From assembly GCA_017471445.1 (NCBI GenBank), contig JAFUTJ010000013.1:1-43810 (forward strand): 43,810 nucleotides of DNA. The letters are read 5' to 3'. The DNA is from Alphaproteobacteria bacterium (GTDB lineage Bacteria; Pseudomonadota; Alphaproteobacteria; Rs-D84). The notes beneath the pieces were generated by a model. It did not search any database and was not told the DNA's origin. It worked only from the letters and a program-made list of their open reading frames with translations. A program made the position numbers and the translations under genes. Numbering within the stretch: position 1 is the first letter of the stretch; each line of letters starts with the position of its first letter. Shown in pieces: positions 1-43,810 of this stretch.

Positions 1-1314
1 CGCATCTGCGCGTTGTTCTGAATATGCCGACGCCGCCATCATTGCACCAATACCGGTTGCCCCCATTGACGCACCACCCAACATGCGATTGGCATCCGAT
101 TGTTCTTTTTCTTTCATCGCCGTCGCATTCGAACGCAGTTCTTGCAACTGTTGCAGTGTTACAATATTTTCAACAATGCCATGCAAAAATTGCGAATCGG
201 TAATATTTTTGCCCATGTTTACGATTCTATTAAAATCGTCGGTGGTTTTCTGAATATCGGTGTCAATTTGTTGCAATGCGTTATCAATTTCTGAATCTGG
301 TGTTGTGGCGTTTGTGTTCGTTTGTTCGTCTGTATTATTAGGTTGTTGTTCTTTGGGTTTAATTGTTGGGCTGCTCTTTTTAAGGTTGTTCAGTGCAGAT
401 GAAAATTGTCGACTGGATACAGTGCCATTGTATTCAAATTGGTTGTTAAATCTAAATTCATATAACTCGCTTCCGCCATAAGAACAAATACTAACCAGTT
501 TATTTGTTCTTCTGTCAATATACGGTCCACCAGAATTCCCAGCCCAAATATCACAGGTTGACATCAATATGTTTGGAAAGAATTTGGATTTAAAAGAATT
601 AGTCTTTTCGCCACAGATGGATTGGCATGTGGATTGATTTTCGTAACACAAATCAAAACAATTTTCATCATACAATATCGTGCAAGATTTATCAATTTTT
701 AAGCTATCTTCTTTGTCACGCAATGGTTTTGTTAAAATGTTATCAAATGCTAATTTTGCATTTTCTGTATCAATATATCGTTTCCCATCAGGATAAATTG
801 CGGTGTTCGCGATAATTTTATCATATTCTTGTCTTAACAGTGCGATTTCATCATTGCTTAAAATTCTTACCCAACCAAAGCCAGCATTATAAACCTGAAC
901 TGCTTTATTTGGGGCATCCAATTCATAAAAAGAATCGGAATAATATTTACTATCTGTAACGCGCAACAGTGCCCAATCGTTAAAATCGTCGTAGGTATTT
1001 CTGAAATTCGTTGTTTCGGCCAATTGTAAATCAAATATGTCACCACGATAATTTTGTGCCTCAAATTTTTTATTTATACCGCCGGAACTGTTTGTTACGC
1101 AGTGCGCCGCGGTCAAAATTAAATCAGGTGCAACATATTGGCCGGTACAATATATATAACCATCGCTGTGCAGTGACAGATATGAACGCAATAACAAAAT
1201 GGACGGATACTGCGACCAATCGGCGTATTCTCGGTTATCAATATCACCAACACCGGCAATTGATTGCGCCGACATAAAAATACCAACCAGCATAAAAACC
1301 AGACGAAATTTCAT
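1..1314 (-). CDS. Secreted trypsin-like (S1 family) serine protease, C-terminus cut by window edge
   Basis: The frame is open from an ATG at 1314 down to base 1 (438 codons) with no stop, so the C-terminus lies outside the window. The N-terminus (MKFRLVFMLVGIFMSAQSIAG) is a signal peptide. The catalytic triad of a chymotrypsin-fold protease is visible: His71 in LTAAHC, Asp113 in NDWALLRV and Ser261 in AGNSGGPY. An Asp sits six residues before the Ser, where trypsin has its S1-pocket Asp, but that alignment is approximate. A Cys-rich insert (about residues 211-234) precedes the Ser motif. After the protease domain (about residue 300) comes a Thr/Asn/Gln-rich linker and then a helical, coiled-coil-like tail (about 325-420). 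The protein is probably periplasmic or secreted. The gene follows the pgsA terminator, so it likely has its own promoter in 1315-1351. The protease assignment is firm; substrate and the role of the tail are unknown. Confidence 0.85.
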   Translation of the reverse strand, partial: MKFRLVFMLVGIFMSAQSIAGVGDIDNREYADWSQYPSILLLRSYLSLHSDGYIYCTGQYVAPDLILTAAHCVTNSSGGINKKFEAQNYRGDIFDLQLAETTNFRNTYDDFNDWALLRVTDSKYYSDSFYELDAPNKAVQVYNAGFGWVRILSNDEIALLRQEYDKIIANTAIYPDGKRYIDTENAKLAFDNILTKPLRDKEDSLKIDKSCTILYDENCFDLCYENQSTCQSICGEKTNSFKSKFFPNILMSTCDIWAGNSGGPYIDRRTNKLVSICSYGGSELYEFRFNNQFEYNGTVSSRQFSSALNNLKKSSPTIKPKEQQPNNTDEQTNTNATTPDSEIDNALQQIDTDIQKTTDDFNRIVNMGKNITDSQFLHGIVENIVTLQQLQELRSNATAMKEKEQSDANRMLGGASMGATGIGAMMAASAYSEQRADA

Positions 1315-1351
1315 ACCTGCAATTTTATCAAAATTTGCATGTGTTTGTTAC

Positions 1352-1378
1352 AAAAAAAGTGTGGGCAAATGCCCACAC
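1352..1378 (-). terminator. Rho-independent terminator of the uvrC-pgsA operon
   Basis: On the minus strand an 8-bp perfect stem (GTGTGGGC / GCCCACAC, loop ATTT) is followed by seven T, just after the pgsA stop codon. It separates pgsA from the downstream protease gene. Confidence 0.85.
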
Positions 1379-1383
1379 AATTG

Positions 1384-1983
1384 TTATTTCAATTTATTTA
1401 TCTTTGACACAAATGTTCGGGTATATTGTGTTGCCGACCATATACTGAACACCAGTGATGTCCACATGCCAATAATACCAATTTGCGACAATGTGTTTAA
1501 TGTAATCAAATATGTGCGCGAAATTGTTTCTGGTGTGATAAAACGACTGAATGTGAACAATGCCAAAAATGCGGTAATTGTTATCATTTGACATGCGGTC
1601 TTTACCTTGCCCAATGAAAAACGGTCATGTGGAACAGGCATTTCCATTTTTTGTGTGCCTAGAAATTCGCGCAGGCCACTGATATACAATTCGCGGGCAA
1701 TCATAATAATTGTTGGCACAACCACAAACCAAACCGGCATCATAACCGCCAGCATGATTAATGTATTTGCCACCAATAATTTATCGCCAATATGGTCAAT
1801 AACACCGCCCAGTTTCGTACACACATCATACTTGCGGGCCAAGAAACCGTCAAACCAATCACTGGCCGCCGCCAATACGAATAATATCAGTGAACACCAA
1901 TACCATTGAAACATCAGTGTTGGTATTATCAAAAATGCCGCCACAATGCGAAATCCTGATAAAAAATTCACAAAAAATTTCAT
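1384..1983 (-). CDS. pgsA: CDP-diacylglycerol--glycerol-3-phosphate 3-phosphatidyltransferase
   Basis: This 199-residue inner-membrane enzyme transfers a phosphatidyl group from CDP-diacylglycerol to glycerol 3-phosphate, the committed step to phosphatidylglycerol. The CDP-alcohol phosphatidyltransferase signature D-x2-DG-x2-AR-x8-G-x3-D-x3-D is complete (Asp42, Asp45, Gly46, Ala49, Arg50, Gly59, Asp63, Asp67). Several hydrophobic membrane segments surround it, and the length fits the family. The ATG at 1983 has a GGGAGT ribosome site. The gene lies 43 bp downstream of uvrC on the same strand; uvrC-pgsA adjacency is common in proteobacteria. PgsA is favoured over phosphatidylserine or cardiolipin synthases by context and length. 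Confidence 0.9.
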   Translation of the reverse strand: MKFFVNFLSGFRIVAAFLIIPTLMFQWYWCSLILFVLAAASDWFDGFLARKYDVCTKLGGVIDHIGDKLLVANTLIMLAVMMPVWFVVVPTIIMIARELYISGLREFLGTQKMEMPVPHDRFSLGKVKTACQMITITAFLALFTFSRFITPETISRTYLITLNTLSQIGIIGMWTSLVFSIWSATQYTRTFVSKINKLK

Positions 1984-2026
1984 ATTAATACTCCCTTGGG
2001 TTCAGAACAAAATTTGTGTGCCTGTA

Positions 2027-3451
2027 TTATAGCACATCTGAATGGAAATAGGCATATATTTTTTCGGCGGCACTTTTTCCCAGGCCCGGTACATGCATCA
2101 ATCCGGCCAGGTTTGCATCCATTATGGCGCGTACACTGCCATAATGATTTAATAATGCGCGTTTTCGTGTTGGGCCAATACCATCAATTTCATCCAGCAC
2201 AGATGCCGTCATTTGTTTTGCACGTACTGCGCGATGGTACGTTATGACGAATCGGTGCGCTTCATCCCGGACGGCGCGCAGCATCAGGAACAGCGGCGAA
2301 TCCTTTGGCATGTCATAATATTCGGTGCCGTTGGGTAATATAAAGTGTTCATCGCCATCGCGCACGATTCCCTTGGTAACGCCAAAAATTGGAATGTCGG
2401 GTGCAGTTTCATGTGCAATGTTCCACTGTGCCGGGCCGCCGTCAACAATAATCAGGCTTAATTTTGGACCGCGTGCAACCGCGCGTGAAACAAATTCATT
2501 CATCATGGCAATATCGTTTCCGGCGCGTGCGGCATCGTTTAACTTAAAATGACGATAGCCGGTTTTGACAAATCCGTCGTGGCCAAATGTTATCATTGCA
2601 CCAACCGGATTTTTACCGAACAGATGTGAATTATCAAACACGCCCGCCAATTCAATTTTTATACCCAATAATTGTTCCAATTCGGTTACGTTTTTGTCCC
2701 AGTCTAAATTCGCGCTATACGCCGGATTCGTGCGTATACCACGATTTGATGTTTGTGTTAATGCGGCAATTTTATCACGATATTTTGCCGCCGATTCATA
2801 ATCGGTTTTTTTCGCCGCGTCTTTCATTAATGTGGAAAGTTCGGCAATAATTGGTTCGCTGTCCCCGCGCAGGATTCGCCGTGCCAATTGCACATTTTGG
2901 GCGTATTCTGTTTGCGGTAAAACGCATGGTGCACTGCACCGGCCAATTTGATGTAACAGGCATGGGCGTGACCGGTTGCGCATAAACGTGTCGGTACATG
3001 TGCGAATCTGGCACACCTTTTGTATCGTTTTTATTGTTTCGTTTAATGCGGTTACAGATGGGTATGGGCCGAAAACATCACGCCGCTGTGAAATTTTTCC
3101 GCGAAATTTTAACAGGCGCGGAAATTCATGTCCCGTTAATGCAATCATAGGATACATCTTGCCGTCGGTTAACATTATGTTATATTTCGGTTTCAGGGTT
3201 TTAATCAATTCCTGTTCCCGAATTAATGCGTCCGATTCGGTTGGGGTTATTTCCCATTCAACCCGCGTGACCAGTGTACGCATAACCTGTTTATGGTTTT
3301 CCAGTTTTGATATGTCAATATACTGTTTCAGGCGGTTTGATATATTTTTCGCCTTGCCCACATACAGCAGGTTCCCCGCCGAGTCATACATCTTGTATAC
3401 GCCGGGGGATTTAGGACTGTTTTCAATTAAATCAGAAAATTGAATATTCAT
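2027..3451 (-). CDS. uvrC: UvrABC excinuclease subunit C, compact form
   Basis: UvrC makes both incisions in nucleotide excision repair. In order: a GIY-YIG nuclease domain at the N-terminus (GVYKMYD...LLYVGKAK), a UVR motif (about residues 190-220), the RNase H-like 5' nuclease domain, and a C-terminal helix-hairpin-helix pair (GIGPTRKRALL, VPGLGKSAAEKI). The RNase H catalytic residues appear intact: Asp in FDNSH, Asp in IIVDGG and His in DEAHRFV. The start is placed at 3451 because the GIY-YIG domain begins straight after it; the frame extends 20 residues further upstream to 3511, but that stretch is hydrophobic and unlike UvrC. At about 474 residues the protein is much shorter than the usual 600 or so. 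Most of the shortening lies between the UVR motif and the RNase H domain. It is transcribed with pgsA and divergently from the pilin-like gene. Confidence 0.93.
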   Translation of the reverse strand: MNIQFSDLIENSPKSPGVYKMYDSAGNLLYVGKAKNISNRLKQYIDISKLENHKQVMRTLVTRVEWEITPTESDALIREQELIKTLKPKYNIMLTDGKMYPMIALTGHEFPRLLKFRGKISQRRDVFGPYPSVTALNETIKTIQKVCQIRTCTDTFMRNRSRPCLLHQIGRCSAPCVLPQTEYAQNVQLARRILRGDSEPIIAELSTLMKDAAKKTDYESAAKYRDKIAALTQTSNRGIRTNPAYSANLDWDKNVTELEQLLGIKIELAGVFDNSHLFGKNPVGAMITFGHDGFVKTGYRHFKLNDAARAGNDIAMMNEFVSRAVARGPKLSLIIVDGGPAQWNIAHETAPDIPIFGVTKGIVRDGDEHFILPNGTEYYDMPKDSPLFLMLRAVRDEAHRFVITYHRAVRAKQMTASVLDEIDGIGPTRKRALLNHYGSVRAIMDANLAGLMHVPGLGKSAAEKIYAYFHSDVL

Positions 3452-3502
3452 GTCAGATATGATAAAATATAAAAGATTAAATAGCAAATAAAGGCAATAA
3501 AA

Positions 3503-3967
3503 ATGAAACAAGAATATGGACGTTCAATGATTGAAATGATGGGCGTGTTGGCAATTATGGGAATCATAACCGTCGGGGCAATTGGCCTGATATCAACCGC
3601 AATGCGCACGCAAAAGCGTACCCAGGTAAATGACGAAGTAATTCAATTGGTAACCGGTGTGCGGCAATTACTGGGGGAATATGATGATTATTCGCATATT
3701 AACAACAGTACGATTTTTGGCGCAATTGGTATGTCAAACAAGAATCCGTATGGTGGAACATATGAAATTGCGGTAAACCCATCAAATTCGCGCCAATTTA
3801 TAATATCTGTGGTCGGATTGTCCCAGTCAGATTGTGAATACCTGGTGACCAAGGCATGGTCCGATTCGGTCGGGTACCAATCGTCAAATGGCCGCCAAGG
3901 TGGCGCAACAGGCACATGTGGTGCGACCGATGCAAGAAACATTGTGCAAATAACATACGGCGAATAA
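3503..3967 (+). CDS. Type IV pilin-like / pseudopilin-like protein with atypical prepilin motif
   Basis: This is a 154-residue protein with a prepilin-like N-terminus: a short positive leader (MKQEYG), then RSMIEMMGVLAIMGIITVGA. Cleavage after Gly6 would place Glu at mature position 5, as in type IV pilins, but the usual Phe1 is Arg and the context reads GRSMIE rather than GFTLIE. The hydrophobic helix continues into a polar amphipathic helix (STAMRTQKRTQVNDEVIQLV), as in pilins. A globular C-terminal part holds Cys110 and a second Cys near residue 138 that could form the D-loop disulfide. No prepilin peptidase or pilus assembly genes are in the window. AAAGG precedes the ATG. The gene lies 4 bp before rluC, so they are probably co-transcribed. 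It may act as a pilin-like surface or secretion component; function is inferred from the N-terminus only. Confidence 0.7.
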   Translation: MKQEYGRSMIEMMGVLAIMGIITVGAIGLISTAMRTQKRTQVNDEVIQLVTGVRQLLGEYDDYSHINNSTIFGAIGMSNKNPYGGTYEIAVNPSNSRQFIISVVGLSQSDCEYLVTKAWSDSVGYQSSNGRQGGATGTCGATDARNIVQITYGE

Positions 3968-3971
3968 ATTT

Positions 3972-4943
3972 ATGGCGAATGTAATAACTGTTCCCCAAAC
4001 CGAAGAAGGAACGCGATTGCTGCGTTGGTTCCTGCGTCGGTATCCATCAATGCCCCAGCGCGAATTTTACAAACTGTGTCGTGGTGGGCAAATTCGCGTT
4101 AATTCGGCGCGTGTGCGCGGTATGGAAATTCTGCGGGCGGGTGATGCAGTGCGTGTGCCACCAACAATTAATGCGTATGCCACGCCACGTGCAAAAAAAA
4201 CAGAAAGTGGCGATGCGTTTTCATTGGGGGATTTAGAGGCGTTACGTCGGTGTATAATTCATAATGATGAAGATATTGTTGTGTTTAATAAACCGGCGGG
4301 CCTAGCCGTTCAGGGGGGCAGTGGTATTCGTAAATCGGTTGATAAAATGGCGGCGGCAATGTTTCCGTATGATAAAATATCATTGGTTCATCGGCTGGAC
4401 CGCGAAACCAGTGGTGTTTTGGTTGTGGCCAAGAATCAGCGTGCGGCCCAAGTCTTGGCCGATGCGTTTCAGAATAAAACCGCGCACAAGGAATATCTGG
4501 CACTGTTGAATGGTGATGTTTCGCCGTCGCACGGCACAATTGATAATTACATGATAAAGGGCCAGGTGTTTGACACACCGACGCGTCTGAATAACGGTAC
4601 CGGTCAACGTCCCCAACGTGCAATCACCGATTATCGTGTTTTATCCCGCGCAGGTGGGTGTGTTTCGTGGGTTTTGTTTTCACCAAAAACGGGCCGTACG
4701 CACCAATTACGTCTGCACAGCGCGTTTTCGCTGAATGCGCCAATTGTGGGTGATGATTTATACAGTGCGGGACGACATTTGGATTCAATGTTGACATCTG
4801 TGATGGCGACGAATAATTTATACTTGTTTGCACACAAGATTACATTTCGCCACCCGCGTACAGGACAGTTGATTACTTTGCGGGCAGATGTTCCAGAATT
4901 TATGCGTCCGGTGTTGAAATTCTTGGAATTCCAGATACCATAA
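3972..4943 (+). CDS. rluC: RluC/RluD-family 23S rRNA pseudouridine synthase
   Basis: The protein (323 residues) isomerises uridines to pseudouridine in large-subunit rRNA. An S4-like RNA-binding region is at about residues 15-62 (FYKLCRGGQIRVNSARV). The catalytic core carries the family motif HRLDRETSGVLVVAKN with nucleophile Asp143, followed by a second conserved block (SPKTGRTHQLRLHSAF). Length is typical. RluC is favoured over RluD because of the lineage-typical short N-terminus, but the two cannot be separated firmly by eye. It starts 4 bp after the pilin-like gene and ends 1 bp before the AsmA-like gene, placing it inside a four-gene unit. Confidence 0.88.
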   Translation: MANVITVPQTEEGTRLLRWFLRRYPSMPQREFYKLCRGGQIRVNSARVRGMEILRAGDAVRVPPTINAYATPRAKKTESGDAFSLGDLEALRRCIIHNDEDIVVFNKPAGLAVQGGSGIRKSVDKMAAAMFPYDKISLVHRLDRETSGVLVVAKNQRAAQVLADAFQNKTAHKEYLALLNGDVSPSHGTIDNYMIKGQVFDTPTRLNNGTGQRPQRAITDYRVLSRAGGCVSWVLFSPKTGRTHQLRLHSAFSLNAPIVGDDLYSAGRHLDSMLTSVMATNNLYLFAHKITFRHPRTGQLITLRADVPEFMRPVLKFLEFQIP

Positions 4944-4944
4944 A

Positions 4945-7053
4945 GTGAACAAAGATATGGTTAAAGGCGCAAAAATATTTTTTACAATTTGCAGAATTCT
5001 GGGACTGTTTATCGCGGGACTGGGGGTGGCGGTTGCGGTCGCGTTAAGTCAGATTAGTTTAGAATCACTGCGTGGAAATGTTGTAAAAATGATTCAAGAT
5101 GCAACTGGCGTTCCTGTTCAGGTTAAAGGGGCTGTGTCTTGGAAGTTTTCATTGCGACCACAAATTGAATTAAACGATGTGCATATTCCAAACGAATCGT
5201 GGGCGAAATGCGCGGATGCTTTTTCTGCAAAAAAGATAGATGTGCGCATAAATCTAATATCACTGTTGCATGACAGTCCGACAATACAAAATATTCGTGT
5301 ATACGACGCAAACGTGTGTATAGAGCAAAATAAGATTGGTGATTTATCGTATCAAAAAATTGCGCCAGATGCTATGGAAACAAAATCAGATAAGTCAGAA
5401 AAAACACAGAATAAATATCTGATATCAGACCCTGGTTTTGGGGGGTTGGAAATTCGTAATTTGGATGCACGTGTTATTGGTCATCATTTTTCCATGGCTG
5501 GGTTTCAGGTGCGCAGTATGCTACATTCTGCGTCACGTGAATATGCCGGATGGATTAAATCTGAAACAGATGTGTTTCCGTTTATTGTTTCGTTTGCCGA
5601 ATATGATGCGTCGCGTGATGTGTATCCGGTACGGGTGGCGTTTTCAACCGGCGGTAATGCGTTAATTGCGAATATTACGGTTTCTGGTGGTGACACAAAA
5701 TCGGTTGCATACAGTGTGTCGGGTGATGTCCCGGACATTGCGGCATTTGGGCGCGCAATTGGTCAAAAAATTCCAACCATGCCAAAAATGACCGTTGATT
5801 TTCGTGGCACGATAAACGACGATAAAGTGCATTTTGATAAATCTTTATTAACCACGCGTGGCACAGAATTGAATTTTGATGGTGATTATGATTGGACACG
5901 GGGCAAGGTTGTAATTAATCTGAACGCAACTAAAATCAACCTGTATGAATTATTACCGGAATTATTTGGTGGTGCACCGATTGATGCAAATCGTGAATTA
6001 AATGTATTTCACGATATGCCATTGTATGGCGATATATTGCGCGATTTGCGTATGGATGTGCGTGCAAATATTGGTAATTTAATTGTGTATCGTAATTTGC
6101 AATTAAAGAAATTGAACTTGTCGGCGGGTGTGGCCGATGCGCATGGGCGTATTGATATGCGTACGGATATTGCAGATGGCACCATACGAATTGCGGCAAA
6201 TTTTGATATTGATGATGATGGGCGTTTGCATATAACCACAGGTGGTGCCGGACAAAAAATTAATATCGGCACATTGTTAAATCAAATAAATATACGTGAT
6301 TTTATATCGGGCTTGCCGGTGAATTTAGAGCTTTACTTACAGGGGGCCGGACGTGATATCAGTGAACTGATGCAAAATATATCTGGTCCGGTTCAGATGT
6401 TTTCGGTTGGTACCGGGTATGCGCATTCGCAGTTGGTTGCAAATATTTATGGAACAGATTTCCTGACCACGTTGCGACATGAAATCCAAGATTTGTTCCG
6501 TTCGGAAAAAAAGCACGACCGTATTAAAATTTCATGCGTTGCCGTAAATACCAAGATTCGGGATGGATTAATTGAAACACAAAACGGTGTTGCCGCCGAA
6601 ACCGCTGCGATAAATATCGGGTTAAGTGGCGATTTGGATTTGGGACGTGAACGTATCAAAATGTCGTTGGCAACGGTGCCAGTGCGCGGATTAAAGTTGT
6701 CTTTGACCGGGAATGTGGTAAACTCTATATCCATCAATGGCAATATGGCCGAACCAGACGTTACAATCAGTGGGGCCGCCGTCGCAGGCAAGGTTGCATC
6801 TGCAACCGGCATTGGATTGTTACTGACACCGCTGACCGGGGGAATTGGGCTGGTTGCGGGGGCAGGGGTTGGATTGCTGGCCGGGGATTTGCTGGAAAAC
6901 TGGCTGGCGGATGATAACCCGTGCGAAACGGCAATGTTGCGTGGTGCGCCGTCGCGCCGTCGTGACGTTGAATGGTTAAATGAACCAATAGAAGATTTGA
7001 TAGCAGGAATATTTAACGAAACCGAACAAGAACAAAAAATAAAAGGAGAATAA
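4945..7053 (+). CDS. AsmA-family inner-membrane-anchored protein
   Basis: A 702-residue protein with one N-terminal transmembrane anchor (about residues 10-32) and a long periplasmic region. The N-terminal part (IQDATGVPVQVKGAVSWKF ... PQIELNDVHI) is the AsmA signature. The C-terminal part (LSGDLDLGRERIKMSL, NVVNSISINGNMAEPDV) matches the AsmA C-terminal domain, ending in a Gly-rich hydrophobic stretch. AsmA-like proteins are related to VPS13/TamB-type lipid-transport bridges and affect outer-membrane lipid homeostasis; that role is from family knowledge. The start used is GTG at 4945, 1 bp after the rluC stop; an ATG at 4957 is an alternative. It is followed after 5 bp by the c-di-AMP synthase gene. 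Confidence 0.85.
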   Translation: MNKDMVKGAKIFFTICRILGLFIAGLGVAVAVALSQISLESLRGNVVKMIQDATGVPVQVKGAVSWKFSLRPQIELNDVHIPNESWAKCADAFSAKKIDVRINLISLLHDSPTIQNIRVYDANVCIEQNKIGDLSYQKIAPDAMETKSDKSEKTQNKYLISDPGFGGLEIRNLDARVIGHHFSMAGFQVRSMLHSASREYAGWIKSETDVFPFIVSFAEYDASRDVYPVRVAFSTGGNALIANITVSGGDTKSVAYSVSGDVPDIAAFGRAIGQKIPTMPKMTVDFRGTINDDKVHFDKSLLTTRGTELNFDGDYDWTRGKVVINLNATKINLYELLPELFGGAPIDANRELNVFHDMPLYGDILRDLRMDVRANIGNLIVYRNLQLKKLNLSAGVADAHGRIDMRTDIADGTIRIAANFDIDDDGRLHITTGGAGQKINIGTLLNQINIRDFISGLPVNLELYLQGAGRDISELMQNISGPVQMFSVGTGYAHSQLVANIYGTDFLTTLRHEIQDLFRSEKKHDRIKISCVAVNTKIRDGLIETQNGVAAETAAINIGLSGDLDLGRERIKMSLATVPVRGLKLSLTGNVVNSISINGNMAEPDVTISGAAVAGKVASATGIGLLLTPLTGGIGLVAGAGVGLLAGDLLENWLADDNPCETAMLRGAPSRRRDVEWLNEPIEDLIAGIFNETEQEQKIKGE

Positions 7054-7058
7054 TAGAA

Positions 7059-7817
7059 ATGTTCAGTTGGATTGTATTGTTTCAGATTGTTGTTATTGCG
7101 GCAATTGTGCTGTTTGTGTACCGCACATTTGTTGAAAACACATCATCTGAAAAAATTGTGCGGGGGCTGTTTGGGCTGGCCGTGCTGTGGATTGTTAGTT
7201 TTGTGCTGACCTGGGCGCATTTGGATTTATTGGGGCGGTTCTTTCACTGGGTTGCGCTGTTTCTGTCGCTGTCGCTGGTTGTTGTGTTTCAGCCGGAATT
7301 ACGCAAGTTTATGGCACTGTTGGGTAATGCCCAGGGCTGGACACGTCTGTTCCGACGTGGTGGTGTTGCAACAAAAAATACTGCGTCGCTGGATGCGATT
7401 TGTACCGCGGTTGAATACATGTCAGCCAAGCATACCGGTGCATTGATTGTTTTCCCCAGTTCTTTGGATGAAAGTGCAATTGATAAAAAAGGTATTAAAA
7501 TTGATGCCGAAATTACCAGTGAATTATTGCTGACAATATTCTTTAATAAAACGCCATTGCACGATGGTGCGGTAATTATTGAAAATAATCGTGTTGCGTA
7601 TGCCGGTGGAATTTTGCCGTTGTCGCAAAATAACCTGAATTGGAAATATGGTACGCGTCACCGTGCCGCCCTGGGGTTAAGCGAGGTTTCTAGTGCCACC
7701 GTCTTGGTTGTTTCCGAAGAAAGTGGCGACATATCAATTGCGGAAAAGGGCAAATTCACAAAATATGATGATGTGAAAAAATTGCGCGCAAAATTGGAAA
7801 AGGTAATGAATAAATAA
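7059..7817 (+). CDS. cdaA: Diadenylate cyclase, CdaA type (c-di-AMP synthase)
   Basis: The 252-residue protein makes cyclic di-AMP from two ATP. It has three predicted membrane helices (about residues 3-21, 36-52 and 60-78) and then a cytosolic DisA_N (DAC) domain. Both catalytic motifs are intact: DGA at 169-171 (LHDGAVII) and the RHR motif at 200-202 (GTRHRAA). The topology is that of CdaA rather than DisA. The usual Firmicutes neighbours cdaR (YbbR) and glmM are absent; it sits instead behind rluC and an AsmA-like gene. A strong AGGAG ribosome site lies before the ATG. c-di-AMP synthases are uncommon in alphaproteobacteria, which makes the gene notable. Family assignment is firm; the physiological role here (osmotic or envelope control) is inference. 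Confidence 0.92.
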   Translation: MFSWIVLFQIVVIAAIVLFVYRTFVENTSSEKIVRGLFGLAVLWIVSFVLTWAHLDLLGRFFHWVALFLSLSLVVVFQPELRKFMALLGNAQGWTRLFRRGGVATKNTASLDAICTAVEYMSAKHTGALIVFPSSLDESAIDKKGIKIDAEITSELLLTIFFNKTPLHDGAVIIENNRVAYAGGILPLSQNNLNWKYGTRHRAALGLSEVSSATVLVVSEESGDISIAEKGKFTKYDDVKKLRAKLEKVMNK

Positions 7818-7820
7818 TAT

Positions 7821-7850
7821 AAAAACACCGGCATTTGCCGGTGTTTTTTT
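7821..7850. terminator. Strong bidirectional terminator between cdaA and parE
   Basis: A 12-bp stem (7821-7832 with 7837-7848, loop ATTT) has T-rich flanks on both strands. It lies between the convergent cdaA and parE genes and can serve both. Confidence 0.9.
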
Positions 7851-7881
7851 GTGCGTTTTGACAAGCATCACAAAACAATTT

Positions 7882-9861
7882 TTACACAAACAAATCTTTT
7901 ACAAATTGTGCGTGTTCGGTAATAAAGCGGAACCGAAATTCAGGTTTTTTGCCCATTAATTCTGATACGATTGTACGGGTTTTTTCGGTATCTTCGGCGC
8001 CATCGTCGGTGCGCGGTGGCAAATCAACCCGAATCAGGCGACGTGTCTTGGGTGACATTGTCGTTTCCTTTAATTGATTCGGCATCATTTCCCCCAGCCC
8101 TTTGAATCGTGATATTTCAATCTTTTTGCCACGATATTTACCGTTCTTTAATTCTTCCAATTGTTCATCGGTGTCAATATACATCGATTCGGTACCGTGG
8201 GTTAATTTATACAACGGTGGACACGACAGGTACAAATGCCCACCATAAATTAATTGCGGCATCATTTGGTAAAAGAACGCCATTAATAACGATGCAATGT
8301 GTGAACCGTCAACGTCGGCATCGGTCATTACTATTATTTTTTCATACCGTAATTTTGATTCGTCCCAATCCTTAGCCGTGCCGGCACCAATGATATCAAT
8401 TAATTCGTTTAATTCTTTGTTGTTACCGAATCGTTCATCAGAATTAGAAATAACATTTAACACCTTGCCACGCAGGGGCATAATTGCCTGGGTTGCACGG
8501 TCACGTGCCTGTTTCGCGGTACCACCGGCCGATTCGCCTTCGACGATAAATAATTCTGTTCCTTCTATCCCATGTTTGGAACAGTCCGCCAATTTCGCGG
8601 GCATGCGTGCACGTTTGGTCGGTGTTTTTCGTGCAATATCTTTGACTTGTTTTGTCTTTATTCGTGCGTTGGCCAGATTTATTACAAATTCTAATAATGT
8701 ATTTGCCGTTTTTGGGTCAGATGCCAAAAACATTTCCCATGGGTCGCGCAGAGCATTTTCTGTATACCGTGCAATTTCTGGATTAGACAGTTTTTCTTTG
8801 GTTTGGCCCAAAAATTGCGGTGTTTTATAAAACACAGAAACAATCGCCGCGACCGAATCAAACACATCGTCGCCAATAATTGTTGTGGCCGATTTATTAT
8901 TCGTTTTTTCGCCGTATGCCTTTAATCCGCGGGTAATTGCCGCCTTGAACCCTGTTTCGTGTGTGCCGCCATCAATTGTTGCAATGGTGTTGCAATATGA
9001 CGAAAAGAACCCATCGTCGGATGCGGCACCATTTTCATCTGTTAGAAAAGTTAACGCCCATTCAACGCGTCCCATGTCGTCGGGAAAATCGACCGCACCA
9101 CTGAAAATACGGGGCAGTATACGCGGTTTGGATTCTGTGCGTTCGGTCAAGAAATCGGCCACACCGTTCGGGTAAAAGAATGTTGTTGTGGCCGGAATAT
9201 TCATATCATCGGTTAACAATGCCGGATTGCATGTCCAATCAATCTTTACACCACGCGACAAGAACGCCTTGGCCCGAGCCATACGGAATATTTTTACTGG
9301 TTTGAACACAGCGTTTGCGCCGAAAATTTCATCGTCGATTGTAAACCGAATACGGGTACCGTGTGATTTTGTTGCATCGCCGCGTGTTATTGGTGATGTA
9401 ACGTGTCCACGTGAAAATGTTTGGTGCCAATTATAACCATCACGTGAAATATCAACAATCATTTCAGACGACAACGCGTTAACAACCGCGGAACCAACCC
9501 CGTGCAGACCGCCACTGGTCTTGTATACATTGTTATTAAACTTTCCCCCGGAATGCAGTGTGGTTAAAATCACCTCTAATGCGGATTTACCGGGGTATTT
9601 TGGATGCTCATCAACTGGTATGCCGCGGCCATCATCGGCAATTTCAATTGTTTTCGCGTCAATCAAGTTTACAGTAATTTTCTTTGCAAACCCGGCGACG
9701 GCTTCATCAATTGAATTGTCCATTATTTCCACCGGCAAGTGGTGCCATGCCTTTTCATCCGTGCCGCCAATATACATACCCGGCCGCAACCGAACAGGTT
9801 CCAACCCTTCTAGTACTTGAATATCAGACGCGTCGTATGTATGTGTATTTTTTTCTGCCAT
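7882..9861 (-). CDS. parE: DNA topoisomerase IV subunit B
   Basis: A 659-residue type IIA topoisomerase ATPase subunit that works with ParC in chromosome decatenation. The GHKL ATPase features are clear: Asn/Asp in EIMDNSIDEA, DDGRGIPVD, and the ATP-lid GGLHGVGSAVVNAL. The transducer region follows, then the TOPRIM motifs EGESAGGTAKQARD and IIVMTDADVDGSHI, and a C-terminal block ending in QFVKDLFV. The N-terminal VLEGLEPVRLRPGMYIGG and the lack of a GyrB-type insert or longer length support ParE over GyrB. It is convergent with cdaA and divergent from dnaJ; parC is not in the window. Confidence 0.92.
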   Translation of the reverse strand: MAEKNTHTYDASDIQVLEGLEPVRLRPGMYIGGTDEKAWHHLPVEIMDNSIDEAVAGFAKKITVNLIDAKTIEIADDGRGIPVDEHPKYPGKSALEVILTTLHSGGKFNNNVYKTSGGLHGVGSAVVNALSSEMIVDISRDGYNWHQTFSRGHVTSPITRGDATKSHGTRIRFTIDDEIFGANAVFKPVKIFRMARAKAFLSRGVKIDWTCNPALLTDDMNIPATTTFFYPNGVADFLTERTESKPRILPRIFSGAVDFPDDMGRVEWALTFLTDENGAASDDGFFSSYCNTIATIDGGTHETGFKAAITRGLKAYGEKTNNKSATTIIGDDVFDSVAAIVSVFYKTPQFLGQTKEKLSNPEIARYTENALRDPWEMFLASDPKTANTLLEFVINLANARIKTKQVKDIARKTPTKRARMPAKLADCSKHGIEGTELFIVEGESAGGTAKQARDRATQAIMPLRGKVLNVISNSDERFGNNKELNELIDIIGAGTAKDWDESKLRYEKIIVMTDADVDGSHIASLLMAFFYQMMPQLIYGGHLYLSCPPLYKLTHGTESMYIDTDEQLEELKNGKYRGKKIEISRFKGLGEMMPNQLKETTMSPKTRRLIRVDLPPRTDDGAEDTEKTRTIVSELMGKKPEFRFRFITEHAQFVKDLFV

Positions 9862-9926
9862 AATGTCATTATTATTAGAACAATTTTATTTCGTGCGCAA
9901 GTGAAAGAATTTCATGCGCTGGGCAC

Positions 9927-9954
9927 TTGATTTTTGCTTATGAATGCTTATATA
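9927..9954 (+). promoter_or_regulatory. Candidate promoter upstream of dnaJ
   Basis: TTGATT (9927-9932) and TATATA (9949-9954) are separated by 16 bp in the parE-dnaJ divergent gap. No convincing heat-shock (RpoH) consensus was seen. Confidence 0.4.
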
Positions 9955-9986
9955 TCAATGGACATAAATTTATGGAACGATAAAAA

Positions 9987-11111
9987 ATGAATAAAAATCC
10001 GTATGAAGTTTTGGGCGTTGCACGCGATGCGTCTGACGCAGATATTAAAAAGGCATATCATAAACTGGTTATGAAATATCATCCTGATAAGAATCCAGGT
10101 GATAAGTCTGCTGAAGAAAAATTCAAGGAAGTAAATAATGCGTTTGATATATTAAAAGACCCACAAAAACGTGCCGCATACGACAGGTTTGGCGATGCTG
10201 CGTTTGCCGGTGGCAATGGTGCGTCGGCCGGGGGGGGCTTTGGTGGTAATCCGTTCGGTGGTGGATTTCACTTTGACATGGGTGGTGGCGGAATGGATGA
10301 CATTTTACGCGAGGCAATGCGTGGTTTTGGTTTTGATATGGGTGGGGCGACACGTGGCGGCCCCGGTTCCGTGCATGCCGGGCGTGATTTATTGGACGAG
10401 GTGCGCATTTCCCTGCGTGATTCATATTTTGGAACAACCCATACGGTAAAATTTTCATCGCGCGTTGCGTGCGATAAATGTGGTGGCCACGGCACCGCCG
10501 ATGGCAAACCGGCACCGGTTTGTTCGCGTTGTGGCGGTCGTGGCACCGTTGCCGCCCGCCAGGGATTCTTTGCGGTTGAAATGCCGTGTCCGGAATGTAA
10601 TGGCGTTGGGCATCGCATTGACAAGAAGTGTACAAAATGTGGTGGTGATGGCACGGTTAATAAGCAGCGCACGTTGGACGTAAAAATTCCAGCAGGTGTG
10701 ATGGATGGTGCGCGGCTGCGTCTGGCAGGCCAGGGCGAAGCCGGCCAAAACGGTGCGCCCGCGGGTGATTTTTACCTGGACATACATGTTATGAACGACG
10801 AACGCTTTACCCGCAATGGTGATGATTTGATTTCCCGGGTTGATATACCATTTACAATATTGGCCATGGGGGGTGAAATTGATGTTGATACAATTGACGA
10901 TAAAAAATTATCTGTGACAATTGCGCCGGGAACCCAGGTTGGGTCAAAACTGCGCGTGCGTGGACATGGCATGCCAACGCGTCGCGCGGGCACGTTTGGC
11001 GATTTGTATATTGATGTTGCGATTAAGATTCCGACAAAGTTGAATGACAGACAGAAAAAGGCATTATCCGAATTTGCCGGCATAAAAAATGAAAAGAAAG
11101 GTTGGTTTTAA
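9987..11111 (+). CDS. dnaJ: Chaperone DnaJ (Hsp40)
   Basis: A complete class A J-protein of 374 residues that stimulates DnaK ATPase and holds unfolded substrates. The J domain carries HPD at 32-34. A Gly/Phe-rich linker follows (about 70-120), encoded partly by a run of eight G at 10230-10237. Four zinc-binding CxxCxGxG repeats are present (CDKCGGHG, CSRCGGRG, CPECNGVG, CTKCGGDG), then the two beta-sandwich substrate domains. dnaK, its usual neighbour, is not adjacent. The gene is transcribed alone, with a terminator downstream. Confidence 0.95.
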   Translation: MNKNPYEVLGVARDASDADIKKAYHKLVMKYHPDKNPGDKSAEEKFKEVNNAFDILKDPQKRAAYDRFGDAAFAGGNGASAGGGFGGNPFGGGFHFDMGGGGMDDILREAMRGFGFDMGGATRGGPGSVHAGRDLLDEVRISLRDSYFGTTHTVKFSSRVACDKCGGHGTADGKPAPVCSRCGGRGTVAARQGFFAVEMPCPECNGVGHRIDKKCTKCGGDGTVNKQRTLDVKIPAGVMDGARLRLAGQGEAGQNGAPAGDFYLDIHVMNDERFTRNGDDLISRVDIPFTILAMGGEIDVDTIDDKKLSVTIAPGTQVGSKLRVRGHGMPTRRAGTFGDLYIDVAIKIPTKLNDRQKKALSEFAGIKNEKKGWF

Positions 11112-11142
11112 TTGAATATCGCTTGTTGGATCTTTATTTGCG

Positions 11143-11175
11143 CCCGCATGGAAAAATATGCGGGTACAATTTTTC
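11143..11175 (+). terminator. Terminator after dnaJ
   Basis: A 7-bp stem CCCGCAT (11143-11149) / ATGCGGG (11158-11164) is followed by a T-rich tract (TACAATTTTTC). Confidence 0.7.
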
Positions 11176-11198
11176 TTTAATTTATAACTAAAATCATT

Positions 11199-11445
11199 TA
11201 TACTTGAATCCGAACCCACAGGGATGTGTGGTTCGGGGACCTGAAAAATCCCAACAACAATGATACGTATGTATCAATCCGACTGATGAATATGTCGGCG
11301 CGGTTGCGCCATATATTTTATCGCCCGATTTTGTGGTCGGGGGTCCGTGGTTATAAAACAGGCATATGCCGAAAGCCCGGGGTCATTCTTGTTGTATGAT
11401 TTTTCAATCCCTGACCGCTGCATATTCTGTGGCGGCATTTTCATT
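11199..11445 (+). ncRNA. Structured 5' leader, copy A (candidate cis-regulatory RNA or sRNA)
   Basis: This 368-bp gap after dnaJ holds a -10-like TATACT (11199-11204) and then a string of hairpins. First is a long stem CCGAACC.CACA / TGTG.T.GGTTCGG with loop GGGA (about 11211-11235). A GGGA...TCCC hairpin and GATAC/GTATC, CCGAC/GTCGG, GGCGC/GCGCC and CCCGA/TCGGG hairpins follow. A closing stem GGTCA (11381-11385) / TGACC (11412-11416) encloses TATGATTTTTC. Last comes CCGC...GCGG (11415-11435) and a T-rich stretch, a weak terminator. Two other loci share this plan (copies B and C). It lies 35-45 bp upstream of a secreted-protein start. I do not recognise it as a known RNA class. Confidence 0.55.
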
Positions 11446-11479
11446 TAATGCCACCATAAAACAAACAAAAGGAGAATGT

Positions 11480-12247
11480 ATGTCAACAAATCGGATGTTT
11501 AACAGATTATACCTGGGGATGAAATATGTGTTTGCATTGTTAATATTTTCTGTTTTTATTTCCGGGGTCGCCAATGCCGAAACGTGCACGTGTGACGTTG
11601 GGGAACATATGGTTAATGGGCAATGTAAACCATGTGACGTGTATTATCATTACTATTGCCCCGGTGAATGTAGAGAGGTGCAATGTCCAATCCCAGATTT
11701 TAATTTGTATGAAGACCTATTTAATGGAAAAATGATACAAACTGATTATAAAGTACTAATCAGTAAAGCGTCCAGTGAAATGGACTGTTATGCAGAAGGT
11801 CTGGTTGATACGGATGTTGGGACACTTTATATTCAATTTAGGTCGGATGAAACCAATGGATTGTATAAACGCCAAGCCGGTAAAACGTATATATCGGTTA
11901 AACCCGGATACTATTTACAATGGTTAGAAGTTGGTAATATAGTATGGGGTTATAAGCATTACAGTGGTGCGTCGCCGTGTACAAACGAAAAACCGGCAAA
12001 TTCGCATTATGTATCTGCACCAAATTTAACCACAAATGATTGCCCGTGGGAATGTGATGACGGATTCGGTCACACATCCGATGATCGGTGTTTGCCGCTG
12101 TGCCGGATTGGCGCAACCGCAATGAATGGCATAAATATATACGCCGAAAAGCATACAAAATACGCCATGGCCGTACCGCGCGGCGGGGCAACATGTTGGA
12201 TTCATGCCACGCGTGATAATGGCGGGAAATTGATACCAATAAATTAG
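11480..12247 (+). CDS. Secreted Cys-rich protein, paralogue of the gene at 42555
   Basis: The 255-residue protein starts at the ATG at 11480, which has a strong AGGAG site; the longer frame from 11366 runs through the structured leader and is rejected. The signal peptide ends near VANAET. The mature N-terminus has a compact Cys cluster (CTCDVGEHMVNGQCKPC) followed by YYCPGEC, a pattern shared with the genes at 42555 and 43416. The last 68 residues, from CPWECDDGFGHTSDDRC, are nearly identical to the end of the 42555 protein, while the middle parts are diverged. The many cysteines suggest disulfide-bonded export to periplasm or surface. Function unknown. It is preceded by structured leader copy A. 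Confidence 0.8.
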   Translation: MSTNRMFNRLYLGMKYVFALLIFSVFISGVANAETCTCDVGEHMVNGQCKPCDVYYHYYCPGECREVQCPIPDFNLYEDLFNGKMIQTDYKVLISKASSEMDCYAEGLVDTDVGTLYIQFRSDETNGLYKRQAGKTYISVKPGYYLQWLEVGNIVWGYKHYSGASPCTNEKPANSHYVSAPNLTTNDCPWECDDGFGHTSDDRCLPLCRIGATAMNGINIYAEKHTKYAMAVPRGGATCWIHATRDNGGKLIPIN

Positions 12248-12264
12248 TAAATTCTATTTTGTTC

Positions 12265-12292
12265 TTGAAATTTAATCATTAAAAAGTATAAT
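12265..12292 (+). promoter_or_regulatory. Promoter of the marR-efflux operon
   Basis: TTGAAA (12265-12270) and TATAAT (12287-12292) with a 16-bp spacer, a near-consensus sigma-70 promoter 36 bp before the MarR-family gene. Confidence 0.7.
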
Positions 12293-12296
12293 GAAT

Positions 12297-12318
12297 CCTG
12301 TTTTTCTATTAAAACAGG
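12297..12318. promoter_or_regulatory. Candidate MarR operator (inverted repeat)
   Basis: A perfect 8-bp inverted repeat CCTGTTTT / AAAACAGG with a 6-bp centre lies at the expected transcription start, immediately before the MarR-family gene. Its position and dyad length fit an autoregulatory MarR site. Confidence 0.55.
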
Positions 12319-12327
12319 AATTTTGTC

Positions 12328-12777
12328 ATGAAAAGAAAAGAATATGTACGGTTAATGGGTCGGGCAATTATAATGTTTGACCGACTGGCCGACGGGTTGC
12401 GTTTGCGTCCGGAAAAGTTTGATGGTTACACGCGTCAGCAATTAACGGTGTTGGTGCGACTGTTGCTGGATGGGCGTGCAAAATTGAAAGATATTGCGCG
12501 TCGCGAAATGGTTTCTGCGCCGAATTTATGTGCAACGTTTCGTAAATTGGAATTAGATGGTTTGGTGTTGCGCACGATTGACGAAACCGATCGTCGTAAT
12601 ACATGGTATTCGGTTACGTACGCCGGTGAAAAGATTGCCCGCCGCGCAATAGAAGACTTTTACGATATGGTTGAAAAAATGTTTGGCGATTTAAGTAACA
12701 AAGATGAGCAAGAATTAACAGATGCGTTGTCTGCAATAAATGACGTATTGTCCAGAATGGTGAAAAAAAATGTATAA
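12328..12777 (+). CDS. MarR-family winged-helix transcriptional regulator
   Basis: A 149-residue protein of MarR size and fold: N-terminal dimerisation helix, a winged helix-turn-helix (about residues 50-105: KLKDIARREMVSAPNLCATF, then LELDGLVLRTIDETDRRNTW with the wing Asp-Arg-Arg), and a C-terminal helical dimerisation segment. It heads an operon with a TolC-like channel, adaptor and RND permease and overlaps the channel gene by 8 bp. It therefore probably represses this efflux operon through the inverted repeat just upstream. The inducing ligand is unknown. Confidence 0.85.
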   Translation: MKRKEYVRLMGRAIIMFDRLADGLRLRPEKFDGYTRQQLTVLVRLLLDGRAKLKDIARREMVSAPNLCATFRKLELDGLVLRTIDETDRRNTWYSVTYAGEKIARRAIEDFYDMVEKMFGDLSNKDEQELTDALSAINDVLSRMVKKNV

Positions 12778-14089
12778 ATTTTGGTTGTGTGTTATTGGAT
12801 GTTTTTGTGTTGTTGCGACACCGGTTATGGCAATGGATTTGTCGCTGGCATCGGCGGTGGACAATATTATTGCCCAATCCCAAGATATTAAAAAGGCCGA
12901 TGCAAATGTTAAATCGGCCCAGGCCCAATTAGATGCAGTAAACGCAAATCGTTGGTTTAATGTATCGGCCAATGCATCGTATATGAATCTGATTGATGTT
13001 GAACGACCATTTGATTCCAATGGTGTCAAATTACCCAGCGAGATGGGTATTGTCGCCGACATATTTGGCCAAGATATATCAAAATTAGAAATCCCTGATA
13101 ATATATTTATGGCCGGTGTCAAGATAACCCAGCCGATATATACATTTGGTAAAATCGGTCATGCCGTGGATAGTGTGCGCACCGCAATCGCCATGCAAGA
13201 GACCAATCGTGAAATAACCCGTCGCGAGGTTGCATACAGTGCGGCCGACCTGTATTGGACGGCAAAAATGACAGATGAAATTGTAAAATTAACCGAACGT
13301 GATTTACAGTCCGCGCGCCAGGCCAAGAATAATATTGCCGCCGTTGGTCGTGCCAATCGCAGCAATTTGGTTAAAATTGAATCTGATATTGCAGCCAAAG
13401 AAATAAACCTGGCGGATGCGAAGTTTAATCGTGATACGGCACACAGAATGTTAAAAATCTTGGCTGGTATTGATGTGGATACGGAATTGAATTTGACGGA
13501 CCAATTTCCGACAGAATTTGCAGAAATGAATCAAAAACAATTGACCACAACACCAAAACTAGAAATTCTGAATCGCCAGGTTAATATGTATGAATCGCAG
13601 GCGAAATCTAAACGTGCGGATTCATATCCAACATTAGCGGCCATGGGTTCATATAGTTACACGGCCATGAATTCAGAATTAAAAGGGATGTTTAATCGTG
13701 ACAATTCACAATCGGCGTATTGGGGGCTGGCATTAGAGGTACCGATATTTACCGGTGGACTGAACCGCGCCAACGCCACAGTCAGCGCGATGAGTGCAGA
13801 ATCCGCCCGGCAAGATTTGGACAAAGCAAAGTTGCTGACAAACGAAGAATATGCACGTGCAATCGACCAATATAATCATTTGCGCGGTAACTTGAAAACG
13901 TTGCAAAACGCACGCGATTTGGCGGCCAAGGCGTACAAGTTTTCCGAAGAACGTTTTGCCGCCGGGCAAACATCGGCGGTCGAATTGTCCGAAGTGTCGG
14001 CGGGACTGATGCAGTTAGATATGGCGTTATTAAATTCCAAGTACAAGATTTTAATGTCTGCGGAATCTGTGAAAAAATTGGGTGAATAA
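12770..14089 (+). CDS. TolC-family outer-membrane efflux channel
   Basis: A 439-residue protein with a signal peptide (cleavage near TPVMAMD) and two outer-membrane efflux repeats made of long coiled-coil helices (DIKKADANVKSAQAQLDAV in the first, AKLLTNEEYARAIDQYNH in the second), as in TolC/OprM. It forms the outer-membrane exit duct of a tripartite pump. Translation is probably coupled to the regulator, since its ATG lies inside the end of the marR frame. The adaptor gene follows after 2 bp. Confidence 0.88.
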   Translation: MYKFWLCVIGCFCVVATPVMAMDLSLASAVDNIIAQSQDIKKADANVKSAQAQLDAVNANRWFNVSANASYMNLIDVERPFDSNGVKLPSEMGIVADIFGQDISKLEIPDNIFMAGVKITQPIYTFGKIGHAVDSVRTAIAMQETNREITRREVAYSAADLYWTAKMTDEIVKLTERDLQSARQAKNNIAAVGRANRSNLVKIESDIAAKEINLADAKFNRDTAHRMLKILAGIDVDTELNLTDQFPTEFAEMNQKQLTTTPKLEILNRQVNMYESQAKSKRADSYPTLAAMGSYSYTAMNSELKGMFNRDNSQSAYWGLALEVPIFTGGLNRANATVSAMSAESARQDLDKAKLLTNEEYARAIDQYNHLRGNLKTLQNARDLAAKAYKFSEERFAAGQTSAVELSEVSAGLMQLDMALLNSKYKILMSAESVKKLGE

Positions 14090-14091
14090 CA

Positions 14092-14709
14092 ATGAATATT
14101 ATTACGAAATTGCGTACGATTGTTGCAGATGCCAATGTCGGCCGCATAAAAAAATTTGTATATGTTGCATGTGTATGTGCGGTTGTATTGTGGATTATAT
14201 ACCGCTTTGTCGCGATTGCCATAGAAGGGCGGATGGATGTATTTAATGCCGCACGCGATGCCGATGTGAATGGTGCGCCGGTTATGGTTATGACGGCACA
14301 TGAAACAAATGGCGTTTTGCGTGAACCGATGTTTGTACGGTCAAATCGTGCATATATATCTGGTGGGCGTATCGGACTGTTCCGGGTGGGATATCGTGTT
14401 GGCGATGGAAAAATAATTTCTGTGTCATCTGATATTGATTTGGATACCGGAATGTATGTTGTTCGTACAACCGGTGTTGCCGATGGTGAAACGTTTATGG
14501 AATATACGGCACGTGGATTTTTTGTGCCAGTGTATGCGGTTGAAAATAACACTGTTATGGTTATGGAAAACGGCGTTGCCACATCGCGTACGATAAAAAC
14601 CTCTGGTCGGGATGCGGATAATGTTGTTATCACAGATGGTATCAGCGACGGCGATGTTGTTATATTAAGTAACATTGCAAATGGTGCCCGTGTTCGTATA
14701 CAAGAATAA
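14092..14709 (+). CDS. Short membrane-fusion (periplasmic adaptor) protein of the efflux operon
   Basis: A 205-residue protein with one N-terminal membrane anchor (about residues 20-42). Its periplasmic part resembles the beta-barrel and membrane-proximal regions of RND adaptors: VGYRVGDGKIISVSSDI, VPVYAVENNTVMVMENG, VVITDGISDGDVVIL. Position between a TolC-like channel and an RND permease supports the role. Normal adaptors are about 350-400 residues and carry an alpha-helical hairpin and lipoyl domain; neither is visible here, and the frame is intact without an obvious upstream fragment. It is either a genuinely minimised adaptor or a remnant. Assignment rests partly on context. Confidence 0.6.
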   Translation: MNIITKLRTIVADANVGRIKKFVYVACVCAVVLWIIYRFVAIAIEGRMDVFNAARDADVNGAPVMVMTAHETNGVLREPMFVRSNRAYISGGRIGLFRVGYRVGDGKIISVSSDIDLDTGMYVVRTTGVADGETFMEYTARGFFVPVYAVENNTVMVMENGVATSRTIKTSGRDADNVVITDGISDGDVVILSNIANGARVRIQE

Positions 14710-14743
14710 TTTCAAGAATAATAAATATGATAAGGAATAAAAA

Positions 14744-17700
14744 ATGCTAAATTTTTTCGTGCGCAGACCTGTTACAACAGTAATGTTCGTCTTGGTATGG
14801 GTGGTATTGGGTTTTGTTGCAATACCCAAGATGAATATTGAACGTACGCCGTCACTGGATTTCCCGATGGTTACAACACGATTTGTATACCCAGGGGCAT
14901 CATCTGATGAAATTGAATCCCAGGTTATCAAAAAGGCCGAAGATGCAATATCAGAAGTGCCGGGTATTAAACACATAACATCGCGCATTTTCGAAAACGG
15001 TGGATATATCATGACCGAATTTAATTTGGGCGTGAACGCGAATGATAAAGCGTCGGAAATAAAATCAAAAATAGACGCATTGGCATCTGAATTCCCCGAT
15101 GATTTAAAGCAGCCTGTGGTTGAAAAATTAAACCCATTACAAGAATCGGTTGCGGATATTGTTTTGCGTGGTGCACCGGCACGTGATTTGGAAAAGTATA
15201 TTGATGATATTTTATCAAACAAGATTACTGCGATAGATGGTGTTGCAAATGTTTCAACATTCGGTGGGCGCGAACGTGCCGTGCGTGTCGCAATGAATCC
15301 TGATTTGATGGCGGCGAATGGTGTAACTATTATTGATATTGTAACGGCATTGGCAAATAAAAATCTGAATGTGCCGGGTGGAAAATTGGAATACGGCACG
15401 ACATCGGAAAATGTTCGTTTTATTGGTGAATTTGCATCGGTTGATGAAATTCGTGATTTACAGATAACCACTGCCGAAGGTGGAAATTTCCGTTTGATGG
15501 ATGTGGCAACTGTTACCGATGCTGCGCGCGATATTGATACCGGTGCACGTTTTAATGGTGACAGCGTTGTTATTGCATCTGTTGAAAAATCAACCGATGG
15601 AAACGCAATTAAAATCTCGCGCGAATTGAATAAACGTATGGCGGATTTTCAATCAGATTTGCAATCGCGTTTCCCAAATGCAGAAATGCAAATTGTTTCT
15701 GATTCATCAATCACTGTGTTGGATGAAACATATGACACAATGTGGGGTATTGTGTTGGGTGTGATATTTACCGTATTGGTATTGTTGGCGTTTACGCGCA
15801 ATTGGCGTTCAACTGTGGTTGCAGGTGTTGTGATACCGGCATCGTTGATTGCGGGATTCTTGTTCATGAATGCCAGTGGTTTTACCATCAACGTTATGAC
15901 TTTATTGGCGTATTCGTCGGCACTGGGGACATTGGTGTCAAATGCAATTATTTTAATAGAAGCGGCTCTGCAAGAAATGCATGCGGGTAAAACACCTGAA
16001 AAGGCCGCGATTGATGGCACGAACAAGGTTGCGGTTTCTGTCTTGGCTGGCGTTGGTACAAATGTTGTGGTGTTTTTGCCGTTGGCATTTATGGGTGGTA
16101 TCGTTGGGCAATTTATGATTCAATTTGGTCTGACGGTTGTGTATTTAACTGTACTGTCATTGATGTTTAGTTTTACGTTGACCCCAATGATGATTGCGCA
16201 TTTCTTGCGCGTGGGCAAAGAAAAACGCCCAGATGTTCGCAAAAAATCGCAATCGCACAGCAGTGGTTGGATGCGCCGTTGCTATGAATACCAGGTTGCA
16301 CATTCTGGGCGCGTGATATTAATGACGGTTGTTGCATTGATTGCATCTTCGATGCTAATGCGCCTGGTGGGCAGCGAGTTTCAACCATCAACCGATGTTA
16401 ATGAAATAAATATAACTGCACGTGCACCGATGGGCGCAACGTATGAAATGTCGGAATCAATTGCGCGTCAAATTGAATCACAATTGTCAGGTATACAGGA
16501 AGTTACCGGCGTTATAACAAAAATTGGTGACCAAGGATTACAAAATATTGCGATAAAGGTTCAATTGGTTGATCATGAAAAGCGTGCAAAAACAGACAAG
16601 CAATTGATGCGTGAAATATTGCCAAATTTGGCAAAAATTGCCGACGTGGAAATTCAGATAAAGACAGGCCAAGTTAATGCAGGCAATTCCAACGATTTGG
16701 TATTGAATTTGTATGGCGAAGACGATGATGTTCGCAACGCATACGCAAATGAAATTATCGCCAAACTGAATCAAATAACCGAGGTACAAAGTGCCGTTTT
16801 GGCCCAACAGACACCGCGTAATGAAATTCGATTTATTCCAAACCAAGAACAAATGAATTTCTGGGGAATAAAAAATTCGTATGCGGGAACAACTTTGCGT
16901 ACGGCATTGTATGGAAATGACACATATAAATATAAAGAAAACGGTGATGAATACCCAATTATATTGGAATTTGCGCGTCCGTTCCAAACACATTCAATGT
17001 TTGATATTATATACGTAAATTCGCAAAAGGGCATGGTGCCATTGTCACGATTGGGCAATATTGAAACGGCACGTGCAACACCCGATATTCGCCGTTTGGA
17101 CAAAGACAGAATTACCGAAATTGATATTAATATTGGTAAATCAACCATGGGCCCGGTTCAGGCAAAAATTGAATCATTCTTGGCGCAAATGGATTGGCAG
17201 GTTGGGTATACATATAAATTTGCCGGCATGTCAGAATACCAGGCGGAAACATCTGGTGAAATTGGTCAGGCATTCTTGCTGGCCACGATATTAACGTTTA
17301 TGTTGCTGGCCGCGATTATGAATTCGCTGACCCATCCGTTTACAATTGCAACATCTATTTTGACCAGTTTCGCTGGCGTGTTCATAATGCTGTTTATGTC
17401 GGGCGCAACAATGAATATTGGTGCAATGGTCGCATTTGTTATGTTAATTGGATTGGTGGTTAATAATAATATTCTGGTGCTGGAACCAACAATTAATCGT
17501 GTGCGCAATGGTGAAAATATGGTTGATGCACTGTGGACCGAATTAAACGCGAAAAAGAACATGGTATTAATGACATCAATCGCAATTGTCACCGGCATGT
17601 TACCACAGTTGTGGAGTGTGAACGGCATGAAATCATCCATGGGCGCGGTTATGATTGGCGGCATGTTGGCCAGTTTGTTATTCACATTTGTTTTGACACC

Positions 17701-17755
17701 GGCATTGTTTTTTGCGCTGGAAAACCTGCGGCAACGAATAAAGCGTACCCGTTAG
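14744..17755 (+). CDS. RND-family efflux permease with altered proton-relay residues
   Basis: A 1003-residue inner-membrane transporter of the AcrB/HAE-1 type. It starts with MLNFFVRRPVTTVMF and has two large periplasmic loops after TM1 and TM7 and the expected 12 membrane helices. In TM4, where AcrB has Asp407-Asp408, the sequence reads TLVSNAIIL, giving Ser399-Asn400. In TM10, the AcrB Lys940 position reads Asn (GLVVNNNIL). Some RND subfamilies naturally have Asn at the second Asp and at the Lys, but the first Asp is normally kept. The frame is intact, so this is not simple decay. An AAGGA ribosome site precedes the ATG. It is the last gene of the operon; substrate unknown. Confidence 0.88.
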   Translation: MLNFFVRRPVTTVMFVLVWVVLGFVAIPKMNIERTPSLDFPMVTTRFVYPGASSDEIESQVIKKAEDAISEVPGIKHITSRIFENGGYIMTEFNLGVNANDKASEIKSKIDALASEFPDDLKQPVVEKLNPLQESVADIVLRGAPARDLEKYIDDILSNKITAIDGVANVSTFGGRERAVRVAMNPDLMAANGVTIIDIVTALANKNLNVPGGKLEYGTTSENVRFIGEFASVDEIRDLQITTAEGGNFRLMDVATVTDAARDIDTGARFNGDSVVIASVEKSTDGNAIKISRELNKRMADFQSDLQSRFPNAEMQIVSDSSITVLDETYDTMWGIVLGVIFTVLVLLAFTRNWRSTVVAGVVIPASLIAGFLFMNASGFTINVMTLLAYSSALGTLVSNAIILIEAALQEMHAGKTPEKAAIDGTNKVAVSVLAGVGTNVVVFLPLAFMGGIVGQFMIQFGLTVVYLTVLSLMFSFTLTPMMIAHFLRVGKEKRPDVRKKSQSHSSGWMRRCYEYQVAHSGRVILMTVVALIASSMLMRLVGSEFQPSTDVNEINITARAPMGATYEMSESIARQIESQLSGIQEVTGVITKIGDQGLQNIAIKVQLVDHEKRAKTDKQLMREILPNLAKIADVEIQIKTGQVNAGNSNDLVLNLYGEDDDVRNAYANEIIAKLNQITEVQSAVLAQQTPRNEIRFIPNQEQMNFWGIKNSYAGTTLRTALYGNDTYKYKENGDEYPIILEFARPFQTHSMFDIIYVNSQKGMVPLSRLGNIETARATPDIRRLDKDRITEIDINIGKSTMGPVQAKIESFLAQMDWQVGYTYKFAGMSEYQAETSGEIGQAFLLATILTFMLLAAIMNSLTHPFTIATSILTSFAGVFIMLFMSGATMNIGAMVAFVMLIGLVVNNNILVLEPTINRVRNGENMVDALWTELNAKKNMVLMTSIAIVTGMLPQLWSVNGMKSSMGAVMIGGMLASLLFTFVLTPALFFALENLRQRIKRTR

Positions 17756-17764
17756 CATGTTTGT

Positions 17765-17793
17765 TGCGCTGGTATTAACCGGCGCATTTTTTT
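17765..17793 (+). terminator. Terminator of the efflux operon
   Basis: TGCGCTGG / CCGGCGCA stem (one G-T pair, loop TATTAA) followed by seven T, 9 bp after the permease stop. Confidence 0.85.
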
Positions 17794-17829
17794 GTAATGA
17801 TTATTCTTTCTTTTGGAATGCAAATGAAT

Positions 17830-18041
17830 TATACTTGCCATGAATCAACAGGTATGTTGGTTTGGGACCTTAGACAAGTCCGTTAAGAAAGTATTCGCAA
17901 CAATATTGATTGTTGCATATGCCCCGCGTTTGTCGGGGTGTCGTCGGCGATACAACAGGTTTACCCCAAAAACTGGCGAGGTCATTCTTTCTTATGATTT
18001 GTCTAACACCCCGACCGTCATTCTTGTGACGGATATTTTTT
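17830..18041 (+). ncRNA. Structured 5' leader, copy B (candidate cis-regulatory RNA or sRNA)
   Basis: Within the 322-bp gap after the efflux operon, TATACT (17830-17835) precedes a hairpin AATCAACA-GGTA-TGTTGGTT, which matches the first hairpin of copy A in loop and position. Next come GGAC...GTCC, GCAACAA/TTGTTGC, CCCCG/CGGGG and GTGTCG/CGATAC hairpins. A closing GGTC (17980-17983) / GACC (18013-18016) encloses TTATGATTTGTC. A terminator CCGTCA-TTCTTG-TGACGG with six T (18015-18041) ends the element. The terminator shares two bases with the closing stem. The CDS starts 37 bp later. Confidence 0.6.
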
Positions 18042-18077
18042 ATTAGAAAAAATAAAGGAACAGGGAGGAAAAAAGAT

Positions 18078-19022
18078 ATGACAGGCAAATTATCATCGTT
18101 GTTTTCTGTATTGTTTGGTTTGATGTTGTTCTGGGCAAATGCAAATGCCGAATTACCAGAAAATGTAAAGTTCTGTATACCGAGACAATATAGGGTAACG
18201 TACGATTGTCCGGCGGGTGGGAATGCGCCAACGCAACAAAGCACCGCGTATGGTAATAACTTTACAACCGGTGTTGGTTGTAACAATGCGCCCGCATGGC
18301 GTGTGGGTGACAGTGACACAATAATTACATCAAACACAACAATTCCATACGCATATACGCACGACATTGTATTACACGCAGATTACAGTTCGTTATACAC
18401 AATTGCGGGTGGTAAACTGATTAATGCCGACCCAGATGTGTATTTGGAAAGCGCCGGAACGCAATATATTGATACAGGCGTTACACCAGAAAATAATATT
18501 GGTGTTTATACAGAATTTGCATTCAGTAAATTTCTTGATAGAGCAGGCGAAGGAGAGCATATTTTTGGGTCACTGTCACCGCATTATTATTGTGGTATCA
18601 CCACAAATAGTAATTTTGCGTGTGCCTATGGGCCGGGTGCTGGGTATGCGGCCGGTTTACATTTACCCGGAAATATTATTTTGGGTGAGTTTTATAAATT
18701 GTGGTTTAATTATAATAATTCTGGGCAAACCATCTTAAAAGGTGGTCCTGTTGACTACCTTTACACCATTAATTATAGGGATTTTGCCGGGAATAACAAA
18801 CATATTAACGTCTTTGCTAACAATAACACTTATTTTTCGGCTGTGCAAATTCGTAAATTGCAAATTACACAGGATGATACGTTAATACGTCATTTTGTTC
18901 CAATTCCGCGTGGTCTGCGCATTGGTGATTATGTGGTGCCCAGCAACGGTATGTGGGACATAATTGAACAACAATTTTACCCAAATTTGGGTACCGGTGA
19001 ATTTATTTATGGACGTGGGTAA
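18078..19022 (+). CDS. Secreted LamG/concanavalin-like domain protein
   Basis: A 314-residue protein with a signal peptide ending near ANANAE and a strong GGGAGG ribosome site. An N-terminal segment of about 100 residues contains four Cys (CIPRQYRVTYDC, GVGCNNAP). A domain beginning YLESAGTQYIDTGV, with a terminal block PIPRGLRIGDYVVPSNGMWD then YPNLGTGEF, matches a LamG-like jelly-roll pattern I recognise from secreted proteins of gut bacteria. The domain call is by pattern recognition only. Such domains usually bind glycans or proteins; ligand unknown. It follows structured leader copy B and precedes dnaN. Confidence 0.7.
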   Translation: MTGKLSSLFSVLFGLMLFWANANAELPENVKFCIPRQYRVTYDCPAGGNAPTQQSTAYGNNFTTGVGCNNAPAWRVGDSDTIITSNTTIPYAYTHDIVLHADYSSLYTIAGGKLINADPDVYLESAGTQYIDTGVTPENNIGVYTEFAFSKFLDRAGEGEHIFGSLSPHYYCGITTNSNFACAYGPGAGYAAGLHLPGNIILGEFYKLWFNYNNSGQTILKGGPVDYLYTINYRDFAGNNKHINVFANNNTYFSAVQIRKLQITQDDTLIRHFVPIPRGLRIGDYVVPSNGMWDIIEQQFYPNLGTGEFIYGRG

Positions 19023-19044
19023 AAATTGGGTTGTATTTTACCCC

Positions 19045-19074
19045 TTGCACCGAATCGGCATTTTTTGATAAAAT
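19045..19074 (+). promoter_or_regulatory. Promoter of dnaN
   Basis: TTGCAC (19045-19050), 18-bp spacer, TAAAAT (19069-19074), about 52 bp before the dnaN ATG. Confidence 0.6.
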
Positions 19075-19125
19075 TCATGAAATGAAAGGATGTAGGCACG
19101 TAACAATTAACAGGAGCAAAAAGTT

Positions 19126-20244
19126 ATGGAATTTTCAGTCTATCGCCAGGTATTAATCCGTGCACTGGGGCATATGCAGTCAATTGTTGAAAAGCGCGCG
19201 ACATTACCAATTTTAATGAATGTTAAATTGGAAGTGGCGGATGATTTAATCTTGTCCGCGACCAATGTCGATTTGGAATTGGTGGAACACGTTGCGGCGG
19301 ACATTACGCTGGGCGGAAAAACAACTGTCCCGGTTCAGATGTTGTACGACATTGTTCGTAAATTGCCAGATGACGCAGAAATTAGTTTCAAGCAATCGGG
19401 TGACCAATTGGTTGTTTCCAGTGGACGTGCAGTATTTCGCTTGCCAACATTGCCGGCGGAAAATTTCCCGGCCATGGCGGGCAGTAATTTGACTACAAAA
19501 TTCCAAATGACAACGGGTGATTTGGCGCACTTGATTGCCCAGACCAAGTTTGCAATTCCAACCGACGATGTTCGTTACCATCTGGGGGGGATTTATTTCC
19601 ATATTTCTGCCGAAGACAAGGAAAAGAAATTAACCGCGGTTGCGACCGATGCCCAGCGTTTGGCATTATGTGCGATGCCTGCGCCGGATGGTGCATCAGA
19701 AATGCCATCGGTTATTTTGCCGCGTCGCGTAATTGGCGAATTGTCCAAGTTATTAGAAGATGCCAATGTTGACGATGTAACGGTTGAATTATCTGATACC
19801 AAGGCGCGCTTTACCGTTGGCGCGGCCACATTGACCAGTAAATTGGTTGATGCACAGTATCCAAATTATCGCGTTGTTATACCCAAGGGCAATGACAAAA
19901 TTGCAATTTTGGATCGGAAACAATTTGTTAACGCGGTTGATTTGGTGTCTGTTGCATCTATGGATAAAACAAAATCAGTGCAATTGACATTTTCAATGAA
20001 CAAATTGGTCGTCAACGCATCCAGTCCTGATGCCGGTACCGCAACCCAGGAATTAGATATTGAATACAACGGGGACAGTTCGTTTACGGTTGTGTTTAAT
20101 GTTAAATTCTTGCTGGACGTTGCAGGCCAGGTCGAAGGGGATAAATTCCAAATGGAAATGCAGGATCCGTTGTCCCCGACAAAAATTAATTCAACCGATA
20201 AAAATACAGATGCATTATTTGTTTTAATGCCAATGCGGATGTAA
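19126..20244 (+). CDS. dnaN: DNA polymerase III sliding clamp (beta subunit)
   Basis: A 372-residue ring-forming processivity factor. The three-domain clamp pattern is evident: N-terminal LQSIVEKRATLPILMNVKLE-type block (residues about 15-33), the central KFAIPTDDVRYHLGGIYFH, and the C-terminal ending FVLMPMRM, which fits the usual MPM-R-L/M clamp terminus. AGGAG lies before the ATG. dnaA and recF, frequent neighbours, are not here, so the locus does not mark an origin. A strong terminator follows, so it is monocistronic. Confidence 0.95.
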   Translation: MEFSVYRQVLIRALGHMQSIVEKRATLPILMNVKLEVADDLILSATNVDLELVEHVAADITLGGKTTVPVQMLYDIVRKLPDDAEISFKQSGDQLVVSSGRAVFRLPTLPAENFPAMAGSNLTTKFQMTTGDLAHLIAQTKFAIPTDDVRYHLGGIYFHISAEDKEKKLTAVATDAQRLALCAMPAPDGASEMPSVILPRRVIGELSKLLEDANVDDVTVELSDTKARFTVGAATLTSKLVDAQYPNYRVVIPKGNDKIAILDRKQFVNAVDLVSVASMDKTKSVQLTFSMNKLVVNASSPDAGTATQELDIEYNGDSSFTVVFNVKFLLDVAGQVEGDKFQMEMQDPLSPTKINSTDKNTDALFVLMPMRM

Positions 20245-20258
20245 TAATAAAGACTTAT

Positions 20259-20288
20259 GGGGGAACCGTGGTTCCCCCTGTTTGTTTT
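20259..20288 (+). terminator. Terminator of dnaN
   Basis: GGGGGAAC (20259-20266) / GTTCCCCC (20271-20278), loop CGTG, followed by TGTTTGTTTTT. Confidence 0.88.
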
Positions 20289-20410
20289 TAAATGATGTTT
20301 TATTGAAAAACGTATAAAAAATAAATCGTGTCTTTATTTGGTTATGTTGTGCATTTATTTGTGGCATATCAACGTTGGTTTAATCCGCAAAAAAATGGAA
20401 ACAAACGAAT

Positions 20411-20432
20411 AAAAAATCCGCCATATGGCGGA
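20411..20432 (-). terminator. Terminator of the lipoprotein gene
   Basis: The perfect palindrome TCCGCCATATGGCGGA (20417-20432) is followed on the minus strand by TTTTTT, 8 bp after the lipoprotein stop. Confidence 0.8.
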
Positions 20433-20440
20433 AAATGTTT

Positions 20441-20797
20441 TTAATACATAACATACGTTGTGCGACGAACCATTGGTTGTGGGGCATTACATGCATGACA
20501 GCCACATGATGATACGGCCGGTGCCGCCGGTGCAATAACCGAACGCGTAACGCGTGGCGTGTCAAAGCCCGCTGTGTCGCGACCAAACAAATCGGCGCAA
20601 CGTGTATTGCGATACACAATCTTTTTATCTGTGTCCATGGCGCGAACATCTGCGTTAAAGCGACGGCCGCGTTCATTTGTGTAGTACACGCAATCTTCAC
20701 CATCTTGGGTGTAACGAACATCGCCCTTGTAATAATCATAATATGTACAACCTGCCAAAGCAGCGGCCGCAATCACAGAAATAATCAGTTTTTTCAT
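20441..20797 (-). CDS. Small outer- or inner-membrane lipoprotein
   Basis: A 118-residue protein with a clear lipoprotein signal peptide and lipobox (MKKLIISVIAAAALAGC, lipidated Cys17). The mature part starts TYYDYYKGDVRYTQDGEDC and contains several Cys, including a late CGCHAC cluster, with a Pro/Ala/Val-rich stretch before it. An AAGG motif precedes the ATG, and a terminator follows closely, so it is a single-gene unit. I do not recognise a named family. The Asp/Tyr-rich N-terminus resembles small lineage-specific lipoproteins. Confidence 0.78.
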   Translation of the reverse strand: MKKLIISVIAAAALAGCTYYDYYKGDVRYTQDGEDCVYYTNERGRRFNADVRAMDTDKKIVYRNTRCADLFGRDTAGFDTPRVTRSVIAPAAPAVSSCGCHACNAPQPMVRRTTYVMY

Positions 20798-20911
20798 GAT
20801 TTGTACCTTCTTTATCTGTTTTATCTCGCCTGATGCTCCCCGATTCGGGTCTTATTGTTGCACAAATATTTGCGTTGTCAATCACTAACACTCGCGCTGG
20901 GTGGCGGTGTG

Positions 20912-20920
20912 TGATATAAT
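20912..20920 (+). promoter_or_regulatory. Extended -10 promoter of the aldolase gene
   Basis: TGA-TATAAT (extended -10, 20912-20920) without a good -35; 25 bp before the aldolase ATG. The same TGTGATATAAT string occurs before the gene at 29268. Confidence 0.6.
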
Positions 20921-20944
20921 ACACATCACAAAAGGATGTGAAAT

Positions 20945-21889
20945 ATGAATTATTCTGATTTTGGGTTGGTAAATACCCGGGAAATTTTCCGGGATGCGAT
21001 TCGTCGTCGTTATGCTGTGCCGGCGTTTAACTTTTATAACATGGAAACATTGAATGCAATAATGTCGGCTGCGCGCGAAACAAACAGTCCTGTTATATTG
21101 GCTGTATCAGAGAGCGCTATGAAATATATGGGTGCTGATATGTTAATGGGCATGGTATCTGGATTAAAGTTGCGCCCACAGTATGGTGTTGCATTGCACC
21201 TGGACCATGGGCATTCATTAGATGCGTGTCGTATGGCAATTGAAATTGGTTTTTCATCTGTAATGATAGATGCCAGTGCAATGTCGTATGATGAAAATGT
21301 TGAACTGACCCGGCATGTTGTTGATATTGCGCATCCACATGATGTCGTGGTAGAGGCGGAATTAGGCGTATTATCAGGCATAGAAGATGAAAACACGCAA
21401 TCGACTGAATCCAATTATACTAACCCGGACGATGTTGTACGATTTGTTAGTGATACGAATATCGATTCGTTGGCTATTGCGATTGGCACCAGTCATGGCG
21501 CATATAAATGCAAGACGGAAAATGCCGAACTGCGATTTGATATATTGGCTGAAATTGCGCGGCGGCTGCCGGATTTTCCCTTGGTTTTACATGGGGCATC
21601 GTCGATTCCGCAACACTTTGTAAAAACGATAAACGAAAACGGTGGTGAATTAGGTGATGCACGTGGTATTGCGCCATCGCAACTGCGTCGGGCAACCGAA
21701 ATGAATATTTGCAAAATTAACGTAGACAGCGATTCGCGCATGGCGTTTACGGCCGGTGTACGTGAATACTTGCAAACCCACCCCGCCAATTTTAACCCGC
21801 GTGATTGGATTGGTGCAGGCATGAAATTGATTGCAGAAAATTGCGCCGCCGAAATAAAAAGTATAATGGGCAGTGATGGTAAACTATGA
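20945..21889 (+). CDS. fba: Class II fructose-bisphosphate aldolase
   Basis: A 314-residue zinc-dependent aldolase cleaving fructose 1,6-bisphosphate to dihydroxyacetone phosphate and glyceraldehyde 3-phosphate. Conserved class II blocks: PAFNFYNMETL, the zinc-ligand region HLDHGHS, VVEAELGVLSG, the second zinc His in GTSHGAYK, LHGASSIP with the third metal His, and KINVDSD near the phosphate site. The length and motifs also fit the related tagatose-bisphosphate aldolases (GatY/KbaY), so substrate preference is not certain. AAAGGA lies before the ATG; it is transcribed alone. Confidence 0.9.
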   Translation: MNYSDFGLVNTREIFRDAIRRRYAVPAFNFYNMETLNAIMSAARETNSPVILAVSESAMKYMGADMLMGMVSGLKLRPQYGVALHLDHGHSLDACRMAIEIGFSSVMIDASAMSYDENVELTRHVVDIAHPHDVVVEAELGVLSGIEDENTQSTESNYTNPDDVVRFVSDTNIDSLAIAIGTSHGAYKCKTENAELRFDILAEIARRLPDFPLVLHGASSIPQHFVKTINENGGELGDARGIAPSQLRRATEMNICKINVDSDSRMAFTAGVREYLQTHPANFNPRDWIGAGMKLIAENCAAEIKSIMGSDGKL

Positions 21890-22031
21890 TGTAACAAAAT
21901 CCGGTAAAAATTGGTGAAACAACATATACTGAATTGATGATGCGTCATGACGTGTTAAATATGTGTTTTGTTGTTCTGTAATAAAAATAAATATGAAATG
22001 ATAAAAAATTCGTATTTTTGTTGGTTTTATT

Positions 22032-22058
22032 GATGTCGGCACAGTCTGTGCCGACATC
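22032..22058. repeat. 12-bp perfect inverted repeat in a gene-poor region
   Basis: GATGTCGGCACA / TGTGCCGACATC with a 3-bp centre, in the 484-bp stretch 21890-22373. No T-run on either side, so it is not a typical terminator. A 15-codon frame starting at 22087 with an AGGGG site lies just downstream; it is too short to call. Confidence 0.5.
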
Positions 22059-22123
22059 TATGTTACGTCCAGGGGTGTCGCACCATATGAAAATCACAGT
22101 TAATGGGCAAGAATACAACGTTA

Positions 22124-22314
22124 TCACGGTTTAATCTTGCCATCTGGCATTGATTCAACCATGTCTGTGCTATCAATGTCGGCCGTAACGCGTATTTTTT
22201 TGCCGGGCGGTAAATTACCGCCCAGTGTATATTCACGGTGGCATTCCGCCTCTATATCTATTTTTTAATTGGCTTAATTTCTACGTCATACACCGATATA
22301 TTTAACTTGCCCAT
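22124..22314 (-). pseudogene. Small frameshifted gene (about 62 codons)
   Basis: From an ATG at 22314, preceded by a run of eight G that could act as ribosome site, the frame reads MGKLNISVYDVEIKPIKK and then hits TAG at 22258-22260. Shifting back one base in the A6 run (22261-22266) continues as IDIEAECHREYTLGGN and on to TGA at 22124. Both halves look protein-like and the join lies exactly in the homopolymer. This suggests a one-base loss, programmed slippage or a sequencing error. No family recognised. It lies downstream of the small membrane protein gene, beyond a terminator. Confidence 0.4.
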
Positions 22315-22330
22315 TTATTACCCCCCCCAA

Positions 22331-22355
22331 TAAAAAACTGTGGGAGCACCCACGG
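22331..22355 (-). terminator. Terminator after the small membrane protein gene
   Basis: On the minus strand CCGTGGG-TGCT-CCCACAG (one G-T pair) is followed by TTTTTTA, 18 bp after the stop at 22374. Confidence 0.75.
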
Positions 22356-22373
22356 TTATATATATTATTGTAT

Positions 22374-22553
22374 CTAATCCATTTCACATTGTTCTGGCGT
22401 GTTACCAATTGCATAACACCGCGCACGCATTTTCTGGTTTTCGTTTTCCGTCAACACACAAAGTACGATAAACAGTGTCCCAAACATCATCAACATCGCT
22501 AATTTTGGGTGTCTATCTACCCAGCCCCCGAATAATAACTTTTTGTCGCTCAT
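22374..22553 (-). CDS. Small single-pass membrane protein (59 residues)
   Basis: An ATG at 22553 opens a 59-residue frame with a charged N-terminus (MSDKKLLFGGWVDRHPK), one hydrophobic helix (about residues 18-34) and a polar Cys-containing tail ending YAIGNTPEQCEMD. Coding support comes from the clean membrane-protein pattern and a terminator directly downstream. The ribosome site is weak. Function unknown; small membrane proteins of this type occur in phage-like or regulatory contexts. Confidence 0.5.
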   Translation of the reverse strand: MSDKKLLFGGWVDRHPKLAMLMMFGTLFIVLCVLTENENQKMRARCYAIGNTPEQCEMD

Positions 22554-22641
22554 TGCAATGCCGTTAATAACCGCTCTAATACTTTTATATCATACGTTTT
22601 TGTTGGCTGTAAATATTTATTTACTGTCGGTGGCGGGCGGG

Positions 22642-22863
22642 CTATTTTTCTTCTACGTTGGCCAATGAAAACAATACCGATGATATTAATGATTGGTATG
22701 GAACATGTTGTTGTTCGGCCAGTTGTTTTATTTTGTCCAACACCGGGCGTGGTATACGCATATTTATTACACAGTCAGATTTATTAAACGTGCGGTACGC
22801 CGCATATTCCCGCAGCAGCGATTCAATATTCATTATGAATAATTGTTGCATGACATTTGGCAT
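22642..22863 (-). CDS. Ribbon-helix-helix (CopG/BrnA-like) protein, orphan antitoxin candidate
   Basis: A 73-residue protein. The ATG at 22863 has an AGGAG site 7 bp upstream, so it is preferred over the TTG two codons earlier. The C-terminal half, NMRIPRPVLDKIKQLAEQQ then VPYQSLISSVLFSLA, has the strand-helix-helix pattern of RHH antitoxins such as BrnA (basic strand, then VPYQ-L---L helix). No toxin gene of the BrnT or other type is adjacent on either side. It may be a solitary regulator or a decayed toxin-antitoxin remnant. It is divergent from tolB. Confidence 0.65.
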   Translation of the reverse strand: MPNVMQQLFIMNIESLLREYAAYRTFNKSDCVINMRIPRPVLDKIKQLAEQQHVPYQSLISSVLFSLANVEEK

Positions 22864-23077
22864 ACACAATCTCCTATACAGACAACAATACCAATGTAAT
22901 TACAGTTGACTATATCATCGTATATACGAATGTCAATACAAATATATTTACATCTGTAATTACTTGTGTAATGGCGGTTGTGTTGATGTTTGTGTTGTTG
23001 TGTTGTGCTGGGTCTGGGCTTGCATTTTGTGGCGCGCACGTATACAATCAAGTGCATCTAAAAAGGAATGGAAAAAT

Positions 23078-24391
23078 ATGTTAAAAAAATTACTTGTTGC
23101 ATTATGCTCTTTATTTTTCGTTGCGCAATCGCATGCGGAATTAAAGGTTGATATTGTTGCCGGCGCGGCCAGTCCGATATCGATTGCCGTGCAAAAAATT
23201 GAAACCGCAAATGGTGTTTTGACGCGTGATGCCGAAACAGTGCGTGATGTCGTTGAAAATGATTTGAAATCAACCGGGCTGTTTCGGATTGTTTCGCATG
23301 ATGCGTTTCCGGAATATGTAAAATTGGGCGATATGCCGACATTTAAATCGTGGGCGGCGATTAAGACCCAGGTTTTGGTCCAAGGTAAAATGACCGTTAC
23401 CGATGGTAAATATAAATTGGAATTCTATGTCTGGGATGTGAATGCATCTGAACAGATAGAGGCGCAATCGTTGGTTGCGTCAAAAAAATCTGTTCGGCGG
23501 TTGGGGCATATCATGGCCGATGCGATATATGAACGTTTGACCGGCGAGATAGGGTATTTTGATACGCAAATTGTATTTATTGCCGAAACGGGGCCGGTTG
23601 GTAACCGTACAAAACGTATGGCGATAATGGACCAAGACGGTTATGGTTTACGCTATTTATCAGACAGCAATGCCTTTGTCATGTCGCCGCATTTTTCGCC
23701 CAATATGCAGACGATTGTGTTCTTGTCGTATCATAATGATGACCCGATGGTTTGGTCGTTGGACCTGAATACCGGGGAACAGCGCAGGCTGGGCCAGTTT
23801 GGGGGTATGAATTTTGCACCGCGATTTTCACCCGACGGGCGACGTGTGGCATTGTCACTGGTAAAAAATGGTATTACACATATATATGAGTATGATATTG
23901 CGGCCAAGACATTACGACAATTGACATTTGGCGAATCGATTAATACCAGTCCATCTTATTCCCCCGATGGACGAAAAATGGCATTTAATTCGGATCGTAC
24001 CGGTCGCCAACAGATTCATGTTCTGGATTTGCAAACATTGGCCGAAGAACGTATTACATACGGTGATGGCAAATATGCAACGCCTGCATGGTCGCCAGAC
24101 GGACAATTTATTGCATTTACAAAAATTGCCGATGATACATTTTATATCGGAATAATGTCACCAAACGGTCGTAACGAAAAAATATTGGCGGGGGGCTGGT
24201 TTATGGAGGCACCGTCTTGGGCACCCGGTTCACGTCGCTTGGTATATTATGAAACGGAAAAGGCATTGGATGGCATTGAACGCATCAGCCATATTCGCAG
24301 TGTTGATATCACCGGTCAAAATGTATACGACATTGAATTACCGGATAATATAAATGGAACCGAGCCAACATGGTCACCAAAATTGCCGTAA
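23078..24391 (+). CDS. tolB: Tol-Pal system periplasmic protein TolB
   Basis: The start is set at 23078 (AAAAGGAATGG upstream), giving 437 residues with the signal peptide MLKKLLVALCSLFFVAQSHA. The longer frame from 22964 would place the signal peptide internally. An N-terminal TolB domain (about residues 22-160) is followed by a beta-propeller with repeated SPDG blades (FSPDGRRVALS, YSPDGRKMAFNSDR, WSPDGQFIAFT). TolB links the Tol inner-membrane complex to Pal during outer-membrane constriction. tolQRA are not in the window; pal is about 4.3 kb away on the other strand. The gene overlaps the following nuclease-like gene by 22 bp. Confidence 0.92.
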   Translation: MLKKLLVALCSLFFVAQSHAELKVDIVAGAASPISIAVQKIETANGVLTRDAETVRDVVENDLKSTGLFRIVSHDAFPEYVKLGDMPTFKSWAAIKTQVLVQGKMTVTDGKYKLEFYVWDVNASEQIEAQSLVASKKSVRRLGHIMADAIYERLTGEIGYFDTQIVFIAETGPVGNRTKRMAIMDQDGYGLRYLSDSNAFVMSPHFSPNMQTIVFLSYHNDDPMVWSLDLNTGEQRRLGQFGGMNFAPRFSPDGRRVALSLVKNGITHIYEYDIAAKTLRQLTFGESINTSPSYSPDGRKMAFNSDRTGRQQIHVLDLQTLAEERITYGDGKYATPAWSPDGQFIAFTKIADDTFYIGIMSPNGRNEKILAGGWFMEAPSWAPGSRRLVYYETEKALDGIERISHIRSVDITGQNVYDIELPDNINGTEPTWSPKLP

Positions 24392-24786
24392 CATTTTGTG
24401 TTATTTCTATGTTGGCGGGTGTGGCATGTGCCACACCCGCGACGGTTGGTTACATAATTGATGGTGACACGTTTTCTGCAACGGTAAAATTAGATGACGA
24501 TATTCGTATTTCTGTGCGCGTTCGTATTCGTAATGTTGATACGCCTGAAATTCATGGTCAATGTGCGCATGAAATTGAAATGGCAAACGCGGCGCGTCAA
24601 CGCTTGGGCGAATTAATACCGGTTGGTACAGATATTGAATTGACCAATATTACGGATGATAAATATTTGGGGCGGATTGATGCAAACGTTCTTGATGCCA
24701 CGGGTAATGATGTTGGTAAAATATTAATAAATGAAAAATTGGGGCGCGCATACAACGGCGGCCATCGTGCCGGATGGTGTGATTAA
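24370..24786 (+). CDS. Secreted thermonuclease-like (SNase fold) protein
   Basis: A 138-residue protein with a signal peptide (MVTKIAVTFCVISMLAGVACA) and a staphylococcal nuclease-like domain. Family landmarks: IDGDTFSATV, VRVRIRNVDTPEI (Arg and Glu/Asp active-site region) and the later KYLGRIDANV with the conserved Arg. The usual Asp-Thr-Pro-Glu turn is present. It would act on DNA or RNA in the periplasm or outside. Its start lies inside the tolB end (22-bp overlap), suggesting translational coupling. The protein is compact compared with about 150-170 residues for secreted nucleases. Confidence 0.8.
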   Translation: MVTKIAVTFCVISMLAGVACATPATVGYIIDGDTFSATVKLDDDIRISVRVRIRNVDTPEIHGQCAHEIEMANAARQRLGELIPVGTDIELTNITDDKYLGRIDANVLDATGNDVGKILINEKLGRAYNGGHRAGWCD

Positions 24787-24805
24787 TATTTTGTATTGAA
24801 AATAT

Positions 24806-25674
24806 TTATTGTCTGTGTGGAAACAGGTGGGCCATAACCAACCATTGTAAACCAAACACCTCTACAATCGTTGTTGTTAACAGTGCAAGGTACACTGTCT
24901 CAGAAATATTTTTATAACCAAAGAAATAGTCTATGTATAAAAGCGTTAGAACGCATATAGACCAAATTGATATAAATATGATTATAAAAATTGCTTCTAA
25001 TTTTTTTAGGCTGGTATCTTGTTCGTATCGTTTATCCTCTTTGGACAATATTTTTGTTTGTGTTACGGCATATTCTGTTATTTCTTCAACAGAATCAGGA
25101 TTATCGTTTTTTAGTTCTTCAACCTTATTATCTAAATCTTGTTGGTTTTTGGGAATATAAAAGTACGTTTGCGGTAATGCTTCCGCCTGTATTTGCTGAT
25201 TAATATTGCCAATATTTAGTTCTTTTTTTATCTGGTTCCAATTGTACTGTTTTAGTGACGCAAATGTTTTCAGCAATGCGTATTTCTGGTCTTCTGATGA
25301 TTTATGTTCGTTTTGTGAATCAAATAATTTATAATAACGAATTCCTGGGAATCCGGAAACGAATGAAACACACAATGGTGTTAATTTTGGTTGGTTTCGT
25401 AAAGTTTGACAATACAGTCCGATGCATTCCAGCATTGCGCCCGCAACACCCCCCAGTGCCTGGCGACCATATGTAATATATGCCTGGGGAATGTTAGATA
25501 TTTTACCAAGAGCAGCATATGAAATTTTTAATTCGTTTTCGGCACAATATATAAGAACTGCAAATGCGCGTTTCAGTGACAGTTCCCAGTTATCAAACGG
25601 ATGTGCCCATTGTTCGGCACGTTTCTTTATTTTGATTGGTCTTGATTGGTTTGTAAAAATTGTTCAAATGTCAT
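24806..25674 (-). pseudogene. Frameshifted gene for a membrane protein with a C-terminal two-helix segment
   Basis: An ATG at 25674 opens MTFEQFLQTNQDQSK and stops at 25627. The adjacent -1 frame is open from 25663 to 24806, beginning RPIKIKKRAEQWAHPFDNW, with no plausible start codon before an ATG at 25435. One extra T in the T5 run (A5 at 25655-25659 on the plus strand) would join them into a single protein of about 288 residues. The C-terminus has two hydrophobic helices (about residues 145-170 and 180-200 of the ATG-25435 form). If intact by internal initiation, the product is the 209-residue form at 24806-25435. No family recognised. It lies downstream of plsC on the same strand. Confidence 0.5.
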
Positions 25675-25698
25675 TGTTGTGTTTCTTGGTTGTATTAT

Positions 25699-26406
25699 TT
25701 ATGCGCTGTGGCGGTTTATTGCGGTGGCGATTTCATCTAAATCGGCATTGCATGGCAACAGTGGTTCAAAATAAACGTTTGCGGTGCCGGGGCGCATTTT
25801 CCCGCGCCGTGGCCAATATAGTCCCGAATCGGTTCCTGCGGGCATAATCGGTAATTTTAATTCATGGGCCAAGAATAATAATCCGCGGCGTAATTCTGGG
25901 CGCGCGCCGGGGTATACACGTGTACCTTCGGGGAAAATGACCAATGTACCGCCCGCCATAATTTTATCTGCAACAACCGCGGCCAATTTTTTCATATTTG
26001 TGTGTCCGCGTGACCGATTAACCGGAACCAGGCCCAATCGCCAAAATGCCCAACCGTAAATCGGAATCCACATCAATTCACGTTTCACGATAAAGAAAGA
26101 GTTTGGTATTGTACGATACAAAATCGCAATTTCTAATATTGACATGTGTTTTGCGGCAATAATCGCCTTGCCATCGGTGCGGGCGTTACCATTTGGCTTA
26201 ACCGGAATACCGTTTTCCATGGTCGGCGGGTAATGCACCGCATATCGTATACCCATAATCCCACGTGCCAGCAGTAGCAGACCTGCAACCTCTATCCCGA
26301 CAATAAATCGGTTTAATCGTTTTGATATCAATCCCACCAGTAAAATCGGTGACCAGCACAAGAAATAAAAGTACATTGAAACCTTAAACAAAATTGTACG
26401 TAACAT
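25699..26406 (-). CDS. plsC: 1-acyl-sn-glycerol-3-phosphate acyltransferase
   Basis: A 235-residue membrane-associated enzyme that acylates lysophosphatidic acid to phosphatidic acid. An N-terminal hydrophobic region (about residues 8-50) is followed by the PlsC domain: motif I AAKHMSILE, motif II around GLVPVNRSRG, motif III IFPEGTRVYPGA, and motif IV PIMPAGTD. Motif I reads H-x4-E instead of the canonical H-x4-D; Glu could keep the charge-relay role. It is translationally packed behind ydcF (1-bp gap) in the ftsE-ftsX-ydcF-plsC unit. Confidence 0.88.
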   Translation of the reverse strand: MLRTILFKVSMYFYFLCWSPILLVGLISKRLNRFIVGIEVAGLLLLARGIMGIRYAVHYPPTMENGIPVKPNGNARTDGKAIIAAKHMSILEIAILYRTIPNSFFIVKRELMWIPIYGWAFWRLGLVPVNRSRGHTNMKKLAAVVADKIMAGGTLVIFPEGTRVYPGARPELRRGLLFLAHELKLPIMPAGTDSGLYWPRRGKMRPGTANVYFEPLLPCNADLDEIATAINRHSA

Positions 26407-26407
26407 T

Positions 26408-26917
26408 TTATCCTTCCTTAATCCCTGTCAGGGTTACGATATATTTCATATATTCAATTGTCCACCGTTCCAACCGCCGGCCGGGCCGCATTCCGCCCAG
26501 GCGTACCGGGCACGCAACAACGTCTACATCGGGCATTTCTGAACGCATCAGGTGCATTGCCCGGTTCATATGGTCTTCGGTTGTGACCAGTACGATTCGT
26601 GTTAATCCACGTTCATCAGAAATTTTGCGAATCGCACGTGCATTTTGATATGTTGATTTTGATTCCGATTCGATGGTTGCGCGTCGTGCAATGTCGTGTG
26701 TTATATTTGCGCCCGCCCCGATAATATACAGATGAGAGTTTGGTTTATCGTGTGCAATGCGCATTGCAAATGGAATACGTCGTGCATCCCCGGTCAGGAC
26801 AAAAATACTGTCGTCTGGCATGATTGTCCCACAACGTGTCGGTGCGGTTGATTTGAATATAATTCCGCCAATTACGAACCCTAGTAATAAAATAAAAGAA
26901 GGTGTTATCAGTTTCAT
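26408..26917 (-). CDS. YdcF-like DUF218 family protein
   Basis: A 169-residue protein with an N-terminal membrane segment or uncleaved signal (residues 1-22) and a DUF218-type Rossmann-like core. VLTGDARRIPFAMRIA is the nucleotide-like first loop, LYIIGAG the second strand, ESESKSTYQNA the conserved Glu/Ser/Thr segment, and IVLVTTEDHMNRAMHLMR the helix block usually ending His-x2-Arg. Family members (YdcF, SanA, ElyC) are linked to envelope or lipid-carrier metabolism. It sits between ftsX and plsC with almost no gap, consistent with an envelope job. Precise reaction unknown. Confidence 0.8.
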   Translation of the reverse strand: MKLITPSFILLLGFVIGGIIFKSTAPTRCGTIMPDDSIFVLTGDARRIPFAMRIAHDKPNSHLYIIGAGANITHDIARRATIESESKSTYQNARAIRKISDERGLTRIVLVTTEDHMNRAMHLMRSEMPDVDVVACPVRLGGMRPGRRLERWTIEYMKYIVTLTGIKEG

Positions 26918-27757
26918 TTAGTTACGTTGTAATATTTTCAGCGTTGTACGTCGTGTCATCCATATTGCGAATACGATTATCAGGACTGTTGCGATAAATA
27001 TCGCCAACCAACCCGCGCCCGAAATACCAATCATGGCCATCAACCCAACACGTGCCGCCCGTGCCGCCCATATAATCAAGCATAACACGATTGACGCGGC
27101 AATAAAACCGATTGCGCCCGCGCCGACACAGATTTTTGCGACGATAACCTGCATTTGTTTGGCAATAAATGCATCTGTTGCACCAACCTGGTTTAATATT
27201 TCCAGTTCCCGCCGATGCAACATCGCGGTATTTCGCGCGATATAAGAAACACAAATCGTAATTGCACCGATTGCCATGGCCAGTATAATTGCCGCAATAA
27301 ACACCATGCGCCACCCCGCAGATACAGATGTTTTTACCGCATCTGCATGTGTCAAGAAGCGTCCATATGGTGCAATTGCGTCGGCAACGTGGCGCATATT
27401 GTCGCGGGTGGTAAACTTAACCTCCCACATCTTGGGCATATAGTTTGCCAATGCCGTACCGCCATTTGACACCCATGGGCGTAAAATACGATTCATTTCA
27501 TCGGTACTGATTTCATTAACAGATGCAATTTTTGATTTATTTTCATTCAGTACCTTTTGCACGACGGCGGCATTATCAGATTTTGTAACCTGAACAGTTG
27601 CAATCAAATCCCATTGCGCATTCCACCGCACGACTGCGGTACCGATGCTGATTGCGACACCAAATGCCAACACGCCCAAGAACGTCATCAAACCCATAAT
27701 CGCCGTCATAAAGACAGATTGTTCGCGTGCAAAAGAAAATACAATCGGCGTTTTCAT
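26918..27757 (-). CDS. ftsX: Cell division protein FtsX (ABC-type permease subunit)
   Basis: A 279-residue inner-membrane protein. It has a cytoplasmic N-terminus, TM1 (about residues 17-42), a periplasmic loop, then three membrane helices (about 150-175, 205-230 and 245-270), the FtsX/MacB layout. Blocks such as RRELEILNQVGATDAFI match the FtsX cytoplasmic coupling region. With FtsE it regulates periplasmic cell-wall hydrolases at the septum. The ATG follows the ftsE stop directly. Confidence 0.9.
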   Translation of the reverse strand: MKTPIVFSFAREQSVFMTAIMGLMTFLGVLAFGVAISIGTAVVRWNAQWDLIATVQVTKSDNAAVVQKVLNENKSKIASVNEISTDEMNRILRPWVSNGGTALANYMPKMWEVKFTTRDNMRHVADAIAPYGRFLTHADAVKTSVSAGWRMVFIAAIILAMAIGAITICVSYIARNTAMLHRRELEILNQVGATDAFIAKQMQVIVAKICVGAGAIGFIAASIVLCLIIWAARAARVGLMAMIGISGAGWLAIFIATVLIIVFAIWMTRRTTLKILQRN

Positions 27758-28558
27758 CTATTTTGCCTTTTCAATATCGTCAAATTGCTTGGACAGTTCG
27801 GAAAAATAATTTTGTGGTTTGGGGCCTTTCCATATCTTTTTTGTGGCATCTGTTGGTGTGTGTTGCGTGGCGGTATGTGCCGTGCCGACAAATCCGACGC
27901 GGTGATTTTCCACATTAATTACTGGGAATTTATAAGTATCCATTAACTTTTTACTGTGTGTTGCCAGAATAATCGTTGTTCCGAACATTTTATTCATTTG
28001 TATAAACAGTTCCATTAATCGCGACGCGTTTTCATCGTCTAAATTTCCGGTTGGTTCGTCTGCCAACAGAATCTGTGGCTGAACAATAATTGCGCGCGCA
28101 ACAGAAACCCGCTGCTGTTGTCCACCGGACAGTGATTTTGGATTCGCATCGGCATATTTCCCCAGACCGACCCAGTCTAACACCTTGGTCACCAGTTTTT
28201 TTACCTTGGGCCCTGGCACACCGCGCACCCGCAGGGGCAGGGCGACATTATCAAACACCGTCATATGCGACAGCAGTGAATATTCCTGGAAAACAATGGC
28301 CATTTTATGGCGCATTTGCGCAATATCATCACGCGACATTTCGCCGGTATTGCGCCCAAAGATTTTTATTTGCCCAACCCGTGGCCGGTGCAATTGATAA
28401 ATTAACCGCAACAGTGTTGTTTTCCCTGCGCCCGATGCCCCCGCCAGGAAATAGAACGCGCCCGCACTGATGTTAAAAGAAACATCGGTCAACACGTCTT
28501 CGCCGTTGTCGTACGCGGCGGCCACATTTGCGAATGAAATTGCTGTCTTTTCTTCCAT
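27758..28558 (-). CDS. ftsE: Cell division ATP-binding protein FtsE with C-terminal extension
   Basis: A 266-residue ABC ATPase: Walker A GASGAGKTT (about 40-48), Q-loop region VFQEYSLLSHMTVFDNVALP, signature LSGGQQQRVSVARAI, Walker B ILLADEPTGNLD, and the H-loop THSKK. FtsE proteins are usually about 220-230 residues. This one carries roughly 45 extra C-terminal residues rich in Thr, Lys and Gln (QHTPTDATKKIW onward) with a helical end. It heads the ftsE-ftsX-ydcF-plsC unit. Confidence 0.93.
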   Translation of the reverse strand: MEEKTAISFANVAAAYDNGEDVLTDVSFNISAGAFYFLAGASGAGKTTLLRLIYQLHRPRVGQIKIFGRNTGEMSRDDIAQMRHKMAIVFQEYSLLSHMTVFDNVALPLRVRGVPGPKVKKLVTKVLDWVGLGKYADANPKSLSGGQQQRVSVARAIIVQPQILLADEPTGNLDDENASRLMELFIQMNKMFGTTIILATHSKKLMDTYKFPVINVENHRVGFVGTAHTATQHTPTDATKKIWKGPKPQNYFSELSKQFDDIEKAK

Positions 28559-28677
28559 GTTCCGAATCGTAGTAAAAAAACACAGCCTTGACCAGTGGTT
28601 TTTTTGTGAATAGTGTATAGTTAATAATGTATAAATGCCTGCCGTGTTTCACAGGCGGACGCATAATTATATAAATT

Positions 28678-28705
28678 GCACCGCATGGAATTATCCATGC
28701 GGTGC
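28678..28705. terminator. Terminator-like hairpin downstream of pal
   Basis: An 11-bp perfect stem GCACCGCATGG / CCATGCGGTGC with loop AATTAT, 20 bp after the pal stop. On the minus strand it is followed by AATTTATA, a weak T-run; it could also be an mRNA 3' stabiliser. Confidence 0.6.
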
Positions 28706-28724
28706 GTATAAACACGATTCGCTT

Positions 28725-29120
28725 TTATTTAACCCGTGTTGTGACGTTTCGGTTTTTTTGCCACACATCTTCGCCGGTGCCAATAAATTGCGGGCGTTCT
28801 TTGCCATATGACACCGTTTTTATACGCGTTGGTTCAATGCCGTTTTTCATAATTGTGTGTGCCGCGTTTCCGGCGCGCATCGCCCCCAGTGCCAGGTTAT
28901 ATTCCGTTGATCCGCGTTCGTCACAGTGTCCTTCCATAACAATATTTTTATCTGGATTCTTTTTCATATACAGCGATTGCCGATACATTTCATGTTCCGA
29001 ATCGGATTTTATTTCTGCGGAATCAAAGTCAAAATACACACGGTTTTCATCAATGCTGGTCGGCACACGTGTACACGCCGCCATCAACCCCAGAACAGTC
29101 AAGAGTGCGAATTTCTTCAT
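28725..29120 (-). CDS. pal: Peptidoglycan-associated lipoprotein Pal
   Basis: A 131-residue outer-membrane lipoprotein with lipobox LMAAC (Cys16) and an OmpA-like peptidoglycan-binding domain. Pal-type motifs include YFDFDSAEI, VMEGHCDERGSTEYNLALG and IKTVSYGKERP. It is shorter than the usual 160-170 residues because the linker after the lipid anchor is very short. It should pair with TolB, whose gene lies on the other strand at 23078. It is divergent from the outer-membrane barrel gene. Confidence 0.92.
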   Translation of the reverse strand: MKKFALLTVLGLMAACTRVPTSIDENRVYFDFDSAEIKSDSEHEMYRQSLYMKKNPDKNIVMEGHCDERGSTEYNLALGAMRAGNAAHTIMKNGIEPTRIKTVSYGKERPQFIGTGEDVWQKNRNVTTRVK

Positions 29121-29200
29121 ATTTCACCTGCTTAAATACAATTCCGTCACGTAATATAGCAAGATTGTTTATCGCGTGTCAATCATGATTTTTTATTGCG

Positions 29201-29230
29201 TTTGGAAAATGGGTAAAAATGTGATATAAT
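29201..29230 (+). promoter_or_regulatory. Promoter of the outer-membrane barrel gene
   Basis: TTTGGA (29201-29206), 18-bp spacer, TATAAT (29225-29230) with an extended TGA element. Confidence 0.65.
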
Positions 29231-29267
29231 GCCAAGCAACATGATTTCAGCAAGAGGGAATGTAACC

Positions 29268-29981
29268 ATGAAAAAACTAGTTTCAACATTGGCAATAATG
29301 TTAATTGCGGCCCCGGCCATTGCGGCCCCCAGTTATCTGAAACGCGACAGTGACGGCGGTTATAACGTTACATACGATTACACGGACAAGGCGAAAACCG
29401 GTTGGTACGGCACCGCCCGCGCGGAATTAAGTTTTCTGAATTGGAAGAATAAATATTCAACCGATTATACCGGCGTATTTACAGAATACGGCAGTGACAG
29501 TTATTCCATGGAACCTGTATTCGGCGGGTCGTTGTCGGTTGGTCGTCGTTTTGGTTATTTTTGGCGTGGCGAGGTTGAAGCCGGCTATATCGGCAACTTT
29601 ACCGACAAAGATGACGGGTTTGAATTTGAATTGTCGATACCGTATTTAACGGCAAACGCATACTATGATTTTACATCTGGTCTGTACGTTGGTGCGGGAA
29701 TTGGTGCGGCCATGCCAACGACCAAGATGGACGGTTTATACTTTACAGATAATGGTAACCGCACGCATCGTGGGTTTGGTGTTGATGCCGGGGTGATGGT
29801 CGGATATTCACATAAATTGGATGATAACTTTGTATTGGATTTACGTTATCGCCTGGCCGGGATTAGTGGCGTAAAGCAAACCCGTGAAATCATGGATGCC
29901 ACCGACACGTATGACTTTCAGGTCAAGACAGGCTTCATAATGGATAATTCAATATCATTGGGTATCAGATATGAATTTTAA
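29268..29981 (+). CDS. Outer-membrane beta-barrel protein
   Basis: The start is at 29268 with an AGAGGGA site, giving 237 residues; the frame upstream to 29229 is leader sequence. A signal peptide (cleavage near AIAAPSY) precedes a series of amphipathic beta strands alternating aromatic and small residues (GWYGTARAELSFLNW, SVGRRFGYFWRGEVEAGYIG, YVGAGIGAAMP). The protein ends in Tyr-Glu-Phe, the C-terminal Phe signal for BAM-dependent insertion. This is the small 8-strand porin/OmpA-barrel type seen in alphaproteobacteria. It starts the surface-protein cluster 29268-36121. Confidence 0.82.
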   Translation: MKKLVSTLAIMLIAAPAIAAPSYLKRDSDGGYNVTYDYTDKAKTGWYGTARAELSFLNWKNKYSTDYTGVFTEYGSDSYSMEPVFGGSLSVGRRFGYFWRGEVEAGYIGNFTDKDDGFEFELSIPYLTANAYYDFTSGLYVGAGIGAAMPTTKMDGLYFTDNGNRTHRGFGVDAGVMVGYSHKLDDNFVLDLRYRLAGISGVKQTREIMDATDTYDFQVKTGFIMDNSISLGIRYEF

Positions 29982-29993
29982 CCAAAAAACCGT

Positions 29994-30022
29994 TTGGAGT
30001 GCGATTCGTTTTATGGTATAAT
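29994..30022 (+). promoter_or_regulatory. Promoter upstream of the surface protein gene at 30045
   Basis: TTGGAG (29994-29999), 17-bp spacer, TATAAT (30017-30022) with extended TGG, 22 bp before the ATG. Confidence 0.75.
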
Positions 30023-30044
30023 ATAACATCGGTAGAGAGAATAG

Positions 30045-31268
30045 ATGAAACACGAATATATAACATCTGCGATAACCATTGCATGTACGATATGCGCGAC
30101 AACGGCACACGGTGTGTCGGCGGTGCGTTCGTTGGGTGGTGTGGGAACATACGTGTCTGCGAATGCGGCGGCAAATTCCGTATCTGGGGCGAATGCGGCG
30201 GTCACAACGTCCGACGCGTCCGCGATGAATACCGGTGCGGTTGCCACGCGTGGTGGTGCGGTTCGTATAAACCCGGCGACAACGCGCACGACGACGGCTG
30301 CGGCCAAGACATCGGGTACGCGCACAACGGGGCGGGTGGCGACATCGCCACGTTTGTCCATTGGTAAATATTTGGGCGTGTCGGGTGTAAACGCCGGTGC
30401 GGGCCCCAGTGCATTGCGCGCCAATATCAATGCCGCGCCGAATGTTGCGGGTAACGTTGGTGCCGAAACGGCATCGGAATTGCGTTCGGATGTGGACAAC
30501 CTGCAACGCAGTGCCGAAGAATTTGCAGAACAGTTGGATAATAAACAGGACAAGTTAACATCGGATGCCAACGCGGGCGATTATATTGATATCAGTGACG
30601 ATGGTGAAATATCGGTTAATGTTAATGAATTAAAGAATGCGTTTATTGCCAATGCGGGTGATGGTGACCCAATCGAAATTGGTACTGACGACGATAATAA
30701 TCTGTTGTGGCGGTATGTTGGTGACGATGATGATAATTGGCGTGTTTTGGCAACGTTATCAGATATTGTTGGTTCAACCGACATGAATGCGGCGATTGTT
30801 GCGGCGGTTGATGCGGCCCGGGATGAAATAATGGCGGATGTTTACACCAAAACCCAGACCGACGAATTAATTGGTGAAATTGATAAAATAATCGGTGACA
30901 CCGATGATTTGGAAACCACAACACATGACAGTGTTGTTGCGGCGATAAACGAATTAAAGTCAACATCGGCGACATCTGGCGCATTGGATGAATTAACCGG
31001 TCAGGTTGATGATTTGCTGGATTACGTGGGTGATGAAACCTTGGAAACCACGGCGGACACAATCGTCGGTGCCATTAACGAGGTGCGTTCATACACATTA
31101 CCATTGGCCAACCCGATTTGTACGGCCCCATCAAACCTGTGCGTGTTAAGTATAAATGGTGATGGTGAATTGGAATGGGTTGCGGTAACGGAACCGGCGT
31201 ATGATACCACGCCTGTGCCGGTCTCTGGTGATGTGTCGGGCTCTGGTGATGTGCCGTACTATGAATAA
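30045..31268 (+). CDS. Secreted/surface coiled-coil protein with tail-fibre-like modules
   Basis: A 407-residue protein with an N-terminal export signal (about residues 1-25), then a low-complexity Ala/Thr/Gly/Arg region (30-110). A short block RLSIGKYLGVSGVNAG resembles SHIGIGKYLKVSG in the protein at 32634. A coiled-coil segment follows (ELRSDVDNLQRSAEEF), then LDNKQDKLTSDANAGDYIDI, a module like those of phage tail fibres and shared with the gene at 31327. Two related repeats, HDSVVAAINELKS and TIVGAINEVRS, come next. A C-terminal two-Cys block (NLCVLSINGDGELEW) is also shared with 31327. Likely a trimeric surface fibre or adhesin; this is inference. Confidence 0.65.
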   Translation: MKHEYITSAITIACTICATTAHGVSAVRSLGGVGTYVSANAAANSVSGANAAVTTSDASAMNTGAVATRGGAVRINPATTRTTTAAAKTSGTRTTGRVATSPRLSIGKYLGVSGVNAGAGPSALRANINAAPNVAGNVGAETASELRSDVDNLQRSAEEFAEQLDNKQDKLTSDANAGDYIDISDDGEISVNVNELKNAFIANAGDGDPIEIGTDDDNNLLWRYVGDDDDNWRVLATLSDIVGSTDMNAAIVAAVDAARDEIMADVYTKTQTDELIGEIDKIIGDTDDLETTTHDSVVAAINELKSTSATSGALDELTGQVDDLLDYVGDETLETTADTIVGAINEVRSYTLPLANPICTAPSNLCVLSINGDGELEWVAVTEPAYDTTPVPVSGDVSGSGDVPYYE

Positions 31269-31326
31269 CAAAAATCGGATTTAACAAAACAAACAACGAA
31301 ACAAACAAAACAAAGGAAGGAAAAAT

Positions 31327-32451
31327 ATGAAAAAATTAACATCAGGTATATTTGCATCAATGCTGGGGTTGGTTGCATTTGGTGCAAACGCAGAAATCGC
31401 ATCCAAGGGCTATGTTGATGCCAAGATTGCGTCGACGGGCGGTGATGTAACCGCATTGGATGCCCGGGTTACCACCAACGAAGGGGCCATAACATCATTG
31501 GCGAATAATATATCGACCGAAACAACCAATCGTACAAATGCCGACGATGCGTTGGGTGTACGTATTGATGGTTTGGCTGATGCCAAGCAAGATAAGTTGA
31601 TTCCGGGTAAACATATTGCGATTGCCGACGATGGTAAAACAATTACAACGACATATACCGGTACGGCACCAATCGTTATTGATGCGAATTCTGGTGCAAT
31701 CAGTTTGACAACAGATTCATCAATTACAGAATCAAACAAGACCAGTACAAATCCTGTTCAGACCAAGGCTGTATATGATTACGTTGATGGTTTGGTTGGT
31801 GATATTAATGCAACTGACCTGGCCGATGCATTGTCACAAAAGGTTGACAATGACACCTATGCTTCAGATAAATCGGCGCAATCCACAAAAGATTCGACAC
31901 AAGATTCGGCGATTGATGCCAGATTAACGGTTGCCGATTTTAACGCCGCCGATACAGACAGTATCGCCGTTGATAACAAGAAAATCAGCGTGACGTTTGG
32001 CAATGTTGACGAGAATAATACAACCACGGCTGTTACAGGTAAATCTGTTTACGATGCGATTGCCGCCGCCAGTAATGATGCCGGTGACGATATTTCATCA
32101 GAAGCGACAGCGCGTGAGTTCGCAGATGCATTGGAAAAGCAAAATCGTCAGGCCGCAGATAATAAATTGGTCACGGACTTAAACGCGGAAAAGGCCGCAC
32201 GTAAAGCAAATGACGATGCAATCATTGATTCATTGGGCACATTGGCAAATATCAGTGGCGCATGTTCAACCGATAATCAGTGTGTGTTGAAATTCGACGG
32301 CACCAACTTTAAATGGGAGGCCATAGAACGTGGCGAGGCCAGTTTCGAAGGGACAATTGACGAAACCGCCGCGACCCCAAAAACCCCCGCAACCAAAGCA
32401 ACGGTAACGGATACAACATTGCCGGCTGATTCGACGGGAGAAGCGGCCTAA
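31327..32451 (+). CDS. Secreted coiled-coil surface protein
   Basis: A 374-residue protein with signal peptide MKKLTSGIFASMLGLVAFGANA and AGGAAGGA ribosome site. The mature start EIASKGYVDAKIAS resembles tail-fibre trimer modules. Heptad-rich segments follow (VTALDARVTTNEGAIT, LVTDLNAEKAARKAND). The module ADAKQDKLIPGKHIAIADDG parallels the KQDKL module of the upstream gene, and the C-terminal CSTDNQCVLKFDGTNFKWEA parallels its terminal Cys block. It ends in a Thr/Pro/Ala-rich tail. The spacer before it is A/C-rich and unstructured. Probably an extracellular trimeric fibre; function inferred. Confidence 0.65.
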   Translation: MKKLTSGIFASMLGLVAFGANAEIASKGYVDAKIASTGGDVTALDARVTTNEGAITSLANNISTETTNRTNADDALGVRIDGLADAKQDKLIPGKHIAIADDGKTITTTYTGTAPIVIDANSGAISLTTDSSITESNKTSTNPVQTKAVYDYVDGLVGDINATDLADALSQKVDNDTYASDKSAQSTKDSTQDSAIDARLTVADFNAADTDSIAVDNKKISVTFGNVDENNTTTAVTGKSVYDAIAAASNDAGDDISSEATAREFADALEKQNRQAADNKLVTDLNAEKAARKANDDAIIDSLGTLANISGACSTDNQCVLKFDGTNFKWEAIERGEASFEGTIDETAATPKTPATKATVTDTTLPADSTGEAA

Positions 32452-32489
32452 ACCCGCGGGAAACGAATAATCGGGTGGGGTGGGTAAAT

Positions 32490-32503
32490 CCCCCCCCCCC
32501 CCC
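32490..32503 (+). repeat. Homopolymeric C14 tract upstream of the repeat-protein gene
   Basis: Fourteen consecutive C, preceded by GGGTGGGGTGGG (about 32473-32484), which can pair with the C-run. It lies 9 bp upstream of a candidate -35 (TTGACC, 32513-32518) with a TGTAAA -10 17 bp further on. This is a candidate slippage-prone tract. Confidence 0.7.
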
Positions 32504-32633
32504 GATAAATGATTGACCTTTGCGATAATGTTGGGTGTAAATACCCGAAACGCGCGCAAACAATTAAAAACAACAAAACAAACAACAAAATAAACCAACG
32601 GGGATTACAACGCAAAAATAAAAAGGAAAAAAT

Positions 32634-33725
32634 ATGAAAAAAACTTTGCGCACGGTTTCCATGATTGCGGTTGCATCCGTAATCGCATCCCCGTCGTTCG
32701 CCGCCGGTCTGGCATCCGGTGATTGGACTAACAAATATTTTGTTGACTTTGATAACGACTGGCCGGCTTCTACTGCTGCAGCTTCGGCGGACAAAATTAT
32801 AACCGCGGTTGAGTCAACTGGAAGTACGGGGGGTACAATTACTCGTAGTCATATTGGTATTGGTAAATACTTAAAGGTGTCGGGCGGAAATCTGGCTGGT
32901 GATTTGAGTGAAGAAGAGATAGCAATACCAACAGACTTTACATTTGATGCTGATGAAGCAACGGTCACGGTTACGGGAACGGTCGAAACCGCCACAACCG
33001 AAAACAAGGATATAACGATTGCAGGAACGGTCGAAACCGCCACAACCGAAAACAAGGATATAACGATTGCAGGAACGGTCGAAACCGCCACAACCGAAAA
33101 CAAGGATGTAACAATTGCGGGAACGGTTGAAACAGCAACAACCGAAAATAAAACGGTTGCAGTTCCAAAAACATATACATTTACCGGTACCGATACAACA
33201 GTTGCGGTTCCAAAAACATATACAGTCAGTGGTATTCCAACAACGGGTAGTGGCAGTGTTGATACTTGTTCGGGGGGCTCTGTATTACAGGGCACAGAAT
33301 GTGTCGGGGTTTTACAGGTATCAAATGGACAGTTTGATAATCCAACAGGCACTAAAACAAGTACAGGTGTTGTAATTCCCGGTGATTTGTCATCTATAAG
33401 CGTGGCAACAAATGAAACAGAAAATAAAACAGTTACGATTGCAGGAACGGTCGCAACCGCCACAACCGAAGATAAAACGGTTGCGGTTCCAAAAACATAT
33501 ACATTCACTGGTGTCGATACAACAGTTGCGGTTCCAAAAACATATACATTTACTGGTGCCGATACAACGGTTGCGGTTCCAAAAACATATACATTTACTG
33601 GTGCCGATACAACGGTTGCGGTTCCAAAAACATATACGTTTACCGCGAATCAGGCAACGGTTAGCGTTGAAGGTACGGTAACACCAACGGTTGAAAACAA
33701 GATTGTGCTGGTACCAAACAGCTAA
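32634..33725 (+). CDS. Secreted repeat protein with two tandem-repeat arrays
   Basis: A 363-residue protein with a signal peptide ending near SPSFAA. The mature N-terminus GLASGDWTNKYFVDFDNDW defines a motif shared with the proteins at 33828 and 35330. GIGKYLKVSG follows. It then carries four 16-residue repeats (GTVETATTENKDITIA; DNA period 48 bp, 32976-33167). The 15-residue repeat TVAVPKTYTFTGADT occurs twice at about 33156 and four times from 33480 to 33659, with a 45-bp period. A Cys-containing module (CSGGSVLQGTEC) sits between the arrays and resembles CASGYVLENGHC of the next gene. Repeat units are nearly identical at DNA level, so copy number probably varies. Likely a beta-rich surface stalk. 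Confidence 0.7.
   Translation: MKKTLRTVSMIAVASVIASPSFAAGLASGDWTNKYFVDFDNDWPASTAAASADKIITAVESTGSTGGTITRSHIGIGKYLKVSGGNLAGDLSEEEIAIPTDFTFDADEATVTVTGTVETATTENKDITIAGTVETATTENKDITIAGTVETATTENKDVTIAGTVETATTENKTVAVPKTYTFTGTDTTVAVPKTYTVSGIPTTGSGSVDTCSGGSVLQGTECVGVLQVSNGQFDNPTGTKTSTGVVIPGDLSSISVATNETENKTVTIAGTVATATTEDKTVAVPKTYTFTGVDTTVAVPKTYTFTGADTTVAVPKTYTFTGADTTVAVPKTYTFTANQATVSVEGTVTPTVENKIVLVPNS
32976..33167 (+). repeat. In-frame tandem repeat, 48-bp unit, four copies
   Basis: Units start at 32976, 33024, 33072 and 33120. The first three are almost identical; the fourth is diverged and runs into the 45-bp repeat family. Confidence 0.92.
33480..33659 (+). repeat. In-frame tandem repeat, 45-bp unit, four copies
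   Basis: Units start at 33480, 33525, 33570 and 33615, each beginning GTTGCGGTTCCAAAAACATA. Two further copies lie at 33156 and 33201. Confidence 0.92.
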
Positions 33726-33827
33726 TCACGATAATCGCGGCCATTGGAAACAGTTTCAGCGGGCTGTCGGGTAAAGTCGGCGGTTCGGTAGATAACAATA
33801 ACAAAACAAACAAGGGAAAGAACAAAC

Positions 33828-34790
33828 ATGAAAAAATTAAAACTTTTGACTGTTTCACTGGTCGCGATTGCATCCGTAACGGGTGGCGCGGCGTGGGGCG
33901 CGAATGACGAAAGTAACCTGCCCAACCCATCGGGTGTGGCATCGGGTTCCTGGGTTAATAATTACTTTGTTGACTTTACCGATAACGATTGGCAGAAAAA
34001 GAAAGATACCAGCACACTGGAAAAAGGTAAAAAGTTACAAATCCTTACCGGGGTCAAGAATATTGAGCAGTCATCGGATGATCCGGAAATGTTCCAAAAA
34101 TATGGTAAACATATTCAACCGCAATATCGTGAGGCAAATTTTATTCTGGATAAAAATGGTGATATAACCGCAGATGCGAATATAGAGGCCGGTATCGCAA
34201 CATCAGTAACGGATACTGATAACAATGGCTATAAAGAAGTAAATGTTGTTTATGATGATGAACGTGGTTTAGATGTTGACGACGATAATAAATTATATAC
34301 CGAAATCGCAAAGTCGCATTCCGCCCCACGTACCAAGGCCGAAGCAACCAAGGCAATGGCAAACACTAACAATGCGTTGTATGTTGATGGCGATAACGGT
34401 TTACACGTAATGTATGATGGTAAAACCATTTTTTATGGCGAGAATGGATTGGAAACGGCCCCAACGATGCCGGCATTCCCAACGGTTTCAACCGAATGTG
34501 CCAGCGGTTATGTTCTTGAAAACGGTCACTGTGTATTATTGTTGACCGCTGACCAGGAACAATTCCCAACAGATGCCGACCATTACAGGGACAAAGCTAT
34601 TGTTGCACCGAAACTTTTGAGTGTTACTGCTGCTCAGCGATATATTCAAGGCCCCGTACGCTTAACAAATGCGTCTGGTGACACAACAACATTTGACAGT
34701 TTGGACCGTGCAACTGGCTTGAAAGAGATATTGGCTAACTCTGAGACCGCAAATGCCACGTTGAGTACTATACTGGAAAATGCGCGTTAA
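33828..34790 (+). CDS. Secreted protein of the GDWVNKYFVDF surface family
   Basis: A 320-residue protein with a signal peptide ending near AAWGAN and an AGGGAA ribosome site in an A/C-rich leader. The mature N-terminus GVASGSWVNNYFVDFTDNDW is the family motif. An Asp/Asn-rich middle (VVYDDERGLDVDDDNKLY) resembles LYNDEKGLDVENYQDN of the protein at 35330. A two-Cys module (CASGYVLENGHC) follows and the end is helical. No enzyme motif. Probably surface-located with its paralogues; exact role unknown. Confidence 0.65.
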   Translation: MKKLKLLTVSLVAIASVTGGAAWGANDESNLPNPSGVASGSWVNNYFVDFTDNDWQKKKDTSTLEKGKKLQILTGVKNIEQSSDDPEMFQKYGKHIQPQYREANFILDKNGDITADANIEAGIATSVTDTDNNGYKEVNVVYDDERGLDVDDDNKLYTEIAKSHSAPRTKAEATKAMANTNNALYVDGDNGLHVMYDGKTIFYGENGLETAPTMPAFPTVSTECASGYVLENGHCVLLLTADQEQFPTDADHYRDKAIVAPKLLSVTAAQRYIQGPVRLTNASGDTTTFDSLDRATGLKEILANSETANATLSTILENAR

Positions 34791-34828
34791 TCACGAAAAA
34801 AACTTGTCTATTCTTTCATGTGTGTGTT

Positions 34829-34855
34829 TCCCCCGTTCCACGGGGGGGATTTTTA
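34829..34855 (+). terminator. Terminator after the surface gene at 33828
   Basis: A CCCCG-TTCCA-CGGGG stem extended by neighbouring C/G bases, followed by ATTTTTA. Confidence 0.75.
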
Positions 34856-34864
34856 TTCATGGTC

Positions 34865-35270
34865 TATAATTGTGGATGGTGTGTGAAAATCCGTTCTTTT
34901 TTATGGTGGGTGACGTGGCACCGTAACGCTATGTTGACGGCAATTGGATGGTGTTGGTCGGTATTGTGTTACGCCGGGACAGTATAGATTGGTGACCGGT
35001 GGCCCACTGTACCACCGGTGAATTGTACCCACAATTTGCATCCAATTCATGGATGAACCGGCAGAGAATAACAAAATGCCTGTGGCGCAACGCCCGTTGC
35101 ACCGGTGTGCCGGGGGGGGCGGTTGTGCCCCCCGACGCGGACGCGCCAAGTATCCAAATGGATGGGGATTTCATGCCTGTCACATGCATCATTCCCAAAA
35201 TTATAAATCCGCAACCATAATTTCCAACCACCAACAACCATATAAAATATTTTTTATTTATTGCATTTAA
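34865..35270 (+). ncRNA. Hairpin-rich intergenic region, possible non-coding RNA
   Basis: The 539-bp gap 34791-35329 holds no convincing gene. After TATAAT (34865-34870) there are many stems. They include GGAT...ATCC (34873-34891), ACCGGTGG/CCACCGGT, AATTGT/ACAATT, CATCCA/TGGATG, GCAACG/CGTTGC, GGGGGG/CCCCCC and ATCC/GGAT. GC content is well above the flanks over 34915-35160. It lacks the RNase P, SRP and tmRNA landmarks I looked for. Strand is chosen from the -10-like box only. Confidence 0.35.
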
Positions 35271-35274
35271 GGTC

Positions 35275-35303
35275 TTGCCCGGCGATTCGCAAAATGGTAT
35301 AAT
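35275..35303 (+). promoter_or_regulatory. Promoter of the surface gene at 35330
   Basis: TTGCCC (35275-35280), 17-bp spacer, TATAAT (35298-35303) with extended TGG, 26 bp before the ATG. Confidence 0.8.
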
Positions 35304-35329
35304 GTGCATGAAATTTGGATGTAGGATTC

Positions 35330-36121
35330 ATGAAAACAAGTGCGTTATTATTTACGGTTATTATGTGTTCTGTGGCGGGAACATGGGCGGCCAATGCCGC
35401 GCCGGCGGCCGGTGTTGCCGGTGGTGACTGGGTAAATAAATATTTTGTTGACTTTACGTATCATGATCACCGGGATGTTCATGCCACGGATATCGGTCTT
35501 AATAATAATTCGGAGTCTGCAGCCGGGCAATGGAGGATGTATGTTAATACTACGCGCACTGATTGGTCTCAACAGGAAAAACAAGAAAAATCAGCTGGGG
35601 CTGGTGTTGTAATTGGTGTTGATGGAAACCAGGCCGATGGCACAGTTGATGTTAATAAAAGTACAGCAGTGCCGGTTAGTTGGATTTCTGGTGCAGTCCA
35701 GGCCGACGGTATTGCAACCGACTACAATAACAATTCTAACGTGGCCCAGGTTGATTGGCTATATAATGACGAAAAAGGGTTGGATGTTGAAAATTATCAA
35801 GACAACAGTGGTAGTACAAGAACCCGCGCAGTGGTCAAGGTTGATGGAACAACCGTAAAATTTAATACGTCTGGTCAATTACAGGCCGCAGGTATGGCGG
35901 ATGTTGAATATAAAAATAATGTAAGTGGTACAACATCAACATCAAATGATGTCAATAATTACAATACATCTGCAAACAAGGGGATGATAGTCAGTTCTGT
36001 TGAAAAGATAACACAGGCAAATGGTGATACAAAACTGCGTGCAACATTGGATAATATCAAGGTCCCGGTTGGCAGTGCAACAGTCACAAATAAATATGCC
36101 ACCATTTGGATAGAAGATTGA
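35330..36121 (+). CDS. Secreted protein of the GDWVNKYFVDF surface family
   Basis: The start is placed at 35330 (MKTSALLFTVIMC signal peptide); the frame begins five codons earlier at 35315, but that lies next to the transcription start. The product has 263 residues. After the signal peptide the motif GVAGGDWVNKYFVDFTYHD matches its two upstream paralogues. The body is Asn/Ser/Thr-rich with beta character and a segment VDWLYNDEKGLDVENY shared with the protein at 33828. No Cys module is present, unlike the paralogues. It has its own promoter and a terminator, so it is transcribed alone. Confidence 0.68.
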   Translation: MKTSALLFTVIMCSVAGTWAANAAPAAGVAGGDWVNKYFVDFTYHDHRDVHATDIGLNNNSESAAGQWRMYVNTTRTDWSQQEKQEKSAGAGVVIGVDGNQADGTVDVNKSTAVPVSWISGAVQADGIATDYNNNSNVAQVDWLYNDEKGLDVENYQDNSGSTRTRAVVKVDGTTVKFNTSGQLQAAGMADVEYKNNVSGTTSTSNDVNNYNTSANKGMIVSSVEKITQANGDTKLRATLDNIKVPVGSATVTNKYATIWIED

Positions 36122-36124
36122 TTA

Positions 36125-36150
36125 AATCCCCCATATCGGGGGATTTTTCT
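36125..36150. terminator. Bidirectional terminator between convergent genes
   Basis: AATCCCCC / GGGGGATT with loop ATATC, then TTTTC on the plus strand; lies between the surface gene and the dedA-like gene. Confidence 0.82.
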
Positions 36151-36152
36151 TG

Positions 36153-36728
36153 CTATTGAAACATAAACAACATGCCGACGCCTGCGCCGGCGAATATTAT
36201 TGCGCCCGCAACCAAGTACCAAAAGTATTTCTTTACGATTGTGTTGGCCATACCCTGAAACCGCCATAATAAAAAACCGACAATTGCAAATCGCGCCGAA
36301 CGAAACACCGCCGATACGCCGATAAAAATAAAAATCGGAAAACTTAAAAAACCCGCGCATATTGCCATTAATTTATATGGTATCGGGGTCATCGCGCTTA
36401 ACATAATTATTAATGCACCGTGTTGAATAAACATATCTTGGGCAATCTGAAACTTTTCGGCGGATGCAAAGTTATTTATAATCCACATGCCAACCGAATC
36501 GAACAGCCACAGTCCGATTATGTATGCCAATATGCCACCAACAAAGGACCCCAGTATTGCCGCAATTGTTATTGGCATGACCCGGCGGCGGTCGGCGATA
36601 ATTGCGGGGGTCATAAAAACCTCTGGCGGGACAAACAGGAACACAGATTCACATACGGTCATTAAAAACACAACCCATGAATACGCCGGGTGGCCGGATT
36701 TTTTCAATACAGAATCAATGAATTTCAT
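36153..36728 (-). CDS. DedA/YqaA-family membrane protein
   Basis: A polytopic protein of 191 residues from the ATG at 36728; an alternative ATG at 36740 adds four residues. I prefer 36728 because MKFIDSVLKKSGHPAYSWV matches the family N-terminus and GGGG lies at ribosome-site distance. Family landmarks: ESVFLFVPPEVFMTP, GSFVGGILAYIIG and the re-entrant region AMTPIPYKLMAICAGF. DedA-like proteins act in undecaprenyl-phosphate or phospholipid flipping and membrane homeostasis (family knowledge). It is divergent from rbfA across a strong inverted repeat. Confidence 0.85.
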   Translation of the reverse strand: MKFIDSVLKKSGHPAYSWVVFLMTVCESVFLFVPPEVFMTPAIIADRRRVMPITIAAILGSFVGGILAYIIGLWLFDSVGMWIINNFASAEKFQIAQDMFIQHGALIIMLSAMTPIPYKLMAICAGFLSFPIFIFIGVSAVFRSARFAIVGFLLWRFQGMANTIVKKYFWYLVAGAIIFAGAGVGMLFMFQ

Positions 36729-36754
36729 TTTATGCCCCATGTTTCAGCAGGAAT

Positions 36755-36800
36755 TTTTCTTGATTGTAAATTAATGCACGACATAATACAATCAAGAAAA
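36755..36800. promoter_or_regulatory. 14-bp inverted repeat overlapping the dedA-like/rbfA divergent promoters
   Basis: TTTTCTTGATTGTA (36755-36768) and its exact complement (36787-36800). A plus-strand promoter TTGATT-16-CATAAT fits inside (36760-36765, 36782-36787). By symmetry a minus-strand TTGATT with TAATTT also fits. Confidence 0.55.
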
Positions 36801-36817
36801 CAGACAGGATTTATAAA

Positions 36818-37174
36818 ATGCGAAATGTAAAATCAGATTCTAATCGGCCGGCACGTATCGCCGCCAAAGTACAACAGATTGTTGCAGAAATTCTGCGCGA
36901 TAATTATGCAGATGATGCAACGTTGGATGGTGTGTCAATTGTTGGTGCCGATGCGCATGGCGCGGGCCAGTTTGTGAAATTGTATTACTATGTTCGTGGT
37001 GGCGAAAATGCGGCGGTGACGGCGCGTCTGGGCGATATAACACGCAGTGTGCGCTATGAATTGGCGGCACGCATGAATCAAAAGTACGTGCCGGAAATTC
37101 GGTTCGTTTATGACGATACACTGGAACGCGCACAACGAATCGAAGATTTATTGAACAATTTGACGGAAAAATAG
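36818..37174 (+). CDS. rbfA: 30S ribosome-binding factor A
   Basis: A 118-residue KH-like protein needed for late 16S rRNA maturation and cold adaptation. The N-terminal RPARIAAKVQQIVAEILRDN and the later VKLYYYVRGG and ELAARMNQKYVPEIRFVYDD blocks follow the RbfA pattern, ending with the helix RAQRIEDLLNNL. The usual infB/truB neighbours are missing; here it precedes lepA, another ribosome-linked factor. AGGA lies before the ATG. Confidence 0.9.
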   Translation: MRNVKSDSNRPARIAAKVQQIVAEILRDNYADDATLDGVSIVGADAHGAGQFVKLYYYVRGGENAAVTARLGDITRSVRYELAARMNQKYVPEIRFVYDDTLERAQRIEDLLNNLTEK

Positions 37175-37277
37175 ATTGCCGAATCGTTTATACTGGTTTA
37201 TCATTGCCGCAACAGGCCCTTGGTACGAATGTAAAATTAAACCGCCTGTCGCAACGATTAATCAATGACCAACAACC

Positions 37278-39062
37278 ATGCAAAAACATATTCGTAACTT
37301 TTCTATTGTCGCGCATATTGACCACGGTAAATCAACACTGTCAGATCGGTTGATTGAATATTGTGGTGGTCTGCAATCGCGTGAGATGAAGGCCCAGGTC
37401 TTGGATTCAATGGACATTGAACGCGAACGCGGTATAACGATTAAGGCCCAGACGGTACGTCTGAATTATCGTGCGCCGGATGGTGTGGAATATCAATTAA
37501 ATCTGATGGATACGCCGGGGCATGTCGATTTTTCATATGAAGTGTCACGGTCATTGGCCGCGTGCGAAGGGGCGATTATACTGGTCGATGCGACCCAAGG
37601 GGTTCAGGCCCAGACGTTGGCGAATGCATACCTGGCATTGGATAATGATTTGGAAATGTTGCCGGTATTGAACAAGATTGATTTACCGTCGTCTGATGTT
37701 GTTGGTACGCGTGAACAAATCGCCGATGTAATTGGCCTGGATGCAGCGGATGCATTGGCGGTATCGGGCAAGACCGGGGCGGGGGTACCGGAATTATTAA
37801 ATGAAATTGTTACAAAATTACCTGCGCCACATGGTGATGAAAACGCACAAACACGTGCGTTGTTGGTGGATTCTTGGTATGATTCATATTTGGGCGTTGT
37901 AATTTTGGTGCGTGTTGTTGATGGTAAATTGACGCGTGGGCAAAAAATAAAATTTATTGCAACCGGCGCAGAGTACACTGTTGATAAAATCGGGTACTTT
38001 ACACCGAAAATGGTGAATGTTGATGCGTTAAACACCGGTGAAATTGGGTTTATTGTAACGGGTATGAAAACAATACACGATTGCCGGGTTGGTGATACAA
38101 TAACCGATGCGCGCGCCGCCGTTGATGCGCTGCCGGGTTTCAAGCCGTCTGTGCCGGTGGTGTTTTCATCGTTTTTCCCGGTAGAGGCGGACGATTATCC
38201 GAACTTTCGTGAAAGTGCGGAAAAGTTGGCGTTAAACGATGCGTCGTTTGTGTTTACAACCGAAAAATCATCTGCGCTGGGGTTTGGGTTGCGGTGTGGA
38301 TTTTTGGGATTGTTGCATATGGAAATTATCAGCGAACGGTTAAATCGTGAATTTAATCTGAATCTGATAAACACGGTACCAAGTGTGCTGTACAAGTTAT
38401 ATTTGCGTGGTGGCGATGTAATTGATTTGGAAAATCCGGCCGATATGCCCGATACAACGCGTATTGAAAGAATCGAAGAACCATGGGTGCGCGCAACAAT
38501 TATGATGCCCGATAAATACATGGGCGGAATAATGGGGTTGTGCAGTGAACGGCGCGGTGTCCAAGAAAATATTTCGTATGTTGGCAATCGCGCGGTGTTG
38601 ACATATCGTTTGCCGTTGGCGGAAATTGTGTTTGATTTTTATGACCGGGTAAAATCTCTATCGTCTGGGTATGCATCGTTTGATTATTCGGTGTGTGGGT
38701 ACGAAGCATCGGATTTAGTCAAGGTTTCAATATTGGTAAACGAAGAAAATGTTGAGCCATTGTCATTTATATGTCACCGGATGGCCGCAGAAAAGCGCGG
38801 ACGTCAAATCGTTGAAAAATTAAAAGATTTAATACCGCGGCATCAGTTTAAGATACCGTTACAGGCGGCGATTGGTGGCAAGATTATTGCGCGTGAAACC
38901 ATTGCGGCATATCGCAAAGATGTTACGGCCAAATGCTATGGCGGTGATATTACACGCAAAAGAAAGTTATTGGAAAAACAGAAAGAGGGTAAAAAGCGTA
39001 TGCGTACATTTGGCAACGTTGAAATCCCCCAGGCTGCGTTTATTAACGCATTGAAAGTGTAA
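37278..39062 (+). CDS. lepA: Elongation factor 4 (LepA), ribosome back-translocation GTPase
   Basis: A 594-residue translational GTPase. G1 [11 protein letters not shown]2 [14 protein letters not shown]3 DTPGHVDF and G4 NKIDLP are present. They are followed by EF-G-like domains II, III and V and the LepA-specific C-terminal domain (KMRTFG-type end: [18 protein letters not shown]). Length matches the family. The 103-bp gap from rbfA holds no clear promoter. The first codons [17 protein letters not shown] fit the LepA N-terminus, supporting the start at 37278. Confidence 0.97.
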
Positions 39063-39085
39063 AAACAAAAAAAGGAAATTGCAAG

Positions 39086-39427
39086 ATGGACAAAAAAAAA
39101 CAACGTAAAATATATCGTGATGCACGTAAGTTTTATAAAGAAAGGCGCAATGCACTGGTATTAGAATATGATGTTTTTGATGATACGGCGGCTTCGCGTG
39201 TTGCGTGTATCAAATATCCGCATTTTAACAGTTGTGTTTTGGGCCAATCGTTTCATTTGGTTTCAGAAAAATGTCAACACTTTTGCGAAGATAAATGTTG
39301 TAAAGTTGTTACATGTCCGATGTGGGGGCGTAATTCGTCATATGTTGTGGCGCGTAATTTCTATGATTATGTGTGCACAGAACAGAAACGTGGAACGTTT
39401 GCCAGATTTTTTCATCGTGAAAAATAA
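39086..39427 (+). CDS. Small Cys-rich protein of unknown function
   Basis: A 113-residue, strongly basic protein starting MDKKKQRKIYRDARKFYKERR, with a ribosome site AAAGGAAA. A central Cys-rich stretch (CQHFCEDKCCKVVTC, about residues 69-83) could bind metal or Fe-S, and there are isolated Cys before and after. No signal peptide or membrane helix. It lies 23 bp after lepA and 21 bp before the recombinase-like gene, so it may be transcribed with them. Not recognised. Confidence 0.65.
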   Translation: MDKKKQRKIYRDARKFYKERRNALVLEYDVFDDTAASRVACIKYPHFNSCVLGQSFHLVSEKCQHFCEDKCCKVVTCPMWGRNSSYVVARNFYDYVCTEQKRGTFARFFHREK

Positions 39428-39448
39428 ATTAACCAATGGGGTGTGTAA

Positions 39449-40456
39449 ATGGCACATCAATTCTTTTTTAATCCGTATATATTGGACAATTTGCCCGCGC
39501 CACGCAGTGGATTTGATGTTGTCCAAGATGTATCAGAACCGCGCCTGCGGATGTATATAACGTCGCATGGTATAAAAACATTTTTTGTGCGAAAACGCAT
39601 AAACGGGTGTGACCGCCGTGTTATCATCGGTAAATACCCAGATATGGATATTGAAGACGCACGCAGCGCGGTGCAAAGCGTATTAGATGTTGCAATGCAG
39701 AAGCCAATTGTACGCCGTAAAAAATTAACCTTTCGTCAGGTGTTGGATTTGTATCTGGAAAATCGTGTACGTCGTGGCGAAGATTCTAAAACCAAATTGA
39801 TACGTGCGATAAATCGGCACTTTGTGCAATTGTTTGATAAAAACATTTGTGATATAACTGTGACGGATGCGCGCGCCGTTATTGATGCGATTTCTGGGGC
39901 GGCCATCGCGGCACGTATGCAGGAATTAATGCAAAGTGTTTTTAAGTATGCGGTTCAAACCGGTTACCTAAAAAATAATCCGATATCTGATTTACCAAAA
40001 ATTCCCCAACATCGGCGTACGCGGCCATTAAATCGCAGTGGCATGCAACGGTTAATTGCGGCAATTCGGCGCGAACCATCCGATGTCTTTCGTGCGGCGT
40101 TTTTAATGCTGATTTATGGGTTTGCGCCGCGGTCACGTGTGTTTTCCATGCAATGGGAAGAATTGGATTTTAACCAGTACATGTGGCGCGATATGCCGTT
40201 ATCAGATGCGGCGGTTGTATTATTACAAGATTTACCACAATACAGTACTTTTTGGGTATTCCCTGGTCGCGGCAGTCATTTGACAGATCCACGTACGGCA
40301 TGGCGGCGTGTTGTAAACATGGCTGGGATTCCGAATCTAACAATGGATGATGTGAATAAATTTATGATGCGAAACCTAATCTGGGCCCCAGACAAGGAAG
40401 ATTTGCGCGCAAACATGAATGCATTAATCGAAGAAATTACATCGTCAGATTTTTAA
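39449..40456 (+). CDS. Tyrosine-recombinase-like protein with degenerate catalytic domain
   Basis: A 335-residue protein with the layout of phage-type integrases. An N-terminal arm-binding region (residues 30-70: SHGIKTFFVRKRINGCDRRV, IIGKYPDMDIEDA) precedes a SAM-like core-binding domain (about 90-185) and a catalytic-like domain. The first catalytic Arg region is recognisable (FAPRSRVFSMQWEELD) and FPGRGSHLTDPRTAWRRV is conserved. Where integrases carry H-x2-R the sequence reads DDVNKFMM, and no Tyr nucleophile follows; the protein ends about 40 residues later. It is probably inactive as a recombinase and may be a DNA-binding protein. No att repeats or cargo flank it. Confidence 0.78.
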   Translation: MAHQFFFNPYILDNLPAPRSGFDVVQDVSEPRLRMYITSHGIKTFFVRKRINGCDRRVIIGKYPDMDIEDARSAVQSVLDVAMQKPIVRRKKLTFRQVLDLYLENRVRRGEDSKTKLIRAINRHFVQLFDKNICDITVTDARAVIDAISGAAIAARMQELMQSVFKYAVQTGYLKNNPISDLPKIPQHRRTRPLNRSGMQRLIAAIRREPSDVFRAAFLMLIYGFAPRSRVFSMQWEELDFNQYMWRDMPLSDAAVVLLQDLPQYSTFWVFPGRGSHLTDPRTAWRRVVNMAGIPNLTMDDVNKFMMRNLIWAPDKEDLRANMNALIEEITSSDF

Positions 40457-40464
40457 TTTGTTGG

Positions 40465-40494
40465 TTTTCATGTTTTGTTATTATTTGTTATAAT
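40465..40494 (+). promoter_or_regulatory. Promoter of acpP
   Basis: TTTTCA (40465-40470), 18-bp spacer, TATAAT (40489-40494), about 90 bp before the acpP ATG. Confidence 0.5.
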
Positions 40495-40585
40495 GTCTTG
40501 ACACTATTGCAAGAAAGTGATAGCTTTACAGACACTGATGCTCTGAAATATGGGCCATAAAGTTAACCTAAACAAAGGATGAAAA

Positions 40586-40819
40586 ATGAGTACTTTTGAT
40601 AAAGTCAAAAAAATCGTAGCAGAAAAACTGGGCGTTGATGAAGCCAAGGTTACAGAAGCCGCCGCATTCGTAAACGACCTGGGCGCGGATTCTTTGGACG
40701 TTGTTGAATTCGTTATGGAAGTTGAAAAGGAATTTGATATCACGATTCCAGACGAAGAAGCCGCAAAACTGGTTACGGTTGGTGATGCTGTCAAATATAT
40801 TGATGCACACAAAAAATAA
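40586..40819 (+). CDS. acpP: Acyl carrier protein
   Basis: A 77-residue acidic four-helix protein carrying growing acyl chains. The phosphopantetheine site is the Ser of [10 protein letters not shown] (Ser36), followed by the recognition helix [19 protein letters not shown]. The ribosome site is AAAGGA. A strong terminator lies between it and fabF, so the two have at least partly separate transcription although they are adjacent as in many bacteria. Confidence 0.97.
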
Positions 40820-40858
40820 AAAATAAGACTCCTCCTTTAGTTAAATAAAAAAACACAG

Positions 40859-40888
40859 CCGCCGAAATTCGTTTCGGCGGATTTTTTA
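40859..40888 (+). terminator. Terminator of acpP
   Basis: CCGCCGAAA (40859-40867) / TTTCGGCGG (40872-40880), loop TTCG, followed by ATTTTTTA. Confidence 0.92.
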
Positions 40889-40908
40889 CTTTATCTGTGT
40901 GCGTAAAG

Positions 40909-40931
40909 CGTTTATTATATACTTATAAACG
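40909..40931. promoter_or_regulatory. Short inverted repeat around the fabF promoter region
   Basis: CGTTTAT / ATAAACG with an AT-rich centre containing a possible -10 (TATATA), 19 bp before the fabF ATG. Could be an operator; weak evidence. Confidence 0.3.
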
Positions 40932-40949
40932 TTGGAAAAGGAATTTATT

Positions 40950-42203
40950 ATGAAAAGAGTTGTTATAACAGGTATGGGTATTGTTTCGCCGGTTGGTACC
41001 GGTATTGAATACGCATGGAAAAATATTATTGCGGGTGTGTCGGGCGTGCGCAAAATTGACACGTTTGACGTGTCGGAATCTGCAACCCAGATTGCGGGGC
41101 TGCCCGTTGTGGGAACAGAACCGGGTCAATATAACCCAGATTCTGTGGTTGATGCACGGGACCAGCGTAAAATGGACAAATCAATTGTATACGGTATTGT
41201 TGCCGCAGATGAGGCGATACGTGACGCAAAACTGGACACGTATGATGGCGATAAAACACGCATTGGCGTATCGGTTGGTGCGGGTATTGGTGGATTAAAT
41301 ACGATTTATGATAATTGTGTTGAACTGTATACCGGTGGTCCACGTCGTATCAGTCCGTTCTTTATCCCCAAGGCGATTATTAACATGACGGCGGGACATA
41401 TTTCAATTCGTTATGGTTTCCAAGGGCCAAATATTTCTGTGGTAACCGCGTGTGCGACCGGTGCGCATTCAATTGGCGAAGCCGCACGATTAATCCAACA
41501 CGGTGATGCCGACATTATGATTTGTGGTGGAACCGAAGGGGCGGTTGGTAAAATTGGTGTTGCCGGGTTTAACGCAATGAAGGCATTGTCAACGCGCAAT
41601 GATGCCCCAGAACGTGCATCGCGCCCATGGGATAAAGATAGGGATGGATTTATCATGGCCGAAGGTGCGGGCATATTGGTCTTGGAAGAATATGAACATG
41701 CACGTGCACGTGGTGCAAAAATTTATGCCGAAGTGGCGGGGTACGGTCTGTCGGGGGATGCATATCACATAACGGCACCGGCACCGGGTGGCGCAGGTGG
41801 AAAGCGCGCAATGGCCGCCGCGTTAAATGATGCAGGATTGACACCATCTGATGTTGATTATATTAATGCGCATGGCACATCAACAGGTTTGGGCGACGTT
41901 GGTGAATTGACTGCGGTGCGCGAATTGTTTGTGGGCAACGACCATGTATGTATGTCGTCAACAAAATCAATGACGGGGCATTTGCTGGGGGCCGCCGGTG
42001 CAGTAGAGGCGATATTCTGTGCGCTGGCAATTCGTGATGGTGTTGTTCCGCCGACAATAAACCTGGAAAATCCGATTGAAGAAGTTGGCGATTTTAACTT
42101 GGTACCAAATGTTGCGCAAACACGTGATGTTAATGTCGCGGTCAGTAATTCGTTCGGCTTTGGCGGAACGAACGCGTCATTGGTATTGAAAAAGGTTGCA
42201 TAA
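40950..42203 (+). CDS. fabF: 3-oxoacyl-[acyl-carrier-protein] synthase II
   Basis: The start is at 40950 (MKRVVITGMGIVSPVG); an upstream in-frame TTG at 40932 overlaps the GGAAAAGGA ribosome site and is rejected. The 417-residue product condenses malonyl-ACP with acyl-ACP. The active-site triad is intact: Cys168 in VTACATGAHS, His308 in NAHGTSTGLGD and His344 in TKSMTGHLLGAAG, with Lys339. The C-terminal NSFGFGGTNASLVL is typical. It lies next to acpP and ends with a strong terminator. Confidence 0.96.
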   Translation: MKRVVITGMGIVSPVGTGIEYAWKNIIAGVSGVRKIDTFDVSESATQIAGLPVVGTEPGQYNPDSVVDARDQRKMDKSIVYGIVAADEAIRDAKLDTYDGDKTRIGVSVGAGIGGLNTIYDNCVELYTGGPRRISPFFIPKAIINMTAGHISIRYGFQGPNISVVTACATGAHSIGEAARLIQHGDADIMICGGTEGAVGKIGVAGFNAMKALSTRNDAPERASRPWDKDRDGFIMAEGAGILVLEEYEHARARGAKIYAEVAGYGLSGDAYHITAPAPGGAGGKRAMAAALNDAGLTPSDVDYINAHGTSTGLGDVGELTAVRELFVGNDHVCMSSTKSMTGHLLGAAGAVEAIFCALAIRDGVVPPTINLENPIEEVGDFNLVPNVAQTRDVNVAVSNSFGFGGTNASLVLKKVA

Positions 42204-42230
42204 CATCAACGATAAACAGAAACATATAAT

Positions 42231-42255
42231 GCGTCATATATTTGACGCGTTTTTT
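42231..42255 (+). terminator. Terminator of fabF
   Basis: GCGTCA (42231-42236) / TGACGC (42243-42248), loop TATATT, followed by GTTTTTTAT. Confidence 0.85.
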
Positions 42256-42270
42256 ATATTGTGAATATTT

Positions 42271-42527
42271 TATAATATCTGATATTATATCTGTGTCGTG
42301 ATTGTTCTTTGGTCACGATGGGGTGTGAAGACCCGTATTATAAGCGTCAATGTACTTTGGTGGGCGCGGTGCGTCTTTTTTGTACGTTGGCTGATGTGTT
42401 AAAGGGAAATCTCCTGGCGTTCTGATATTTGAATGGTTCAGGAGGGTTGCGAATATACCGAATCAGCAACACAAACGCTTATGATTGTCTTCAACCTCCT
42501 GGCCACTGAAATGTTAGTGGCATTTTT
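42271..42527 (+). ncRNA. Structured 5' leader, copy C (candidate cis-regulatory RNA or sRNA)
   Basis: The 351-bp gap after fabF carries -10-like boxes (TATAAT 42271, TATTAT 42283). A TCGTGA/TCACGA hairpin (42296-42318) is followed by GGGT...ACCC. A long closing stem CAGGAGG (42439-42445) / CCTCCTG (42495-42501) encloses an inner GTTGC/GCAAC hairpin and CTTATGATTGTC. A terminator GCCACT/AGTGGC with five T (42502-42527) follows directly. The order and the 3' TATGATT block match copies A and B. The next CDS starts 28 bp downstream. Confidence 0.6.
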
Positions 42528-42554
42528 AATTTGACAACCGAAATAGGGGGAAAA

Positions 42555-43301
42555 ATGAAAATGTTTTTTGATAATAAATCATTCATTTGTTTTTATGCGA
42601 TATTGTTCGTCGTGTGTGTGCAATTTTGTATTGTTGGCACGGCCCGCGCCGCAACGTGTGATGCGGGGCAATACATTACCGATGGCGGTGAATGTGTTGT
42701 GTGTACCACTGGTTACTACTGTCCTGGCGATGATGCGCGATATGAATGTCCAAAACCTGGTGCAGACTATGAAACGTTGTGTGCGCCACTGCAATTACGT
42801 GGAAACACATTTCATGAAGGGGTATGGTCATGGGGTGGAAAATCCAAAGTCACAGATTGTTATGGTTTTTTGTATGCATATGATGAAAATGATAATCTTG
42901 TGTATATGGAAACAGCGTTTAAGCCGACCCTAAACGCCTATGATTGCCGGGCGCAATATTATTATCGTGCGGCTGTTGGGTGGTATCTGGATGGCAAATT
43001 GACATCGGGTTGGTTGTTTTTGCGTGTAAACAAGTGCACCAATGCACCAATAAACGCACATTATACAGGTTCCGGCACGCCGGATGTTGGCAATTGCCCG
43101 TGGGAATGTGATGCGGGGTTCGGGCATACATCCGACGACCGGTGTTTACCGCTGTGCCGGATTGGTGAAACGGCAATGAATGGAATAAATATATATGCCG
43201 AAAAGCATACCAAATATGCCATGGCCGTACCACGCGGTGGGGCAACATGTTGGATTAACGCAAAACGCGACATCGGCGGGAAATTGGTCCCGGTAAATTA
43301 G
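42555..43301 (+). CDS. Secreted Cys-rich protein, paralogue of the gene at 11480
   Basis: The start is at 42555 with a GGGGG ribosome site; a TTG start at 42531 would lie in the terminator tail. The 248-residue product has a signal peptide ending near ARAATC. Its N-terminal module CDAGQYITDGGECVVC plus YYCPGDDARYECP is the Cys pattern also seen at 43416 and, more loosely, 11480. The C-terminal 68 residues from CPWECDAGFGHTSDDRC are nearly identical to the 11480 protein, with mostly synonymous DNA differences; the middle is diverged. Likely a disulfide-stabilised extracellular protein of unknown role. It follows structured leader copy C. Confidence 0.8.
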   Translation: MKMFFDNKSFICFYAILFVVCVQFCIVGTARAATCDAGQYITDGGECVVCTTGYYCPGDDARYECPKPGADYETLCAPLQLRGNTFHEGVWSWGGKSKVTDCYGFLYAYDENDNLVYMETAFKPTLNAYDCRAQYYYRAAVGWYLDGKLTSGWLFLRVNKCTNAPINAHYTGSGTPDVGNCPWECDAGFGHTSDDRCLPLCRIGETAMNGINIYAEKHTKYAMAVPRGGATCWINAKRDIGGKLVPVN

Positions 43302-43313
43302 TAAAAAAACATA

Positions 43314-43342
43314 TTGCCAAAAACGCGTGAATGCGGTATGAT
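43314..43342 (+). promoter_or_regulatory. Promoter of the last secreted-protein gene
   Basis: TTGCCA (43314-43319), 17-bp spacer, TATGAT (43337-43342), near consensus; gives a leader of about 65 nt with a strong hairpin. Confidence 0.7.
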
Positions 43343-43364
43343 ATATGGCATACAGGGAAATAAG

Positions 43365-43400
43365 CCGTGCACCAAAAAACCACCGTTTTTTTGTGCACGG
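43365..43400. repeat. Palindromic repeat, upstream copy
   Basis: CCGTGCAC ... GTGCACGG hairpin with A6/T7 arms and centre CACC, ending just before the AAAGGA ribosome site. The copy at 43452 is its reverse complement with about one mismatch. Confidence 0.85.
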
Positions 43401-43415
43401 GTAAAGGATGATAAA

Positions 43416-43810
43416 ATGGCGGATTTCTGGGGCTTTGTAAAAAACAATTTATGCACAAAAAAACGGTGGTTTTTTTGTGCACGGGGTGTGGTGTTTGGCA
43501 TATGCATTTTAACCAATGCCCACGCCGCAACGTGTGATGCGGGGTATTATTTGAACAATGGCGAATGCGATATTTGTAATTGGGACAGTGATTTAGTACA
43601 TAAGTCAGACTATTATTGTCCTGGTGATGATATGCGATATATATGTCCGGTAAAAGGGGCTGGTGTTAATACACGTGCATACTATCCAGATTATAAATAT
43701 CTGCATGATGTTTCTTCTTTTGCGCGCACGTCACGGGCAAACGCCGAAAGCATAACAGAATGTTGGTATACTCTGGTTGTTGCAAGTGATACAACATATT
43801 ATAATTCCCG
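43416..43810 (+). CDS. Secreted Cys-rich protein, C-terminus cut by window edge
   Basis: The frame is open from the ATG at 43416 (AAAGGATG site) to the window end, 131 codons. The N-terminus MADFWGFVKNNLCTKKRWFF is followed by a hydrophobic stretch GVVFGICILTNAHA, so the signal peptide is unusually long. The mature start ATCDAGYYLNNGECDIC and then YYCPGDDMRYICP match the module of the 42555 protein. Codons for CTKKRWFFCAR coincide exactly with the second palindromic repeat copy, so part of the signal-peptide n-region is repeat-derived. Unlike its neighbours it lacks the long structured leader. Function unknown. Confidence 0.72.
   Translation, partial: MADFWGFVKNNLCTKKRWFFCARGVVFGICILTNAHAATCDAGYYLNNGECDICNWDSDLVHKSDYYCPGDDMRYICPVKGAGVNTRAYYPDYKYLHDVSSFARTSRANAESITECWYTLVVASDTTYYNS
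43452..43481. repeat. Palindromic repeat, copy inside signal-peptide codons
   Basis: TGCAC-A7-C / G-T7-GTGCA, a 13-bp perfect stem with centre GGTG. It is in frame inside the secreted-protein gene and inverted relative to the copy at 43365. Confidence 0.88.

Follow-up and report, generated by a model that had tools for sequence, protein, structure and literature searches.

A structured RNA family in leaders of secreted- and surface-protein genes of an alphaproteobacterium is related to sRNA-Xcc1 and may derive from phage-type antisense attenuators

Three intergenic regions in a 43,810-nt stretch of an alphaproteobacterial genome (the window, taken as the whole stretch analysed) each lie ahead of a gene for a secreted protein. 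What kind of RNA do these regions encode, and how might it act on the gene that follows?

One family of structured leaders

The common plan that the first-pass annotation had read in the three regions was found at its places in all of them (copies A, B and C; Table 1), and each folded far better than its dinucleotide shuffles (z of -4.84, -4.72 and -5.86 for A, B and C, respectively; 0 of 200 shuffles as good). The 5' hairpin of that description is P1. The short G-rich hairpin is P2, the loop of which is an antisense site, a1, and the closing stem around a TATGATT motif is a long-range helix between a1 and a strand of the core, a'. The terminator-like hairpin ahead of the gene was found as a terminator (T2) in A, B and C. 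The -10-like boxes were also present (TATACT in A and B), but a scan for sigma-70-type promoters passed zero pairs at these two copies. The vicinity of copy C gave 6 promoter-like pairs over both strands, with a mean of 1.1 in shuffles.

Table 1. Features of the three leaders and their downstream genes (window coordinates)
Feature	Position	Strand	Basis or remark
Copy A, -10-like box TATACT	11199..11204	+	sequence; no full sigma-70 pair found
Copy A, P1 5' hairpin CCGAACCCACAGGGATGTGTGGTTCGG	11210..11236	+	sequence
Copy A, P2 hairpin with a1, loop TGAAAAAT plus CAACAACAATGA	11236..11264	+	
Copy A, T1-like hairpin GGCGCGGTTGCGCC, weak U-run	11297..11310	+	
Copy A, P6 hairpin, competitor of P8	11324..11341	+	8 P6 pairs, full fold
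Copy A, C4/sRNA-Xcc1-like core	11335..11416	+	R1 84.6 bits; covariation
Copy A, core parts	P8 11335-11343/11407-11416; P7 about 11345-11381; a' 11382-11406	+	
Copy A, intrinsic terminator T2	11415..11435	+	
Gene A, Cys-rich, signal peptide, 255 aa	11480..12247	+	no Pfam match
Copy B, -10-like box TATACT	17830..17835	+	sequence
Copy B, P1 5' hairpin	17843..17863	+	MFE fold
Copy B, P2 hairpin with a1, loop TTAGACAA plus GTTAAGAAAG	17864..17891	+	
Copy B, P6 hairpin	17922..17938	+	fold
Copy B, C4/sRNA-Xcc1-like core	17931..18016	+	RF02221 30.4 bits; R1 106 bits
Copy B, core parts	P8 17931-17940/18007-18016; a' 17981-18006	+	
Copy B, intrinsic terminator T2	18015..18032	+	
Gene B, signal-peptide protein, 314 aa, 'AELPENVKFCIP' paralog group	18078..19022	+	
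Copy C, -10-like box TATAAT	42271..42276	+	sequence
Copy C, P1 5' hairpin	42295..42319	+	MFE fold
Copy C, P2 hairpin with a1, GTGAAGAC plus CGTATTATAAGCG	42321..42347	+	duplex -13.0 kcal/mol
Copy C, T1 terminator-like hairpin, between a1 and core (IsrK-type position)	42362..42376	+	
Copy C, P6 hairpin	42411..42445	+	fold
Copy C, C4-like core, divergent subtype	42435..42504	+	R1 32.7 bits, E 5.1e-6
Copy C, core parts	P8 42435-42445/42495-42504; a' 42476-42494	+	
Copy C, intrinsic terminator T2	42502..42521	+	
Gene C, Cys-rich, signal peptide, 248 aa	42555..43301	+	

The annotation had proposed building a covariance model, searching related genomes with it and testing for covariation. A model of the leader core (R1), trained on 12 copies with A and B in and C out, recovered A, B, the untrained C and 26 further places, which brings the total for the 0.91 Mb assembly to 29 (E<1e-4). 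The shared family was thus confirmed, and its size corrected from three to about 29 copies. BLAST with copy B as the query likewise returned many relatives within the same genome, and the entire plan of copy A is common to one paralog (L007). Beyond this genome, R1 matched 58 of the 60 genomes from the same family and 88 of the 96 from the order. Matches were rare elsewhere, with 7 among about 140 other genomes in the class and almost nothing in the rest of the phylum. Copies per genome in the order range from a few to about 50, with a maximum of 56, which was reached in the same family.

Standard pairs occupied 97.7% of the pair cells of the core in 65 aligned loci, a score that is somewhat favoured by an alignment that had been fitted to the core structure, and 23 of 24 core pairs had changed on both sides. 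None of 500 shuffles reached any one of five measures of covariation, and sliding the partners by 1-3 columns lowered the pairing to 35-49%. The annotation's central claim, a shared structured RNA before secreted-protein genes, is backed by this covariation and by copies that precede non-homologous genes; the three leaders are members of one structured RNA family. The description of gene B as 'LamG-like' was not confirmed, since its protein had no match in Pfam and its AlphaFold model (pLDDT 34.6) was unusable.

Relationship of the core to sRNA-Xcc1

Rfam at gathering thresholds matched no family over the window, riboswitch and leader families included. At a relaxed threshold copy B again gave no credible riboswitch or leader family, and it matched RF02221 (sRNA-Xcc1) over the whole model (1-87 of 87; 30.4 bits, E 0.0013). 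A paralog (L002) aligned full-length at 40.2 bits. The top RF02221 score in this genome was 52.7 bits; the gathering threshold is 53 bits, and the window copies fall short of it. Within the same family RF02221 was found in 45 of 60 genomes, versus 1 of 14 control genomes, and only one locus exceeded the cut-off (58 bits).

The full-length consensus structure of RF02221 is present in the leaders: an outer helix that starts from GG, P7 with an AUACAA..GAA internal loop, the a' hairpin and a linker. The length and order of these parts agree, the helices covary in the 65 loci, and alignments over the full length, from this genome and its family, score 30-58 bits. Kinship of the leader core with sRNA-Xcc1 is therefore well supported, and the earlier statement that no described RNA fits does not stand: the 3' core is distantly related to sRNA-Xcc1, and the layout is that of phage c4/a1b1, P4 CI/seqA and IsrK. 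The window family is unlike sRNA-Xcc1 in having P1, P6 and a strong T2, in being without a2, and in preceding surface genes, whereas sRNA-Xcc1 precedes ant, KilA-N or symE genes. The C4 model (RF01695) did not match this genome at all at E<=1, and a search of this genome together with nine relatives gave a single weak match, in a relative. sRNA-Xcc1 has been described from integron cassettes of Xanthomonas, where it is an sRNA upstream of symE (PMC12444791). An integron attC site was considered because of these cassettes and was rejected, the RYYYAAC/GTTRRRY motifs being inconsistently present by reading. An HDV-like ribozyme, prompted by the GG helix with which the sRNA begins, was rejected on its strand order, which does not fit.

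We then asked what sRNA-Xcc1 itself is. A scan of about 85,000 genomes with a pattern built on the conserved internal loop of this RNA gave 62 stretches (L031-L092), mostly in Proteobacteria; of the scan loci checked against RF02221, 18 of 18 were true matches. Many sRNA-Xcc1 loci lie directly ahead of antirepressor-looking genes, with Bro-N confirmed for one. The RNA adjoins, on the upstream side, the 'anti-repressor Ant' gene of Pasteurella phage Pmp3, and it is located directly upstream of 'ant' in phage Aaphi23 and of a KilA-N gene in Acinetobacter phage 4316. In 32 of 51 loci of this type the antisense strand matched the upstream a1 of its own locus best, and in 27 of 51 the a2 of that locus, adjacent to the start codon, ranked first. 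An IsrK-like terminator followed a1 in 40 of 61 loci and a terminator followed the core in 4 of 61. This arrangement of a1 and a2 is that of P1 c4, P4 CI and Salmonella IsrK (PMC5320573, PMC4825925, PMC2864571), and sRNA-Xcc1 should therefore work like C4. Because of its a1 and a2 sites and the terminator after a1, sRNA-Xcc1 looks like a phage antirepressor-control RNA and not a free-standing virulence sRNA, and it thereby gains a likely function.

C4 and sRNA-Xcc1 are still two distinct Rfam models. In an array of Neisseria weixii (L088, 4505-5651), RF02221 copies alternate with isrK, c4-a1b1 and C4 matches, those of isrK and c4-a1b1 being below their cut-offs; this alternation suggests that the isrK-, C4- and sRNA-Xcc1-type families are parts of one superfamily. 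Two of the sRNA-Xcc1 loci (L048, L069) precede phage-like genes on JAMPER010000001.1, which is labelled Alistipes senegalensis (Bacteroidota) and probably carries a wrong label or belongs to a wrong bin. L051 and L062, from MAGs labelled Telmatospirillum and Acidobacteriia, have the same predicted downstream protein (73 aa, same start), a case of contamination or recent transfer.

Predicted pairing of a1 with a' and a two-state fold

Complementarity was counted by exact matches of a' to its own versus swapped sites, in place of a duplex-energy test that the GC-rich outer helix had inflated. The leader's own a1 was the best match to a' in 53 of 63 loci of the window type, and an own a2 near the start codon ranked first in 0 of 63. 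With a2 absent, the mode of action of P1 c4 cannot apply. By energy within this genome, the own a1 was best in 24 of 29 copies, and a foreign a1 paired equally well in about five. Copy A has 21 a1:a' pairs in its MFE fold and a duplex energy of -19.2 kcal/mol; in copy B (-20.5 kcal/mol) the own a1 was better than those of all other copies.

Copy A and L007 are nearly identical except for the two P4 strands, which are those of the a1:a' helix and still pair, the P5 and P6 loops and the terminator stem. L127 and L132, the leaders of orthologous genes in two species, differ chiefly at the two P4 strands, plus one variable-hairpin loop, and these strands have changed together with pairing kept (ATCATTG:CAATGAT versus ATTGCAG:CTGCGAT). 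Over 33 close pairs the core was 88% identical and the specificity loop only 48%; the diversity of a' over all paralogs (53% versus 67%) was, unlike this comparison, not decisive. Judged from these sequences, a helix that merely holds the fold together would not be expected to change faster than every other part. The c4 RNAs of P1 and P7 also differ at sites of this kind (PMC5320573), and by analogy the specificity differences among near-identical leaders resemble those of hetero-immune phages. Since a1 and a' vary between copies, most copies should regulate themselves only.

T2 follows the core in 48 of 65 window-type loci (4 in shuffles). T1 was weak in this genome, at 9 of 29 versus 5.5 in shuffles, and far above shuffles in other genomes (24 of 36 loci). 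The P6 hairpin competes with the outer helix, P8, the first pair of which is G-C in 64 of 64 distinct rows. When full transcripts were folded, a1:a' formed in 29 of 29 and P8 in 0 of 29; when the core was folded alone, P8 formed in 27 of 29. Nested folding cannot hold both helices, and the folds therefore give a two-state model, short of proof of switching, in which all 29 copies are predicted to be two-state switches. In these predictions T2 was slightly shorter when P8 formed, a difference too small to decide the sign of control.

We consider the leaders to be domesticated antisense attenuators of the C4/P4-CI/IsrK type, with one private specificity per surface gene (probability about 0.6). 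One promoter would give a transcript that carries a1 (in and just past the P2 loop), the core, T2 and the surface gene, with the a' strand of the core complementary to a1 of the same leader. In the full transcript a1 would pair with a' and P6 would form, and if a1 were missing or occupied, P8 would form and the core would adopt the compact C4 fold. After termination the core would probably be trimmed at the GG of its 5' end, as RNase P does in known C4 RNAs, and would accumulate as an sRNA and bind a1 on fresh transcripts of its own locus, which would alter read-through at T1 or T2 and so set the expression of that single surface gene. Trans action, RNase P processing and the sign of control would follow the known systems by analogy; negative feedback is a first guess from P1 c4 and P4 CI, and positive feedback is possible, as in IsrK. 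The annotation had offered a cis-attenuator and an sRNA family as alternatives, and probably both are true, since systems of the C4/CI/IsrK type are leader and sRNA at once.

The nearest known systems differ in instructive places. P1/P7 c4 and c4-a1b1 (RF01695, RF03163; both listed in PMC2864571) have in common with the window family a processed antisense RNA cotranscribed with the controlled gene, processing and cotranscription being presumed for the leaders; in P1/P7 c4, too, the antisense strand complements an upstream a1, and few nucleotides carry the specificity (PMC5320573). Unlike C4, the window family is without a C4 model match and without a2 at the ribosome-binding site, and has surface or secreted genes downstream with no antirepressor gene adjoining. 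P4 CI, from a system with seqA, seqB and seqC, is an RNA cut from a leader that pairs with an upstream site and controls transcription termination (PMC4825925). Compared by description, the window family is without a downstream seqC-like site; P4 CI is the closest functional analogue, because in the leaders too the antisense pairing seems to be aimed at a terminator and not at the start codon. Salmonella Gifsy-1 IsrK (RF01394), which acts in trans on its own mRNA, consists of an a1-like 5' RNA and a terminator, followed by a C4-like RNA and an antirepressor gene (PMC4825925). The a1-like part followed by a C4-like RNA with complementary sequence is the same in the leaders, whereas their main terminator comes after the core, and T1 is mostly decayed here and clear in other genomes. 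The group 1 C4-like sRNAs of Acinetobacter baumannii are amplified within one bacterial genome, vary in their a' strands and have a GG at which processing begins (PMC5320573); they are described as free sRNAs, whereas each member of the window family is a surface-gene leader with its own a1.

An attenuator or riboswitch-like element working purely in cis is unlikely. In such an element a1:a', P6 and P8 would be alternative folds of the nascent RNA that respond to a ligand, a protein, the temperature or the speed of transcription, and no sRNA would act in trans. A two-state fold with a terminator ahead of the gene is a typical attenuator layout, but the paired strand changes fastest while the rest is constant, a pattern that does not follow from a ligand sensor. 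The conserved P7 internal loop (ATACAA..GAA) could be a binding site, yet no riboswitch family matched. A purely cis helix would covary as well, which counts against the trans reading, whereas kinship with phage antisense RNAs argues for it.

Downstream genes and possible control of the cell surface

Of the 64 loci in which the start could be read, 63 had an open reading frame with a Shine-Dalgarno-like sequence, usually 37-64 nt downstream of P8. By a strict rule 21 of the 29 downstream genes in this genome encode a signal peptide, and by reading nearly all do; a looser heuristic was dropped, since 23 of 36 ordinary window genes passed it. Other downstream genes of the family encode GT8 and GT92 glycosyltransferases, a Stealth-type sugar phosphotransferase and a PAP2 phosphatase (Pfam), and those of a few loci (such as L107, L126 and L146) have no obvious surface role.

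These positions bear on whether the RNAs could be orphan C4-like sRNAs that act on other mRNAs or, as superinfection immunity, on transcripts of infecting phages, the place before surface genes being incidental or a preferred insertion site. The same role was proposed for the many C4-like sRNAs of A. baumannii (PMC5320573), and sRNA-Xcc1 RNAs were found on phages. In nearly every copy, however, and over 13 genera, the core of the leader ends in a terminator 20-60 nt before a start codon, and each leader keeps a1 in cis. The scattered outlying copies, in other alphaproteobacterial families, also precede outer-membrane, autotransporter-like, pseudopilin and polysaccharide pyruvyltransferase-like genes (by reading). 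We regard the orphan role as quite improbable. That leader and gene were simply duplicated jointly, with no special function of the RNA, is barely credible: many downstream genes are indeed paralogs of one another, but this account is contradicted by the two leader subtypes, each of which precedes both main protein groups in the same genome, by leaders on unrelated genes and by the strong covariation.

If the leaders are domesticated antisense attenuators, they might in addition be mutually orthogonal, self-recognising switches, each an 'immunity group' of its own, that give every surface gene an independent and heritable ON/OFF state. This extension is tentative and on the doubtful side; if it were true, a genome of 0.9 Mb could support a varying cell surface with no change in DNA. 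Antisense RNA immunity switches have been described from phages. Here a whole alphaproteobacterial order appears to use antisense switches as gene-specific leaders of secreted and surface genes, which, if true, would clearly exemplify the conversion of a phage regulatory RNA into a host system of surface control. It raises the testable question of whether many copies of one antisense switch can work side by side without cross-talk. In the open-access papers searched, neither antisense leaders of surface genes nor a tie of sRNA-Xcc1 to antirepressor control was found.

Further signal-peptide genes stand in a run at 29229-36121 of the window, one of them with a match to an outer-membrane beta-barrel domain just below the cut-off, and the R1 search found no C4-like leader there. 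A long near-perfect inverted repeat at 469-585 of L005 gave a chance match to a microRNA model. A 16S rRNA search of this assembly was negative. About 1.8 kb before copy C, at 39449-40456, the window encodes an integrase of the tyrosine recombinase type (Phage_int_M, partial Arm-DNA-bind_3), which may be the remnant of an integrated element.
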